Assembly (NCBI GenBank): GCA_030066685.1
Contig: JASJBF010000042.1
Span: 1-53,034 of the forward strand
Length of the DNA: 53,034 bases
From: Kiloniellales bacterium
GTDB taxonomy: Bacteria; Pseudomonadota; Alphaproteobacteria; Kiloniellales; JAKSBE01
Direction of reading: 5' to 3'
Numbering within the stretch: position 1 is the first letter of the stretch; the number at the start of each line of letters is the position of its first letter. The notes below the pieces were generated by a model. It ran no database searches. It saw only the letters and a list, made by a program, of their open reading frames with translations, and had not been told where the DNA came from. This document shows, piece by piece, positions 1 to 53,034 of the stretch. Made by a program: the position numbers and the translations under genes.

Positions 1-589
1 GGCCGGGGGCCGGGAGCGAGTTGATGAGCAAGTTGGTCGCCCGCACCGCCTCGACCTGCGGGCCGCCGTCGTCGACCAGTCGGGCGCCCAGTCGGCGCAG
101 GGTGGTTGTCGCCGACGCCACGTCCGCCTCCGTTTGCGGCCGAAGGTCGCCCGGCTCCGGCGCGGGCAGCAGCGACACCCGATCGCCGACCAGGACCGAC
201 ACTCTGACGGCATCCAGCCGGGCGACCCGGGCCGCATCCAGGGTCGCGTAGACGCTGGTGACGGTGCGCGCCGCCCTCAGCGTCAGCAGGTCGCCGGCGG
301 GCAGATGACGCGTCGTCCCGTCCGCGCGCTCGACGATCAAGGTCAGATCGCTTGGGTCGATCGCGTGGTAGACGGCGCCGGCCGCCGGAATGGGCCGCGA
401 CTGCTGCAGGCAGAAGCTGGTGAGCTCCGCCCGACATTTGCCGTCCGCGCAGGTCATCGGCGTGGCCTCGCCCTTCGAGGCGACGAGGGCGAGGATCTGC
501 GGGGCCGCGACGGCTCTGTGACCGACCCCGGCGAAGGCCGTCGCGAGCACGGCCAGCACCAGCGATTGGAGAAGACGAGAGGAAGACAT
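1..589 (-). CDS. secreted protein of unknown function, cut by window edge
   Basis: The reverse strand is open from an ATG at 589 to the left edge, giving 196 residues without a stop, so the C-terminus lies outside the window. A strong ribosome site (GGAGG, revcomp of 594-600) sits just ahead of the ATG. Residues 1-28 form a Sec signal peptide (hydrophobic core LVLAVLATAFAGV, cleavage after AVA). The mature part carries a CADGKC motif and a later Cys, which could make a disulfide in the periplasm. Family not recognised. The base composition is the high-GC host type, in contrast to the island that starts around 1.0 kb. Confidence 0.75.
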   Translation of the reverse strand, partial: MSSSRLLQSLVLAVLATAFAGVGHRAVAAPQILALVASKGEATPMTCADGKCRAELTSFCLQQSRPIPAAGAVYHAIDPSDLTLIVERADGTTRHLPAGDLLTLRAARTVTSVYATLDAARVARLDAVRVSVLVGDRVSLLPAPEPGDLRPQTEADVASATTTLRRLGARLVDDGGPQVEAVRATNLLINSLPAPG

Positions 590-1303
590 GGCGTTACCTC
601 CGGTCCAGGATTGAAAACGAGTCAACGACAATCACCCAACCCGGCCGATACAGGCTACGCCAGGATCGGCAAAATCACCAGCCGCCCCGCCCGCGTCCCT
701 CCCCGAGACCCACGCCACGCCCCTCCGATCGCCGCCGGCCCGCGCGGGAAACCCGTTTTCGCCCTCCGCGTTCCTCTTCGGGACAGCGGCGAAGGAGAGC
801 TTGGCGGGCTGTTCGATGGTGGCCGACCGACTTGCCGATGGACCGCTTCGGGTCAGAGTTCGGTCCTGGCGGTCCTCACCCATCCGCCGCGGCTATCGCG
901 GGCAGAGCAGACCTCGAGACCAAGAAGCCGGACATCGCAACCAGAAGGTCCGAAGTTCAAGGCTAAGCGGACATGTAACGGACGCGACCGAGACGGCAAG
1001 GTCTAGCCAAATTGGGGCTTAGGTGCACTCCAGGACATCGACTCTGGACAGCTCGCCACCTTATAGGATTAGCGCCAAGGTGGTTGACGATGGTCACCAT
1101 GTGGCAATTCAGCTCGTGGAGGTCGCGGTATCCTGTGCAGCTTGGCGGATCAGAAATCCGCCTAGCGGAGTTGAGCTTGGACTGACCACGCGAATGTGGT
1201 CAGAGGCAGCAGTACAGGTCAGGCAAATCTAAGGACAGTTGAAAATAAGCTCTGGTAGTCCCAATTCGCTTCTCCAAAGTACTAATTTAGGGAATTGACG
1301 GCT
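590..1303. other. gene-free stretch at left border of defence island
   Basis: No open frame here has a ribosome site together with host-like or island-like coding character. The GC content falls from about 970 onward, which marks the approximate left edge of the accessory island. No tRNA gene, integrase remnant or obvious att-type direct repeat matching the right border (6.75-6.92 kb) was seen. The last part must hold the promoter of the RES-domain gene, but no convincing -35/-10 pair could be fixed. Confidence 0.5.
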
Positions 1304-2734
1304 ATGGCGGACGCAGAAGACCCCATGATCTGCTATAAATGCACAGACGACAGCTTTCTGAAAGAGCGTGTGCGTGAGGAAGGGAAGAGACGAACTTGCT
1401 CATACTGCAAGAAGAGGCGCAAGAGCGTCCGGCTGCATCGGCTTGCCGAAAAAGTTCATGATGCACTGAACGCACACTTCGACCTGACGCCAAGCGAGCC
1501 GGAAGGGCTTGAATATACATGGGCCAAAGAGTTTGGCTGGGAGCGCAAGGGCGAGGACGTGGATCAGCTCATAGCGAGTATGGCCGGGCTTGATGATGAG
1601 CCAGCCAACGATATCCAGGAATACCTTTCGGGCAAGTATTACGAACCCTTCGACGTCGATCTGGATGACCCTTACGGGAGTGACGCACGCTACGAAGAGA
1701 AGAAGCCGGATGAATATAATTTCCGGGAAACATGGGACTTCTTTCGCGGCGAGATTCGCGCCCGGTCACGATTCTTTAGCAATCATGCGCGCAATGCTTT
1801 AGATGAAATCTTCGGCGGCATGGAGACGCTACAGACCTTCGATCGAAAGCCCGCCATTTGCCAGATAGGCCCGGATGATAAGGACCGCTATATCTACCGC
1901 GGGAGAAAAGCGCTATCGGGGCCGGAAATGCTGGAAATGCAGAAGGACCCGGTAAAGGGGCTCGGCCCCCCGCCATCACGCAATGCCACGGCAGGACGAA
2001 TGAACGCGTCCGGTATATCTGTCTTTTACGGTGCTATGGATGAAGAGACGTGTATTGCCGAACTCCGCGCCCCGGTCGGAAGCCTTGTGGCGATAGCCCG
2101 GTTTGAATTTATTCGCCCGGTTCGGCTACTGGACTTCGATGTGCTGACCAGCGTGTATGTGAAGGGCAGCTACTTCGACCCTGCCTATGGCTTGCACTTG
2201 GGACGTGCAGCCTTCCTAGGAAGCCTTGTCCACGAAATCAGCCAGCCTGTCATGCCACGGGACGAAGAATTTGAGTACCTCCCGACTCAAGCTGTATCGG
2301 AATACCTGGCGTCCTGCGTCGAGCCGCCACTTGACGGCATCATATTCCGCTCCTCTCAAACGGCTGGAGAGGGCCGTAACATCGTTCTTTTTAACCACGC
2401 CAGCAAAGTGGTCGAGTATGATCTTCCGAAAGGCACTAAGATTCGGTACGGGTACCGAGGTGATGAGGACGATGACAGCATTGTGATAATCGAGGAAACC
2501 CCGCCTGCAAAACTGGATAATTCGAAGCGCCGCTCGGGCTTCGATCCATTCGAGTTCATAGGCGCATCTGATTGGAGCGGGAATGTAAATGAGGAGGACT
2601 ACCCAAATTACTACAACCCCAGTTTGCGGCTGGATGTTAAGAGCATCAGGGTCTTCACCATCAAGAGCGTTCAATACAAGAAACAGGAGCACTTCGTAGA
2701 CCGGCATCGTGTCACGAAAGGCGAATCAAAATAA
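1304..2734 (+). CDS. zinc-ribbon / HEPN-like N-terminus / RES-domain protein (toxin-type)
   Basis: A 476-residue protein. Residues 10-35 hold two Cys pairs (C10, C13, C32, C35), a probable zinc ribbon. The alpha-helical middle (about 40-190, with RSRFFSNHARNALDEIFGG) looks like the HEPN/RES N-terminal domain known from RES proteins. Residues about 195-390 are the RES fold: an early Arg in YRGR, then GRMNASG, then a Glu in EETCIAELR, then SSQTAGEGRN. RES enzymes of toxin-antitoxin systems attack NAD+ or ADP-ribosylate targets. The usual Xre/MbcA-type antitoxin gene is absent; instead a HEPN-like gene follows 75 bp downstream. The TTG at 1295 is also possible, but AGGGA at 1289-1293 is spaced for the ATG at 1304. 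GC is clearly lower than in the flanking genes, which suggests transfer. Confidence 0.75.
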   Translation: MADAEDPMICYKCTDDSFLKERVREEGKRRTCSYCKKRRKSVRLHRLAEKVHDALNAHFDLTPSEPEGLEYTWAKEFGWERKGEDVDQLIASMAGLDDEPANDIQEYLSGKYYEPFDVDLDDPYGSDARYEEKKPDEYNFRETWDFFRGEIRARSRFFSNHARNALDEIFGGMETLQTFDRKPAICQIGPDDKDRYIYRGRKALSGPEMLEMQKDPVKGLGPPPSRNATAGRMNASGISVFYGAMDEETCIAELRAPVGSLVAIARFEFIRPVRLLDFDVLTSVYVKGSYFDPAYGLHLGRAAFLGSLVHEISQPVMPRDEEFEYLPTQAVSEYLASCVEPPLDGIIFRSSQTAGEGRNIVLFNHASKVVEYDLPKGTKIRYGYRGDEDDDSIVIIEETPPAKLDNSKRRSGFDPFEFIGASDWSGNVNEEDYPNYYNPSLRLDVKSIRVFTIKSVQYKKQEHFVDRHRVTKGESK

Positions 2735-2809
2735 AACTCTTGTCGTCGAGAAGATTCGCCAAAAGATGGCGCAATAAGATCAAAAAGATAATAGCGAGAA
2801 TTAGGGCCA

Positions 2810-3427
2810 ATGATACCGCAGGATTTCAGTTGGCAATTGCCTGCGCGTTGCGCAAGGCTTATCGAGGAACTGGAGCACGGCCTCCCGGAGATGGACGGCG
2901 GCCACCTTCGCACCACGTTCCTGCTGAGCATGGCGATGCCGCTGCTGACAATCCCCCACCAGGTACTGATTGGAAACAATCGTCTTGTCATGCGCGACGT
3001 AAACCGCCTCAGGCGCGATATAGCGCCTGTTATGCAGGCACCATTTGGAGAAGCACCATTCCGGGCCAATGACACCTGGTACTATCTTCCTCTTGCCGAC
3101 AGACCGGATCACCCCTTTGCAATCACGCCCAATGATCGCGGATTGCGTGATGCCGGGTACGGGGAAGCGGCGGAAGCGCTTCCTACAAGTACTGTGTTCG
3201 ATGGGCTTCGTCATGCGCTAGCGCACGCAGGCGTGATCTACCTGGACGAAGAGGGATACTACCGTCCTGCCAACCAGGCCAGGATGCTGGCCTTCATCTC
3301 GGAGGACAGGAACCCCAACCCGTACATGGTGCTGGGCATCATGGAGGAAGATTTCTCGCGCTTTCTGCGAGGCTGGGCCGCATGGCTTGGCGAGCTGGGC
3401 GTCAATGATATTGCGCTGGGAGCATAG
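2810..3427 (+). CDS. HEPN-like protein with RxxxxH motif
   Basis: A 205-residue soluble, mostly helical protein. Residues 134-139 read RHALAH, fitting the R-x4-H catalytic signature of HEPN ribonucleases, followed by GVIYLDEEGY. The opening (FSWQL, then PEMDGGHL) resembles a family of plasmid- and island-borne HEPN proteins, recalled without a search. HEPN RNases act in abortive infection and toxin-antitoxin systems by cutting tRNA or mRNA. It lies 75 bp after the RES gene on the same strand and converges with the Gabija-like operon (104 bp gap), so RES and HEPN may be one transcription unit. No antitoxin-like partner such as MNT is visible. Ribosome site is weak. The function is inferred from the motif and context only. 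Confidence 0.6.
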   Translation: MIPQDFSWQLPARCARLIEELEHGLPEMDGGHLRTTFLLSMAMPLLTIPHQVLIGNNRLVMRDVNRLRRDIAPVMQAPFGEAPFRANDTWYYLPLADRPDHPFAITPNDRGLRDAGYGEAAEALPTSTVFDGLRHALAHAGVIYLDEEGYYRPANQARMLAFISEDRNPNPYMVLGIMEEDFSRFLRGWAAWLGELGVNDIALGA

Positions 3428-3530
3428 GCAGCATCTGTGATGGATGTGCGAGGGGAAACTCCGAAGAGGTTTGTCGCAGCGACGATGCTGGGGACCAAGT
3501 AATTTGGCAAAAGGTGGTCCGGTTCGCCAG

Positions 3531-4994
3531 CTATGATGCGGGTATGATCTGCTGCGAACTGGAAAGGATGGTCAGTGATTTAACCGGGCGGGTAAGAGCA
3601 ACATAGAGGTTTTTCCGGCAAAGCCGGTTCGCATCAATGATGACGGCGTGATCGAACTCAAGACCCTTCACAAGTAATGTGCTGCCGATGCTCTTCCTGC
3701 CCAGCCTGCGGCCCGAATGGCGAATGCGATTCTGAATTTGCCACACGGCATCTGCCAGAGTATCGCTTTGATCCGTTGCCATGAGCCGCACGGCGGCGCA
3801 CAAGGCAAAAAACATTTCCCGGCGATATAGCCGCGTATCGGGCCTCCGGCGTAGCGCTTCAAGCAGGGCGAGAACCGGCTTGTATGACTCTGACCGGACG
3901 ATTTGCAGGCAAGAGGGAAGCAGATCAGCAAACGGCTTCGCGCCAAGGCCGCCGCCTTTCACATGAGACTGTACGGCCTTCCGAAGACCGGCCTTGTTTA
4001 TTCCCGTCATGCAATCTGCGGCACCTTCTGTGACGGCTTCAAATCGCTTGTAACCTTGGGTCTTCGCGATCCGCTTCGCGATAGCAAAAAGGTCCGGGCA
4101 TCCGACCGGCTCTATGGTCGAAAAACCAAACTTGGAAAGCTGCTGGGCCAGTTTTGACCTGCTGGTGGGATTGGCCTCATCTCCAATGATAACCAGCTTC
4201 TCGTTGTCAGATACCTGTACCGACTTGCAAGCACTAAGTCCGGCTTTAAAGCGCTGTATCCTTTCCTGCTGGGTTTTTTCATCTGCCGGAAGGTATCTCC
4301 AGCTCACACAGCTGGGGCTATTTGACAAATCCACGGGCTGACCGTTTTCCAGCCGCACCCGGCTTGTTTGCAGCCATTCGGCAAGTGCGTCGTTCCCCTG
4401 CGCCTTCCACCGCCAGGGATTCGTGAGCTGGCCTGCATGGGGAAAGACCGGGAATACGTCTTTGTCCCAATCGACAGGCGTCTGCCCCTTGAAATCAAAG
4501 ATGGCCTGCAACGGGTCGCCGAATATGCAGGTGGGCAGGTGGCCTGCCACAGAGCGTATGATTTGATGCTGCGGCCTGGTGCAATCCTGGTATTCGTCTA
4601 CCAGCACACGGTCATAGGACGCGCCAAAAACATCTGATACCGCACCGCTTTCAATGAGCCGGGCGGCGCATTCGTAGACGGTGTTCCACTCCTTGTCATT
4701 CGGTTGCAGGGTTGTAAGTCCCGAGCGCCGGGGAAATGAGGCGGCAAAGCGCAGCGACAATGAAGCGATAGTATCAATGCGGAACCTGTCATCGGGAATG
4801 CCGTGTTTCTTAAGGCGTGCCCGCAGGGCGTCGACTCCGGCATGGGTATGGGTCAGTATAAGGCGGCGGCCACCGGGAATGCCGGTGGCACGGGCTATCT
4901 GCTCGGTCTTGCCACAGCCTGCGGCTGCAATGATGGTGCCGCGACGGACTGTGGCGGCGGTCTCGGCGATCTGGTCGTCATCACCGCTACTCAT
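3531..4994 (-). CDS. gajB: UvrD/PcrA-like helicase, GajB-like (Gabija)
   Basis: A 487-residue superfamily 1 helicase. Walker A AAGCGKT at about 24-30, motif Ia ILTHTHAGVDALR, motif II DEYQD at 133-137, motif III FGDPLQAIFDF at about 158-168, a late KGLEFDHAVI (motif V) and LYVALTRP (motif VI). The chosen ATG at 4994 overlaps the end of the upstream gajA-like gene by 8 bp (ATGAGTAG). The open frame runs further upstream, but that part is only a shadow of gajA. In Gabija, GajB follows GajA; it is activated by DNA ends and helps deplete nucleotides or degrade DNA. The length matches GajB of Bacillus cereus (494 aa). Codon use and GC are like the other island genes and unlike the host genes. Confidence 0.8.
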   Translation of the reverse strand: MSSGDDDQIAETAATVRRGTIIAAAGCGKTEQIARATGIPGGRRLILTHTHAGVDALRARLKKHGIPDDRFRIDTIASLSLRFAASFPRRSGLTTLQPNDKEWNTVYECAARLIESGAVSDVFGASYDRVLVDEYQDCTRPQHQIIRSVAGHLPTCIFGDPLQAIFDFKGQTPVDWDKDVFPVFPHAGQLTNPWRWKAQGNDALAEWLQTSRVRLENGQPVDLSNSPSCVSWRYLPADEKTQQERIQRFKAGLSACKSVQVSDNEKLVIIGDEANPTSRSKLAQQLSKFGFSTIEPVGCPDLFAIAKRIAKTQGYKRFEAVTEGAADCMTGINKAGLRKAVQSHVKGGGLGAKPFADLLPSCLQIVRSESYKPVLALLEALRRRPDTRLYRREMFFALCAAVRLMATDQSDTLADAVWQIQNRIRHSGRRLGRKSIGSTLLVKGLEFDHAVIIDANRLCRKNLYVALTRPVKSLTILSSSQQIIPAS

Positions 4995-6726
4995 CAACCC
5001 ATTGCCGGACTTCACTGATACACGCGACAAGCGGCGTCTGCGCGATTGCAGGCAGTACCGGAGCGATGATTGCGGCGACTTCCTCGCCGTGATCAATCCG
5101 CTTGAACCAGCTCTTGTCTTTCGTCTTTGCAGCTTTGCCGAACGCGGTTCGGTGCTGAACGTCATCGAGCGACTGAGGCAAAGCAAGGTCGTCGAGTTCT
5201 TGTAGCCCTTGCCTACCAAGAATGATGTTGATCGTGTGGAGCACACTTTGCTCGGCGCTGACCGACGTGGCGTATCGAATGAGGTCAATCACTGTTTGCC
5301 AGGGCACATCCCGAAAGATGCGCTCTTCAGTGGAACAGTTACCGTCCCACTGGATAACGACGCCACCCTTCGCCTTCACACGTGCCAGGATGTCGGGGTT
5401 CGGCTCTTCGTCTGAGTCGAGCAGAAGCGCCACGCAATAGCCAAGATCAAGAAGGCTTTCAGCAATCTGCGGCCCGCTGTCCTTACCACCGCCATTGATC
5501 GGAACGACACCCTGGAACGCAAAGGACGGCATTTTGCTGTCGGTCCAGAATGCATCAAGGCCGCGCACAAGACCGGCTTCAGTCTTACCCTCCCCCACCA
5601 GTATCCGCCTTGCCAGAAAGGCTTCAGGTGAAGTGCGAAGATGCCGTTGAGCAGTATCGGCGTCGGGAATGGCGGCGGCAACTGATTTTACGGTGGTTTT
5701 TCCCGCACGCGCCTGCACCACCTGGATATCAGACGCTGATAGCTCACAAACTACGACAGGGGAATGGGTGGTCGTGAAAATCTGTGGCTTCCGCGCTTTG
5801 CCTTCTGTTTCGCGTGCGGACTTCAAGAACTTAAGCAAACGGGCAATACGGTGCGGCTCAAGGCCGTGCTCAACTTCGTCAATGAGCGCGATGTGGGAAC
5901 CGCTGGCAGCCTCGTGTTGAAGGGCCGAAACCAGCAAACGGGATGATCCTGTGCCGAGGCGGCGCAACGGCAGCTCGCCATCATGAAGGGCAATGCCGCC
6001 CGTGTTGATGCTGACACTCTGGATATCAAGCTCGGCCCGGTACTTGTCCGCGACCGGCACGGAGAAGGCTTTTCCCAGCTCTTGAACCTTTGCGGCGGTA
6101 TCGGTGAACACGTCCTGGTCCGGGGACTTGAACGCCTGCCGGGCCGCGCGGCTGGCTTCGGCTAGCCGCAGATTCACGTTCTCGCCGGATTCCTCGATCT
6201 GGCTCAATACGGACTGGCGGCCCCAGCTTAGATGCCGCTCGGCAAACGGCCCCAGCCGCGAAGTGGCAAGCTGCCTCATATCCTTGTAGCGGATTACGGG
6301 CGGGTCGGATGCACTTTGTGCGATTCGCTTGTTGTATAATCCCCATCTGGCTTCCAGGGACTTGTCGATAACAACCCTGATTGACAGCACGCTTTCAAGA
6401 CCGTCGCCCGGTTCATCATCAAGGGCTTTTTCGGCGGCGTTCCAGCCACGCAAATGTAGGCCATACTTGGTTTCGGTGAGAAAGTCAGCAGGCAGGTCGC
6501 CAATTGTAACAGTTATGCAGATTCGATTTTCAACATTGAGATGATAGAAATCTGAATCGTCCGCAAAAAGGTAACTGCGGGGATTAAGGGCCAGCTCTAT
6601 GGCATCAAGGATTGTTGTCTTGGTGGAATCTCCTGGCCCGACCAGGCAGTTCATACCGTCCCGCACGGGCCAGGTCATAGAGTCTATACCGCGAAAGTTC
6701 TCTATCTCCACTAACCGAATGCGCAT
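4987..6726 (-). CDS. gajA: OLD-family ATPase/TOPRIM endonuclease, GajA-like (Gabija)
   Basis: A 579-residue protein from the ATG at 6726 (MRIRLVEIENFRG, the typical start of the family). The N-terminal ABC-type ATPase has a phosphate loop at 30-38, signature LGTGSS at 257-262 and Walker B LIDE at 281-284 followed by TTTHSP. A C-terminal TOPRIM nuclease follows: VGEGKTE at 377-383 supplies the catalytic Glu and LLLDSDEEP at about 434-442 the acidic pair. The P-loop reads GPGDSTKTT, with Thr where Gly normally precedes the Lys. Class 2 OLD proteins paired with a UvrD helicase are Gabija GajA; its B. cereus homologue has 578 residues. The gene leads a two-gene operon with the overlapping gajB. 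Lower GC indicates acquisition. Confidence 0.8.
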   Translation of the reverse strand: MRIRLVEIENFRGIDSMTWPVRDGMNCLVGPGDSTKTTILDAIELALNPRSYLFADDSDFYHLNVENRICITVTIGDLPADFLTETKYGLHLRGWNAAEKALDDEPGDGLESVLSIRVVIDKSLEARWGLYNKRIAQSASDPPVIRYKDMRQLATSRLGPFAERHLSWGRQSVLSQIEESGENVNLRLAEASRAARQAFKSPDQDVFTDTAAKVQELGKAFSVPVADKYRAELDIQSVSINTGGIALHDGELPLRRLGTGSSRLLVSALQHEAASGSHIALIDEVEHGLEPHRIARLLKFLKSARETEGKARKPQIFTTTHSPVVVCELSASDIQVVQARAGKTTVKSVAAAIPDADTAQRHLRTSPEAFLARRILVGEGKTEAGLVRGLDAFWTDSKMPSFAFQGVVPINGGGKDSGPQIAESLLDLGYCVALLLDSDEEPNPDILARVKAKGGVVIQWDGNCSTEERIFRDVPWQTVIDLIRYATSVSAEQSVLHTINIILGRQGLQELDDLALPQSLDDVQHRTAFGKAAKTKDKSWFKRIDHGEEVAAIIAPVLPAIAQTPLVACISEVRQWVDE

Positions 6727-6926
6727 GGCAGGTAGTCTTAGCGTAGTACGCCATAGTTGCAACAACTATCGCTGCGCACGTATCTGGATTGGTTCCAAGT
6801 GACATCTGGTATTGAGCCGGCGAAGATAGGTTTACCGCTCGTAGTCATCATCGCGGCTGCGCGCCCGGGCTGGCCTTGTCCGAGCGCAGCGGCACCGACA
6901 CTAAACACCTTACCGGCCCGCCTTCC

Positions 6927-8141
6927 CTACTCGGCCGCGAGCGCCGACGGCGCCGCCGCCATCAGCCGCCGGGCGACCCAGCGGTGGAAGCAGTGGGTGG
7001 GACCGTCCATGGCCGGGGAGAAGACGCCGCCCGCATAGGCCGGCGAGGCGCGGCCGCGCTGCATGCGCTCGACGACCTCCTGGTCCTCGGCGAAGACCTC
7101 GCGCCAGCCGCGGTGGTTCTCGGCGCGCAGGCCGGCGTAGGCAGGCCCGGCCGGCGCGTCGCCGAAGTAGTAGATCTCGAAGTGCTCGCGGCAGCGGTCC
7201 GGCGCCGCCGGGTCGATGCGCACGGCGTAGAAGTGGTCGCGGTGCAGGCCCAGCAGGACGTTGGGGAAGAGCGCGACGTACTCCGCCCCCTCCTGCCATG
7301 CCGGCGGCAGGTCCGGGGCCGCCGGGAAGGCCAGGCGGCCGTCGCCGAGGCGCTGCCGATAGGCGGTGCTGCCCTGGCCGGCGAAGCCGGGTTCGGCGAT
7401 GTCGTAGTGGTCCTCGATCCGCGAATAGCTGTTCAGCCCCGGGTGCACCCAGGGCAGGTGATAGGCCTCGCAGTAGTTCTCGACCGCCAGCTTCCAGTTG
7501 CAGGCGAGCTCGAAGAAGATCGAGGAGTCCAAGCCGCCGTGGCGCAGCGGCAGGCCCTCGAAGGCCGACCAGCGCGCCGCCAGGGGTGCGATGTGTTCGG
7601 CGAAGTCCGGCGCCGTGCCCGAGAGGTCGGCGAAGACGACGTCGAACCAGACCGCGCTGCGCACCGGCTTGAGGCCGTGGCGGGCGCGCTCGAAGCCCGG
7701 GCAGTCGTTGCGCCCCGGCCCGCCGATCATCGGCGTCTTCACCAGGCGGCCGTCGAGGCCGTAGGTCCAGGAGTGGTAGGGGCAGCGCAGGTGATGCTTG
7801 ACCCGGCAAGCTTCGGCGACCAGCTCCAGGCCGCGGTGGCTGCAAACGTTGTGGAAGACCCGGATCTCGCCGGCCTGGTCGCGCAGCAGGATCAGCGGCA
7901 GGCCCATGAGGTCGAGCGGACGGACGTCGCCCGGCGCCGGCACGTCCTTGCCGAAGCCGATGCAGGCCCAGGTCGCGGCGAAGAGCCGCTCGCGCTCCAG
8001 GCGCCAGGCCGCCTCGGAGGTGTAGAGCCAGTTGGGCAGGCCGCGCGCGTCCTCGATCGGCCGGTCGACGGCGGCCAGGTCGGCCAGCGCGTCGCCGGCC
8101 TCCGCCGCCGGCGCGCTCGGATTCCGCAGTCCTTCGGTCAT
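6927..8141 (-). CDS. Rieske non-haem iron oxygenase alpha subunit, carnitine/betaine type
   Basis: A 404-residue ring-hydroxylating-type oxygenase. The Rieske [2Fe-2S] site is C100-S-H102 and C120-P-Y-H123. The mononuclear iron site lies in ENYCEAYH...WVH with H228 and H233. The residue bridging the two centres is Glu225, whereas aromatic ring dioxygenases have Asp; Glu at this position (E-x2-H-x4-H) is the published feature of carnitine oxygenase CntA and is shared by quaternary-ammonium Rieske enzymes. Oxidative N-demethylation or C-N cleavage of a betaine or carnitine is therefore likely. The ATG at 8141 has GGGGAGG ahead; a longer upstream frame is ignored. No reductase gene (CntB/GbcB-like) is adjacent. 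It is divergent from msrA, with 182 bp between. Confidence 0.85.
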   Translation of the reverse strand: MTEGLRNPSAPAAEAGDALADLAAVDRPIEDARGLPNWLYTSEAAWRLERERLFAATWACIGFGKDVPAPGDVRPLDLMGLPLILLRDQAGEIRVFHNVCSHRGLELVAEACRVKHHLRCPYHSWTYGLDGRLVKTPMIGGPGRNDCPGFERARHGLKPVRSAVWFDVVFADLSGTAPDFAEHIAPLAARWSAFEGLPLRHGGLDSSIFFELACNWKLAVENYCEAYHLPWVHPGLNSYSRIEDHYDIAEPGFAGQGSTAYRQRLGDGRLAFPAAPDLPPAWQEGAEYVALFPNVLLGLHRDHFYAVRIDPAAPDRCREHFEIYYFGDAPAGPAYAGLRAENHRGWREVFAEDQEVVERMQRGRASPAYAGGVFSPAMDGPTHCFHRWVARRLMAAAPSALAAE

Positions 8142-8323
8142 GGCCGCCTCCCCGGCTGTCCCGCCTCCCGCCATCACAGCGCCCCCGGCGGGAGCCGTCT
8201 CTCCGAAGAGCGACCCGCGCGATGTCGCGGACCCGCCCTTGACGCGCGCGGCACAAGCGACTGGACGCGGGCGCCGGGCCGACCCACATGATCCTAGAGC
8301 CAAGCCAAAGGGAGGTTTGAAAC

Positions 8324-8797
8324 ATGGCAGTCGCGACCTTTGCGGCAGGATGCTTCTGGGGCGTGGAAGCGGCCTATCGGCGGATCGATGGCGTGACCTC
8401 GACCGCGGTCGGATACACGGGCGGACACACCGCGTCGCCCAGCTACAAGGAGGTCTGCAGCGACACCACCGGCCACGCCGAGGCCGTGCAGATCGAGTAC
8501 GACCCGGCGCGGGTGAGCTACGACCAGCTGCTGGACGTCTTCTGGAACATCCACGACCCGACCCAGCTGAACCGTCAGGGGCCCGACTTCGGGTCGCAGT
8601 ATCGCTCGGCGATCTTCGTCCACGACGACCAGCAGGAGGCCGCGGCCCGCGCGAGCAAGGCGAAGCTGGCGGCGGAGGAGCGCTTCAACGCCCCGGTCGT
8701 CACCGAGATCGTCGCCGCCCAGACCTTCCACCTGGCCGAGGACTACCACCAGCAGTACTTCGAGAAGCAGGGCTTCCGCCGCGGCGGCCACTTCTAG
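8324..8797 (+). CDS. msrA: peptide-methionine (S)-S-oxide reductase
   Basis: A 157-residue MsrA (EC 1.8.4.11), which reduces S-methionine sulfoxide in oxidised proteins. The catalytic motif GCFWGVE is at residues 9-15 with the nucleophilic Cys10, and the conserved GYTGG, GHAEAV, and [16 protein letters not shown] blocks follow. The end (GGHF) lacks the extra resolving-Cys tail of some longer homologues, so recycling probably uses a Cys-poor mechanism or thioredoxin directly. A good ribosome site (GGGAGG) lies 8 bp before the ATG. The gene stands alone between a divergent Rieske gene and a downstream LysR gene 217 bp away. Confidence 0.95.
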
Positions 8798-9014
8798 GCC
8801 GTCCATAGCGCGGGCGCTCGAGCCTGCCGGAAAGCGGCGCCTGCGACATCCGGATGCCGTTACCACGGCGCCCGGGGGTGGCCGCCCTGCGCCCGCGTCG
8901 CGGCCCCGGGCCGAGCTTCAATGGATTGAATTTAAATAAAAATTTAGGCGATCCTGCTAGCCTTTGTTAGCCCTTCGAGGGTAGATTACGGCCTCCTCGG
9001 GACAGCAGAGAACC

Positions 9015-9905
9015 ATGGGCAAGCTCGATCCGACCCTGCTCCGGACCTTCGTCGAGGTCGCGCGCCGTGGCGGCGAAGCGGCGGCCGCCGAGGGCATGAG
9101 CCTCTCCGCGTCCGACGTCAACCGCCGGCTCAAGGCCCTGGAGCTGCACCTGGGCTACCCGCTCTTCGAGCGCCGCGGCGCGGACCTGACCATGACCCCC
9201 AAGGCGCGGCTGCTTTTCGACCACCTGGATGCCGGCTTCACCGCCGCGGACAAGGCCGAGCTGCGCCAGCGCGAGGCGGCCGGCCAGCAGCGCCTGATCG
9301 TCTCGGCGCTGCGCACCTTCGCCAAGGGCTGGCTGACGCCGCGGCTCGCGGCCTTCGCCCAGGCCCATCCCGAGGTCGCGCTGCGGGTCGACGCCGACTT
9401 CCGGCTGATCGACTTCGACAGCGAGCGGGTCGACCTGGCGATCCGCCACGGCTTCGGCGACTACCCCGGGCTGGAGAGCGTCCGGCTCTTCGCGCCGGAG
9501 ATGCTGATCGTCGGCAGCCCCGACCTGCTGAGCGTCGGGCCCTCGATCGACGAGCCCGCCGACAGCATCGCCTATCACCTGCTCCAGGCCGAGGGCTGCC
9601 CCTACTGGCCGATGTGGCTGCGGGCCAACGGGATCAGCAACCCGGAGACCCTGCGCCTGGCCGGCAGCGGCCCCAGCTTCGCCCGCAACCGGGACCTGCT
9701 GGCGGCGGCCGCCAAGGGCTCCGGCCTGGCCCTGGTCGAGGCCGACCTGGCCCGGCCCGAGATCGAGGCCGGCCGCCTGGCGACCGCGGCCAAGACGCTC
9801 TGGCCGAAGGCCTTCGCCTACTACCTCGTCGGCAAGCCCGCGACCTTCAAGGTCCGGGCGGCGGCCGCCTTCCGCGACTGGATCGTCAAGGAAGCCCGGC
9901 GCTGA
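9015..9905 (+). CDS. LysR-family transcriptional regulator, GcvA-like
   Basis: A 296-residue LysR regulator with an N-terminal winged helix (LDPTLLRTFVEVARRGG at 4-20, then LSASDVNRRLKALE recognition helix) and a C-terminal periplasmic-binding-like effector domain (LTPRLAAFAQAHPEVALRV, then VDLAIRHGFGDYPGL, the GcvA-type pocket). The helix-turn-helix is less canonical than in most members (SASDVNRRL rather than TQSAVSRQ). It is a single-gene unit; the AT-rich segment 8925-8950 with an inexact palindrome upstream is a likely autoregulatory and promoter region. The target cannot be told from context; the msrA gene upstream is on the same strand. Confidence 0.9.
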   Translation: MGKLDPTLLRTFVEVARRGGEAAAAEGMSLSASDVNRRLKALELHLGYPLFERRGADLTMTPKARLLFDHLDAGFTAADKAELRQREAAGQQRLIVSALRTFAKGWLTPRLAAFAQAHPEVALRVDADFRLIDFDSERVDLAIRHGFGDYPGLESVRLFAPEMLIVGSPDLLSVGPSIDEPADSIAYHLLQAEGCPYWPMWLRANGISNPETLRLAGSGPSFARNRDLLAAAAKGSGLALVEADLARPEIEAGRLATAAKTLWPKAFAYYLVGKPATFKVRAAAAFRDWIVKEARR

Positions 9906-10617
9906 CCCGCGCCGGGCCGCGAACAGGAACTATAGTGCAGCCCCCGACGGCCGGGCGGAACCATAGTGCAGCTTCGCGCCGCGGCGCCGCCGGGTTCCGT
10001 GAAGGTTGCAAAGGCCAGGACGGCCCGGCCTAAGCCTTTCGGGATATGATTGTCGGTCGGGCGAGGCCGCCGGGCGGGCCAAGGCCGACGACTGCGCGCG
10101 GCCAAAAATTTCTTTCTCGAAAACAATTGCTTAAGCGAAGTTATCCCCGCTTCCGGCCGCCTCCCCGCCGGCCGTTTACAGCCCGTTAACGTTACCTGGG
10201 CAGTCTTGAGCCACAACCATCGCGGGGCCCTTCCCGCGGCGCCTCGACAGCCGGGACGGCAGGAAGATCTCCCCGGCTCAAGCCCGCAGACGCCGTTGCG
10301 GGCGGCTTCGAGCGGAGCGCCGCCGCAGCATCGCCCCCGACGCAGGCACTTCACCGACGCCCCGACTCGGGGGCGCCCGCGGCCTCACGACCGAACAGGC
10401 CAGACAGAGCAAGTTGCGAAGCGCGCGGCTGTTGCGCCGGCGCAACGGCGCAGCCGGAACTTCGCCAACCGGGAGAGATTCTTTGCGAATGAATCACAAC
10501 ACAAGGTCTAGTCTGTCGGTGGACGATCCCTCGGTGCACGGGGCAGGGACGGAACGGGGATCGATCTCCATGGCGGCAGTTTTCCTTCGTCCTCGGCGCT
10601 CGGAGAACTGCAAAACA
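9906..10617. other. 700-bp gene-free region with direct repeat and AT-rich segment
   Basis: No convincing gene between the LysR gene and the lipoprotein-like hydrolase. It holds a direct repeat pair at 9926-9972, an AT-rich patch around 10105-10145, and GTTAACGTTAC near 10185-10195. It may contain a long leader for the hydrolase gene or a small RNA, but no terminator or consensus promoter could be fixed. Confidence 0.4.
9926..9972. repeat. 16-bp direct repeat, 31-bp period
   Basis: Two near-identical copies, GGAACTATAGTGCAGC at 9926-9941 and GGAACCATAGTGCAGC at 9957-9972, differ at one position. They begin 20 bp after the LysR stop codon. The spacing of 31 bp is three helical turns, the pattern expected of a tandem protein-binding site, but it could also be a short duplication. 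Confidence 0.6.
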
Positions 10618-11406
10618 ATGAGAAGATCGAAGCGGGTTGGCCTCTCCTCCTTTTCACGTTTTCTGACGGCGCGCGGGCCGTCGCGGGCCGCCTCGGCCTG
10701 CACCCTCCTCGCCCTTTCGGCCTGCACCGGGGTCTCGGCGGTCGAGGATTACGAGCTGCAGCGGACCTGGGACAACGCCATGGTCCTGATCAAGGACGAG
10801 ACCCTCGGCGTGGTCGCGGGCCGCATGAACAACCGCGGCATGCGCTGGGCGCTCGGCAAGCTCGAGGCCGAGGACGAGCGGCCGGTCCTGATCTACCTGC
10901 ACGGCTGCGACGGCCTCTACTGGAACAGCGGCCCCAGCGCCTTCCGCGAGCTGGCCGAGCGGGGCTACGTCGTGATCGCCCCGGACAGCTTCGCCCGCGA
11001 CTACCGGCCCGAGCAGTGCGGCGCCCAGAACCGCTGGACCGCGGCCGCGCGCTTCGGCGAGATCCGCCACGCCCGCACGCAGCTGACGCAGCTGCCCTGG
11101 GTCGACCAGGACAACGTCTTCCTGGCCGGCGGCAGCGAGGGCGGCTACTACGCCGGCGCCTACAGCGGCACGGGCTTCCGCGGCCGAATCGTCATGAGCG
11201 CGCCCTGCTGGTTCGGGATCGGCGACATGCCGAACACCCTGGCGGTCTGGTCCAAGCGCGACCCCTGGATGCGCGGCTACCACTGCGCCCAGGCCAACCG
11301 CAAGGTGGTGCTCGACAGCGAGGAACACAACGTCCTGATGTTCGAGGAGACCGCCGAGGCGATCCGGTCCTTCCTCGAGGACTACACCACCGCCGATTCC
11401 TCCTGA
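10618..11406 (+). CDS. dienelactone-hydrolase-like alpha/beta hydrolase, probable lipoprotein
   Basis: A 262-residue protein from the ATG at 10618 (an earlier in-frame ATG at 10570 is less likely, because the later start gives a tidy signal). Residues 1-40 look like a lipoprotein signal: basic MRRSKR, hydrophobic stretch and lipobox LSAC at about residue 35. The alpha/beta-hydrolase part shows YLHGCDG (oxyanion-hole region), the nucleophile elbow GGSEGG and a late acid/His region ending in DSEEHNVLMFEET, where the His is a candidate catalytic base. Substrate unknown; the enzyme probably faces the periplasm. Ribosome site GGAG is about 12 bp upstream. No operon partner: the next gene is convergent. 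Confidence 0.7.
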   Translation: MRRSKRVGLSSFSRFLTARGPSRAASACTLLALSACTGVSAVEDYELQRTWDNAMVLIKDETLGVVAGRMNNRGMRWALGKLEAEDERPVLIYLHGCDGLYWNSGPSAFRELAERGYVVIAPDSFARDYRPEQCGAQNRWTAAARFGEIRHARTQLTQLPWVDQDNVFLAGGSEGGYYAGAYSGTGFRGRIVMSAPCWFGIGDMPNTLAVWSKRDPWMRGYHCAQANRKVVLDSEEHNVLMFEETAEAIRSFLEDYTTADSS

Positions 11407-11458
11407 AGACCCCCGCCCCGGCACCGCGGCCCGGCCCCGGTGGGCGGTCGGGCCGCCT

Positions 11459-13024
11459 TCACTTTGCCGTCATGGCCTCCCGCGGCAGCTTGATGTCGAA
11501 GGCCTCGCGCAGCCTGGCGTCGGCCGCGGCGTCGATATGCCCGGGATAGTGGCGGGCCAGGATCTCCCGGGTCTTGGCCCGCGCCCGCTCGACCACGTCG
11601 CTGGAGCCCGCCTCGGCCCACTCCTTGGGGCTGCTGCGGTCGCCGACCTCCGGGTAGACGTACTCGGCCTGCATCAGTCCCAGGGTCTGCTCGTGGCCGA
11701 GGAAGTGGCCCGGGCCCTGGGTGCAGACCTGGCGCATGGTCTCGACCGAGAGGCTGTCGGCGGTCACCTCTATGCCCCGGATGGTGCGCAGGATCGAGCC
11801 GATCATGTCGTTGTCGATTACCAGGCTCTCGAAGCAGAAGCCGAGCAGGCTGGCGTGCATGCCGGCGGCCTCGTAGATCAGGTTGGCCCCGGAGAGCCCG
11901 AGCAGGGCCTCGGTGTAGCCCTTCTCGTAGCCCGACTGGGCGTCCGGCAGCTTGGAATCGGTCATGCCCGCGGGGACCCCGGTCGGCAGGTCGTAGAACT
12001 GGCCCATCTGGGCGCAGGCCGCGGAGAGCAGGGCCTGCTCGCCGCTGCCGCCGCTCATGGCCCCGGTCCGCAGGTCCGAGACGAAGGGCCAGGGCCCGAA
12101 GATCGCCGGCGCGCCCGGGCGGATGGCGTTGACGTAGACCAGGCCGCCGAGGACCTCGGCGACCTCCTGGACCACCGCCCCGGCCAGGGCCGCCGGCGAG
12201 GTCGCGCCGGCCTGCCCGGCGGCCAGCAGCAGCACCGGCATGCCGCCGCGCACCGCCGCCTCCAGGCAGCGGCAGGCGTCCTCGGCGAAGGTCATGGGCG
12301 GCACCACGAAGCAGCAGGACATGGAGACGAAGGGCCGGGCGCGCCAGGCCGCCTCGCCGCCGGCGAGGGCGTGCAGCAGGGCCAGGGCCTCCTCGACGTG
12401 GGCCGGCTCGACGAAGCTGGTGCCGACGTGCTTTCGCGTCCCCGCGACGCAGGCGTAGCAGGTGTTGAGGTCGAGGTCGCGCGGCGCGACCATGTCGCGG
12501 GCGACCACCGGGCGCTGGAAGAAGTGGACGTGCTCCAGCGCGTCGGCCAGGCGGGCCGTGTCGTAGAGATCCCGGAGGGTCGATTCGCGATAGGCGCCGG
12601 TCTCAGGATCGACGACGTGGACCGCCGCGCCCGCCGTGCCGAAGTGGACCCGGGTGCCGCTGAGCTCCATGTCGAGCGCCGGGTCGGCGGCGTGCAGCAC
12701 GATGTTGCGCGCCGCCTTGGCCAGGGTGTCCTCGACCAGGGCGCGCGGGATCACCAGACGGCCCTCGTCGGTCAGCCGCGCCCCGGCCGCGGTCATCAGC
12801 TCGACGCAGCTGGGAATCGCGTCGGCGAAGCCGATCTGCTCCAGCACGTCGAGGGCGGCGCCGTGGATGCGCTGCACCTCGGCCTCGGTCAGGGGATGGT
12901 AGCGGCCACCGGGCAGGCCCGGCCGGACCGGCCGGGCGGCCTCGGGTATCGGGGCCGCGCGCAGCTCCCGCCGCGCGGCCCGGCCGCCGCGGCGGCGGCG
13001 TGAAGAGACCTCGGCTTCGCCCAT
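11459..13024 (-). CDS. MttB-family (non-pyrrolysine) trimethylamine/betaine methyltransferase
   Basis: A 521-residue member of the MttB superfamily (COG5598), which transfers a methyl group from a quaternary or tertiary methylamine to a corrinoid protein. Recognisable segments are PLTEAEVQRIHGAALDVLEQ near the start, then RVHFGTAGAAV, then VSMSCCFVVPP and ARAKTREILARHYPG near the end. No in-frame TAG interrupts the frame, so this is a non-pyrrolysine member, like glycine betaine methyltransferase MtgB. No corrinoid protein or tetrahydrofolate methyltransferase gene is adjacent. The ATG at 13024 follows GGAGG closely; the open frame upstream of it is not needed. It is divergent from the small membrane protein at 13226. 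The cobB and cobA genes at 47.7-50 kb could supply the corrinoid. Confidence 0.85.
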   Translation of the reverse strand: MGEAEVSSRRRRGGRAARRELRAAPIPEAARPVRPGLPGGRYHPLTEAEVQRIHGAALDVLEQIGFADAIPSCVELMTAAGARLTDEGRLVIPRALVEDTLAKAARNIVLHAADPALDMELSGTRVHFGTAGAAVHVVDPETGAYRESTLRDLYDTARLADALEHVHFFQRPVVARDMVAPRDLDLNTCYACVAGTRKHVGTSFVEPAHVEEALALLHALAGGEAAWRARPFVSMSCCFVVPPMTFAEDACRCLEAAVRGGMPVLLLAAGQAGATSPAALAGAVVQEVAEVLGGLVYVNAIRPGAPAIFGPWPFVSDLRTGAMSGGSGEQALLSAACAQMGQFYDLPTGVPAGMTDSKLPDAQSGYEKGYTEALLGLSGANLIYEAAGMHASLLGFCFESLVIDNDMIGSILRTIRGIEVTADSLSVETMRQVCTQGPGHFLGHEQTLGLMQAEYVYPEVGDRSSPKEWAEAGSSDVVERARAKTREILARHYPGHIDAAADARLREAFDIKLPREAMTAK

Positions 13025-13225
13025 CGCCACCTCCGGAGCGGAAGATATGCCTCGCCGCGCCCCGGAGTTGCGCACGACTCGGCCGGCTTCGTCAATTCTC
13101 AGAAGCGGCAATACTTTGTTGTTTGCGCCTTCGTAGTTAACGAGTGAAGTCTTGCACACGGTTGTATTAAAAACTCAAGGCCACTACTATGTCGGGAACC
13201 CCTGGTCAAAAAAGGGAAGGTATTC

Positions 13226-13708
13226 ATGATTGAGAACAGGGCAGGATTGTCCACTCCAGGGTCAAAGGCAGCGTCGGCGCCGCTGCCCTCGATGACGGGC
13301 CACATCTTTTTCTGGACCAGCCAGATTTTCGTCGCGAGCTATCTGGCCGAGAGCCTGGCCCGGGACCTGGGCAGCCTGATGGCGGCGGTCGCGGTCTTCG
13401 GGCTTTGCATCGGCATCACCAGCCTCGCGGTCCTCGCCAACTGGGTGCAGCTGCAGCACCGGGAACGGCCGGCGGACGACCGGGTCCGGGTCTCCGGTTT
13501 CAGGCTTTCGGCGATCGCTGGGCTGCTGGTGTTACCCAGCCTGATGGTCGCGGGCTGCGGGCTGGCCCTGTTCTTCGGCGTCCACTACATGATCTTCGAG
13601 GGCTTCGAGCGGGTCGAGACCGACTTCCTCCTGGTCTCGGTCCCGGCCACCCTGCTGCTCAGCGCCGCAGCCACGATCATGTGGCTCCAGGACCACGACC
13701 TGGATTGA
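13226..13708 (+). CDS. small integral membrane protein, unknown
   Basis: A 160-residue protein with three or four membrane spans (about 24-45, 48-72, 92-118 and 130-152) and short loops; the ends face the cytoplasm or are exposed, with an acidic C-terminus (DHDLD). Start at 13226 is supported by AGGGAAGG upstream. It is divergent from the MttB-family gene, and the 200-bp space between them must hold both promoters. No family recognised and no neighbour that would suggest a role. Confidence 0.65.
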   Translation: MIENRAGLSTPGSKAASAPLPSMTGHIFFWTSQIFVASYLAESLARDLGSLMAAVAVFGLCIGITSLAVLANWVQLQHRERPADDRVRVSGFRLSAIAGLLVLPSLMVAGCGLALFFGVHYMIFEGFERVETDFLLVSVPATLLLSAAATIMWLQDHDLD

Positions 13709-13777
13709 CGTGCATCATCCCGGGTCTGGCCGCTGCCGGGCTAGGGTTGTTCCGAACCCGAACCTAGGGAGCGGCGC

Positions 13778-14779
13778 ATGACCCGGCGGATGACGGCCAT
13801 GGTCCTGGAAAGTGCCAGGACGCCCTTGGTCCGCCGGGAGCTGACCCTGGCGGACCCGGGGCCGGGCGAGGTGCTGGTCGAGGTCGCGGCTTGCGGGGTC
13901 TGCCGCACCGACCTCCACGTGGTCGACGGCGAGCTCACCGAGCCGGCCCTGCCGCTGGTCCCGGGGCACGAGGTGGTCGGCCGCATCGCGGCGCTGGGCC
14001 GCGGGGTCGAGCGCTTCGAGGCCGGCCAGCGGGTCGGCGTCCCCTGGCTCGGCTGGACCTGCGGGGCCTGCGACTACTGCCGGGGCGGCCGGGAGAACCT
14101 CTGCCCCGAGGCCCGCTTCACCGGCTACACCCTGAACGGCGGCTACGGCGGCTACCTCCTGGCCGATGCGCGCTACTGCTTCCCGATCCACGGCGACTAC
14201 GGCGACGCCGAGGCGGCGCCCCTGCTCTGCGCCGGCCTGATCGGCTACCGCTCCCTGGTCATGGCCGGCGAGGCCCGGCGCCTGGGGCTCTACGGCTTCG
14301 GCGCGGCCGCCCACATCGTCGCCCAGGTCGCCCGCCACCAGGGCCGCGAGGTCTATGCCTTCGTGCGGCCCGGCGACGCGGCCGCCAAGGCCTTCGCCCG
14401 GGAGCTGGGCGCGGTCTGGGCCGGCGACTCCGGCGAGGCCGCGCCCGATGAGCTTGACGCCGCGATCCTATACGCCCCGGTCGGCGCCCTGGTGCCGGCG
14501 GCCCTGAAAGCGGTCCGGCCCGGCGGCACGGTGGTCTGCGCCGGCATCCACATGAGCGACATCCCGAGCTTCCCCTACGAGCTCTTGTGGCGCGAGCGGA
14601 AGGTGGTCTCGGTCGCCAACCTGACCCGCCGGGACGGCGAGGACTTCCTCGCCCTGGCCCCGAAGGTGCCGGTCCGGACCACGGTCCAGCGCTTCCCCCT
14701 CGCCGAGGCCAACGAGGCCCTCGCCCGCCTGCGCGACGGCCGCTTGACCGGCGCGGCGGTCCTGGAGATCGACAGCTAG
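13778..14779 (+). CDS. zinc-dependent alcohol dehydrogenase
   Basis: A 333-residue medium-chain dehydrogenase of the AdhP/AdhA group. Catalytic zinc ligands are in CGVCRTDLHV and GHE; the structural zinc loop is CGACDYCRGGRENLC. The Rossmann part is shorter than usual at LGLYGFGAAAHIVAQ, where a GxGxxG-like motif is present. These enzymes oxidise primary alcohols with NAD+ or reduce aldehydes. A ribosome site (GGGAGC) lies just ahead of the ATG at 13778. It is followed 124 bp later by the truncated-haemoglobin gene; a shared transcript is possible but not shown. Confidence 0.9.
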   Translation: MTRRMTAMVLESARTPLVRRELTLADPGPGEVLVEVAACGVCRTDLHVVDGELTEPALPLVPGHEVVGRIAALGRGVERFEAGQRVGVPWLGWTCGACDYCRGGRENLCPEARFTGYTLNGGYGGYLLADARYCFPIHGDYGDAEAAPLLCAGLIGYRSLVMAGEARRLGLYGFGAAAHIVAQVARHQGREVYAFVRPGDAAAKAFARELGAVWAGDSGEAAPDELDAAILYAPVGALVPAALKAVRPGGTVVCAGIHMSDIPSFPYELLWRERKVVSVANLTRRDGEDFLALAPKVPVRTTVQRFPLAEANEALARLRDGRLTGAAVLEIDS

Positions 14780-14903
14780 ATCGAGCCCGCGCAACAGATT
14801 CGACGGGCAATTCTCACAAGGCCCTTCGTGCGGGCTGTGGCAGAGTGTCGCCATGTCGACCAACCGGGCCGCAATGGCCCGGTCATCCCAGGAGGGAGTG
14901 ACG

Positions 14904-15272
14904 ATGTCGGACTCACTCTTTGACCGTCTCGGCGGTGCGCCCGCTGTCGAGGCGGCGGTAGAGCTGTTCTACCAGAAAATTTTGGCGGACCCTCAGATCA
15001 GCCATTTCTTCGAGGGCACCAACATGGCGATCCAGCAGGCCAAGCAGAAGGCCTTCCTGACCATGGTCTTCGGCGGGCCCGCGCGCTACAGCGGCCAGGA
15101 CCTGCGCCGGGCCCACGCGCCGCTGGTCGAGCGCGGCCTGACCGACAGCCACTTCGACGCGGTCGCCGGGCACCTGCAGGCGACCCTGGAAGAGCTGGGC
15201 GTGGCCCCGGACCTGACCGACGAGGTCATGTCCATCGCCGCCAGCACCCGGGACGACGTTCTCAGCCGCTGA
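14904..15272 (+). CDS. group 1 truncated haemoglobin
   Basis: A 122-residue 2-on-2 globin. The opening LFDRLGGAPAVEAAVELFYQKI, FF at B9/CD1 region (ISHFFEGTNM), the QQAKQKAFLTMVFGGP stretch and the RRAHAPL segment carrying the proximal His are typical of the group 1 (GlbN) family. Such proteins bind haem and handle O2 or NO. The ATG at 14904 is chosen over the earlier one at 14853 because of GGAGGGA just before it and because the family starts here. It is followed by a hemerythrin gene on the same strand 140 bp away, so two O2/NO-binding proteins are neighbours. Confidence 0.9.
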   Translation: MSDSLFDRLGGAPAVEAAVELFYQKILADPQISHFFEGTNMAIQQAKQKAFLTMVFGGPARYSGQDLRRAHAPLVERGLTDSHFDAVAGHLQATLEELGVAPDLTDEVMSIAASTRDDVLSR

Positions 15273-15412
15273 CCTCGATCCCGCAGCGGATGTCGGGCAC
15301 CGCCGGCCGCCCGCGCCCTGCGAGCGCCCGCGCCTTGCGATAAGTCAATGCCGCCGCCCCGCCCAAGGGTCCATCCTGTCGGAAAGGAAAGGCCTTCAGG
15401 AGGCACTTTGCC

Positions 15413-15943
15413 ATGTCGGAGATGATCGAGGCGCTGAAGGAAGAACACGCCAGCATGCGCGACCTGCTCGATCTGATCGAGCGCGAGGTGAGACGGCCGG
15501 ATGAGCCGGACTACGGCTTGCTGCACGAGGTCATGGCCTACTGCCGGACCTATCCGGACCAGTTCCACCACCCCAAGGAGGACCTGATCTACCGGGCGAT
15601 CTGCCGCCACGACCCGCGGGCGACGCCGGCGATCGACGACCTCGAGGCCGAGCACGAGGAGCTGGCCATCGCCAGCCGCGAGTTCGCCGACCTGGTCGAG
15701 CAGGGCCTGGCGACCGGGGCGCGGCCACCGGCCTTCAACGAGATCGCCCTGGCCTTCGTCGCCCAGTACCGCCAGCACATCGCCAAGGAGGACCGGGAGT
15801 TCTTCCCCAGCGCGGTCGAGATCCTGAGCCAGGAGGAATGGCGGGAGCTGAACGACCAGATCAGCCATCCCGGCGACCCGTTGTTCTACCAGACCGCGGG
15901 CGACCGCCTGCAGGCGCTGCTGTCCCGGAAATTCGACCGCTAG
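15413..15943 (+). CDS. hemerythrin HHE cation-binding domain protein
   Basis: A 176-residue cytosolic four-helix protein. Candidate di-iron ligands are His in EEHASM, His in QFHHPKED, Glu/His in EAEHEEL, and His/Glu in YRQHIAKEDREFFP. Bacterial HHE proteins act in O2 sensing, iron storage or NO/peroxide defence. Ribosome site AGGAGG precedes the ATG. The stop codon (TAG, 15941-15943) is provided by the left end of a TA-bounded palindromic element, so the original C-terminus may have been altered by the insertion. Confidence 0.9.
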   Translation: MSEMIEALKEEHASMRDLLDLIEREVRRPDEPDYGLLHEVMAYCRTYPDQFHHPKEDLIYRAICRHDPRATPAIDDLEAEHEELAIASREFADLVEQGLATGARPPAFNEIALAFVAQYRQHIAKEDREFFPSAVEILSQEEWRELNDQISHPGDPLFYQTAGDRLQALLSRKFDR

Positions 15944-16109
15944 TGTGGTGGTTCCTAAGTTCGTCATATCTAGGATCGCTTTTGCCGTCCTCTGGGCAGA
16001 AAGCGTTGCGCGGCTCTTGTGATGCGCCAGCATCACCGCGACCCGCGCGCCTCGCCGAGAACCCCGCAAGGCCGTCCTGGATATGACGAAATTAGGAACC
16101 ACCACACTA
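15941..16109. repeat. TA-bounded miniature inverted-repeat element, 169 bp
   Basis: The two ends are near-perfect inverted repeats of about 35 bp: TAGTGTGGTGGTTCCTAAG at 15941 and its complement ending at 16109 (AGGAACCACCACACTA). A 7-bp stem with a 4-nt loop (GTGATGC/GCATCAC, about 16018-16036) marks the middle. TA at each end fits the target duplication of IS630/Tc1-type transposition. It carries no gene, so it is probably a MITE-like, non-autonomous element. Confidence 0.75.
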
Positions 16110-16169
16110 GGGCATTATCCGATCAGATGGACTCGCTTCGCGGTCCATCTGGCCGGATGTAATGCCCTA
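16108..16169. repeat. TA-bounded palindrome, 62 bp
   Basis: Starts TAGGGCATTATCCG and ends in the complement TAATGCCCTA at 16169; internal stem AGATGGAC/GTCCATCT around a CGCTTCGCG top. It shares its first TA with the preceding element. Confidence 0.75.
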
Positions 16170-16181
16170 TCTTCAGAGTGA

Positions 16182-16233
16182 TAGCGCACGACTCCCGGCC
16201 AGACGCGAACGCGTCTGATCGGGAAGTGCGCTA
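16182..16233. repeat. TA-bounded palindrome, 52 bp
   Basis: Starts TAGCGCAC (16182) and ends GTGCGCTA (16233); inner stems CTCCCG/CGGGA and CAGACGCG/CGCGTCTG meet over a two-base loop. Third palindromic element in a row. Confidence 0.75.
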
Positions 16234-16335
16234 GCCGTGAAGACGACAGTCCCGGGCTTTGCCCGGGGTTAGTCCGGTCTTTACCCCCTCCGATCGAAGC
16301 TGAACCCGGATTGTTCAACTTCGGGTTCAAGAACC

Positions 16336-16542
16336 ATGGAAAGCGCCGACGGCGGATTGCTCCAGACCTTCATGGGTTTGGGGCAAGGCATCTTTATCTG
16401 GTGGGTCGTGGCTGGACTGGCGGGTGCGGCCTTTGCCTTCGTCAAGAAAAGGAACTTCATCGTCTGGGGCATCGGCTGCTTCCTGCTGCCGATCCTGGTC
16501 CTGGTCATCCTGGTCATCCCGAGGTCCGCCAGGGCCGGCTGA
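16336..16542 (+). CDS. small two-span membrane protein
   Basis: A 68-residue protein with two predicted membrane spans (about 17-36 and 42-62) separated by KKRN, which would face the cytoplasm. Function unknown. Start is the ATG at 16336, ribosome site weak. It lies directly after the chain of palindromic elements and before a Cys-rich small protein on the same strand. An overlapping frame in +3 is not supported. Confidence 0.5.
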   Translation: MESADGGLLQTFMGLGQGIFIWWVVAGLAGAAFAFVKKRNFIVWGIGCFLLPILVLVILVIPRSARAG

Positions 16543-16652
16543 CGGCGGCCCGGACGGCCGCTCCTGACGCTTGCTTAACGCTTTCCTGGCAGGATGCCGC
16601 AGCCCGGGGAGCCCCTTTCCCGGAGCGACGCCACGGGACCGGGGACGACGAC

Positions 16653-16883
16653 ATGAAGACCTGCCGCAGCTGCCACTACTGGGAAAACAAGGAGATCGAG
16701 GTCGACCGCGACGATCCCGAGATGATCGGCCGCAAGGTTGAGCTGGGCTCCTGCCGCCGCTACGCCCCGCAGCCCTATTCGGTGCAGCTTGACGCCGACG
16801 GCAACGAGCCGAAGTACGTCACCCGCTGGCCCCCGGCGGCCTCGGACGACGGCTGCGGGCAATGGGAACCGCGGACCGACTGA
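16653..16883 (+). CDS. small Cys-rich protein, probable metal binder
   Basis: A 76-residue protein starting MKTCRSCHYWENKE. Four Cys (C4, C7, C34, C68) are arranged CxxC, then SCRRYAP, then a final GCGQW; a WP before DDGCG is also seen. This C-x2-C ... CRR ... C pattern recurs in a family of small bacterial proteins that probably bind zinc or iron-sulfur. The ATG at 16653 is the natural start; the long upstream frame is not coding. It is followed after 22 bp by a membrane protein gene and the TPR gene, so the three may be cotranscribed. Confidence 0.65.
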   Translation: MKTCRSCHYWENKEIEVDRDDPEMIGRKVELGSCRRYAPQPYSVQLDADGNEPKYVTRWPPAASDDGCGQWEPRTD

Positions 16884-16905
16884 CCCCCAGGGCCGGAACC
16901 GCCGG

Positions 16906-17883
16906 ATGGACCTGACGTCGCCGGGCTTGCTCGAAGATCTGGAACGGACCCCGCTTCAGTTCGGTTATCCCCGGGTGGTCCGCTGGGTCCTCGTGATCGG
17001 CGGGACTCTCTCGCTCGGGTGCGCGCTCGTATCTCTGATCCCCGACTGTGTCGACTTTGCCAGCGGCACGCTTTGCCGACCGCTTCTCAACTACGCCGTG
17101 ATCGCGTTCTTCCTGGTCATGGCCGTCATTTCCTTTGCCTTCGCACTGCGCGGGGGTTGGGTTCTGACCCTGGACCCCGGGGGCGTGGAGATCAGGCGTT
17201 GGAACCAAGACCCGAGCCGAGTCTCCTGGGACCAGATCGCCGATGTCCGACGCAGCTTGAGCGGCAAGGTCGTTCTTTCGACCCGGGAGGGCCGGCAGAT
17301 CACGGCCTTCGATGCCAATATTGCCGCCGGCAAGGAGCTGGAAGCCTTCCTGTCCGGCGTGGCCTGGGTCGGCCGGCAGGTTCCTTTCGGCAGGCACGGG
17401 TTCGCCGAGGCCCTGCGGGCCGCGGTCCGCTCCACCACGCTCATCTTCAGGGCGCTGGCGCCCGACGAAAGCAAGCTGAGAAGCCGGGGATACGCCACCC
17501 TGATCGGCGTCTCGCTGCTGGTCGCAATGGTCGCCTTGCTCTTCGTCTTCGAGGTCGAGAGCCTTGCAACCCGGATCCTGTACAGCAGCCTGCTCCTCCT
17601 GGGCGCCTACCAGGCGCTCCATGCCTATTGGCTTGCGCGGCAAAAATACAGCAGCACCGTCGAGGTGACGCGCCACGGCGTGACCTCGCGTTCGCAGACC
17701 GGCGCGGCCACCTTTCTGTCCTGGGACGACTTGGCCGCCGCCGAGTTCGAAGAGACGGCCGCCGGCGTCGAGGTTCGAAGCGCCGATGGCAATCGGGTCC
17801 TGAAGATCGGCGAGCTGCAGTATGGCCCGATTTTCTGGCAGGCTTTCTGGCTGATGGGCGGTCCGGGGCCCCAGGATGCCTAG
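16906..17883 (+). CDS. membrane protein with two PH-like soluble parts, unknown
   Basis: A 325-residue protein with spans at about 26-47 and 63-83, then a soluble part (about 88-150) whose LTLDPGGVEIRRW...VSWDQIADV pattern is PH-domain-like, then two more spans (about 198-235), then a second such part (STVEVTRHGVTSRS...LSWDDLAAAEF). A duplicated layout of 2 spans plus a PH-like domain is inferred. Role unknown. Its end overlaps the start of the TPR gene by 8 bp, so the two are translationally coupled. Confidence 0.7.
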   Translation: MDLTSPGLLEDLERTPLQFGYPRVVRWVLVIGGTLSLGCALVSLIPDCVDFASGTLCRPLLNYAVIAFFLVMAVISFAFALRGGWVLTLDPGGVEIRRWNQDPSRVSWDQIADVRRSLSGKVVLSTREGRQITAFDANIAAGKELEAFLSGVAWVGRQVPFGRHGFAEALRAAVRSTTLIFRALAPDESKLRSRGYATLIGVSLLVAMVALLFVFEVESLATRILYSSLLLLGAYQALHAYWLARQKYSSTVEVTRHGVTSRSQTGAATFLSWDDLAAAEFEETAAGVEVRSADGNRVLKIGELQYGPIFWQAFWLMGGPGPQDA

Positions 17884-19300
17884 GTGGAGACCGTCTTCGG
17901 TCGCGCCGCTGATGGCGCTGCTGCTTATCCTGCCGGGCTTCGGCGCCCCGGCGACGGCGACACCCGACAAGCGGGTCCTGATCGAGACGCTGAGGCAGCG
18001 CGACTTCGCGGCGCTCGAGGCCCAACTTGGCGCGCTGCTGTCGGCCTACGAGGCCGGCAGTACCAGCGACGTGCCGCTCGACGTAGCCTTCAGTGCCTTC
18101 GGGAACAGTGCACCCGAGCTGGAGCCGCACCTGGACGCCTGGGTCGCGGCGCACCCTGAGTCCGGCGCGGCACGCCTCGCCCGTGGCGTCTTCCACAGCT
18201 CGGTCGGCTGGCATCTCCGGGGCGCGCGGACCGCCGCCCGAACGCGGGACGAAAGCTTGGCGCGGATGCGCGCCCGCTTCGCGCAGGCCGAGGCCGACCT
18301 GGCGGCCGCGATCGCCCGGAACCCCCGCCTGGCGCCGGCCTACGATCATCTGATCGGCATCCACATGGCGCGGAAGCGGGAAAGCGACCTCCACCGGGTC
18401 TTTCGCCAGGGCATCGCGGCCAACCCCGATTCGATCGAGATACGCTTCGCCTACTACTACAGCCTGCGGCCGCGCTGGAATCGCGGCTCGGCTGCCGTCG
18501 CCCTCTTCGAGATCTGGCTGGAGATCCAGCTGCTCGAACTCCAGGTCGAGGAGCGGCCGCAGCTCCGTCCGCTGCTGGGCTACTACCACGCCGCGCGGGG
18601 CGACCGCGCGACCTGGAACGGCGACCACGAGGCCGCCCTCGCGCACTATCGCGAGGCCGTCGAGGCCGGGGATTTCTGGCAATTCCACTATCTTCTGGGC
18701 CGGAGTCTCTACCGCTTGAAGCGCTACGACGCCGCGCTCGCCAGCTTCGATCGCGCGCTCGAGCTGCGGCCCCAGGTCGCCAACAGCCACCACCACCGCG
18801 CCAAGGCCCTGCGCAAGCTGGGCCGCCTGGAGGACGCGCTGAAAGGCTGGGACCAGGCTCTGGCGCTCGACCCGATGGACCCCGGCGTCCTGGTGCAACA
18901 GGCCTATGCCCTGCGCCAAGCCGGCCGGACCGAAGACGCCCTGGCCAACCTCGAGCGGGCCATGGTCTACGGCGACCTGGACCAGAGCGTGCGCTCGGCG
19001 CGCGGCCGCCTCTTCCTCTACGACCTGGAGGATCCGGAGCGCGCCCGGGAGGACCTGGCCTTCGCCCGGGACGCCGACCCGCGGGACAGCGCCAAGCTCT
19101 ACGACTACGGCTTGGCGCTCTATCGGCTTTGGGACTGCCGCTGCCTCGAGGTCTTCGAAGCCTACCTTTCGCGCTGCCTCGAGGGGCAGCGCTGCGGCCA
19201 GTCCGAGCGGCTCTGGGTCGGGCAAGCCCTGCCGCAGATCCGCGGCTACTGCGCGGACAAGGACCAGGTCTCCGCCTTCCCGCCGGAGGACCACGGTTAG
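17876..19300 (+). CDS. TPR-repeat protein with signal peptide (DUF4034-like)
   Basis: A 474-residue exported protein. N-terminal signal (LMALLLILPGFG, cleavage near APATA), then a domain of about 250 residues rich in aromatic and acidic residues, resembling DUF4034, then about four or five TPR units (AHYREAVEAGDFWQFHYLLGR onward, ERALELRPQ, QALALDP, FARDADP). Two Cys pairs near the C-terminus (CRCLE..., CLEGQRC, YC) might form disulfides. TPRs point to a scaffold role in a periplasmic complex. It starts inside the last codons of the preceding membrane protein gene, which implies a joint function. Confidence 0.75.
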   Translation: MPRWRPSSVAPLMALLLILPGFGAPATATPDKRVLIETLRQRDFAALEAQLGALLSAYEAGSTSDVPLDVAFSAFGNSAPELEPHLDAWVAAHPESGAARLARGVFHSSVGWHLRGARTAARTRDESLARMRARFAQAEADLAAAIARNPRLAPAYDHLIGIHMARKRESDLHRVFRQGIAANPDSIEIRFAYYYSLRPRWNRGSAAVALFEIWLEIQLLELQVEERPQLRPLLGYYHAARGDRATWNGDHEAALAHYREAVEAGDFWQFHYLLGRSLYRLKRYDAALASFDRALELRPQVANSHHHRAKALRKLGRLEDALKGWDQALALDPMDPGVLVQQAYALRQAGRTEDALANLERAMVYGDLDQSVRSARGRLFLYDLEDPERAREDLAFARDADPRDSAKLYDYGLALYRLWDCRCLEVFEAYLSRCLEGQRCGQSERLWVGQALPQIRGYCADKDQVSAFPPEDHG

Positions 19301-19303
19301 CCC

Positions 19304-19349
19304 GGTCTCGGACCGCGCCGCGTACGGCGCGGCGGTCGCGTTCGAGACC
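19304..19349 (+). terminator. strong hairpin after TPR gene
   Basis: Immediately after the stop codon, GGTCTCG (19304-19310) pairs with CGAGACC (19343-19349), and inside it CCGCGCCG (19313-19320) pairs with CGGCGCGG (19325-19332) over a CGTA loop. No U-run follows, so termination would not be classic. Confidence 0.5.
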
Positions 19350-19468
19350 GCCGTCCCTTGCAAATTTGGGGTCGTTTCCGCAGGTCTCCCTCCCTAAAAT
19401 GCCGCCCTCCACCGGGCCCGAAGCCCGGGGGCAAGAAGAAAAGGCGGCGCGGGGAGAAAGCTGTTCCG

Positions 19469-21553
19469 ATGAAGATCAAGGGCAAGACCGTCCTGGTCTG
19501 CGACTGCGAGGCGACCATGCCGCTGGAGGGCGCCGGGCTGGCCAAGGCCTGCGCGGCCGCCGGGGCCGAGGGCGCGCCGGAGCTGCAGACCCAGCTCTGC
19601 CGGGCCCAGCTCGGCAACTTCCAGCAGGCGATCCTGGGCGAGGACCCGGTCCTGGTCGCCTGCACCCAGGAGGCGCCGCTCTTCGCCGAGGTCGCCGCCG
19701 AGGACAACCCCCAGGCCGAGCTCGCCTTCACCAACATCCGGGAGCGCGCCGGCTGGTCCGAGGAGGCTGAGGCCGCGGGGCCCAAGATCGCCGCGCTCCT
19801 GGCCGAGGCCGCGCTCGAGGTCGCCCCGACGCCTGGCGTGTCCTTCGAGTCGGGCGGAGTCTGCCTGGTCTACGGCCGCGACGAGCAGGCCATCGAGGCG
19901 GCCAAGCAGCTGGCCGGCCGTCTGGAGGTCACGGTCCTGCTGAGCGAGCCGGAGGAGGTCGCCGCGCCGCGGATCATGGACGTGCCGGTGTTCCGCGGCA
20001 GCATCGCCCAGGCCAAGGGTCACCTGGGCAAGTTCGGGATCACCGTCAACGGCTACGCCCCGGCCAAGGCCGCCTCGCGCCGCTACCTGGCCTTCGAGGC
20101 GCCGCGCGACAACGCCTTCTCGGAGTGCGACCTGATCCTCGACCTGACCGGCGGGACTCCGCTGTTCCAGTCCCACGGGCGGCGCGACGGCTACCTGCGG
20201 CCGGATCCGGGCAACCCGGCGGCGGTGCAGAAGGCGCTTTTCGAGATCGCCGAGCTGGTCGGCGAGTTCGAGAAGCCCCGCTACATCGACTACGACGCCG
20301 CGATCTGCGCCCACGGCCGCAGCCGCAAGACCGGCTGCACCCGCTGCCTCGACCTCTGCCCCCTTGGCGCGATCGCGCCCGACGGCGACGCGGTCGCCAT
20401 CGACCCCTTCGTCTGCGCCGGCTGCGGCGCCTGCGCCAGCGTCTGTCCGACCGGGGCGGCGACCTACCAGCTGCCGCCGGTCGAGAGCCTGTTCCAGCGC
20501 CTCAAGACCCTGCTGTCTGCCTACCGGGCGGCCAGCGGCGGGAACCCCGCGCTGCTGGTCCACGACGGCCGCCACGGCGAGGAGCTGATCTCGCTGATGG
20601 CGCGCTTCGGCCGCGGCCTGCCGGCCCGGGTCCTGCCCTTCGCGGTCAACGAGGTGACCCAGCTCGGCTTCGACGCCCTGGCGGCGGCCCTGGCCTACGG
20701 CGCCGAGCAGGTCGTGCTCCTGGTCGGCCCGGACAAGGCGGGCGAGCTGACCGGCCTGGCCCAGCAGGTCGGCCTGGCGGAGACGGTGCTCGCCGGCCTC
20801 GGCTACGGCGGCGGGCGGATCCACCTGATCGACGCGCCGGACCCCGAGGCGGTCGAGGCCCGGCTCCACGGCCTGGAGACCCGTTCGGAGATGCCGGCGG
20901 GGAGCTTCCTGCCCCTGGGCGGCAAGCGGAGCCGCAGCCTGCTGGCCCTGCGCCAGCTCCACGACGAGGCGCCGACGCCGGTCGAGATCCTGCCGCTGCC
21001 CGAGGGCGCGCCCTTCGGGTCGATCGAGGTCGACACCGAGGGCTGCACGCTTTGCCTGGCCTGCGTCGGGGCCTGCCCGACCGGCGCGCTGCTGGACGAC
21101 CCCGAGCGGCCCTGGCTGGGCTTCAACGAGTCGGCCTGCGTCCAGTGCGGGCTCTGCCGCAACACCTGTCCGGAGAGCGTGATTGCGCTGAAGCCGCAGA
21201 TCAACTTCACCGGCGCGGCCCAGGGCGCGGTGACCCTCAACGAGGCCGAGCCCTTCAACTGCATCCGCTGCGGCAAGCCCTTCGGCGTCGCCCGCTCGAT
21301 CGAGCGCATCGTCGAGCGTCTGGCCGGCCAGCACTCGATGTTCCTCGAGGGCGACCAGGTCGAGCGGATCATGATGTGCGAGGACTGCCGGGTCGTGGTC
21401 CAGTTCGACGCCCCGGACGCGCCCTTCAAGGGCGCCGAGCGGCCGCAGCCGCGGACCACCGACGACTACCTGCGCGAGCGCGAGATCGAGGAGGCCCGGG
21501 CCGAGGTGCTGGCGAAGCGGGACAAGGGCGGCCCCGGCGACGACGACGCCTGA
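19469..21553 (+). CDS. poly-ferredoxin: multi-[4Fe-4S] electron transfer protein
   Basis: A 694-residue cytosolic protein from the ATG at 19469 (MKIKGKTVLVCDCEAT). It carries four ferredoxin Cys motifs: CTRCLDLCP and CAGCGACASVCP in the middle, CTLCLACVGACP and CVQCGLCRNTCP toward the end. Near the end, CIRCGKPF and MMCEDCR add two Cys pairs. Between them are helical parts without clear catalytic motifs. In alphaproteobacteria, such 4Fe-4S proteins often lie in formate dehydrogenase/DUF3305-DUF3306 clusters as electron adaptors; no such partner is present here. A long antisense open frame covers the gene but is an artefact of high GC. An isolated gene with its own leader. Confidence 0.8.
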   Translation: MKIKGKTVLVCDCEATMPLEGAGLAKACAAAGAEGAPELQTQLCRAQLGNFQQAILGEDPVLVACTQEAPLFAEVAAEDNPQAELAFTNIRERAGWSEEAEAAGPKIAALLAEAALEVAPTPGVSFESGGVCLVYGRDEQAIEAAKQLAGRLEVTVLLSEPEEVAAPRIMDVPVFRGSIAQAKGHLGKFGITVNGYAPAKAASRRYLAFEAPRDNAFSECDLILDLTGGTPLFQSHGRRDGYLRPDPGNPAAVQKALFEIAELVGEFEKPRYIDYDAAICAHGRSRKTGCTRCLDLCPLGAIAPDGDAVAIDPFVCAGCGACASVCPTGAATYQLPPVESLFQRLKTLLSAYRAASGGNPALLVHDGRHGEELISLMARFGRGLPARVLPFAVNEVTQLGFDALAAALAYGAEQVVLLVGPDKAGELTGLAQQVGLAETVLAGLGYGGGRIHLIDAPDPEAVEARLHGLETRSEMPAGSFLPLGGKRSRSLLALRQLHDEAPTPVEILPLPEGAPFGSIEVDTEGCTLCLACVGACPTGALLDDPERPWLGFNESACVQCGLCRNTCPESVIALKPQINFTGAAQGAVTLNEAEPFNCIRCGKPFGVARSIERIVERLAGQHSMFLEGDQVERIMMCEDCRVVVQFDAPDAPFKGAERPQPRTTDDYLREREIEEARAEVLAKRDKGGPGDDDA

Positions 21554-21815
21554 ACCCGCGGGCGGCTGACCCGGCGCGCGCCTTGTGGTAGTCTCGGGGC
21601 AAGAACGACAGGTCGCCCGCAAGACCGGACGCTGCCGACTCCAGGCCGAAGCCGAGCCGACCCGAGGGTTTCGGTGCGGCCCGCAGTGGCCCCGGGTCGA
21701 GGCAGCCCGCCGTCACGAAGAGAACCCCTGCCGCAGGATGCGGGGGGCGAGGCCGGCGACGAGGGGAGAAGCGAGCTCGGGGATCCGACGTGCCGACGAC
21801 GCCGGGGAGGGCATC

Positions 21816-22955
21816 GTGCGCGTTGACCCCTACAGCGAGGCCTCCGACCGCCTGGTCCGGTCGATCTACGGCACCCTCACCGGCAGCGGGCTCTGGCCCG
21901 GGGTCCTGGAGGAGCTCTGCCAGGTCTTCGAGGCCCGCGGCTCCATGCTCACCGACCACAACTTCGGCAGCCGCAGCGGCGCGATCCGCTTCCAGTGCGA
22001 TCACTTCGACGACACGGTCCTGGAGACCTACAGCAAGCGGATGTGCAGCCGGAACCCCTGGCTGCATTCCGACCTGCCCTACCGGCCGCAGTCGGTGATC
22101 CTGGGCACCGAGATCCTGCCCGAGGCCGAGCTCACCCGATCGGAGTTCTATCGGGAGTACCTGCATCCCCTGGGCCTGAAGCATCGTCTCTGCGGGGTGA
22201 TCCAGCGCAACGGCATGGACATCCGCTTCCTCGCCATCCTGCGCGCGCCGCAGCAGCCCGCCTTCGCCGAGGCGGACAAGGCGCGGCTCCGGAGACTGCT
22301 GCCGCACTTCCAGCAGGCCTTTGACCTGCGCCGCGACATCCAGCGGGAGCGGAGCGACCGCGAGGCCCTTCTCGAGGTCCTGGACCACGTCCCGGTGGCC
22401 TGCATGCTGGTCAACCCGGGCGGCGCGCTGCACTTCGTTAACGGCGCCGCGGCGCGGCTGCTCGAACGCCGCGACGGCCTGATGCGGCGCGCCGGCGGCC
22501 TTTCCGCCGGCTCCGGGCGGCTCTCGGCCCAGCTGCGTGCCGCGATCGCCAAGGTCGCGGCCGCGCGTCCGACGGCGAGCCAGACCCCGGGCGAGCACTT
22601 CGTCGTTTCCCGCCCCTCGGGCCGGCCGCCGCTCCTGCTGTCGCTGCTGCCGATCCTGCAAAGTCAGATCGGCCGCGGCGCGCACCCCGAAACGCTGGTC
22701 GCGATCCTGACCAAGGACCCCGAGGGCGACCAGCTGGAGTCGGTCGAGACCTTCGCCAAGGCCTACGACCTGACCGAGGCCGAGGCCCGTCTGATCGGCC
22801 TGCTCGCCGCGGGCAGCGGGCTCTTCGAGGCGGCCGCAACCCTTGGCGTCACCCGCAACACCGCGCGCACCCACATGCGCCACATCTACGCCAAGGTCGG
22901 CGCCCACCGCCAGGCCGACCTGATCCGCCTGCTCGCCAAGCTGGGCTCGGCCTGA
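21816..22955 (+). CDS. LuxR-type transcriptional regulator with PAS-like sensor
   Basis: A 379-residue regulator. GTG start at 21816 is preceded by GGGGAGGG. The N-terminal half (about 1-220) is a helical/alpha-beta sensor, then a PAS-like segment beginning EALLEVLDHVPVACMLVNPGG, then a linker and the C-terminal LuxR helix-turn-helix (TEAEARLIGLLAAG..., then LGVTRNTARTHMRHIYAKVG). The recognition helix is in TRNTARTHM. This architecture is common in alphaproteobacteria; the ligand is unknown. The longer open frame from 21585 is not adopted as its first 77 codons lack a ribosome site. The IS element is inserted 22 bp after the stop. Confidence 0.85.
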   Translation: MRVDPYSEASDRLVRSIYGTLTGSGLWPGVLEELCQVFEARGSMLTDHNFGSRSGAIRFQCDHFDDTVLETYSKRMCSRNPWLHSDLPYRPQSVILGTEILPEAELTRSEFYREYLHPLGLKHRLCGVIQRNGMDIRFLAILRAPQQPAFAEADKARLRRLLPHFQQAFDLRRDIQRERSDREALLEVLDHVPVACMLVNPGGALHFVNGAAARLLERRDGLMRRAGGLSAGSGRLSAQLRAAIAKVAAARPTASQTPGEHFVVSRPSGRPPLLLSLLPILQSQIGRGAHPETLVAILTKDPEGDQLESVETFAKAYDLTEAEARLIGLLAAGSGLFEAAATLGVTRNTARTHMRHIYAKVGAHRQADLIRLLAKLGSA

Positions 22956-22990
22956 GGCCGAGGCCGCCTCACCCCTAGAGCGTCGCGCTT

Positions 22991-23521
22991 TTAATCGTAT
23001 GCATATCCTGCAGCGTTGAAGAAGTTCCAGCATTCCTGGTCTGGGAAGAGGCAGCAGATATCGCCGAGGGTCCGCCAGAGGGCTTCGATGGTTCTGGCTT
23101 CGGCCTTTCTGAGGTGAGCTTTGAGCTTTGCGAAGGCCATCTCGATGGGGTTGAGATCTGGCGAGTAGGGCGGCAGGAAGAGGAACCAGGCGCCTTTGTC
23201 TTTGAGGCACTGGCTGGCCTTGGGGCTCTTGTGGCTGGAGAGGTTGTCGAGGATGACGACATCGCCCGGCTTGAGGGTTGGGGCGAGCTGGGTCTGGATG
23301 TAGCACTCGAAGGCGGCCTTGTGGATCGGGCCGTCGAGCAGCCAGGGGGCTGTCAGGCCATCGCATCTGAGGCCAGCAATGAAGGTCTGGGTGCGCCAGT
23401 GGCCGAAGGGCGCCGTCGCCCGCAGGCGCTGGCCACGGCGTGCGCGGCCGCGCCGGCGGGTCATTTTGGTGGTGGTCGAGGTCTCGTCAAGGAAGACCAA
23501 GCGATGGGGCTCGAGCCGCAT
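22991..23521 (-). CDS. IS630 transposase catalytic frame (orfB, DDE)
   Basis: The catalytic part has the three acidic residues of the DDE fold: Asp in FLDETSTT, Asp in [11 protein letters not shown], and Glu in [14 protein letters not shown]. The region from 23521 is the first Met; the frame itself stays open back to the A7 tract at 23600-23606, where it joins orfA. With orfA it makes a transposase of about 330 residues, normal for the family. The stop (TAA, 22991-22993) is within the left terminal repeat region. Confidence 0.85.
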
Positions 23522-23555
23522 GCGAGGCTGGCGATGAGCCCTCCAGAGACGGCGT

Positions 23556-23948
23556 TTACGCCTGACCTCGGTGCGTTCGCTCTCCTCGGCCAGCAGCGAT
23601 TTTTTTATATGTCAGGCCCTGCCGGCGCAGAAAGCGCGAGAGCGAGCCCGGGTGAACGATCACGCCATGCTCGGCCTGCAAGGCGGCCGCGAGCTCCGGC
23701 ATGGTGACGTCCGGCCGCGCCGCCACGCAAGACATCAGGAAGTCCCGATAGGGCGCCAGTTTGCCGCTGCCCAGCGGCCGGCCCTGCCGCGCCGGACGTG
23801 CCGAGCCCGTCGCCTCGACCCGCCCAGCCAGCTTCACCGCAAAGCTGGGGCTCACATCGAAATGACGCGCCGCCGCGCGCCGCGAATGACCGGCCGCTAT
23901 CAAGCCGTAAACCCGCTCCCGCAGGTCCAAGGAATAGCTCTTGCCCAT
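23556..23948 (-). CDS. IS630 transposase N-terminal frame (orfA)
   Basis: A 130-residue frame starting [17 protein letters not shown], a winged helix of the IS630 family ([18 protein letters not shown]). It ends soon after ...RRQGLTYKK, where a run of seven As (T7 at 23600-23606 on the plus strand) separates it from the catalytic frame. Moving by one base at this tract gives the family's usual KKSLLA continuation. Slippage at A7 is a known way to make IS630 transposase, but a one-base insertion inactivating the element is equally possible. Confidence 0.85.
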
Positions 23949-24291
23949 GATCCACCTCCAACTAGGGTGAATCACACTTCGCCCCAAAAGGAAATCCCTC
24001 AACGATTCCCAATTAAGGCGTGGCGCTCTAGCGGTGAAAAGCGGGGGGATCGGCCTCACCCTTGGGGAGGATCGCTCGGCCCCCGGGGCTCGCACCGCGG
24101 CGGCAGGGTAAACCGCCGGGGCGTCCCGCTGCGGAGCGATGCCGGGGCCGGCCCCCGGGGCCTAGACTCCCAGCCTCGGCCACGTGTCCGCAGAGCCAAG
24201 AGGGCGTCGGCCGAAAGCCGCAGGGCAAATCTGTGCCGATCGCGCCTGATCCGCCGCGGCGCGAACAACAGACTCTAGGGAGGCAAGAGAC

Positions 24292-25542
24292 GTGGCAAAG
24301 ACAGCTTTCACCGTGGATTTCAACAAGTGGCCCGAAGAGGACGAGATCAAGACCCACAACCGCTGGCATCCGGATATTCCAATGGTCGAGTCGTTCAAGC
24401 CCGGCGACGAGTTTCGGGTCGAGTGCTACGACTGGACCGGCGGGCAGATCAAGAACGACGACAACGCCAACGACGTGCGCGACGTCGACCTGACCAAGGT
24501 CCACTACCTGAGCGGCCCCTTTGCCGTTGACGGCGCCGAGCCCGGCGACCTTCTTGTCGTGGATCTGCTCGACATCGGCTATCTGCCCGACTCGGCATGG
24601 GGTTTCACCGGAATTTTCTCCAAGGAGAACGGTGGTGGCTTTCTTACCGAGCACTACCCTGAAGCGAGAAAGGCCTGCTGGGACTTCCATGGTATCTATA
24701 CCTCATCCCGCCACATTCCCGGCGTCAGATGGCCCGGCATCATCCATCCGGGGCTGATCGGATGCCTTCCCGATCGCAATCTGCTCGAGACCGCGAACAG
24801 TCGGGAAGCCGACCTCCTGGGGACGGACCCACATCGGGTACCACCGCTTTTGGCTCCGCCCTATGCGGATACGGCGCTGATGGGCCAAATGTCAGGCGCC
24901 AAAGCGGACTCCGCCGCCGCAGAGGCATGGCGCACTGTCCCGCCGCGCGAGCACGGCGGCAACTGTGACATCAAGAACCTGTCGCGCGGCTCTCGCATCT
25001 ACTTCCCGGTCTACGTCAACGGCGGCGGGCTGTCGATGGGCGACATCCACTGGTCGCAGGGCGATGGCGAAATCACCTTCTGCGGTGCCATCGAGATGGC
25101 TGGATGGATCGATATCGGGGTCGACCTGATCAAGGGCGGCGTGGAGAAGTACGCTGTCACGAATCCGATCTTCATGCCGAGCCGAGTCGAGCCCCAGTTC
25201 TCCGAGTATCTAGTCTTCGAAGGGATCTCGGTCGACGAGCACACCGGCGAGCAGTACTACCTCGACGCCCATGTGGCCTATCGTCGGGCATGTCTGAATG
25301 CGGTCGAGTACATGAAGAAGTTCGGCTATGACGGCGAGCAAGCTTACATGATACTTGGTACCGCGCCGGTCGAAGGCCGGATCAGCGGCATCGTCGACAT
25401 TCCGAATGCCTGCTGCACGGTTGCAGTCCCCACGGAGATCTTCGAGTTCGATATCCGACCGACCGCGGACGGTCCGACGGTGCAGGTGCCTAAGTCCCAC
25501 GTCGCCAAGACCAGCCCAGAGCACCAGTTTACGGGAAGCTGA
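24292..25542 (+). CDS. fmdA: formamidase / acetamidase family
   Basis: A 416-residue FmdA/AmdA protein that hydrolyses formamide (EC 3.5.1.49) or acetamide to ammonia and the acid in the cytoplasm. Its size is close to FmdA of Methylophilus (407). Typical stretches are GFTGIF, GIIHPGLIGCLPD, HGGNCDIKNLSRGSR, LSMGDIHWSQGDGEI and IPNACCTVAVP. Start is GTG at 24292 with AGGGAGG just before. It leads a cluster with an AmiS/UreI channel and fmdB, the standard amide uptake and hydrolysis set. Its upstream region is only 264 bp from an IS630 insertion. Regulators such as FmdR are not visible. Confidence 0.93.
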   Translation: MAKTAFTVDFNKWPEEDEIKTHNRWHPDIPMVESFKPGDEFRVECYDWTGGQIKNDDNANDVRDVDLTKVHYLSGPFAVDGAEPGDLLVVDLLDIGYLPDSAWGFTGIFSKENGGGFLTEHYPEARKACWDFHGIYTSSRHIPGVRWPGIIHPGLIGCLPDRNLLETANSREADLLGTDPHRVPPLLAPPYADTALMGQMSGAKADSAAAEAWRTVPPREHGGNCDIKNLSRGSRIYFPVYVNGGGLSMGDIHWSQGDGEITFCGAIEMAGWIDIGVDLIKGGVEKYAVTNPIFMPSRVEPQFSEYLVFEGISVDEHTGEQYYLDAHVAYRRACLNAVEYMKKFGYDGEQAYMILGTAPVEGRISGIVDIPNACCTVAVPTEIFEFDIRPTADGPTVQVPKSHVAKTSPEHQFTGS

Positions 25543-25550
25543 TCGAGGGG

Positions 25551-25578
25551 AAGGGATATCGCGCACGCGATATCCCTT
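25551..25578. terminator. perfect palindrome after fmdA
   Basis: AAGGGATATCGCG (25551-25563) and CGCGATATCCCTT (25566-25578) pair over CA, a 13-bp stem if fully closed. It lies 9 bp after the fmdA stop and 113 bp before the channel gene. No U-run, so it might be an attenuator, an mRNA-stability element or a dimer-binding operator. Confidence 0.55.
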
Positions 25579-25691
25579 TCGATGTTCCTGAAAGCACAGG
25601 TGCTTCGGCCAGTCGCGTGGAAGTCCCTGTGCGCGGCCGACAGCGCTGACGGTATTTCGGGTCAGTCGCAGACGCGTGGGAGGAAACGACG

Positions 25692-26234
25692 ATGTTGTTG
25701 GGGATGGTACTGCTTTACGTCGGCGCCGTTCTGTTCTGTAACGGCCTTTGGGTCCTGGGGCGAATCGGCGACCGGGAGATCACCGTTATCAATGTCTTTG
25801 TCGGCTTCATCACCCTGATCGCCGCGCTCTACCTGGCCTTCGGGCCCGGCGCCGACGCGGGCTCCATACAGGCTGCGGCCTATACCCTGCTGTTCACCTT
25901 CACCTACCTTTGGGTGGCCTGGAACCGCTGGAACGGCGCCGACGGCCGCGGGCTGGGCTGGTTCTGCTTCTTCGTCGGGGTCACCGTGGTGCCGATCTTC
26001 CTGATCGCCCTGGGCGACGCGGTCTCACTCTGGGACTGGTGGTTCGCGATCTGCTGGGGCTCCTGGGCGGTGCTCTGGCTGCTGTTCTGGGCGCTGCTGG
26101 CGCTGCAGAAGGAGAACCTGACCCGCTTCACCGGCACGCTCTGCTCCCTGCAGGGCGTCTACACGGGCTGGATCCCCGGCTTCCTGCTGCTGAACGGCTG
26201 GATCGGGCCTCTGGCCGAAGCCGGCGGAGTCTGA
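25692..26234 (+). CDS. AmiS/UreI-family amide channel
   Basis: A 180-residue inner-membrane protein with about six helices, starting MLLGMVLLYVGAVLFCNGLWVLG, the signature opening of the AmiS/UreI family. Such channels let short-chain amides or urea pass. Ribosome site GGGAGG precedes the ATG. Placement between fmdA and fmdB makes it the likely formamide/acetamide entry channel of the module. Confidence 0.9.
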   Translation: MLLGMVLLYVGAVLFCNGLWVLGRIGDREITVINVFVGFITLIAALYLAFGPGADAGSIQAAAYTLLFTFTYLWVAWNRWNGADGRGLGWFCFFVGVTVVPIFLIALGDAVSLWDWWFAICWGSWAVLWLLFWALLALQKENLTRFTGTLCSLQGVYTGWIPGFLLLNGWIGPLAEAGGV

Positions 26235-26270
26235 AGCGGAGCCGACACGACAGGAAAGGAGACCGGCGTC

Positions 26271-26609
26271 ATGCCTCTCTACGACTATTCTTGCGAGGCC
26301 TGCGGCGACTTCCGCGCCTGGCAGCCAATGAGCCAGTCCGAGGCCGCGGCCGACTGCCCGACCTGCGGCGATCCCGCGATGCGTTCGGTGGCGGCGCCCT
26401 TCATCGCCAACATGAACCCCAACACCCGCATCGCCCATCAGCGCAACGAAAAGAGCGCACACGAGCCGCAGGTCATGTCGCACGCCCAGCTGGAGCGCAC
26501 GAGCGTCAAGCGCGGCCAGGCCCTGGGCCATCACCACCACGGCGACTGCAGCGGCAAGAGCGGAACGCACGTTCATCGCTCGTCCCGGCCCTGGATGATC
26601 GGGCACTAG
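26271..26609 (+). CDS. fmdB: FmdB-family zinc ribbon protein
   Basis: A 112-residue small protein whose first 45 residues are the FmdB zinc ribbon: MPLYDYSCEACG, then CPTCGDP. The rest is hydrophilic, with HHHHGDCSGKSGTHVH, a His-rich segment that could bind metal. FmdB is a regulatory-type protein found with fmdA in methylotrophs and may adjust amidase expression. It follows the channel gene after 36 bp with AGGAG upstream, so the three genes form an operon. Confidence 0.88.
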   Translation: MPLYDYSCEACGDFRAWQPMSQSEAAADCPTCGDPAMRSVAAPFIANMNPNTRIAHQRNEKSAHEPQVMSHAQLERTSVKRGQALGHHHHGDCSGKSGTHVHRSSRPWMIGH

Positions 26610-26695
26610 CCGGGGCCGGAGGGCTCGCCGAAGCCAGGGGGCTGGGCTAGAGTGCGGCCGACACCGAGATTTCGTGCCGAGCCGCCGCCCGCCCC

Positions 26696-27565
26696 ATGTC
26701 CAGCCTCGACCCGCGCCTGCATCCCTTCCGCGACGACCTGGCGGCCGCCTACCTGAAGGACCGGGTCGCGGCCGTACGCTACGTCGAGGGCAAACGCCAG
26801 CAGGTCGCCCGGGGCATCCTCGACCTGCGCCGCGCGCCCCGGGACGACGCCCCCCTGGACAGCCAGCTGCTCTACGGCGAGGCGGTCAACGTCTACGACG
26901 TGGCGAAGGGTTGGGCCTGGGTGCAGAGCGCGGGCGACGGCTACGTCGGCTACGTCGCTGCGGCCGCGCTGAGCGCAGCGGTCGCGGCCCCGACCCACAG
27001 CCTGGCGGCGCTGCGCAGCTACCTCTTCGCCGAGCCGGATTTCAAGGCGCCGACCCTGGACCTGCTGTCCATGGCCAGCCCGCTGGCGGTGGTCGAGCAG
27101 CGCGAGGGCTTCGCCCGCCTGGCCGGCGGCGGCTGGGTCTTCGGCCGCCATCTCGTGCCCCTGGGCGCGACCGTGGCCGACTACGTCGAGACCGCCCTCG
27201 CCTTTCTCGGCACCCCCTATCTCTGGGGCGGGCGCAGCAGCGTCGGCATCGACTGCTCGGCCCTGGTCCAGATCGCCCTGGCCCGCGCCGGCGTCTTCGC
27301 CCTGCGCGACACCCACATGCAGGAGGAGATCCTGGGCGAGCCGCTGGCGCCCGCTGCGGCCATCGAACGCGGCGACCTGGTCTTCCTGCCCGAGCACGTC
27401 GCCATCGCCGTGGACCCCGAGACGGTGGTCCACGCCACCGCCCTGCACATGGCGGTGGCGCTCGAGCCCCTGGCCGAGCTCGAAGCCCGCGCGCGCAAGG
27501 CCAACGGCCAGGGCATCACCGGCGTCCGGCGGCCCCGGGTCCGGGGCAGGGATCCGGCGGAATGA
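26696..27565 (+). CDS. NlpC/P60 (C40) cysteine peptidase with SH3-like parts
   Basis: A 289-residue protein with two SH3b-like segments (about 38-95 and 105-165) and a C-terminal NlpC/P60 domain. Catalytic Cys is in VGIDCSALVQ (about residue 185), His in PEHVAIAVD, and the third polar residue in VVHATA. Such enzymes cut peptidoglycan stem peptides (dipeptidyl endopeptidases). No signal peptide is seen, so it may act in the cytoplasm on recycled muropeptides. The stop codon overlaps the start of the GST gene (ATGA), so the two are translationally coupled. Confidence 0.88.
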   Translation: MSSLDPRLHPFRDDLAAAYLKDRVAAVRYVEGKRQQVARGILDLRRAPRDDAPLDSQLLYGEAVNVYDVAKGWAWVQSAGDGYVGYVAAAALSAAVAAPTHSLAALRSYLFAEPDFKAPTLDLLSMASPLAVVEQREGFARLAGGGWVFGRHLVPLGATVADYVETALAFLGTPYLWGGRSSVGIDCSALVQIALARAGVFALRDTHMQEEILGEPLAPAAAIERGDLVFLPEHVAIAVDPETVVHATALHMAVALEPLAELEARARKANGQGITGVRRPRVRGRDPAE

Positions 27566-28200
27566 CCGCCGGCGCGGCGCCGGCGGCCGGACACATGAAG
27601 CTCTTCGTCACGCCGAACTCGCCCTACGCGCGCATCGCCCGGATCGCGGCCATCGAGGCCGGCCTCGCCGAGGCGATCGAAGAGGTCCGGGTGGTCAACC
27701 GCAGCCCCGACAGCCCGCTGCTCGCCCACAGCCCGGTCTGCCGGGTGCCGACCCTGGTCGAGGGTGCGCTGGTGCTGGGCGAGGCGCGCAACATCTGCGC
27801 CTACTTCGACCGGGTCTCGGGCAGGGCGCGCTGCTTTCCCGAGGGCCGGGCCGACGACTGGCAGGCCCGCGGCCTGGAGAGCCTGGTGACCGGATTCCTC
27901 GACGGGGTCGCGGTCTGGAACCGCGAGCTGCGCCGGGCGCCGGCGGCGCAGTCGGCGTTCCTGCTGGAGGTCGAGGCCCGGCGGGCGACGCGCTGCCTGG
28001 ACCACCTGGAAGCAGTCTGTCCCGAGGAAGCCGCGGCCTGGCCCTGGGACTTCACCCGGATCGCCCTCGCCGCCACGCTGGGCATCCTCGACCACGGCCT
28101 GCCGGATCTGGATTGGCGACAGGGGCGGCCCCGCCTCGCCGCCTGGTTCGAGGCTGCCTCGGCGCGGCCCTCGATGCGGGCGACGGCGCCGCAGGCCTAG
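27562..28200 (+). CDS. glutathione S-transferase family protein
   Basis: A 212-residue GST. The N-terminal thioredoxin fold reads MKLFVTPNSPYARIARIA with a Ser/Tyr pair in place of the catalytic Cys-type motif, followed by VCRVPTL (cis-Pro) and GEARNICAYFDR. The C-terminal part is helical. The ATG at 27562 overlaps the preceding peptidase stop; a second in-frame ATG at 27595 is also possible and gives the classical GST start. The stop codon (28198-28200) coincides with the first bases (TAG) of a TA-bounded palindrome. Confidence 0.85.
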   Translation: MTAGAAPAAGHMKLFVTPNSPYARIARIAAIEAGLAEAIEEVRVVNRSPDSPLLAHSPVCRVPTLVEGALVLGEARNICAYFDRVSGRARCFPEGRADDWQARGLESLVTGFLDGVAVWNRELRRAPAAQSAFLLEVEARRATRCLDHLEAVCPEEAAAWPWDFTRIALAATLGILDHGLPDLDWRQGRPRLAAWFEAASARPSMRATAPQA

Positions 28201-28248
28201 AGCATGTCGTGTCACGCCAGAACGGCGTGACACGTGAATCATGCTCTA
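28198..28248. repeat. TA-bounded palindrome, 51 bp
   Basis: Starts TAGAGCATG (28198) and ends CATGCTCTA (28248); inner stem GTGTCACGCC/GGCGTGACAC with an AGAAC-type loop. TA ends and an AGAGC start resemble the IS630 ends at 22978. A second small hairpin, CAGATTG/CAATCTG, follows at 28279-28295. Confidence 0.75.
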
Positions 28249-28418
28249 ACCTGTTCAAGTAGATTAAGATTCACGGCACAGATTGATCCAATCTGAGCCG
28301 ATCTTGATCGAGGCGGAGCAGACGACTTCCCGTCGAGGGCGGGCGGACGCGCCGGGGGCATTGCGCTCGAGGGACGGCGTCCCCAGATCTCCCGAGTGAA
28401 GCCAGACCAGGCAAGACG

Positions 28419-29132
28419 ATGCGCACCACGACCGTCATCCTCCTGTCCCTCTTCCTTGCGCTTTCCCTCGCCGCGCCGCTGCGCGCGAACGACGAAAAGC
28501 TGGTCAAGGTCCTGCGCTTCACGGACTACGAGGACGGCTCCATCGAGGACTGGCTCGAAAGCAAGGGCTTTCAGTTCGAGCAGGACGCGCGGAAGCGGAA
28601 CTACGTCGACCTCGACGTCGACGACCGCGGCCTGGTCATCGAGGCCAAGCGCCGCGCCTTCGGGATCCTGCCGAACGAGTCGGTCAACCTGCCCGATTTC
28701 TCCTACATCGAGATCGACTGGGGCGTCGACAAATTCGCCGAAGGCGCCTCCTACGAACAGGGGGTGCGCAACGAGGCCCTCATGGTCATGGTCTTCCTGG
28801 GCGACGAGCGGAAGCCCAGCGGCTCCATGTTCATCCCCGACAGCCCCTATTTCGTCGGGCTCTACATCTGCCACGGCGACGACCGGATCGGTCATCCCTA
28901 CCTGGGCAGGTACTTCAAGAAGGGCGGCCGCTTCGTCTGCGGCGACCAGCCGGCGGCCGGGGAGATGGTAACCACCCGCTTCGATCTGCTCGGGGCCTAC
29001 CACAGCTACTTCGACAAGGAGCGCGACGACAACCCGGGGATCTCGGGACTGGCCTTGGCGCTGGACACCAAGGGGGCCGGCGACAAAGGCCGCAGCTCGG
29101 CCTTCATCCGGGAGATCCGCTTCTATCGCTGA
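28419..29132 (+). CDS. exported DUF3047-like protein
   Basis: A 237-residue protein with a Sec signal (MRTTTVILLSLFLALSLAAP, cut after LRA). The mature part resembles DUF3047: IEIDWGVDKF, then ALMVMVFLGDERKPSGSM, then GRFVCGDQPAAGE. Likely a beta-rich periplasmic protein; function unknown. It starts 170 bp after a palindromic element and precedes a second exported protein by 94 bp. Family call from memory of pattern only. Confidence 0.65.
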   Translation: MRTTTVILLSLFLALSLAAPLRANDEKLVKVLRFTDYEDGSIEDWLESKGFQFEQDARKRNYVDLDVDDRGLVIEAKRRAFGILPNESVNLPDFSYIEIDWGVDKFAEGASYEQGVRNEALMVMVFLGDERKPSGSMFIPDSPYFVGLYICHGDDRIGHPYLGRYFKKGGRFVCGDQPAAGEMVTTRFDLLGAYHSYFDKERDDNPGISGLALALDTKGAGDKGRSSAFIREIRFYR

Positions 29133-29225
29133 CGCCGCCTCGGAAGGCTTCCGCCGCGGCGCGATCTGGGCCATGATGGTTTGGCAACGGCAGGCCGCTC
29201 CAACTCCGGCAGCGCGGAGCCGCGC

Positions 29226-30077
29226 ATGATGCAGATCGCCAGACATCGCTCGACGCGGCGCCCCAGCCTGGGCGCCCGGGTCGGCCTCGTCATCCTCTTC
29301 GCGGCGCTTGCGCTGCTGCTCGCGATCGGTTCGGCCGCCGCCAAGTGCCTGCCGATCGCCGGCCTCGAGCCGCGGGCCATCCCGGCCGCCCTGCCCGCGG
29401 CGGGCAGCCTGCGCCTCACCTTCCTCGGACACTCCAGCTTCCTGATCGAGAGCGCCGAGGGGGTCACCGCGGTCACCGACTACAACGGCTGGGTCCGGCC
29501 GCCGGCGGTGCCCGACATCGTCACCATGAACAACGCCCACGACACCCATTACACGGATGTCATCGATCCCGAGATCAAGCTCGCGCTGCGCGGCTGGGAC
29601 CCCGGCGGCGGCATGGCGGTGCACGAGCACCAGCTGCGCGACCTCAAGGTCTGGAACCTGCCGACCAACGTGCGCGACTTCGGCGGCGTGCGCTACAACG
29701 GCAACTCGATCTTCGTCTTCGAGATCGCCGACCTCTGCATCGCCCACCTCGGCCACCTGCACCACCTGCTAACCGACGAGCACCTGGGCCAGCTCGGGGT
29801 GATCGACGTGGTCCTGGCACCGATCGACGGCGCTTTCACCATGGCCCAGGAGCTCATGGTTCAGGTGATCGAGCAGATCGGCGCGCCGACCGTCGTCCCC
29901 ATGCATTACTTCGGCAACGCCACCCTGGCCAGGTTCCTCGATATCGCCAAGCCGCGCTACGGCACGGTCTTCAGCAAGTCCTCGAGCATCATCCTGGAGC
30001 GCGGCAAGCTGCCCTACCGCAAGATCCTGGTCCTGCCGCCGCGCGAGGCCGGGGTGCCCTTCTTCTCGGACGACTGA
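29226..30077 (+). CDS. metallo-beta-lactamase-fold hydrolase, membrane-anchored or exported
   Basis: A 283-residue protein with an N-terminal hydrophobic segment (about 17-38), then a beta-lactamase-like fold of the UlaG/YtnP-type: LTFLGHSSFLIES starts the fold, and AHLGHLHHL and PMHYFGN are two later metal-site His motifs. The expected HxHxDH motif is replaced by NAHDTHYTD, spaced differently, so metal binding may be altered or lost. Two ATGs at 29226 and 29229 are adjacent. It converges with the MFS gene 48 bp downstream. Substrate unknown. Confidence 0.75.
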   Translation: MMQIARHRSTRRPSLGARVGLVILFAALALLLAIGSAAAKCLPIAGLEPRAIPAALPAAGSLRLTFLGHSSFLIESAEGVTAVTDYNGWVRPPAVPDIVTMNNAHDTHYTDVIDPEIKLALRGWDPGGGMAVHEHQLRDLKVWNLPTNVRDFGGVRYNGNSIFVFEIADLCIAHLGHLHHLLTDEHLGQLGVIDVVLAPIDGAFTMAQELMVQVIEQIGAPTVVPMHYFGNATLARFLDIAKPRYGTVFSKSSSIILERGKLPYRKILVLPPREAGVPFFSDD

Positions 30078-30125
30078 CCACGCAGCTCCGCGAAGAAGAA
30101 ACGGCCAAGGGATGGCTACAAAGGC

Positions 30126-31328
30126 TCAGACCGGGGGTCCGGTCTGGGCGGCGGGCTCGGGGCGCTCCACCGGCAGCAGCAGGGCGGCGAAGAGGATCAG
30201 CAGGGCGAGCGCGGCCAGGACCAGCAGCAGGGCGTCGAAACCGACGGCCTCGTCGAAAAGCCAGGCGACCAGCTGCACGCCGAGCGGCCCGGCCAGGATG
30301 GCGATGCCGTTGCGCAGGCCGTAGGCCAGGCCGCGCCGCCGGCTGGAGGTGAAGCGGGCGATCAGGACGTTCTCCACCGGCGCCGCGATGTCGAAGACGA
30401 AGACCACCACCACCGCCGCCGCCACGACCGGCCAGCCGGTCACGAAGACGGCCAGGATCAGGGCCGCCGCCTTGAGGGCGAAGCTGACCACGTAGACTGC
30501 CTTGGCCTTGCCGCGGTCGGCGAAATGACCGCCGACGAACTGGGCGGTGGCGCCCAGGAGATAGACCAGGGTCACCAGCGCGCCTAGGGCGAGCAACCCC
30601 TCGCCCAGCGCGGGGCCGAGCTCCCGCTCCAGCCACTTGGGCAGCATGGTCGTAAAGGCGTAGTAGAGCACGGTGGTCAGCGACATGGTCACGGCGAGCA
30701 CGGCGAAGGCCTGGCGGACCGCGCCGCGCTCCGGTTCGCGCTGGGCCAGGGCATCGCCTTCGCGGTCGGCCACGCGGCCGGTCAGATAGGCCGCCAGCAG
30801 CGCCAGCCCGGTCGCCAGGGTGGCGGCGCCCGGGATGACGAAGGCCAGGCGCCAGTCGAAGAGATCGGCCAGGCCGCCCGCGACCAGGGAAGAGACCGCG
30901 GCGCCCAGGCTGCCGCAGATGCCCAGCACCGCGATGGCCCGGCCCCGGGCGGTCGCGTGCTTGACCACCCAGGCGGTGCCGACCGGATGGTAGATCGCCC
31001 CGAAGAGACCGAGCAGGGACAGCCCCGCCAGCAAGGGAAGCGGCCCCGGGGCGAGGCCGCAGGCGATGGTGGCGGCCCCGCTGCCGATGAAGAAGACGAT
31101 CATCACCCGGACCTCGCCCCAGCGGTCGCCGAGCCAGCCCGCCGCCGGCGCCGCCAGGCCGAGCAGCAGGGCCCCCGGGGTCCAGAGCGCGATCAGCTCG
31201 TCGTAGGGACGCTGCCAGACCGGCTCGATCAGGAGGACCAGGATCAGGTAGAGCGCGACCAGGACGTGGAACCAGGCGTGCCCCAGGCAGGCGAAGACCA
31301 GGACCAGGCGGGTGGACGGCGCGATCAT
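30126..31328 (-). CDS. major facilitator superfamily transporter
   Basis: A 400-residue inner-membrane protein with about 12 hydrophobic segments. The MFS loop between helices 2 and 3 reads GWLGDRWGEVRVM, which matches GxxxDRxGRR, and a second loop in the C-terminal half reads GHFADRGKAKAV. Substrate unknown. The N-terminus starts MIAPSTRLVLVFACLGHAWFH. It is followed on the other strand by the MBL gene (convergent), and its upstream region (31330-31550) holds an inverted repeat, not an obvious promoter. Confidence 0.85.
   Translation of the reverse strand: MIAPSTRLVLVFACLGHAWFHVLVALYLILVLLIEPVWQRPYDELIALWTPGALLLGLAAPAAGWLGDRWGEVRVMIVFFIGSGAATIACGLAPGPLPLLAGLSLLGLFGAIYHPVGTAWVVKHATARGRAIAVLGICGSLGAAVSSLVAGGLADLFDWRLAFVIPGAATLATGLALLAAYLTGRVADREGDALAQREPERGAVRQAFAVLAVTMSLTTVLYYAFTTMLPKWLERELGPALGEGLLALGALVTLVYLLGATAQFVGGHFADRGKAKAVYVVSFALKAAALILAVFVTGWPVVAAAVVVVFVFDIAAPVENVLIARFTSSRRRGLAYGLRNGIAILAGPLGVQLVAWLFDEAVGFDALLLVLAALALLILFAALLLPVERPEPAAQTGPPV
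30127..30146. terminator. hairpin between convergent genes
   Basis: CAGACCGG (30127-30134), loop GGGT, CCGGTCTG (30139-30146). It overlaps the last codons of the MFS gene and lies 49 bp after the MBL gene; probable shared transcription end, without U-run. Confidence 0.35.
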
Positions 31329-31422
31329 GGGACGAGCCTAGCCGGCTTTGCCTCGAGGGTCACCGCTGCCGCACGGGATACGGGAAGAAGTCCCTAGAAC
31401 TTGGTTTCCTAGCTCGTGATCT

Positions 31423-31521
31423 CACCCCCACCCCACCCTCCCCCATCAAGGGGGAGGGCTTAAGTGTCGGCGACCGAAGAATCTCCCTCTCCCTTGATGG
31501 GGGAGGGTTGGGGTGGGGGTG
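31423..31521. repeat. long C/G-rich inverted repeat (dispersed-type)
   Basis: Left arm 31423-31458 starts CACCCCCACCCCACCCTC and contains CCCCCATCAAGGGGG; right arm 31484-31521 is nearly its complement, ending GGGTTGGGGTGGGGGTG. The loop is about 25 bp. Sequences of this type are dispersed in many proteobacterial genomes. It lies between two minus-strand genes. Confidence 0.75.
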
Positions 31522-31550
31522 GCTCTCGAAAGTGTGCAAGTGAGCACTGG

Positions 31551-31874
31551 CTACTGCGCGGGCGGCGGCGGGGCGTTGCCGCCGGCCTGGTCCCGGCAGA
31601 GGGCCTCGGCGCGGCCGAGGAAGAGCTTGGCCTGGGTCTCGTCGATCACGCCGTCGGCCCGCATCTTGTCGATGTCGGCGCGGCGCTGGGACAGGCAAAT
31701 CTGGAAGGGATCGTCGGCGGCGGGGACCGCGGCCTCCTCGGTCGGAAAGAGGTCGTCGCGGTGGATCGTCGCCAGGGCCGCGGCACCGGCCAGGGCGACG
31801 GCGACCGCGATCCAGCGGGCGGCAGGGCGGTCCAGGGCCGAAGGCGGCGCGGGTTTCGGCGGCTCCCTGGTCAT
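31551..31874 (-). CDS. small membrane-anchored protein, unknown
   Basis: A 107-residue protein with a proline-rich start ([13 protein letters not shown]), one membrane span (about 20-37), and a soluble part with two Cys ([17 protein letters not shown]..., ALCRDQAGG) and a helical stretch. Topology suggests a short cytoplasmic tail and periplasmic domain. Ribosome site is weak; it is accepted because the layout is protein-like and host-like in composition. Confidence 0.5.
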
Positions 31875-32062
31875 GGCGGGAGGCTAGTCGGTGCCGGCGG
31901 TCCTGCCAAGGGCCCCCTCGGGCCGGGCTGGCCCGGCACAGGCGGCCCGCAATTCCGCAGCAATCCTGGGGTCGAAACGCAGGGTCCTTGCACCTAAGTA
32001 AGGGATCGAGAAGAATACGCGAAAGCGGCCATGGGGAGCAGGTCGGGGAGGCCAGCGGGCAG

Positions 32063-33073
32063 ATGCCGGATACGTCACAGATGATCGATCCCTTCGGGCG
32101 TGCGATCACCTACCTCAGGGTCTCGGTGACGGACCGCTGCGACTTCCGCTGCGTCTACTGCATGGCCGAGGACATGACCTTCCTGCCCAAGGCCGAGATC
32201 CTGACGCTGGAGGAGCTCGACCGCCTGTGCAGCGCCTTCGTGCGCCAGGGCGTACGCAAGCTGCGCATGACCGGCGGCGAGCCCCTGGTCCGCCGCAACA
32301 TCATGTGGCTGTTCCGCCGGCTGTCCCGGCACCTGGAGTCGGGCGCCCTGGACGAACTGACCGTGACCACCAACGGCAGCCAGCTGACCAAGCACGCCGC
32401 CGAGCTGGCCGACCTGGGCGTGCGCCGGATCAACGTCTCGCTCGACACCCTGGACCCGCACAAGTTCCAGGCCATCACCCGCTGGGGCAAGCTGGACAAG
32501 GTCCAGGAGGGCCTGGCCGCGGCCAAGGCGGCCGGCCTGGCGGTCAAGATCAACACCGTGGCCCTCAAGGGCGTCAACGACGACGAGTTCCACCGCCTTG
32601 TCGCCTGGTGCGGCGACGAGGGCTACGACCTGACCTTCATCGAGGTCATGCCCATGGGCGACATCGGCGGCGAGACCCGGGTCGACCAGTACCTGCCGCT
32701 GTCCATGGTCCGTGGCATCCTCCAGGAGAAGTGGACCCTGGACGAGATCGACTACCGCACCGGCGGGCCGGCGCGCTACAGCCGCTGCGCGGAGACCGGC
32801 GGGCGGATCGGCTTCATCACGCCGATGACCCATAACTTCTGCGAGAGCTGCAACCGGGTGCGCCTGACCTGCACCGGGACGCTCTATATGTGCCTGGGCC
32901 AGGAGGACGCCGCCGACCTGCGCGCGCCGCTGCGCGCCAGCGAGGACGACGCCCTGGTCGAGGCCGCGATCCACGAGGCCATCGCCCGCAAGCCCAAGGG
33001 CCACGACTTCGTCATCGACCGCCGCCGCCGCAAGCCCGCGGTCGGCCGCCACATGAGCGTCACCGGCGGCTGA
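32063..33073 (+). CDS. moaA: GTP 3',8-cyclase (molybdenum cofactor synthesis)
   Basis: A 336-residue radical-SAM enzyme (EC 4.1.99.22) that, with MoaC, makes cyclic pyranopterin monophosphate. The SAM [4Fe-4S] motif is CDFRCVYC (about residues 28-35), the C-terminal cluster motif is [19 protein letters not shown], and the protein ends in the essential Gly-Gly. Start at 32063 has GGGGAGG upstream and gives the family's usual length. No other moa gene is adjacent. It is convergent with the exported-protein gene at 33141. Confidence 0.95.
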
Positions 33074-33099
33074 GTTCCCCGATCCGAACAGCCAAGTGG

Positions 33100-33122
33100 A
33101 TCACCGGGTCGAGCCCGGTGAT
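33100..33122. repeat. REP-like hairpin between convergent genes
   Basis: ATCACCGGG (33100-33108) pairs with CCCGGTGAT (33114-33122) over TCGAG. This GGATCACCGGGTC-type hairpin is a common dispersed repeat in alphaproteobacteria and could also end transcription of moaA and the convergent gene. Confidence 0.6.
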
Positions 33123-33140
33123 GACATCGGTTGGGTTTCT

Positions 33141-33626
33141 CTACTCGATGAAGACCTGGTGGGCGAAGTCGTCGCCGTCGGAGATGGTGATCTGGGTGAA
33201 GCCGAGCATCTTGGCCAGGTCGAAGAAGGTGAAGACGTCCTGCACGCCGTACTCGGCGAAGAGCGGCATGACCCGGGCGATCGCGGTGAGGTCGGCGAAG
33301 ACGGCGCGGGCCCGGTAGAGGGTCTCGATCCGGCCGTCCTGCAGGGCGACCAGGATCAGCTTCTGGGCGTCCGCACCCTTGGCGAAGACCGCCATGGTCG
33401 GGGCGTGCGGCCGGGCGCGCAGCTGGTTGGCGAGCCCGGTGGCGAAGCCGATCCGCACGGCGCGGCTGGTCTCCTCCAGGGTCTCCGCCCGGGCCTCGTA
33501 GGTCTCCTGGGTCTGCGGCTCGGGGTAGTAGTAGCCTGCGTGGCGATCATCGGCCCGGAGCGCGCCGCTCCAGCCCGCAAGCACCAGCAGCAAGGAAAAC
33601 AGCAAAGCCGCCTGCCGCAAGACCAT
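33141..33626 (-). CDS. exported protein, unknown
   Basis: A 161-residue protein with a Sec signal ([21 protein letters not shown], cut after LRA). The mature part has [18 protein letters not shown] near the N-terminus and an alpha/beta part with [18 protein letters not shown] and [12 protein letters not shown]. No recognised family. The ATG at 33626 has GGAGGAGGAG upstream. It is divergent from nadK (166 bp between). Confidence 0.65.
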
Positions 33627-33792
33627 GGTCGTCTCCTCCTCCTCCAAGGACGGGCCGAAGTTGGGGCAAGGCCGGAGCAATTGCAAGGCGGATCGCCGCG
33701 GGCTGGCAGCGCCGCGCCCGACCCGGCTATACTCCGGTGTCGGCCGTCCTCCCAGGCGGCCGCAGCCGCGAGTCCGAGGGGGTCCCCTGCCC

Positions 33793-34560
33793 ATGTCAAA
33801 GCCCGCCTTCGCGCTGGTCGCCGCCGACACCGCCGAGGCCAAGGCCGCCGTGACCCGGCTCGCCGAGCACTACGAGACGGTGCCGCCGGAGCAGGCCGAG
33901 GTCGTGGTCGCGCTGGGCGGCGACGGCCTAATGCTGGAGACCCTGCACGGCTTCATCGACCGCGGCACGCCGATCTACGGGATGAACTGCGGCTCGGTCG
34001 GCTTCCTGATGAACGAGTACCACGAGGATGGCCTGCGCGAGCGCCTGGCCCGGGCCGAAGCCGTCTCGCTCCATCCCCTGCGGATGCAGGCCGACACCCT
34101 GGCCGGGAAACGGGTCGAGGCCCTGGCGATCAACGAGGTCTCGCTGCTGCGCGAGGAGCGCCAGGCCGCCAAGCTGCGGATCAGCATCGACGGCGTGGTC
34201 CGGCTTGAGGAGCTGGTCTGCGACGGCGCGCTGCTGGCGACCCCGGCCGGCAGCACCGCCTACAACCTCTCGGCCCACGGACCCATCGTGCCGATCGGTG
34301 CGCCGCTGCTGGCGCTGACCCCGATCAGCGCCTTCCGGCCGCGGCGCTGGCCCGGCGCCCTGCTGCCGCACAAGGCGGTGGTCGCCTTCGAGGTCCTGGA
34401 GGCCGGGAAGCGCCCGGTCAGCGCGACCGCCGACTACACAGAGGTCCGCGAGGTCGCCCGGGTCGAGGTCCGCGAGGACCGCGCGGTCTCGCTCACCCTG
34501 CTCTTCGACCCCGGCCACAACCTCGAGGAACGCATCCTCATGGAGCAGTTCCAGCACTGA
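33793..34560 (+). CDS. nadK: NAD kinase
   Basis: A 255-residue short-form NAD kinase (EC 2.7.1.23) making NADP. The GGDG motif ([10 protein letters not shown], about 36-45) binds the phosphate, followed by [11 protein letters not shown] (conserved Gly/Asn), INEVSLLRE, and the catalytic-site [22 protein letters not shown]. The short size fits alphaproteobacterial members. Ribosome site is weak (start 33793). The gene is followed by an exported-protein gene with its own ribosome site. Confidence 0.93.
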
Positions 34561-34682
34561 CCGGCCCGGCCGGCGCGGGGGCCGTGACTCCCTGGACAAG
34601 GCGACGGCGATGCGGCAGGGTTTTCCCGATATCCGCCGCCCAGGCTCCATTCCGGGCCGCCGGCCGGCGGAGAGGAGGCGAA

Positions 34683-35135
34683 ATGGCCCTAGCTCTTGGC
34701 AAGCTGAGTTCTTCGGTCCTGGCCGCAGGCCTTTCGGTCCTGCTGGTGTCGCCGGCCTTGGCCGACGGCGCCGGTCCCGGCAGTTTCCGCGCGGCGCAGG
34801 ACAAAGGACTGTCGCTCGAGCTCGACCCCGAGTTCCTCGACAACCTCGAGACGACGAAGAGCGCCAAGACCGCGGGCGAGATCGAAGCCGCGGCCAAGGA
34901 AGCGGAAGCGAGGGCAATGGCCGAAAAGGAAGGCTCCTCCCTGCCGGACCAGGACGCCGAGGAGGCGGAGGCCGACAAGGACAAGAACCGCCGCGTCGAT
35001 CTCTCCGACAAGGTTTCGGATTCCTGGAAGATGAACCCGGTGCTGCTGAACCGCAGCCAGGGCGGCGAGCCCAGCCGGCCCGAAGACGACCTGCGCGACC
35101 AGACCATCGGCCTGGAGCTGCGCCGCGAATTCTGA
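34683..35135 (+). CDS. exported acidic protein, unknown
   Basis: A 150-residue protein with signal peptide (VLAAGLSVLLVSPALA) and a mature part rich in Glu, Asp, Lys and Ala, predicted helical to disordered (EAEARAMAEKEGSS, QDAEEAEADKDKN), ending LRREF. It might be a periplasmic or outer-membrane-associated factor. Start at 34683 has GGAGAGGAGG. No family recognised. Confidence 0.65.
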   Translation: MALALGKLSSSVLAAGLSVLLVSPALADGAGPGSFRAAQDKGLSLELDPEFLDNLETTKSAKTAGEIEAAAKEAEARAMAEKEGSSLPDQDAEEAEADKDKNRRVDLSDKVSDSWKMNPVLLNRSQGGEPSRPEDDLRDQTIGLELRREF

Positions 35136-35300
35136 GCCTTGGCCTCGCGGCTCCTTTGACAGGCGGAACCGGCCACCTATCCTCGCCGTCGTGGCGGGCC
35201 CTCCAAGCGGGTCATGGCCGCTCAGAAAGCGGCCGTGCCGGGGGCGCGGCAGCGTCGCCCGCCGGCACGGCTGAGTTTTGGGGAAGACGAGCCGGGATCG

Positions 35301-35543
35301 CTAGGCGCGCCAGAAGGGCTTCCGGGCTTCGAAGTTGGCCTGGGCGCGGGTGATCCCGATGTCCTTCAGGCGGTGGTCGTCGAGGCTGGCGAGATGGGCC
35401 CGCTCGGCCGCCCGGTCCTGCCAGGTCAGGAGGCGGTCCATGATCCGGATCGGGAGGCCCGTCAGCCGGTGCAGGAAATCCGACGGCAGGCCGGACTGGC
35501 GCAGCAGATAGGTTCCGCGGGGGTCAGAGGCGAAGCCGGACAT
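35301..35543 (-). CDS. DUF1127 domain protein
   Basis: An 80-residue small protein with a C-terminal DUF1127 motif: HLASLDDHRLKDIGITRAQANFE. DUF1127 proteins occur in many alphaproteobacteria; some members bind RNA and affect phosphate metabolism, motility or stress. The ATG at 35543 is chosen (AAGGAG 8 bp upstream) over an upstream TTG. It is divergent from the LysR gene at 35686; the 142-bp gap holds both promoters. Confidence 0.85.
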   Translation of the reverse strand: MSGFASDPRGTYLLRQSGLPSDFLHRLTGLPIRIMDRLLTWQDRAAERAHLASLDDHRLKDIGITRAQANFEARKPFWRA

Positions 35544-35685
35544 GATCAATACTCCTTATCCGATAGCTGCCCGCTGGCAGACGGGGATTTCTCGCTTTGT
35601 TCACGCAGATATTTGAATGTTTTCGGCGCGTGGGACAAACGACGATATCTTGCCACTTCTATTAGATTTTCTTATCCTTTGAGCC

Positions 35686-36642
35686 ATGGCTCGACGCTTG
35701 CCGCCGCTCAACGCCCTGCGCGCCTTCGAGGCCGCCGCCCGGCACCTCTCCTTCACCAAGGCGGCCCAGGAGCTGCACGTGACCCAGGCCGCGATCAGCC
35801 ACCAGGTCAAGGGGCTGGAGGAGATCCTGGGGATCCAGCTGTTCCGGCGCCTCAACCGGCGCCTCGCGCTCACCGAGGCCGGGCAGGCCTACCTGCCGCC
35901 CCTGCGCGACGCCTTCGACGCAATTGCCGGCGCCACCCAACGCCTGCACGAGCGCGAGGAGGGCAGCGCGCTGAAGATCTCGGTCCTGATGTCCTTCGCC
36001 TCGACCTGGCTGCTGCCGCGGCTGTCCGGTTTCCGCCGCCTGCACCCCGAGATCGATATCCTGGTGACCGCCGGCGATGCCCTGGTCGACTTCGAGCAGG
36101 ACGACTTCGACATGGGCCTCCGCTACGGGCTGGGCAGCTATCCCGAGCTGCAGGTCGACGTCCTGATGGGCGACGAGATCTTTCCGGTCTGCTCGCCCAA
36201 GCTCCTGGACGGCCCGAATCCCCTGCGCCGGCCCGAGGACCTCGCGCATCACACCCTGCTGCACGACGTGGTCCAGGGTACGCCCGATGACCCGGACTGG
36301 CGCCTCTGGCTGCGCGAGGCGGGCGTCGAGGACGTCGACCCGACGCGCGGACCCGGCTTCAGCCACGGCAACTTCCTGCTGAGCGCGGCGGTCGCCGGCG
36401 AAGGGGTGGCCCTGCTGCGCCGCTCCCTGGTCGCCGACGAGATCAAGGCCCGCCGCCTGGTCTGCCCCTTCGGCCCGGTCTTTCCGACGCGCTTCGTCTA
36501 TTCCCTGGTCGCCCCGCCCCACAAGGCCGAGCTGCCGAAGGTCGTCGCCTTCCGCGACTGGATCTCCGCCGAGGTGCGCGCCTTCCTGGACTCCTCGCCG
36601 CAGATCGCCGGCAGCCCTGCCGAGGCGGCAGGGCAGGCATGA
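35686..36642 (+). CDS. LysR-family regulator, GcvA-like
   Basis: A 318-residue regulator with a canonical LysR winged helix: PPLNALRAFEAAARHLSFTKAAQELHVTQ, then AAISHQVKGLEE. The effector domain has DMGLRYGLGSYP, which is the GcvA-type pocket. Gene order places it just upstream of argE, on the same strand and 89 bp away, so it may regulate the arginine/amino-acid operon or be autoregulated. Confidence 0.92.
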   Translation: MARRLPPLNALRAFEAAARHLSFTKAAQELHVTQAAISHQVKGLEEILGIQLFRRLNRRLALTEAGQAYLPPLRDAFDAIAGATQRLHEREEGSALKISVLMSFASTWLLPRLSGFRRLHPEIDILVTAGDALVDFEQDDFDMGLRYGLGSYPELQVDVLMGDEIFPVCSPKLLDGPNPLRRPEDLAHHTLLHDVVQGTPDDPDWRLWLREAGVEDVDPTRGPGFSHGNFLLSAAVAGEGVALLRRSLVADEIKARRLVCPFGPVFPTRFVYSLVAPPHKAELPKVVAFRDWISAEVRAFLDSSPQIAGSPAEAAGQA

Positions 36643-36731
36643 TCTGACTCGGTCGGCAGGGGACTGGCCTTCTCCCGGAAGCTCTGCCATCCTTGCCGGC
36701 CTGCGACGAGACCCCCGAAGGAGACGCCCTC

Positions 36732-37934
36732 GTGTCCAGCGCGGAAACCGCTGACGAACCCGCGACCACGGCCGCAATCCGGCCGGAAAGCCGCGCCTTG
36801 ATCGAGAAGCTCATCGCTTTCGACACGACCAGCCACAAGTCCAACCTGGAGCTGATCGACTTCGTGCAGGACTACCTGGGCGACCTGGGCGTGGACTGCG
36901 AGCTGACCTACGACGACGACGAGCGCAAGGCCAACCTCTACGCGACCCTGGGACCGGACGACAAAGGCGGCATCGCGCTTTCCGGGCATACCGACGTGGT
37001 CCCGGTCGAGGGCCAGGACTGGTCGAGCGACCCCTTCGCGGTGACCGAGAAGGACGGCCGGCTCTACGGCCGCGGCACCTCGGACATGAAGTCCTTCATC
37101 GCGGTCGCCCTGGCCTACGCGCCGCGCTTCCTCGAGGCGGGGCTCAAGACGCCGATCCACTACTGCTTCTCCTTCGACGAGGAGGTCGGCTGCATCGGCG
37201 TGCCGCGGCTCTTGAAGGCGCTGGCCCGGAAGCCGGTGCGGCCCAAGGCCTGCATCGTCGGCGAGCCGACCGACATGAAGGTCGTCACCGCGCACAAGGG
37301 CATGCTGTCGCTGGTCTGCCGCGTGCGCGGCCTGGAATGCCACTCCTCCCTGGCGCCGCAAGGGGTGAACGCGGTCCAGGCGGCGGCCCGGGTGATCGTC
37401 AAGCTCGAGGACATGGCCCGCGCCAAGGCCGCCGAGGGGCCTTTCGATCCGGGCTATACGGTACCCTACACCACGATCCACACCGGCGTCGTCCGGGGCG
37501 GCACGGCGCTCAACATCGTGCCCAAGGACTGCTCCTTCGTCTTCGAGTTCCGCAGCCTGCCGGAGGACGACGCCGAGGCCCTGCTCGCCGAGGTCAAGCG
37601 CTTCGCCCACGAGGAGATCGAGCCGGCGATGAAGGCGGTCGCGCCGGAGACCGGCTTCGACTGGGAGCCGCGCTCCAGCTTCCCCGGTCTGCAGACGCCG
37701 GAGGACGCCGAGGTCGTGGCCCTGGCCAAGGCCCTGACCGGTGCCAACACCACGGGCAAGGTGCCCTACGGCACCGAGGCCGGGCTGTTCCAGGAGAGCG
37801 GCATCCCGGTCGTGGTCTGCGGCCCGGGCAACATCGCCCAGGCCCACAAGCCGGACGAGTTCATCGACCTGGCGCAGGTCGCCCTCTGCGAGCGCTTCAT
37901 GGAGCGCCTGATCGAACGGACGACCCGGGCATGA
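36732..37934 (+). CDS. argE: acetylornithine deacetylase (M20 peptidase family)
   Basis: A 400-residue dinuclear zinc hydrolase (EC 3.5.1.16) that makes ornithine in arginine synthesis. Metal ligands are in SGHTDVVPVEGQ, YGRGTSDMKSF, and FSFDEEVGCIGVP (catalytic Glu). GTG at 36732 is chosen: AAGGAG lies 8 bp before it. The first gene of a three-gene operon with ATGA overlap to the next gene. Other M20 deacetylases (DapE, hydantoinase-type) are less likely, given the sequence blocks, but a role in degradation of acylated amino acids is possible. Confidence 0.9.
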   Translation: MSSAETADEPATTAAIRPESRALIEKLIAFDTTSHKSNLELIDFVQDYLGDLGVDCELTYDDDERKANLYATLGPDDKGGIALSGHTDVVPVEGQDWSSDPFAVTEKDGRLYGRGTSDMKSFIAVALAYAPRFLEAGLKTPIHYCFSFDEEVGCIGVPRLLKALARKPVRPKACIVGEPTDMKVVTAHKGMLSLVCRVRGLECHSSLAPQGVNAVQAAARVIVKLEDMARAKAAEGPFDPGYTVPYTTIHTGVVRGGTALNIVPKDCSFVFEFRSLPEDDAEALLAEVKRFAHEEIEPAMKAVAPETGFDWEPRSSFPGLQTPEDAEVVALAKALTGANTTGKVPYGTEAGLFQESGIPVVVCGPGNIAQAHKPDEFIDLAQVALCERFMERLIERTTRA

Positions 37935-38908
37935 AGGTCAAGGACGAGCCCGGCGCCGGGCGCACGCCCTATCCGGTCCAGCTGAGCCCGCCGGACATCG
38001 CCGAGTGGCGCGACAGCCAGACCGGCTTCGAGTACTTCCAGAGCTTCGATTCGGGACAGCCCGGCCCGCACGTCATGGTCTCCGCCGTGGTCCACGGCAA
38101 CGAGATCTGCGGCGCGATCGCGGTCGACCGCCTGCTGCGGGACGGCCTGCGGCCCAAGGCCGGCTGGCTGACCCTGGGCTTCGCCAACGTCGAGGCCTTC
38201 CAAAGGCTCGATCTGGAGCGCCCCGACGCCTTCCGCTTCGTCGACGAGGACTTCAACCGGGTCTGGGCCGAGGCGGCGCTGGACTCCGACCGCGACAGCG
38301 CCGAGCTGCGCCGGGCGCGCCGGCTGCGCCCGCTGATCGACTCCGTCGACCTGCTGCTCGACCTGCACTCGATGCAGCACCCCTGCGTGCCCCTGATGCT
38401 GGCCGGCCCGACGGACAAGGGCCTGGCCCTCGCCCAGGAGGTCGGCTATCCGGCGACCGTGGTCTGCGACGCCGGGCACAAGGCCGGCCGGCGGCTGCGC
38501 GACTACGCCAGGTTCAGCGACCCCGAGAGCCGCAAGAACGCGTTGCTGGTCGAGTGCGGCCAGCACTACGAGGCGGCCGCCGCCGAGGTCGCCATGGAGA
38601 CGACCCTGCGCTTCCTGACCGTGGCCGGGACCGTCGAGCCCGGCCTGCTGGCCGACTACGGCTACCGCCAAGCGCCGGCGCCGCAGAAGGTCATCCGGAT
38701 CACCGAGGCGGTGACCATCGAGAGCGACGACTTCCGCTTCGCCGAGGCCTACAGGGGCCTCGAGGTCATCCCCCGGGCCGGCACGGTGATCGCCGAGGAC
38801 GACGGCCGCCCGGTCCGCACGCCCTACGACAACTGCGTCTTGATCATGCCGACGCGCCGCGTCCGGCCCGGCAACACGGCGGTCAGGCTCGGTCGCTACC
38901 TGGCATGA
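37931..38908 (+). CDS. succinylglutamate desuccinylase / aspartoacylase family (M14)
   Basis: A 325-residue zinc carboxypeptidase-fold enzyme. Zinc ligands are in VHGNE (His, Glu) and LDLHSM (His), with FVDEDFNRVW as the substrate-binding Asn-Arg and a catalytic Glu in VECGQHYE. Such enzymes remove acyl groups from N-acyl amino acids. It overlaps argE by 4 bp and abrB-like gene by 4 bp, so the operon appears to handle acylated amino acids and to move something through the AbrB-type membrane protein. Substrate inferred only. Confidence 0.88.
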   Translation: MKVKDEPGAGRTPYPVQLSPPDIAEWRDSQTGFEYFQSFDSGQPGPHVMVSAVVHGNEICGAIAVDRLLRDGLRPKAGWLTLGFANVEAFQRLDLERPDAFRFVDEDFNRVWAEAALDSDRDSAELRRARRLRPLIDSVDLLLDLHSMQHPCVPLMLAGPTDKGLALAQEVGYPATVVCDAGHKAGRRLRDYARFSDPESRKNALLVECGQHYEAAAAEVAMETTLRFLTVAGTVEPGLLADYGYRQAPAPQKVIRITEAVTIESDDFRFAEAYRGLEVIPRAGTVIAEDDGRPVRTPYDNCVLIMPTRRVRPGNTAVRLGRYLA

Positions 38909-39987
38909 CCGCCGGCGCCGCGCCGACGCCGGGCAAGATCGGCGCGACGCCCGGCCGGGTCGCCCTCGCCCTCGCCATCGGCAGCCTGGGCGGCGCGGCG
39001 GCCCAGGCGGCGGAGCTGCCCCTGGCCTGGATGATCGGCGCCATGCTGGCGACCACCCTGGCCGCCGCCCTGGGCCTGCCGGTCGCCATGTGGCTCGGCC
39101 TGCGCGCGGTCATGGTCACGGTCCTCGGCGTCATGCTGGGCAGCGCCTTCTCGCCGGAGATCCTGGATCGGCTCCTGGAGTGGGCGGTCTCGCTGGCCTG
39201 CTTGGTGGTCTACGCCGGCGTCTCCGGCGCGCTCTGCCTGCAGGCCTTCAAGCACCTGGCCCGCTTCGATCCGGTCACCGCCTACTTCGCGGCAATGCCC
39301 GGCGGCCTGGCCGAGATGACCCTGGTCGGCGGGGCCATGGGCGGCGACGAGCGGGCGATCTCGCTGATCCATTCCGCCCGACTGCTGATCGTGATCCTCT
39401 GCCTGCCCTTCGCCTTCCAGCTGCTGGCCGGCTACGACCCGGCCCTCAAGCCGGCGGCCGGCGATTCGCTCACCGCGATCGGCGGGGCCGACCTGGTGAT
39501 CCTGGTCGCCTGCGGGGCGCTGGGCTACCTCGGCGCCCGCGCCCTCGGGATCCCGGCCGCCCCGGTGGTCGGCCCGATGGTGCTCTCGGCCATCGTCCAC
39601 CTCGCCGGCGTCACCGCGGCGGGGCCGCCGAGCGAGCTGATCGCCGCTGCCCAGGTCATCGTCGGCAGCGCGATCGGCTGCCGCTTCGCCGGGATCGGCC
39701 GTGCCTTCGTCCAGCGCGCGGTCGCCGCCGCCCTGGGCGGCACGGCGATCCACCTGGTCACGACCCTGGCCTTCGCCGGCGCCCTGGCGGCGCTCACCGG
39801 CCTCGACTTCGGGGCCCTGGTCCTGGCCTATTCGCCGGGCGGCCTGGCGGAGATGAGCCTCATCGCCCTGGCTTTGGGCTCGGACGCTGCCTTCGTCGCG
39901 ACCCATCACATCTTCCGAATCTTTACCATCGTGGTCCTGGCGCCGGCCGCCTTCCGGCTGCTGCGCAGGCGCAACCATGCCGGGTAG
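38905..39987 (+). CDS. AbrB-family membrane protein (COG3180 transporter)
   Basis: A 360-residue inner-membrane protein with about ten spans in two similar halves. Both halves contain PGGLAEM (FAAMPGGLAEM and YSPGGLAEM), the hallmark of the AbrB/AmoA-like family. Overlaps the preceding gene (ATGA). Transported compound unknown; coupling with two amidohydrolase-type genes suggests a small organic or amino-acid derived compound. Confidence 0.88.
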   Translation: MTAGAAPTPGKIGATPGRVALALAIGSLGGAAAQAAELPLAWMIGAMLATTLAAALGLPVAMWLGLRAVMVTVLGVMLGSAFSPEILDRLLEWAVSLACLVVYAGVSGALCLQAFKHLARFDPVTAYFAAMPGGLAEMTLVGGAMGGDERAISLIHSARLLIVILCLPFAFQLLAGYDPALKPAAGDSLTAIGGADLVILVACGALGYLGARALGIPAAPVVGPMVLSAIVHLAGVTAAGPPSELIAAAQVIVGSAIGCRFAGIGRAFVQRAVAAALGGTAIHLVTTLAFAGALAALTGLDFGALVLAYSPGGLAEMSLIALALGSDAAFVATHHIFRIFTIVVLAPAAFRLLRRRNHAG

Positions 39988-40106
39988 ACCCGTGACAAAA
40001 AGGGCGGAATCCAGCACGGAACAGACCCTTTTTTGACACACCTATGCCGCCGGCTTTCTGAGCATATTGTCCTCGGACCTCGGTTCGCGTCGGAAGTGCT
40101 GATGCA

Positions 40107-40235
40107 GTCGAGATCCGGGAGAGCGACCCACAACGTCGCCTTTGTCTGGGGTTAGCCGCCAAAGCCCGAAGACGAAGGCGCTTCTCCCGAGGACGCGGTT
40201 CGCCGCGACGGTGTGGGTTTAGTCGACCGGAGCTC
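40107..40235 (+). ncRNA. candidate structured (possibly pseudoknotted) RNA
   Basis: Several complementary arms can form together. Outer GTCGA (40107-40111)/TCGAC (40223-40227); CGGGAGA (40116-40122)/TCTCCCG (40183-40189); a 10-bp stem CGCCTTTGTC (40137-40146)/GACGAAGGCG (40171-40180, one G-U) that extends with GGG/CCC; a CGCGG-TTCG-CCGCG hairpin at 40194-40207. ACCCACA (40126-40132) is exactly complementary to TGTGGGT (40212-40218), which crosses the CGGGAGA stem as a pseudoknot. No known RNA family (RNase P, 6S, SRP, tmRNA) is recognised. Strand is assumed; the stems work on either. Confidence 0.45.
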
Positions 40236-40299
40236 AAAGCGGAAGTTTTTCCTAGCCTGGAGAGGGTGAGCGCGGATTTAGAGGTTACTGCCGCCAGCC

Positions 40300-40371
40300 A
40301 CGGTCCCTGCTGTGCTGCCCGCTCAAGATCGTCCGCCCCCCGTGCGGTCAGGGCAAAACAGCGGGGACCGT
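40300..40371. repeat. REP-like hairpin, 72 bp
   Basis: ACGGTCCCTGCTGT (40300-40313) pairs with ACAGCGGGGACCGT (40358-40371), one G-U; inside, GCCC/GGGC and CCGC/GCGG stems. Resembles RAYT-linked REP palindromes. A run ATCTTTTC follows. Confidence 0.55.
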
Positions 40372-40402
40372 ATCTTTTCAGGCCCCTTTTTCCCGCAACA
40401 GA

Positions 40403-40419
40403 CCCCGGCTCGGCCGGGG
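40403..40419. terminator. GC hairpin next to SDR stop
   Basis: CCCCGGC-TCG-GCCGGGG immediately after the SDR gene (minus strand). A plausible transcription end; on the minus strand AAAAAGG follows about 13 bp on, not a U-run. Confidence 0.45.
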
Positions 40420-40421
40420 CC

Positions 40422-41222
40422 TCAGGCCATCTTGGCGGTGATGCCGCCGTCGACCACCAGCTCGGCGCCGGTGATGTACTTGGCCTCGTCGCTGGCCAGG
40501 AAGAGCGCGGCGTAGGCGACGTCCCAGGCGTCGCCCATGTGGCCCATGGGGCACTGGGCGTCGCGCACCTCGACCATCTTCTGGACGTCGCCCTGGCCGT
40601 AGGCGCCCTTCAGGGGCTCGACGATCATCGGCGTGTTCAACAGGCCGGGCAGGATCGTGTTCGCGCGGATGCCCCGCTTCGCGTACTCCAGCGCGACCGA
40701 GCGGGTGAAGCCCAGGACCGCCGCCTTGGTCGCCGAATAGGAGACGTAGGGCACGCCGGTCCAGCGGATCCCGGCGATCGAGGAGATGTTGACGATCGCG
40801 CCGCCGCCCTGCTTGACCATGATCGGCAGCACCTGCTTGCAGGTCAGGAACATCGACTTGAGGTTCACCTCGACGACCCGGTCCCAGTCGGCCTCGGAGA
40901 TCTCGACCGGACCGCCGACTTCGACGATGCCGACGTTGTTGTGCAGGATGTCGACCCGGCCGAAGCGGTCAAGGCAGGACTGGACGATGGCCGCGACGTG
41001 CGCCGCGATCGAGACGTCGGCGACCTGCGCCGCGGCCTCGCCGCCTTCGCCCAGGATCAGGTTCAGGGTCTCGGCCAGGGCCGGGGTATCGATGTCGGTG
41101 CAGAAGACCTTGGCGCCCTCGCGGGCCATGAGCACCGCGGTCGCCTTGCCGTTGCCCCAGCCCGGCCCCGAAGACCCGGCGCCGGTCACGATCGCCACCT
41201 TGTCCTGCAGGCGTCCTGCCAT
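40422..41222 (-). CDS. short-chain dehydrogenase/reductase
   Basis: A 266-residue SDR. Cofactor motif TGAGSSGPGWGNG near 14-26 (an extended form of TGxxxGxG), HNNVGI, catalytic Ser in NISSIAG, and YSATK (Tyr-x3-Lys). The C-terminus VVDGGITAK is typical of classical SDRs. Substrate unknown; divergent from the creatinase gene with 283 bp between, which suggests it may be in a linked pathway, but a direct role is not shown. Ribosome site is poor. Confidence 0.9.
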   Translation of the reverse strand: MAGRLQDKVAIVTGAGSSGPGWGNGKATAVLMAREGAKVFCTDIDTPALAETLNLILGEGGEAAAQVADVSIAAHVAAIVQSCLDRFGRVDILHNNVGIVEVGGPVEISEADWDRVVEVNLKSMFLTCKQVLPIMVKQGGGAIVNISSIAGIRWTGVPYVSYSATKAAVLGFTRSVALEYAKRGIRANTILPGLLNTPMIVEPLKGAYGQGDVQKMVEVRDAQCPMGHMGDAWDVAYAALFLASDEAKYITGAELVVDGGITAKMA

Positions 41223-41360
41223 CCGAAAAGCCCCCCGATACGATCGCCTATCCTTGCAGGAAAGCGGCGGGCAAGAAAAGGCCGGCCGGGTGGCGTCGGC
41301 GGAAGCGCCCGGGTCGCAGGCACGCGCATGCCGGGCCGCGCGGCCGTGCTAAATCGGGAT

Positions 41361-41387
41361 GATTTGAAGCAGAACCGGCTTCAAATC
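41361..41387. repeat. 27-bp hairpin in divergent promoter region
   Basis: GATTTGAAGC (41361-41370), loop AGAACCG, GCTTCAAATC (41378-41387). Lies between divergent SDR and creatinase genes. Confidence 0.65.
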
Positions 41388-41411
41388 TGAATCCAGCTTT
41401 CCTTGAGCGGT

Positions 41412-41464
41412 TGAGAGCACGATTCAGATATGAGGTCGAGTCGACCTCTTATCATCGTGCTCTA
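41412..41464. repeat. palindrome with AGAGCACG ends, 53 bp
   Basis: AGAGCACGAT (41414-41423) pairs with ATCGTGCTCT (41454-41463), inner GAGGTCGA/TCGACCTC meets over one base. The right end has TA (CTCTA), the left has GA. Similar in style to the TA-bounded palindrome at 28198. Confidence 0.7.
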
Positions 41465-41505
41465 GGGAAGTCTCGAGACGGAGGACGCAGACAGGGGAGG
41501 CCGCC

Positions 41506-42714
41506 ATGGAACGCCCGCAGGTCATCGAGATCAGGAACGGCGAGAGGTCGCCCGGCACCTTTTCCGCAGCGGAGATGGATGCCCGGCTCGCCGGGCTGCG
41601 CGGACTCATGGCCGAGAGGGGGATCGGCCACGCCCTCTTCACGTCCTACCACAATGTCAACTACTACAGCGACTTCCTCTACTGCGCCTTCGGGCGGCCT
41701 TACGGCCTGGTGGTCGACGCGGCCGAGTCGACCCTGATCGCCGCCAACATCGACGCCGGCCAGCCCTGGCGCCGCAGCCATGGCGCCAACCTGACCTACA
41801 GCGACTGGCAGCGGGACAACTTCTACCGCGCGGTCCAGCGCCTGATCCCCGACGGCGCGGCCGTCGGCCTGGAGTTCGACCACCTGAGCCTGCAGATGCG
41901 CGACAAGCTGGCGGCCGCCCTGCCCGGCAGCCGCTTCGCCGACCTGGGCGAGGACTGCATGCGCCTGCGCATGGTCAAGTCGGCCGAGGAAATCGCCCTG
42001 ATCCGCCAGGGCGCCGCGATCGCCGACATCGGCGGCGCGGCCTGCGTCGAGGCGATCGCGCCCGGGGTGCCGGAGCACGAGGTCGCCTTGGCGGCGACCG
42101 GCGCCATGGTCCGCGAGATCGCCCGGCGCTTTCCCGACGCCGAGCTGCGCGACACCTGGACCTGGTTCCAGTCTGGAATCAACACCGACGGCGCCCACAA
42201 CCCGGTGACCAGCCGCCGCATCGCCGGCGGCGACATCCTCTCGCTGAACTGCTTTCCGATGATCGCCGGCTACTACACGGCCCTGGAGCGCACGCTCTTC
42301 GCCGGGAGCTGCGACGACGCCTCTCTGCGGCTCTGGGAGGTCAACTGCCGGGTCCACGAGGAGGGCTGCCGGCTGATCCGGCCGGGCGTCAGCTGCGGCG
42401 CCATCGCGCGCCGCCTGAACGAGATCTACGCCGAGCACGAGCTCCTCGAGTACCGGACCTTCGGCTACGGCCATTCCTTCGGCGTGCTCTGCCACTACTA
42501 CGGCCGCGAGGCGGCGCTCGAGCTGCGCGAGGACGTGGAGACGGTGCTGGCGCCAGGGATGGTGGTCTCCATGGAGCCGATGATCATGCTGCCGGAGGGC
42601 GCGCCGGGCGCCGGCGGCTACCGCGAGCACGACATCCTGGTGGTGACCGAGGACGGCGCCGAGAACATCACCGGCTTCCCCTACGGCCCGGCGCACAACA
42701 TCGTCGGGGGGTGA
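41506..42714 (+). CDS. creatinase (creatine amidinohydrolase)
   Basis: A 402-residue homodimer-type enzyme (EC 3.5.3.3) that hydrolyses creatine to sarcosine and urea. It closely follows Pseudomonas creatinase through long blocks such as FTSYHNVNYYSDFLYC, DTWTWFQSGINTDGAHN and SLNCFPMIAGYYTALERT, and it keeps the active-site His in FGYGHSFG. It has the pita-bread (M24) fold but no metal site. A ribosome site (GGGGAGG) precedes the ATG by 10 bp. No sarcosine oxidase or urease gene is nearby. Divergent from the SDR gene. Confidence 0.95.
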   Translation: MERPQVIEIRNGERSPGTFSAAEMDARLAGLRGLMAERGIGHALFTSYHNVNYYSDFLYCAFGRPYGLVVDAAESTLIAANIDAGQPWRRSHGANLTYSDWQRDNFYRAVQRLIPDGAAVGLEFDHLSLQMRDKLAAALPGSRFADLGEDCMRLRMVKSAEEIALIRQGAAIADIGGAACVEAIAPGVPEHEVALAATGAMVREIARRFPDAELRDTWTWFQSGINTDGAHNPVTSRRIAGGDILSLNCFPMIAGYYTALERTLFAGSCDDASLRLWEVNCRVHEEGCRLIRPGVSCGAIARRLNEIYAEHELLEYRTFGYGHSFGVLCHYYGREAALELREDVETVLAPGMVVSMEPMIMLPEGAPGAGGYREHDILVVTEDGAENITGFPYGPAHNIVGG

Positions 42715-42759
42715 GCGGGTCGGTGGTCCGACAACCGCGCAAGCCGGCCGAAGCGTCTC

Positions 42760-42870
42760 CCCCTCACCCTCCCGTCGCTATCGCGCCGGGCCCCTCCCTC
42801 TCCCTCGGGAGAGGGATGTGGAGGCTTGGCACGGCCTATGGCCGGGCCTTAGCCGGAGCTGGGTGAGGGG
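42760..42870. repeat. dispersed-type inverted repeat between convergent genes
   Basis: Outer arms CCCCTCACCC (42760-42769) and GGGTGAGGGG (42861-42870); inner perfect hairpin TCCCTCTCCC/GGGAGAGGGA (42795-42816). Widely seen repeat type in proteobacteria; may end transcription of creatinase and the SPOR gene. Confidence 0.7.
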
Positions 42871-42895
42871 TGAATCCGCGGTATCGAAGGTTGCT

Positions 42896-43834
42896 TTAGC
42901 CGGCCGCCGTGCAGCTGGTCGAGAAGGCCCAGGTGTCCTCGACGCCGCGGTCGGCGAGCTCCTGGCGCACCTCGGCCAGGGCCTCGCGGCCGAAGGGGCC
43001 CAGGAGCACGCGTCGGTAGAGCCGGCCGGCGACCTCGGTGTGCACGATCTGCGCCTGCCAGCGGTCCTCGACCCGGGCATAGGCCTTGAGCGCGTTCATC
43101 GGGTCGGTGTAGCTGCCGATGACGATGAAGTTGGCGGTCATGGACCCGGACTGGAAGGCCTTGACGGCGACGGTCTCCGGCCCGGCGTCGCAGGTCCCGG
43201 CCGCGAGCTGGTTCGAGACCGCGTCCGCGTTGTGGACCCGCGCCGCGGCCCGGGCCTGGCCGACCGGCTCCTTGATCGGCCCCAGCGGCGCCCGAATCAC
43301 GGGCAGGGCCGCGCCCGCCGCGCCCTCGGCAGGGGCCGCGATCTGAGGGGCCACGATCTCGGGAGCGGCGATCATCGAGAGGGCCAGGGGCTCGGAAGGC
43401 GCGGCCGGGGCCGCCTCGGCCGCGGCCAGGCTGCCGCGCCAAGCCGGCGCCGCGCCGCCGCAGCCGGGCATCCCTTGGGGGCCGTCCCGCTCGCAGCCGA
43501 GCGAGACCTCGGCCGCCTCCGCGCCGCTTCGGGCCGGCGGCGCAGCCGCGGCTTCCCGGCCTTCCTCGAGTACCATGACGTAGCCGGGCGCGGTGATGGC
43601 GCCGTCTTCGATCTGCGCGCCGCTGTCGGCGAGCGCCCGGATCGAGTCGAAGCGCGCGCCCAGGTAGCCGCTCGCCAGGCCTACCAGGCAGATCAACGCG
43701 ACGCCGCGAAGCCTCTGGAAGCGCCTGATCCGTGCCATCTGCCGCCGAAGCGAACGAAGGCAGTCCGGCTCCCGGTCCCCGGACTGCGACTCCCCGGTCT
43801 CCCGGGCCCAGGATAGCGTTGGCGGGCGGTGCAT
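42896..43834 (-). CDS. SPOR-domain membrane protein
   Basis: A 312-residue protein. One membrane span (about 45-62, LRGVALICLVGLASG) near the N-terminus, a long Pro/Ala/Glu-rich periplasmic linker, and a C-terminal SPOR domain (about 230-305: FIVIGSYTDPMNALKAYARV... YRRVLLGPFG). SPOR domains bind denuded septal peptidoglycan, so this is a likely division protein. Two start options exist (43834 and 43738, MARIRRFQ); 43834 is used. It is divergent from the FtsZ-like gene and shares the CtrA-type promoter region. Confidence 0.85.
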   Translation of the reverse strand: MHRPPTLSWARETGESQSGDREPDCLRSLRRQMARIRRFQRLRGVALICLVGLASGYLGARFDSIRALADSGAQIEDGAITAPGYVMVLEEGREAAAAPPARSGAEAAEVSLGCERDGPQGMPGCGGAAPAWRGSLAAAEAAPAAPSEPLALSMIAAPEIVAPQIAAPAEGAAGAALPVIRAPLGPIKEPVGQARAAARVHNADAVSNQLAAGTCDAGPETVAVKAFQSGSMTANFIVIGSYTDPMNALKAYARVEDRWQAQIVHTEVAGRLYRRVLLGPFGREALAEVRQELADRGVEDTWAFSTSCTAAG

Positions 43835-43884
43835 AGCGAGTAAACCTCGGCTCTCGTTAACCCTACCAAGCGGTTATACTTAAG

Positions 43885-43913
43885 CTGACTTAAGGCCGGG
43901 TTAACCCTATAAA
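43885..43913 (+). promoter_or_regulatory. promoter with CtrA-type box for ftsZ-like gene
   Basis: -35-like CTGACT (43885-43890), 17-bp spacer, -10 TATAAA (43908-43913). A TTAA-N7-TTAA CtrA site (43890-43904) occupies the spacer. GANTC sites for CcrM methylation at 43939-43943 and 44017-44021. The leader to the ATG at 44074 would be about 150 nt. Both genes may be affected. Confidence 0.65.
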
Positions 43914-44073
43914 GGCTCTGTGAAATTAATTTCTGTTAGAATCAAGTAAACCCCGGTACAAACCATAGGGTTGCGCGGCAAGACGCTGTTAACTATGTCG
44001 CAACCAATTCCTTCAAGAATCGCTAAGATCACGGCCGTGCTTGAAGGCGGCCGCAACGCGGAGGGTTGACCAG

Positions 44074-46569
44074 ATGGGAAACGACACCGGCGCGGATCCA
44101 CGCGGCGGTTTCAAGGTGGTGGGCGCCGGCGAGACCGCGCAGGGGACCGCCGACCCGCAGGCCGCCGCCCAGGCCTCTGAGCCCGGCAGCGAGCTCCGCG
44201 CGCTCCGCCCCAGGATCATCGTCCTCGGCCTCGGCGGGGCCGGCGGCAACGCCGTTCACAACATGATCGAGGGCCAGCTGGAAGGCGTCGAGCTCTACGT
44301 CGCCAACACCGACGCCCAGGCGCTGGAGGGCTCGATCTGCAGCCATCGCCTCCAGCTCGGCCGCGAACTGACCGGAGGCCTGGGCGCCGGCGGACGCCCC
44401 GAGGTCGGCCGCGCCGCCGCCGAGGAGTCCCTCGAGGAGGTCCTGTCGGTGACCTCGGGGGCCAGCCTGGTGTTCATCGCCGCCGGCATGGGCGGCGGCA
44501 CCGGCACCGGCGCCGCGCCGGTGGTCGCCGAGGCGATCCGCAAAAAGGGCGTCCTGACCGTCGCGGTGGTGACCAAGCCCTTCCGCTTCGAGGGCGAGCT
44601 GCGCATGGAGGTGGCCGAGCAAGGGATCGAGGCCCTGGAGCGGCACGTCGACACCCTGATCGTGATCCCGAACCAGAACCTCTTCAAGATCGCCACCGAG
44701 AAGACCTCGGTCGCCGACGCCTTCCACAGGGCGGACAACGTCCTCTTCGCCGGGGTCCGGGGGGTCACCGACCTGATGGTCAAGCCGGGGCTGATCAACC
44801 TCGACTTCGCGGACTTCCGCAGCGTCATGACCCAGACCGGCAAGGCGATCATGGGCGCCGGCGAGGCCGACGGGCCGCGGCGCGCGATCGACGCCGCGGA
44901 AGCGGCCATGGCCAATCCGCTGCTGGAGGACAGCTCCGTCGACGGCGCCCGAGGCGTGCTGATCAATGTCACCGGCGGCCGCGACCTGACCCTCTTCGAG
45001 CTCGACGAGGCGGTGGAGACCGTCCGCGCCGTGGCCCATGCCAAGGCCAACATCATCGTCGGCTCGGCCTTCGACGAAGGCCTGGAGGGCAAGATCCGGG
45101 TTTCGGTCCTGGCGACCGGCATCCTGCCCAAGGCGCCTCAGGCCGAAGCCGGAGCCGGTGCAAAAGCGGTCTCCGCGGCGCCCGCCGCAGCGGCCCCGGC
45201 CCAGCAGAAGGCGCCCGAGCCGGCGCCCGGGCCGAAGGACGCGACCCAGGCCGCCGAGGCGAAGCGGGCCGCCGCGCCGGCGGCGCCGGCAGCCCCCAAG
45301 GCCGACACGGCCGCGCCCCCGGCGCCGAAGGCAGAGCCGGCGACCGCCGACGCCGACCCGCCCCGGGTGGCCGCCACGCCCGCCGGGGAAACGACGCCGG
45401 CCCCCAAGGTGACGGCCCCGCCACAGGCATCGGATCCGCCGCAACCGGCCGCCGAGGCCCCCAGCCCGAAGTCGGAGGCCGTAGAGCTGCAGGCCGAGGC
45501 GCGGCCGCGCGAAGCGCCCGAGCCGGCCGAGGCCGGGATGCAGCCGGCAGCCGCGGCGGCCGGGGACCCGGTCGAGGTGAAGGCGGAGGCCACGGTCGCC
45601 ACCGCGACGGCGGGCCCCGAACCGGAAACCGCGGGTGCGGGGAGTCCCGAGGCGGCCGCCCGGGTCGAGCCCCCCGCCCTCGAGACCCCAGAGGTTCCGG
45701 ACGCCCAGCCAGCGACCAAGACCGCGGCGAACGAGGGTCGCCTGACCTTGGAGGACATCCTTCGGCGCGCCGAACAGGCCATGGAGAGCAAGAAGGCGAC
45801 CGAGGCGGAGAACGCCGCCGGGGCGCCGGCGCCCCCGTCCGGGGGCCAGTCTGAGCCTCAACCCAAGTCCGCGCCCCTACCCAAGTCCGAGCCCGAAGCC
45901 CTGTCCGTGCCCCAATCGGCGCTCGAGCCCCAATCGGCGCTCAAGCCCGCGACCGCACCTGAGCCCGAAGCGGTGGCAGCACCCGACGTCGAGATGACGC
46001 CATCGGCCCAGGAGCGCGAGCCGGCCCCCGCGCAGGCCGCAGTGGACGACGAGGTCGACCTCGACGCCCTGATCGACGAGGTCCTGATCCGCAACCGCAA
46101 GACCGCCGACCCGGGTCCGTCGGAGCCGACGCTCAAGATTCCGCCGGTGGCCGAACCGACGGCCCCGAATCCGGGCGACACCTCGACCGATGCCCTGCTG
46201 GAGGACCTGGCCTTCAGTCTGGCCAGCGACGACCCCTTCGTGCTGGACGAGCCGACCCCGGAGCCCGCTGCCGAGGGCAAGGACCTGGAAGCGCTCTTCG
46301 GATCGGAGACGACCGACCGCGCCCCGGGCCCGGCTCTCGGCGGCCCGGCCGAGGACGGCCCGGCGGCGGCGATCACGGAGGATTCGGAGGACGCCTTTCA
46401 GGCCGAGCTCGACCGGCGGGCCCGCGAACGGGCGCGCGCCGCCCTGGAGGCGCTATCGGACTCGCACGGCGGCGAGGATCGGGCCAAGCCGAAACCCGAG
46501 GAGGAGTCCGACGAGGCCCTGCGTGAGATCATGAACATCCCCTCCTTCCTGCGCCGCACGGAGGATTGA
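44074..46569 (+). CDS. ftsZ: FtsZ with very long Pro/Ala-rich linker
   Basis: An 831-residue tubulin-like GTPase. The GTPase core (about 45-355) has [23 protein letters not shown] (the nucleotide signature) and the T7 loop [11 protein letters not shown], so it should polymerise and hydrolyse GTP. A linker of about 470 residues, rich in Pro, Ala, Glu and Lys, follows. The end [14 protein letters not shown] carries the conserved C-terminal peptide that binds FtsA, ZipA-type or other partners. The linker also has acidic helices ([24 protein letters not shown]). It lies outside the usual murein/division cluster. ATG at 44074 with GGAGG. It may be the main FtsZ or a paralogue. Confidence 0.9.
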
Positions 46570-46597
46570 CTCCGGCCCACCTTCTCCGAAAAGCAGA

Positions 46598-46636
46598 ACG
46601 GCGCGGTCCAGACCCGGACCGCGCCGTCCTCTTTTT
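46598..46636 (+). terminator. Rho-independent terminator after ftsZ
   Basis: Stem ACGGCGCGGTCC (46598-46609) with GGACCGCGCCGT (46616-46627), six-base loop, then CCTCTTTTT. It lies between convergent ftsZ and parA. Confidence 0.9.
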
Positions 46637-46678
46637 CCGTTTCGCTTCGGGCGACCGGCCCGGCGGCCGATCGGCGGC

Positions 46679-47482
46679 TCAGCTCGCGACCGGGACCACG
46701 CGGCGGTCGCGGGTCAGCATCTCCTGGGCCAGGTGCAGGTAGGCGCGCGAGCCGACGCAGGCGTCGTCGTAGAGCAGCACCGGCTTGCCGTGGGAGGGCG
46801 CCTCGGAAAGGCGGACGTTGCGCGGGATGATGGTCTCGTAGACCACGTCGCCCAGGTGCTGGCGGGCATCGGCCTCGACCAGGCTGGAGAGCTTGTTGCG
46901 GGCGTCGTACATGGTCAGCACGATGCCCTGCAGCTCCAGGCTGGCGTTGAGCTTGGCGCGGATCAGGTCGATGGTGCGGATCAGGTGGCTCAGGCCCTCC
47001 AGGGCGTAGAACTCGCTCTGCAGGGGCACCAGGACCGAGTCGGCCGCGACCAGGGCGTTCACGGTGAGGAAGCCGAGGGCCGGCGGGCAGTCGATGATGA
47101 TGTCGTCGTAGCTGCCGAGCAGGCCGCGCAGGTTGTCGCGCAGGCAGTACTGGCTGCGCGACATCGCCGAGAGCTCGACCTCGGCGGCCGAGAGTGCGAT
47201 CGAGGAGGGCACCAGGGCCAAGCCGGGGACCACGGTCTCGACCACGACCTGCTCGACCGGGGTGCGCCCGATCAGGACTTCGTAGACGGTCTGGCGCTTG
47301 CCGCGCTCGATGCCCAGGCCGGTGGTCGCGTTGGCCTGGGGGTCCAGGTCGATGATGAGGACGCGGTGGCCGCAGGCGGTCAGCGCCGTGCCCAGGTTGA
47401 TCGCGGTCGTGGTCTTGCCGACGCCACCCTTCTGGTTGGCGATGGCGAGCACGCGCGCCTGCCCGCTGTATCCCCTACCCAT
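46679..47482 (-). CDS. parA: ParA/Soj-type ATPase
   Basis: A 267-residue deviant-Walker ATPase. Walker A is QKGGVGKTTTAIN, Walker A' contains DLDPQANAT, and Walker B is IIIDCPPALGFLTVNAL. The sequence matches chromosomal ParA/Soj, which positions origins or other cargo with ParB. No parB follows; cobB is next on the same strand, so parB is elsewhere or this is an orphan. It is convergent with ftsZ. The ATG at 47482 has GAGGAGGAG upstream, and a CtrA-type box lies 85 bp upstream. Confidence 0.92.
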   Translation of the reverse strand: MGRGYSGQARVLAIANQKGGVGKTTTAINLGTALTACGHRVLIIDLDPQANATTGLGIERGKRQTVYEVLIGRTPVEQVVVETVVPGLALVPSSIALSAAEVELSAMSRSQYCLRDNLRGLLGSYDDIIIDCPPALGFLTVNALVAADSVLVPLQSEFYALEGLSHLIRTIDLIRAKLNASLELQGIVLTMYDARNKLSSLVEADARQHLGDVVYETIIPRNVRLSEAPSHGKPVLLYDDACVGSRAYLHLAQEMLTRDRRVVPVAS

Positions 47483-47566
47483 GTCTGCTCCTCCTCGTGT
47501 CCGGTCGCGCCAGGCGACGGCGACCGCGCGGCGCGGTCGTGGTTAACGAAGTATTTTTGGTTTTGG

Positions 47567-47581
47567 TTAAGGAAGGTTTAA
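47567..47581 (-). promoter_or_regulatory. CtrA-type box upstream of parA
   Basis: TTAAGGAAGGTTTAA: TTAA-N7-TTAA exactly, in the AT-rich region 47540-47600 upstream of parA. It is in the -100 to -85 range of the start codon and would fit cell-cycle control. Confidence 0.6.
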
Positions 47582-47660
47582 CCGAGATATACTCGCAAGG
47601 GTCGTATCAAGACCGTGACAAGCCATCCCTAACCCCGGCCGGGACTTCGTTTGGGGCGGA

Positions 47661-48986
47661 TCAGGCCCGGTCGATCAGGTGGAGGAAAGACCCGAAGACC
47701 CGGCCCGCGCGGGCGCCCAGCGGGCCGAGGTCGCGGCCCAGGGCGTCCCGGCAATGGAACAGCGGCGGCGCCTCTCCTTCGCCGCCGCTCCGGGTCGCGT
47801 AGTGGAATTCGTGGCCGCGGAAGGCGGCGCCGGCCCGGCCGAGGGGCGTGGCCGCGGCCAGGCTGGCCGCGCGGTAGCCCAGGGAGAGGCGCGGCGCGGC
47901 GAAGCTGGTCTCGACCGGCAGCAGCCCGGCCATGGCATGGCCTTCCCCTTGGGCGTCGACCAGCCTTCGGCCCAGCACCATGTAGCCGCCGCACTCGCCG
48001 TAGACCGCGCAGCCCCGCGCCGCCGCGGCCCGCAATCCCGCGAGGAAGCGGGCGTTGCCGGCGAGGCGCCCGGCTTGCAGCTCCGGATAGCCGCCGGGGA
48101 GGTAGACGGCCTCGGCGGCCGGGTCCGGCGCCTCGTCGGCCAGCGGCGAGAAGAAGCTCAGCTCGGCGCCGGCCGCGCGCCAGGCCTCCAGCAGCGCCGG
48201 ATAGGCGAAGGCGAAGGCCGGGTCCCGGGCAACCGCGATGCGCTGGCCGAGGGGCGGCAGGGGCGGCCCGGCCGCGCCGGCGGAGTCGATGCCGGCCGGC
48301 CGAGCGAGAGCGGCCAGGGCCTCGAGGTCGAGGTCCTCGGCGACCGCCGCCGCGGCCGCCTTCAGGAAGGCCTCCAGGTCGGGATGCTCGGCGGCCTGGA
48401 CCAGACCGAGGTGGCGCTCGGGCAGGACCAAGCCGTCGCGGCGGCGCAGGCAGCCCAGGACCGGGACCGGCAGGCCGGCGCAGGCGGCGCGCAGCAGCTC
48501 GGCGTGGCCGGCCCCGCCGACCCGGTTGAAGACCAGGCCGGCGATGGCGGCGGTAGTCCCGGAGGCCGGGCGGTGGGCGAGGAAGCCCTCGACCAGGGCG
48601 GCGGCCGAAGCGCCCATGCCGCGGGCCTCGACCACCAGGACCACCGGCCAGCCGGTCGCGGCCGCCAGGGCGGCGGTCGAGCCCAGGCCCTGCGGCCCGG
48701 CCCCGTCGAAGAGGCCCATGACCCCCTCGCCCAGAATCAGCTCGACCTCCGCCGAGGCCCGCGCCAGGGTCGCGGCCAGGGTCGCCGGCCGCATCGCCCA
48801 GGCATCCAGGTTGAAGCAGGGCCGCCCGGAGGCCGCCCGGTGGAAGGCCGGGTCGATGTAGTCGGGGCCGACCTTGACCGAGCCGACCGCCAGTCCGGCC
48901 TCGCGGAAGTGCCGCAGCAGCGCCAGGGTGACCAGGGTCTTGCCGCTGCCGGAGGCCGGCGCCGCGATCAGCAGGCCGCGGGGCAT
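47661..48986 (-). CDS. cobB: cobyrinate a,c-diamide synthase
   Basis: A 441-residue amidotransferase that amidates the a and c side chains of (hydrogeno)byrinate in cobalamin synthesis. The N-terminal dethiobiotin-synthase-like part has the ATP motif APASGSGKTLVTLALL, and KVGPDYIDP. The C-terminal glutamine amidotransferase has the catalytic Cys in YGECGGYMVLG and the His in FGSFLHL. Aerobic or anaerobic pathway cannot be told. Start ATG at 48986. No cobalamin riboswitch was seen upstream. The SUMT gene is upstream on the same strand, with a repeat between. Confidence 0.92.
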   Translation of the reverse strand: MPRGLLIAAPASGSGKTLVTLALLRHFREAGLAVGSVKVGPDYIDPAFHRAASGRPCFNLDAWAMRPATLAATLARASAEVELILGEGVMGLFDGAGPQGLGSTAALAAATGWPVVLVVEARGMGASAAALVEGFLAHRPASGTTAAIAGLVFNRVGGAGHAELLRAACAGLPVPVLGCLRRRDGLVLPERHLGLVQAAEHPDLEAFLKAAAAAVAEDLDLEALAALARPAGIDSAGAAGPPLPPLGQRIAVARDPAFAFAYPALLEAWRAAGAELSFFSPLADEAPDPAAEAVYLPGGYPELQAGRLAGNARFLAGLRAAAARGCAVYGECGGYMVLGRRLVDAQGEGHAMAGLLPVETSFAAPRLSLGYRAASLAAATPLGRAGAAFRGHEFHYATRSGGEGEAPPLFHCRDALGRDLGPLGARAGRVFGSFLHLIDRA

Positions 48987-49045
48987 GGACTTGCAGGAAA
49001 GCGGTTTAGCAAGTTTATGGGACCCTGCGAGCCGCCACCCTTGCC

Positions 49046-49131
49046 CTTCGACAGGGCGCGAAGCGCGGCGCGTATGCGCGGGTGAGGGTCAGCAACTGCA
49101 CGTGCGTCTCCTCATGCTGAGCCTGTCGAAG
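49046..49131. repeat. dispersed-type inverted repeat between cob genes
   Basis: CTTCGACAGG (49046-49055) and CCTGTCGAAG (49122-49131) are inverted; the right arm is in TCATGCTGAGCCTGTCGAAG with CATGC/GCATG ends. A frequent intergenic repeat type in proteobacteria. Confidence 0.6.
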
Positions 49132-49170
49132 CATGACCTTCGGCAAGGACACTGGACTCGCTCAAGCCGA

Positions 49171-50007
49171 CTAGCCGGCGTCGCGCCGGGCGCGGCCCAG
49201 GGGATCGGCGTCGAGGACCCGGCCGGCCAGGGCGCCGAGCCAGTCGAGCCCGGCACGCAGGCGGACCACCTCGCCGACCACGACCAGGCAGGGCGGGGTC
49301 AGGCCGGCGGCCAGGGCCTCAGCGTAGCAGGCGCCCAGGGTCGTCTCCAGCACCGCCTGACCGGGCAGGGTCGCCCGGCTGACGATGGCGACTGGCTCCT
49401 GCGGATCTCGGCCGCCGGCGAGCAGGCGCCCGGCGATGGCCTCGAGGTGCTTGAGGGCCATGTAGATCACGATCGCCGGCGAGCCCCGGGCGATGGCGTC
49501 CCAGTCCAAGTCGTCGGGGACCTCGCCGCCGACGTTGTGGCCGGTCAGGAAGGTCACCGCCGAGTTGGTGTCCCGGTGTGTCAGCGGGATGCCGGCACTG
49601 GCCAGGCCGCCGAGGCCGCTGGAGATGCCCGGCACGATCCGGAAGGGCACCCCGGCCGCGACCAGGGCCAGGGCCTCCTCGGCGCCGCGGCCGAAGACGA
49701 AGGGATCGCCGCCCTTGAGGCGCAGCACCCGGCGGCCCTCGCGGGCCAGCTGGATCAGGCGGCGCGAGATGTCCGCCTGCTTGGGCGAGGGCTTGCCGCC
49801 GCGCTTGCCGGCGTACTCCAGCTCCGCTGCCGGCCCGGCCAGGCGCAGGATCTCCTCGCCGACCAGGGCGTCGTAGACCACGACCTCGGCGCTGCGCAGG
49901 CCCTGCAACGCCTGCAGGGTCAGCAGCCCGGGATCGCCCGGCCCGGCCCCGGCCAGCCAGACCCAGCCCGGCTCGATCTCCGGCAGCTCCAAGGAACTCG
50001 CTTCCAT
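49171..50007 (-). CDS. cobA: uroporphyrinogen-III C-methyltransferase (SUMT)
   Basis: A 278-residue methyltransferase (EC 2.1.1.107) making precorrin-2 from uroporphyrinogen III. Conserved stretches are WLAGAGPGDPGLLTL (SAM loop), YDALV, KPSPKQADI, RLKGGDPFVFGRG and VVPGISSG. ATG at 50007 is used; a GTG at 50016 adds three residues. It lacks the CysG siroheme domains, so it is a cobalamin-type enzyme, though siroheme cannot be excluded. Upstream of cobB by 184 bp on the same strand. Confidence 0.93.
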   Translation of the reverse strand: MEASSLELPEIEPGWVWLAGAGPGDPGLLTLQALQGLRSAEVVVYDALVGEEILRLAGPAAELEYAGKRGGKPSPKQADISRRLIQLAREGRRVLRLKGGDPFVFGRGAEEALALVAAGVPFRIVPGISSGLGGLASAGIPLTHRDTNSAVTFLTGHNVGGEVPDDLDWDAIARGSPAIVIYMALKHLEAIAGRLLAGGRDPQEPVAIVSRATLPGQAVLETTLGACYAEALAAGLTPPCLVVVGEVVRLRAGLDWLGALAGRVLDADPLGRARRDAG

Positions 50008-50321
50008 GGGCCGCACTCTAGACCGCCGCCGCGGCCGCGCCTAGCCGGAGAGCGCTGTCGGGAATCGGGATTGAGACACGTCCGCCGGCGCCCGGCCTGC
50101 GCCGCCTGCGGGCACAGAGGTTCTGGTTTCGAGTGACGGTCCAAAGTAAGGTCTTTGGTATAGGGCAGCGCCGGTCGCAATCGACTCGCGGGGCCGACGA
50201 GGCCGCGCGATGCGGGGCGCAACAATCCGCCGACTTGATGGCGCTCCGGAGCAAGAGGGCCAGGAGTCGGCAAGAACCGGCAGGATCAACCTGCCGCATC
50301 GAATGTGGGAGGAGTCGCGAG

Positions 50322-51161
50322 ATGAAGAAGGCAATCAAAGCAGGCCTTGTCGCCGGGGCCCTGACCGCGGTCGCCACGACCGCGGTGCAGGCTGCGCAAT
50401 GCAGCAACGACACCTGGAAGAAGGTGATGGAGCGCGGGAAGATCGTGGTCGGCGTCAAGGCCGACTACAAGCCCTGGGGCTTCCGGGACGAGAACGGCAA
50501 CCTGGTGGGCATGGAAGCGGACATGGCCCAGGACGTCGCCGATGCCATGGGCGTCGAGCTGGAGCTGGTCCCGGTGCAGTCGTCGAACCGCATGCAATTC
50601 CTGGAGCAGGGCAAGATCGACCTGATGATCGCCACCATGTCCGACCGCAAGGACCGGCGCGAGATCGTCGGCATCGTGCAGCCCAACTACTACACCTCGG
50701 GCACCAACGTCATGTCGCCCAAGGCGCTGGGCCTGAAGACGTGGGAAGACCTCCGCGGCAAGCCGGTCTGCGGCAAGCAGGGCGCCTTCTACAACCAGAT
50801 CGTGGAGGAGCGCTACGACGCCGAGGTCGTGGCCTTCGTCGGCAACGCCGAGGCCAAGCAGGCGCTGCGCGACAAGAAGTGCATCGCCTGGGTCTACGAC
50901 GACTCCTCCATCATGTCCGATCTCGCCTCCGGCAACTGGGACGAGTTCGAGATGCCGCTGGCCTCCGAGGACGACAACCCCTGGGGCCTGGCCGTTCCGC
51001 TCGCGGAGAAGGACTGCGTCTTCGGCCGCTTCATGTCCGGCATGCAGTACAACTGGCTCCAGTCCGGCCGGCTGATCGAGCTCGAGAAGAAGTGGGGAAT
51101 CCAGGGGACCGCCTTCCTGGAGGCACAGAAAGAGCGCCTCGCCGACTGGCTTGCGGAATAG
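50322..51161 (+). CDS. polar amino-acid ABC transporter, periplasmic binding protein
   Basis: A 279-residue binding protein. Signal peptide MKKAIKAGLVAGALTAVATTAVQA, then the SBP_bac_3 fold: KIVVGVKADYKPWGFRDENG, GMEADMAQDVADAMGVELELVPV, and NRMQFLEQGKIDLMIATM. Ligand probably a polar amino acid or opine-like compound. The true ATG (50322) has GGGAGGAG; the longer open frame from 50133 is not used. Leads an operon with two permeases. Confidence 0.92.
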   Translation: MKKAIKAGLVAGALTAVATTAVQAAQCSNDTWKKVMERGKIVVGVKADYKPWGFRDENGNLVGMEADMAQDVADAMGVELELVPVQSSNRMQFLEQGKIDLMIATMSDRKDRREIVGIVQPNYYTSGTNVMSPKALGLKTWEDLRGKPVCGKQGAFYNQIVEERYDAEVVAFVGNAEAKQALRDKKCIAWVYDDSSIMSDLASGNWDEFEMPLASEDDNPWGLAVPLAEKDCVFGRFMSGMQYNWLQSGRLIELEKKWGIQGTAFLEAQKERLADWLAE

Positions 51162-51176
51162 CACGACCGCGCGACG

Positions 51177-51202
51177 AGGGGCGCCCTGCGCGGGGCGCCC
51201 CT
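51177..51202 (+). terminator. intraoperon hairpin after binding-protein gene
   Basis: AGGGGCGCCC (51177-51186) with GGGCGCCCCT (51193-51202). It is between the binding protein and first permease and could protect the upstream message or lower permease expression. Followed only by TTC. Confidence 0.6.
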
Positions 51203-51264
51203 TTCAGGGCAGCGGCCTGCCCTCACGCTGAGGCAGCGGCGGAGGGCGGCCTCTCGGGGGACCC

Positions 51265-52026
51265 ATGCTCGATCTCTTCCGCGAATTCTTCGTCCAGCTT
51301 GCGGAGGACCATCCGCGCTGGAACTTCATCTTCTTCTACGATGCGCGCCAGTGGAGCCGCATCCTCGAGGGGCTCTACTACACCCTGATCCTGTCGCTCG
51401 CCTGCATCGTCTTCTCGGTGGTCATCGGGATCGTGGGCGCCTGGGCCCAGGGCTCGCCGCTCCGCTGGCTGCGGACCCTGGTCCAGGGCTACATCCAGTT
51501 CTTCCGCAACACCCCGCCCTTCGTGCAGCTGCTGTTCTTCTACTTCGCGCTCGGCCAGTTCACGCCGACCTACTCGCCTGACGGCTGGCTGGAATACCCG
51601 ATCATCTCGAACGTCGGCTGGGCCGTGATCTCCCTGTCCTTCTTCGCCGGGGCCTTCAACGTCGAGATCTTCCGCGCCGGGATCGAGGCGGTGCCGGAGT
51701 CGACCCAGGAAGCGGCCACCTCCCTGGGCTTCACGCGCCTGCAGACCTACGCCGAGGTCGTGCTGCCCCTGGCCTTCCGGGTCTCCCTGCCGGCGCTCAA
51801 CAACAACCTGGTCAACCTGGTGAAGACCACGACCCAGGCCTTCGCCATCGCCGTGCCTGAGCTGCTGTACCAGTGCGTATCGATCTGGAACGACTATCCG
51901 AGCGCGCAGTACCCGACCATGCTGCTGCTCTTCGTCGTCTACATCGGCCTCGTGGGCATCCTCGTCTACGGCATGCACCGCTGGGAGTCGGCGATGAAGA
52001 TCCCGGGCTACGGGGCCGGCGCATGA
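51265..52026 (+). CDS. amino-acid ABC transporter permease (HisM-like)
   Basis: A 253-residue permease with about five spans and the EAA loop EAATSLGFTRLQTYAEVVLP. FFRNTPPFVQL is the conserved opening of the HisM/GlnP-type domain. Overlaps the next permease gene (ATGA, 4 bp). Start ATG at 51265 after GGGGGA. A heterodimeric permease with the next gene is likely. Confidence 0.92.
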   Translation: MLDLFREFFVQLAEDHPRWNFIFFYDARQWSRILEGLYYTLILSLACIVFSVVIGIVGAWAQGSPLRWLRTLVQGYIQFFRNTPPFVQLLFFYFALGQFTPTYSPDGWLEYPIISNVGWAVISLSFFAGAFNVEIFRAGIEAVPESTQEAATSLGFTRLQTYAEVVLPLAFRVSLPALNNNLVNLVKTTTQAFAIAVPELLYQCVSIWNDYPSAQYPTMLLLFVVYIGLVGILVYGMHRWESAMKIPGYGAGA

Positions 52027-52919
52027 TCGGCCGCCCGATCCCGGGCCTCGGCGCCGCCGCCACCGGCGACCTGGCGGTCATGAAGCCCTTCGATCCGGCC
52101 GGCCGGACGCGCCATGACCCGCTTCTGGTCTCGCGGTTCCTCGCCGGCCTGGACTGGCGCCATTTTCTGGGCCTCGCCCTGATCCTGGGACTCTGGCCGG
52201 CCCTGGCCTACGCGCAGGGCCGCTACAGCCAGGCCGACGCCTTCGCCGCCTTGGTGAAGTGGATCCCCTTCGTCGTCACCGAAGGCTTTCTGTTCAACAT
52301 CCTGATCAGCTTCTTCTCCATGGCGATCGGCACGGTCTTCGGCGTCATCCTGGGCATGATGCAGATCTCGCCGATCGGCTGGATTCGCTGGCCGTCCTTC
52401 TTCTTCACCCAGCTGTTCCGCAATTCGCCCTGGCTCGTCCTGCTGTTCATCGTCCTGCTGGCCTTTCCCTTCGAGATCGAGATCTTCGGGGGGATCTTCA
52501 GCTTTCCCGCCTGGATCAAGGCGGTCATCGGACTGTCGCTGCCGATCATGGCCAACCTGGCCGAGGTCCTGCGCGGGGCGGTGCAGTCGGTGCCCTCCGG
52601 GCAGTGGGAAGCCGCGGAATCCCTGGCCTTCACCCGGCGCCAGACCCTCTTCGAGATCATCCTGCCGCAATGCTACAAGCGCATGATCCCGCCCTGGATG
52701 AACTGGTACGCCATCCTGACCATGGCCACGCCGCTCTGCTCGCTGCTGGGCGTCGAGGAGATGATCAACCTCTCGCGCCAGGCGATCGAAGCCGAGGACA
52801 ACCATCCCGAGTTGCTGGTGCCCTTCTACGGCTTCGCGCTCATCGTCTTCTTCGCCTATTGCTACCCGATCGCCCGCTGGACGATCGCGCTGGAACGGAA
52901 ATACGCAGTGAAGCTCTGA
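52023..52919 (+). CDS. amino-acid ABC transporter permease (HisQ/GlnP-like)
   Basis: A 298-residue permease. A cytoplasmic N-terminus of about 60 residues and then spans, with FFFTQLFRNSPWLVLLF and EAAESLAFTRRQTLFEIILP as the EAA loop. ATG at 52023 is used (overlap with the preceding gene); M19 or M66 would be alternatives. The ATPase gene is not in the window and probably follows. Confidence 0.9.
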   Translation: MIGRPIPGLGAAATGDLAVMKPFDPAGRTRHDPLLVSRFLAGLDWRHFLGLALILGLWPALAYAQGRYSQADAFAALVKWIPFVVTEGFLFNILISFFSMAIGTVFGVILGMMQISPIGWIRWPSFFFTQLFRNSPWLVLLFIVLLAFPFEIEIFGGIFSFPAWIKAVIGLSLPIMANLAEVLRGAVQSVPSGQWEAAESLAFTRRQTLFEIILPQCYKRMIPPWMNWYAILTMATPLCSLLGVEEMINLSRQAIEAEDNHPELLVPFYGFALIVFFAYCYPIARWTIALERKYAVKL

Positions 52920-53034
52920 TACCAAGGGGCGCTGATAATGACTCATTTGACCGGGTTTGCTTGCCCGCCCGTCAGGCGCGCTTCGCGCAGCGGTGCGATG
53001 TACCGTAAGCGGAGCGCAACGCAGCGGGCGGTCA
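52920..53034. other. tail after the ABC operon
   Basis: No gene is visible. TGACCGGGTTTGCTTGCCCGCC near 52947 and GCGCAACGCAGCGGGCGGTC at the end form an imperfect inverted pair, so it may be the start of a repeat. The ABC ATPase may lie beyond it. Confidence 0.35.

Follow-up and report, generated by a model that had tools for sequence, protein, structure and literature searches.

A candidate structured RNA with two folded domains downstream of abrB in one Kiloniellales genus

Lineage-restricted intergenic small RNAs exist in Alphaproteobacteria, and the element described here, in the genome of a Kiloniellales bacterium, resembles them in being present in one copy, intergenic, structured and confined to a short phylogenetic range; it differs from them in being known from sequence alone and in matching no Rfam family. 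HDV-like self-cleaving ribozymes form a nested double pseudoknot with a very short loop at the first hairpin stem. The order of complementary arms proposed for this locus in an initial annotation (stem 1, stem 2, hairpin, stem 1', hairpin, stem 2') is similar to that architecture, but the first hairpin stem here has 10-11 bp and a large loop, a nested fold is favoured, and no HDV-type family is among the nine weak Rfam matches to the region. The alpha_tmRNA, RNase P RNA and 6S RNA are likewise long and strongly structured; none of them matched in the window, the 53,034-nt stretch of DNA that was analysed. Each scores above its cut-off elsewhere in the genome, and a displaced housekeeping RNA was rejected on these three.

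Genomic setting and phylogenetic range

The element lies in a gene-free gap of 434 nt between abrB, which ends at 39987, and a convergent SDR gene at 40422-41222, and its placement by the initial annotation in gene-free DNA downstream of the AbrB operon is therefore correct. A same-strand run of lysR, an M20 peptidase gene, an AstE-like gene and the AbrB-family permease gene precedes the gap. The sole homologue found is in a sister species of the same genus (G001), at the same place after abrB, with 93% identity over positions 3-399 of the gap query. The parts of the element, all on the + strand, are as follows.

40018-40383 (bounds approximate), +: conserved intergenic block of about 366 nt, the proposed structured RNA locus; 342 of 362 aligned positions identical in G001
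40033-40038, +: TTGACA after a T-run, a possible -35 element; the surrounding 40018-40047 is identical in G001 at 30 of 30 positions
40107-40237, +: 5' folded domain, a nested junction fold covering the initially annotated interval plus 2 nt; 41 consensus pairs in 5 helices
40110-40121 (partner 40224-40235), +: 5' arm of helix 1
40116-40122 (partner 40183-40189), +: crossing arm A of the initial annotation; 6 of 7 pairs kept in G001; shares bases with helix 1
40128-40137 (partner 40207-40216), +: 5' arm of helix 2, with 5 of the 7 ACCCACA bases in the consensus fold
40138-40179, +: helix 3, a long hairpin of 15 pairs; between the species two of these pairs vary, in each case as Watson-Crick versus G-U
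40194-40207, +: UUCG hairpin, present in the sequence and with 4 of its pairs in the consensus fold
40256-40383, +: 3' folded domain, the best conserved part (126 of 128 positions identical in G001), outside the initially annotated interval

The T-run followed by TTGACA that had been described 5' of the element is present, and TTCTGA is found at 17-nt spacing from it. A scan of 39900-40460 scored no sigma-70-type promoter, TTGACA notwithstanding, and gave one terminator-like hit (0.6 expected) at 40123-40139, inside the initially annotated interval. In the same scan no terminator was scored at the 3' end of the block, where the T-run (ATCTTTTC) is weak. Directly 3' of abrB, an imperfect inverted repeat with an A-tract and a T-tract (39992-40039; 13-nt arms, 85%) forms a possible bidirectional terminator; in G001, two changes alter its 5' arm and permit another small hairpin.

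The 3' flank differs between the species. In G001, the distance between the block and the SDR gene contains 3.5 kb more sequence, with a calcineurin-like phosphoesterase gene, smaller open frames and a palindromic repeat. The open frame nearest the block runs on the opposite strand and overlaps its last 61 nt; since this overlap passes partly through the palindromic repeat, the end of the frame may be spurious. The boundary of the deletion or insertion lies at 40384-40421 in the genome studied. A further genome of the genus, the third (G002), likewise has the phosphoesterase gene beside the SDR gene, so the genome studied has probably lost the 3.5-kb piece. Given this variable flank, the element is neither the leader of a conserved downstream gene nor tied to one: where a cis-regulatory leader or riboswitch would have a conserved same-strand gene directly 3', there is a convergent SDR gene here and an opposite-strand frame in G001. 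A hidden gene was also rejected, as none of the three block-overlapping open frames that were scanned gave a Pfam match.

The initial annotation had recognised no known RNA family and had proposed a search of family profiles, and the search agrees with it. At the gathering threshold, 4227 families of Rfam 15 gave a single match in the whole window, PYLIS_3 at 11866-11965, and a search of 39980-40430 at E values up to 10 returned the nine weak matches, each far below its gathering score. A literature search found nothing on the element. Covariance models of the 5' domain (R1) and the 3' domain (R2) both found matches in 2 of 61 genomes of the order, namely the genome studied (G000) and G001, and in 1 of 385 genomes drawn from the class, G000 itself, G001 evidently not being in the draw; these searches used stricter filters and scored part of the first-look candidates (at most 56 per genome for the order, 8 or 9 for the class), so that weak relatives could be missed. 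At 28 abrB loci from the 53 other genomes of the order with an abrB match, the best E values were 3.4 (R1) and 1.8 (R2), which we take as chance. G002, which is 81% complete, gave neither the block nor a match to abrB at E <= 1e-40; as in G001, the 3' end of the phosphoesterase gene precedes the SDR gene there, and the SDR contig starts within it, so the missing match need not mean that the block was never present.

At E <= 0.001 the block matches once in G000 and once in G001, and an exact 20-base pattern from it was found in one record among genome contigs, a Kiloniellales MAG contig. Phage and plasmid collections gave no match at E <= 0.01. A mobile or repeated element was rejected on this single copy and the absence of phage and plasmid matches; the weaker matches among those listed (E up to 1) are short and were taken as chance. 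The same holds for a 15-base word present in forty viral stretches, a 23-base word being present in none.

Nested fold and crossing arms of the 5' domain

The initial annotation had drawn a pseudoknotted RNA at 40107-40235 from complementary arms within about 130 nt, and all the arms that it listed are present in the sequence. Arm A (CGGGAGA, 40116-40122) pairs exactly with TCTCCCG at 40183-40189, and arm B (ACCCACA, 40126-40132), which crosses it, pairs exactly with TGTGGGT at 40212-40218. An additional stem, 40137-40147/40170-40180, is 91% complementary over 11 nt, and the UUCG hairpin that had been noted reads CGCGG-TTCG-CCGCG at 40194-40207. While the two crossing 7-bp pairings are real, they fail as evidence of a pseudoknot, since such arms are frequent by chance. 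Dinucleotide shuffling of the 129 nt gave at least one crossing exact 7+7 pair in 95 of 2000 sequences, and shuffling of the full 434-nt gap gave one in 39 of 200. Among 129-nt windows tiled over this genome (20 stretches of 20 kb and the 53-kb window), 295 of 3511 contain one. Exact 7-bp arms that cross one another are commonplace in GC-rich DNA and should not, alone, be read as pseudoknots.

The energies point the same way. The nested fold has -64.7 kcal/mol, and the pseudoknotted form, as a crude sum with arm A forced and arm B added, has -58.0 kcal/mol, a value that includes a duplex start term of 4.1 and becomes about -62 when the term is left out, in both cases before any pseudoknot loop cost. 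The pairing probability of arm A in the nested ensemble is 0.0, in an ensemble that excludes crossing pairs by construction. Comparison with G001 is in line with the nested plan: arm A reads CGGGAGC there, whereas most of arm B falls within helix 2, a helix that is continuous in G001, an A.G mismatch having become A-U, and the G001 sequence folded alone gives the same nested plan, also at -64.7. All 41 pairs of the nested consensus are standard in both species, and one pair of arm A is lost. We consider the pseudoknotted form as drawn very unlikely indeed. It is favoured by the exactness of both arms, by the six pairs that arm A still keeps in G001, and by a gap to the nested fold of only about 2.6 kcal/mol before loop costs when the duplex start term is omitted; it is opposed by the frequency of crossing arms of this length in its own genome, by a nested fold that is better by either energy sum, and by an arm A that overlaps helix 1 and has one pair fewer in the sister species. 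These folding models lend no support to the pseudoknot and make a nested element the probable one.

Conservation and strand-dependent folding

Across the block, 342 of 362 aligned positions (94%) are identical in G001, with 4 columns unaligned. Beyond the fully identical 40018-40047, identity is 52/59 at 40048-40106, 116/126 with 3 unaligned columns in the initially annotated interval, 18/19 at 40236-40255 and 126/128 at 40256-40383, where the two changes fall at positions 40324 and 40379. The initial bounds take in the 5' folded domain except for 2 nt but are too short, the best conserved part lying 3' of them. For comparison, four-fold degenerate sites of eight genes are 80-85% identical (189/232, or 82%, in abrB), and seven other intergenic stretches of at least 50 bp in the aligned segments are 74-88% identical, one of them reaching 87.5%. 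Against the abrB four-fold sites, Fisher's test gives P values of 9e-7 for the block, 5e-7 for the 3' domain and 0.008 for the initially annotated interval, all somewhat flattering because the bounds of the block were chosen after the profile had been seen. Identity above both the four-fold sites and the other intergenic stretches indicates that selection constrains change in the block, and most of all in the 3' domain.

In the 5' domain, the 41 pairs of the two-sequence consensus include 3 one-sided changes, each to or from G-U, and no two-sided change (0/41), and 3 of 82 paired columns are substituted against 9 of 46 unpaired columns; the count leans towards structure, as the only two sequences that exist also built the consensus, and two of the substitutions depend on the alignment of a 3-nt deletion. 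When 40107-40237 is folded from the window sequence only, 1 pair is broken in G001 against 4.8 expected (P 0.002), and on the - strand 2 are broken against 4.6 expected (P 0.057). Over 12 choices of bounds on the + strand, P ranges from <0.0005 to 0.48, with 0.002-0.0165 for folds that start at 40107. The range is 0.047-0.53 when G001 is folded instead (6 of the 12 choices mappable) and 0.005-0.62 on the - strand. Judged by these folds, pair preservation gives moderate support to a domain at 40107-40250 and none to a fixed fold of 40000-40106, and the 3' domain, with only 2 changes, is outside the reach of the test. That domain contains a long hairpin (40300-40320/40351-40371). A short extra pairing is seen there between GAGCG (40268-40272) and CGCTC (40320-40324), which the change C40324T would keep as G-U, an observation that rests on one change.

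Folding stability depends on the strand. The initially annotated interval has z -3.93 on the + strand, beating all 200 shuffles, and z -2.22 on the - strand (200 shuffles). With 40 shuffles, z on the + and - strands is -3.6 (-3.64) and -1.7 for the 5' domain and -4.2 and -0.7 for the 3' domain, in both cases from chosen frames. The longer stretch 40042-40385 has z -3.74 on the + strand, and 40000-40380 has z -0.59 on the - strand. The stability is also frame-dependent, as a random window from the same gap that cuts the domain (40143-40271) has z +1.35 on the + strand. As a background, 152 intergenic gaps, among them the one studied here, were delimited by a simple codon-usage gene caller written for the analysis, and one random 129-nt window from each was folded on both strands. 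Values of z <= -3.5 occur in 23 of these 304 windows (on some strand in 13 of the 152 gaps) and in 0 of 80 random windows. The other strand never rises above -2.3 in the 13 stable gaps; with both strands folding stably in each, these gaps look like palindromes, unlike the two domains described here.

Two palindromic repeats were seen elsewhere in the window. A long inverted repeat with C- and G-tracts at 31410-31540 gives z -11.0 on the + strand and -9.5 on the - strand for the 129-nt window at 31410, and a related stretch lies in contig C303 of G001. Between the SDR and M24 peptidase genes, a REP-like palindromic repeat (41339-41470) resembles stretches found at several sites in G002 and one in the same G001 contig.

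Proposed RNA and alternative readings

The lack of an Rfam match, the stronger fold of the + strand and the conservation above neutral level together support an RNA candidate outside known families, so that this part of the initial reading stands and its pseudoknot does not. In our model the element is probably a genus-restricted structured RNA with a nested fold, either a small RNA or an abrB 3' UTR element. The gap 3' of abrB would give rise to a two-domain folded RNA from the + strand, roughly 340 nt long (domains at about 40107-40237 and 40256-40383) and known to date from one genus. It could be transcribed alone or cut from the 3' end of lysR-M20-astE-abrB transcripts, and the very conserved 3' domain, loops included, may be where a target RNA or protein is contacted. 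That the block is a lineage-specific, two-domain regulatory RNA of the + strand, whose transcription, ends and action in trans we infer, has in our estimate not quite an even chance. The fuller description, an RNA of about 340 nt outside Rfam and confined to one Kiloniellales genus whose 3' domain binds a protein or a target RNA, is put forward more tentatively. If real, it would be one more lineage-specific regulatory RNA, from a little-studied group and with an unusually conserved 3' domain.

We take a small RNA as the first choice over a structured 3' UTR of the abrB operon that only ends or protects the mRNA and separates the convergent genes, with no action in trans, which we judge somewhat unlikely. 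Such a 3' UTR would fit an element that directly follows abrB and meets an opposite-strand gene or open frame in both species; 3' ends could be provided by the hairpin with A- and T-tracts at 39992-40039 and by the strong 3' hairpin, and no promoter was scored. Against it, identity at 126 of 128 positions, through the loops of the 3' domain, would exceed what a terminator or protective hairpin needs, and R1 and R2 did no better than the chance-level values given above at the 28 other abrB loci of the order. The small RNA also remains preferred to a DNA-level element or a mobile-element remnant (a palindromic repeat or an old insertion) kept by chance or by DNA binding. This is improbable, even in a genome that holds palindromic intergenic repeats and with a 3' boundary that coincides with the 3.5-kb difference between the species, given one match each in G000 and G001, a fold whose strength is largely confined to one strand, in contrast to the 13 other stable gaps, and collections of phages and plasmids that gave no match. 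More improbable again is a slowly changing intergenic stretch that has no function and folds by chance: only two genomes are compared, another intergenic stretch reaches 87.5% identity and 13 of the 152 gaps fold as well on some strand, but 94% identity over 362 aligned positions stands against 82% at the abrB four-fold sites.

Elsewhere in the window, the PYLIS_3 match at 11866-11965 (- strand; 56.8 bits, cut-off 38) lies within an open reading frame of 566 aa at 11459-13159 (- strand), which, going by the name of the RNA family, may encode a relative of MttB. The frame has no internal stop, so the protein may lack pyrrolysine, and a pyrrolysine gene is the less likely reading.
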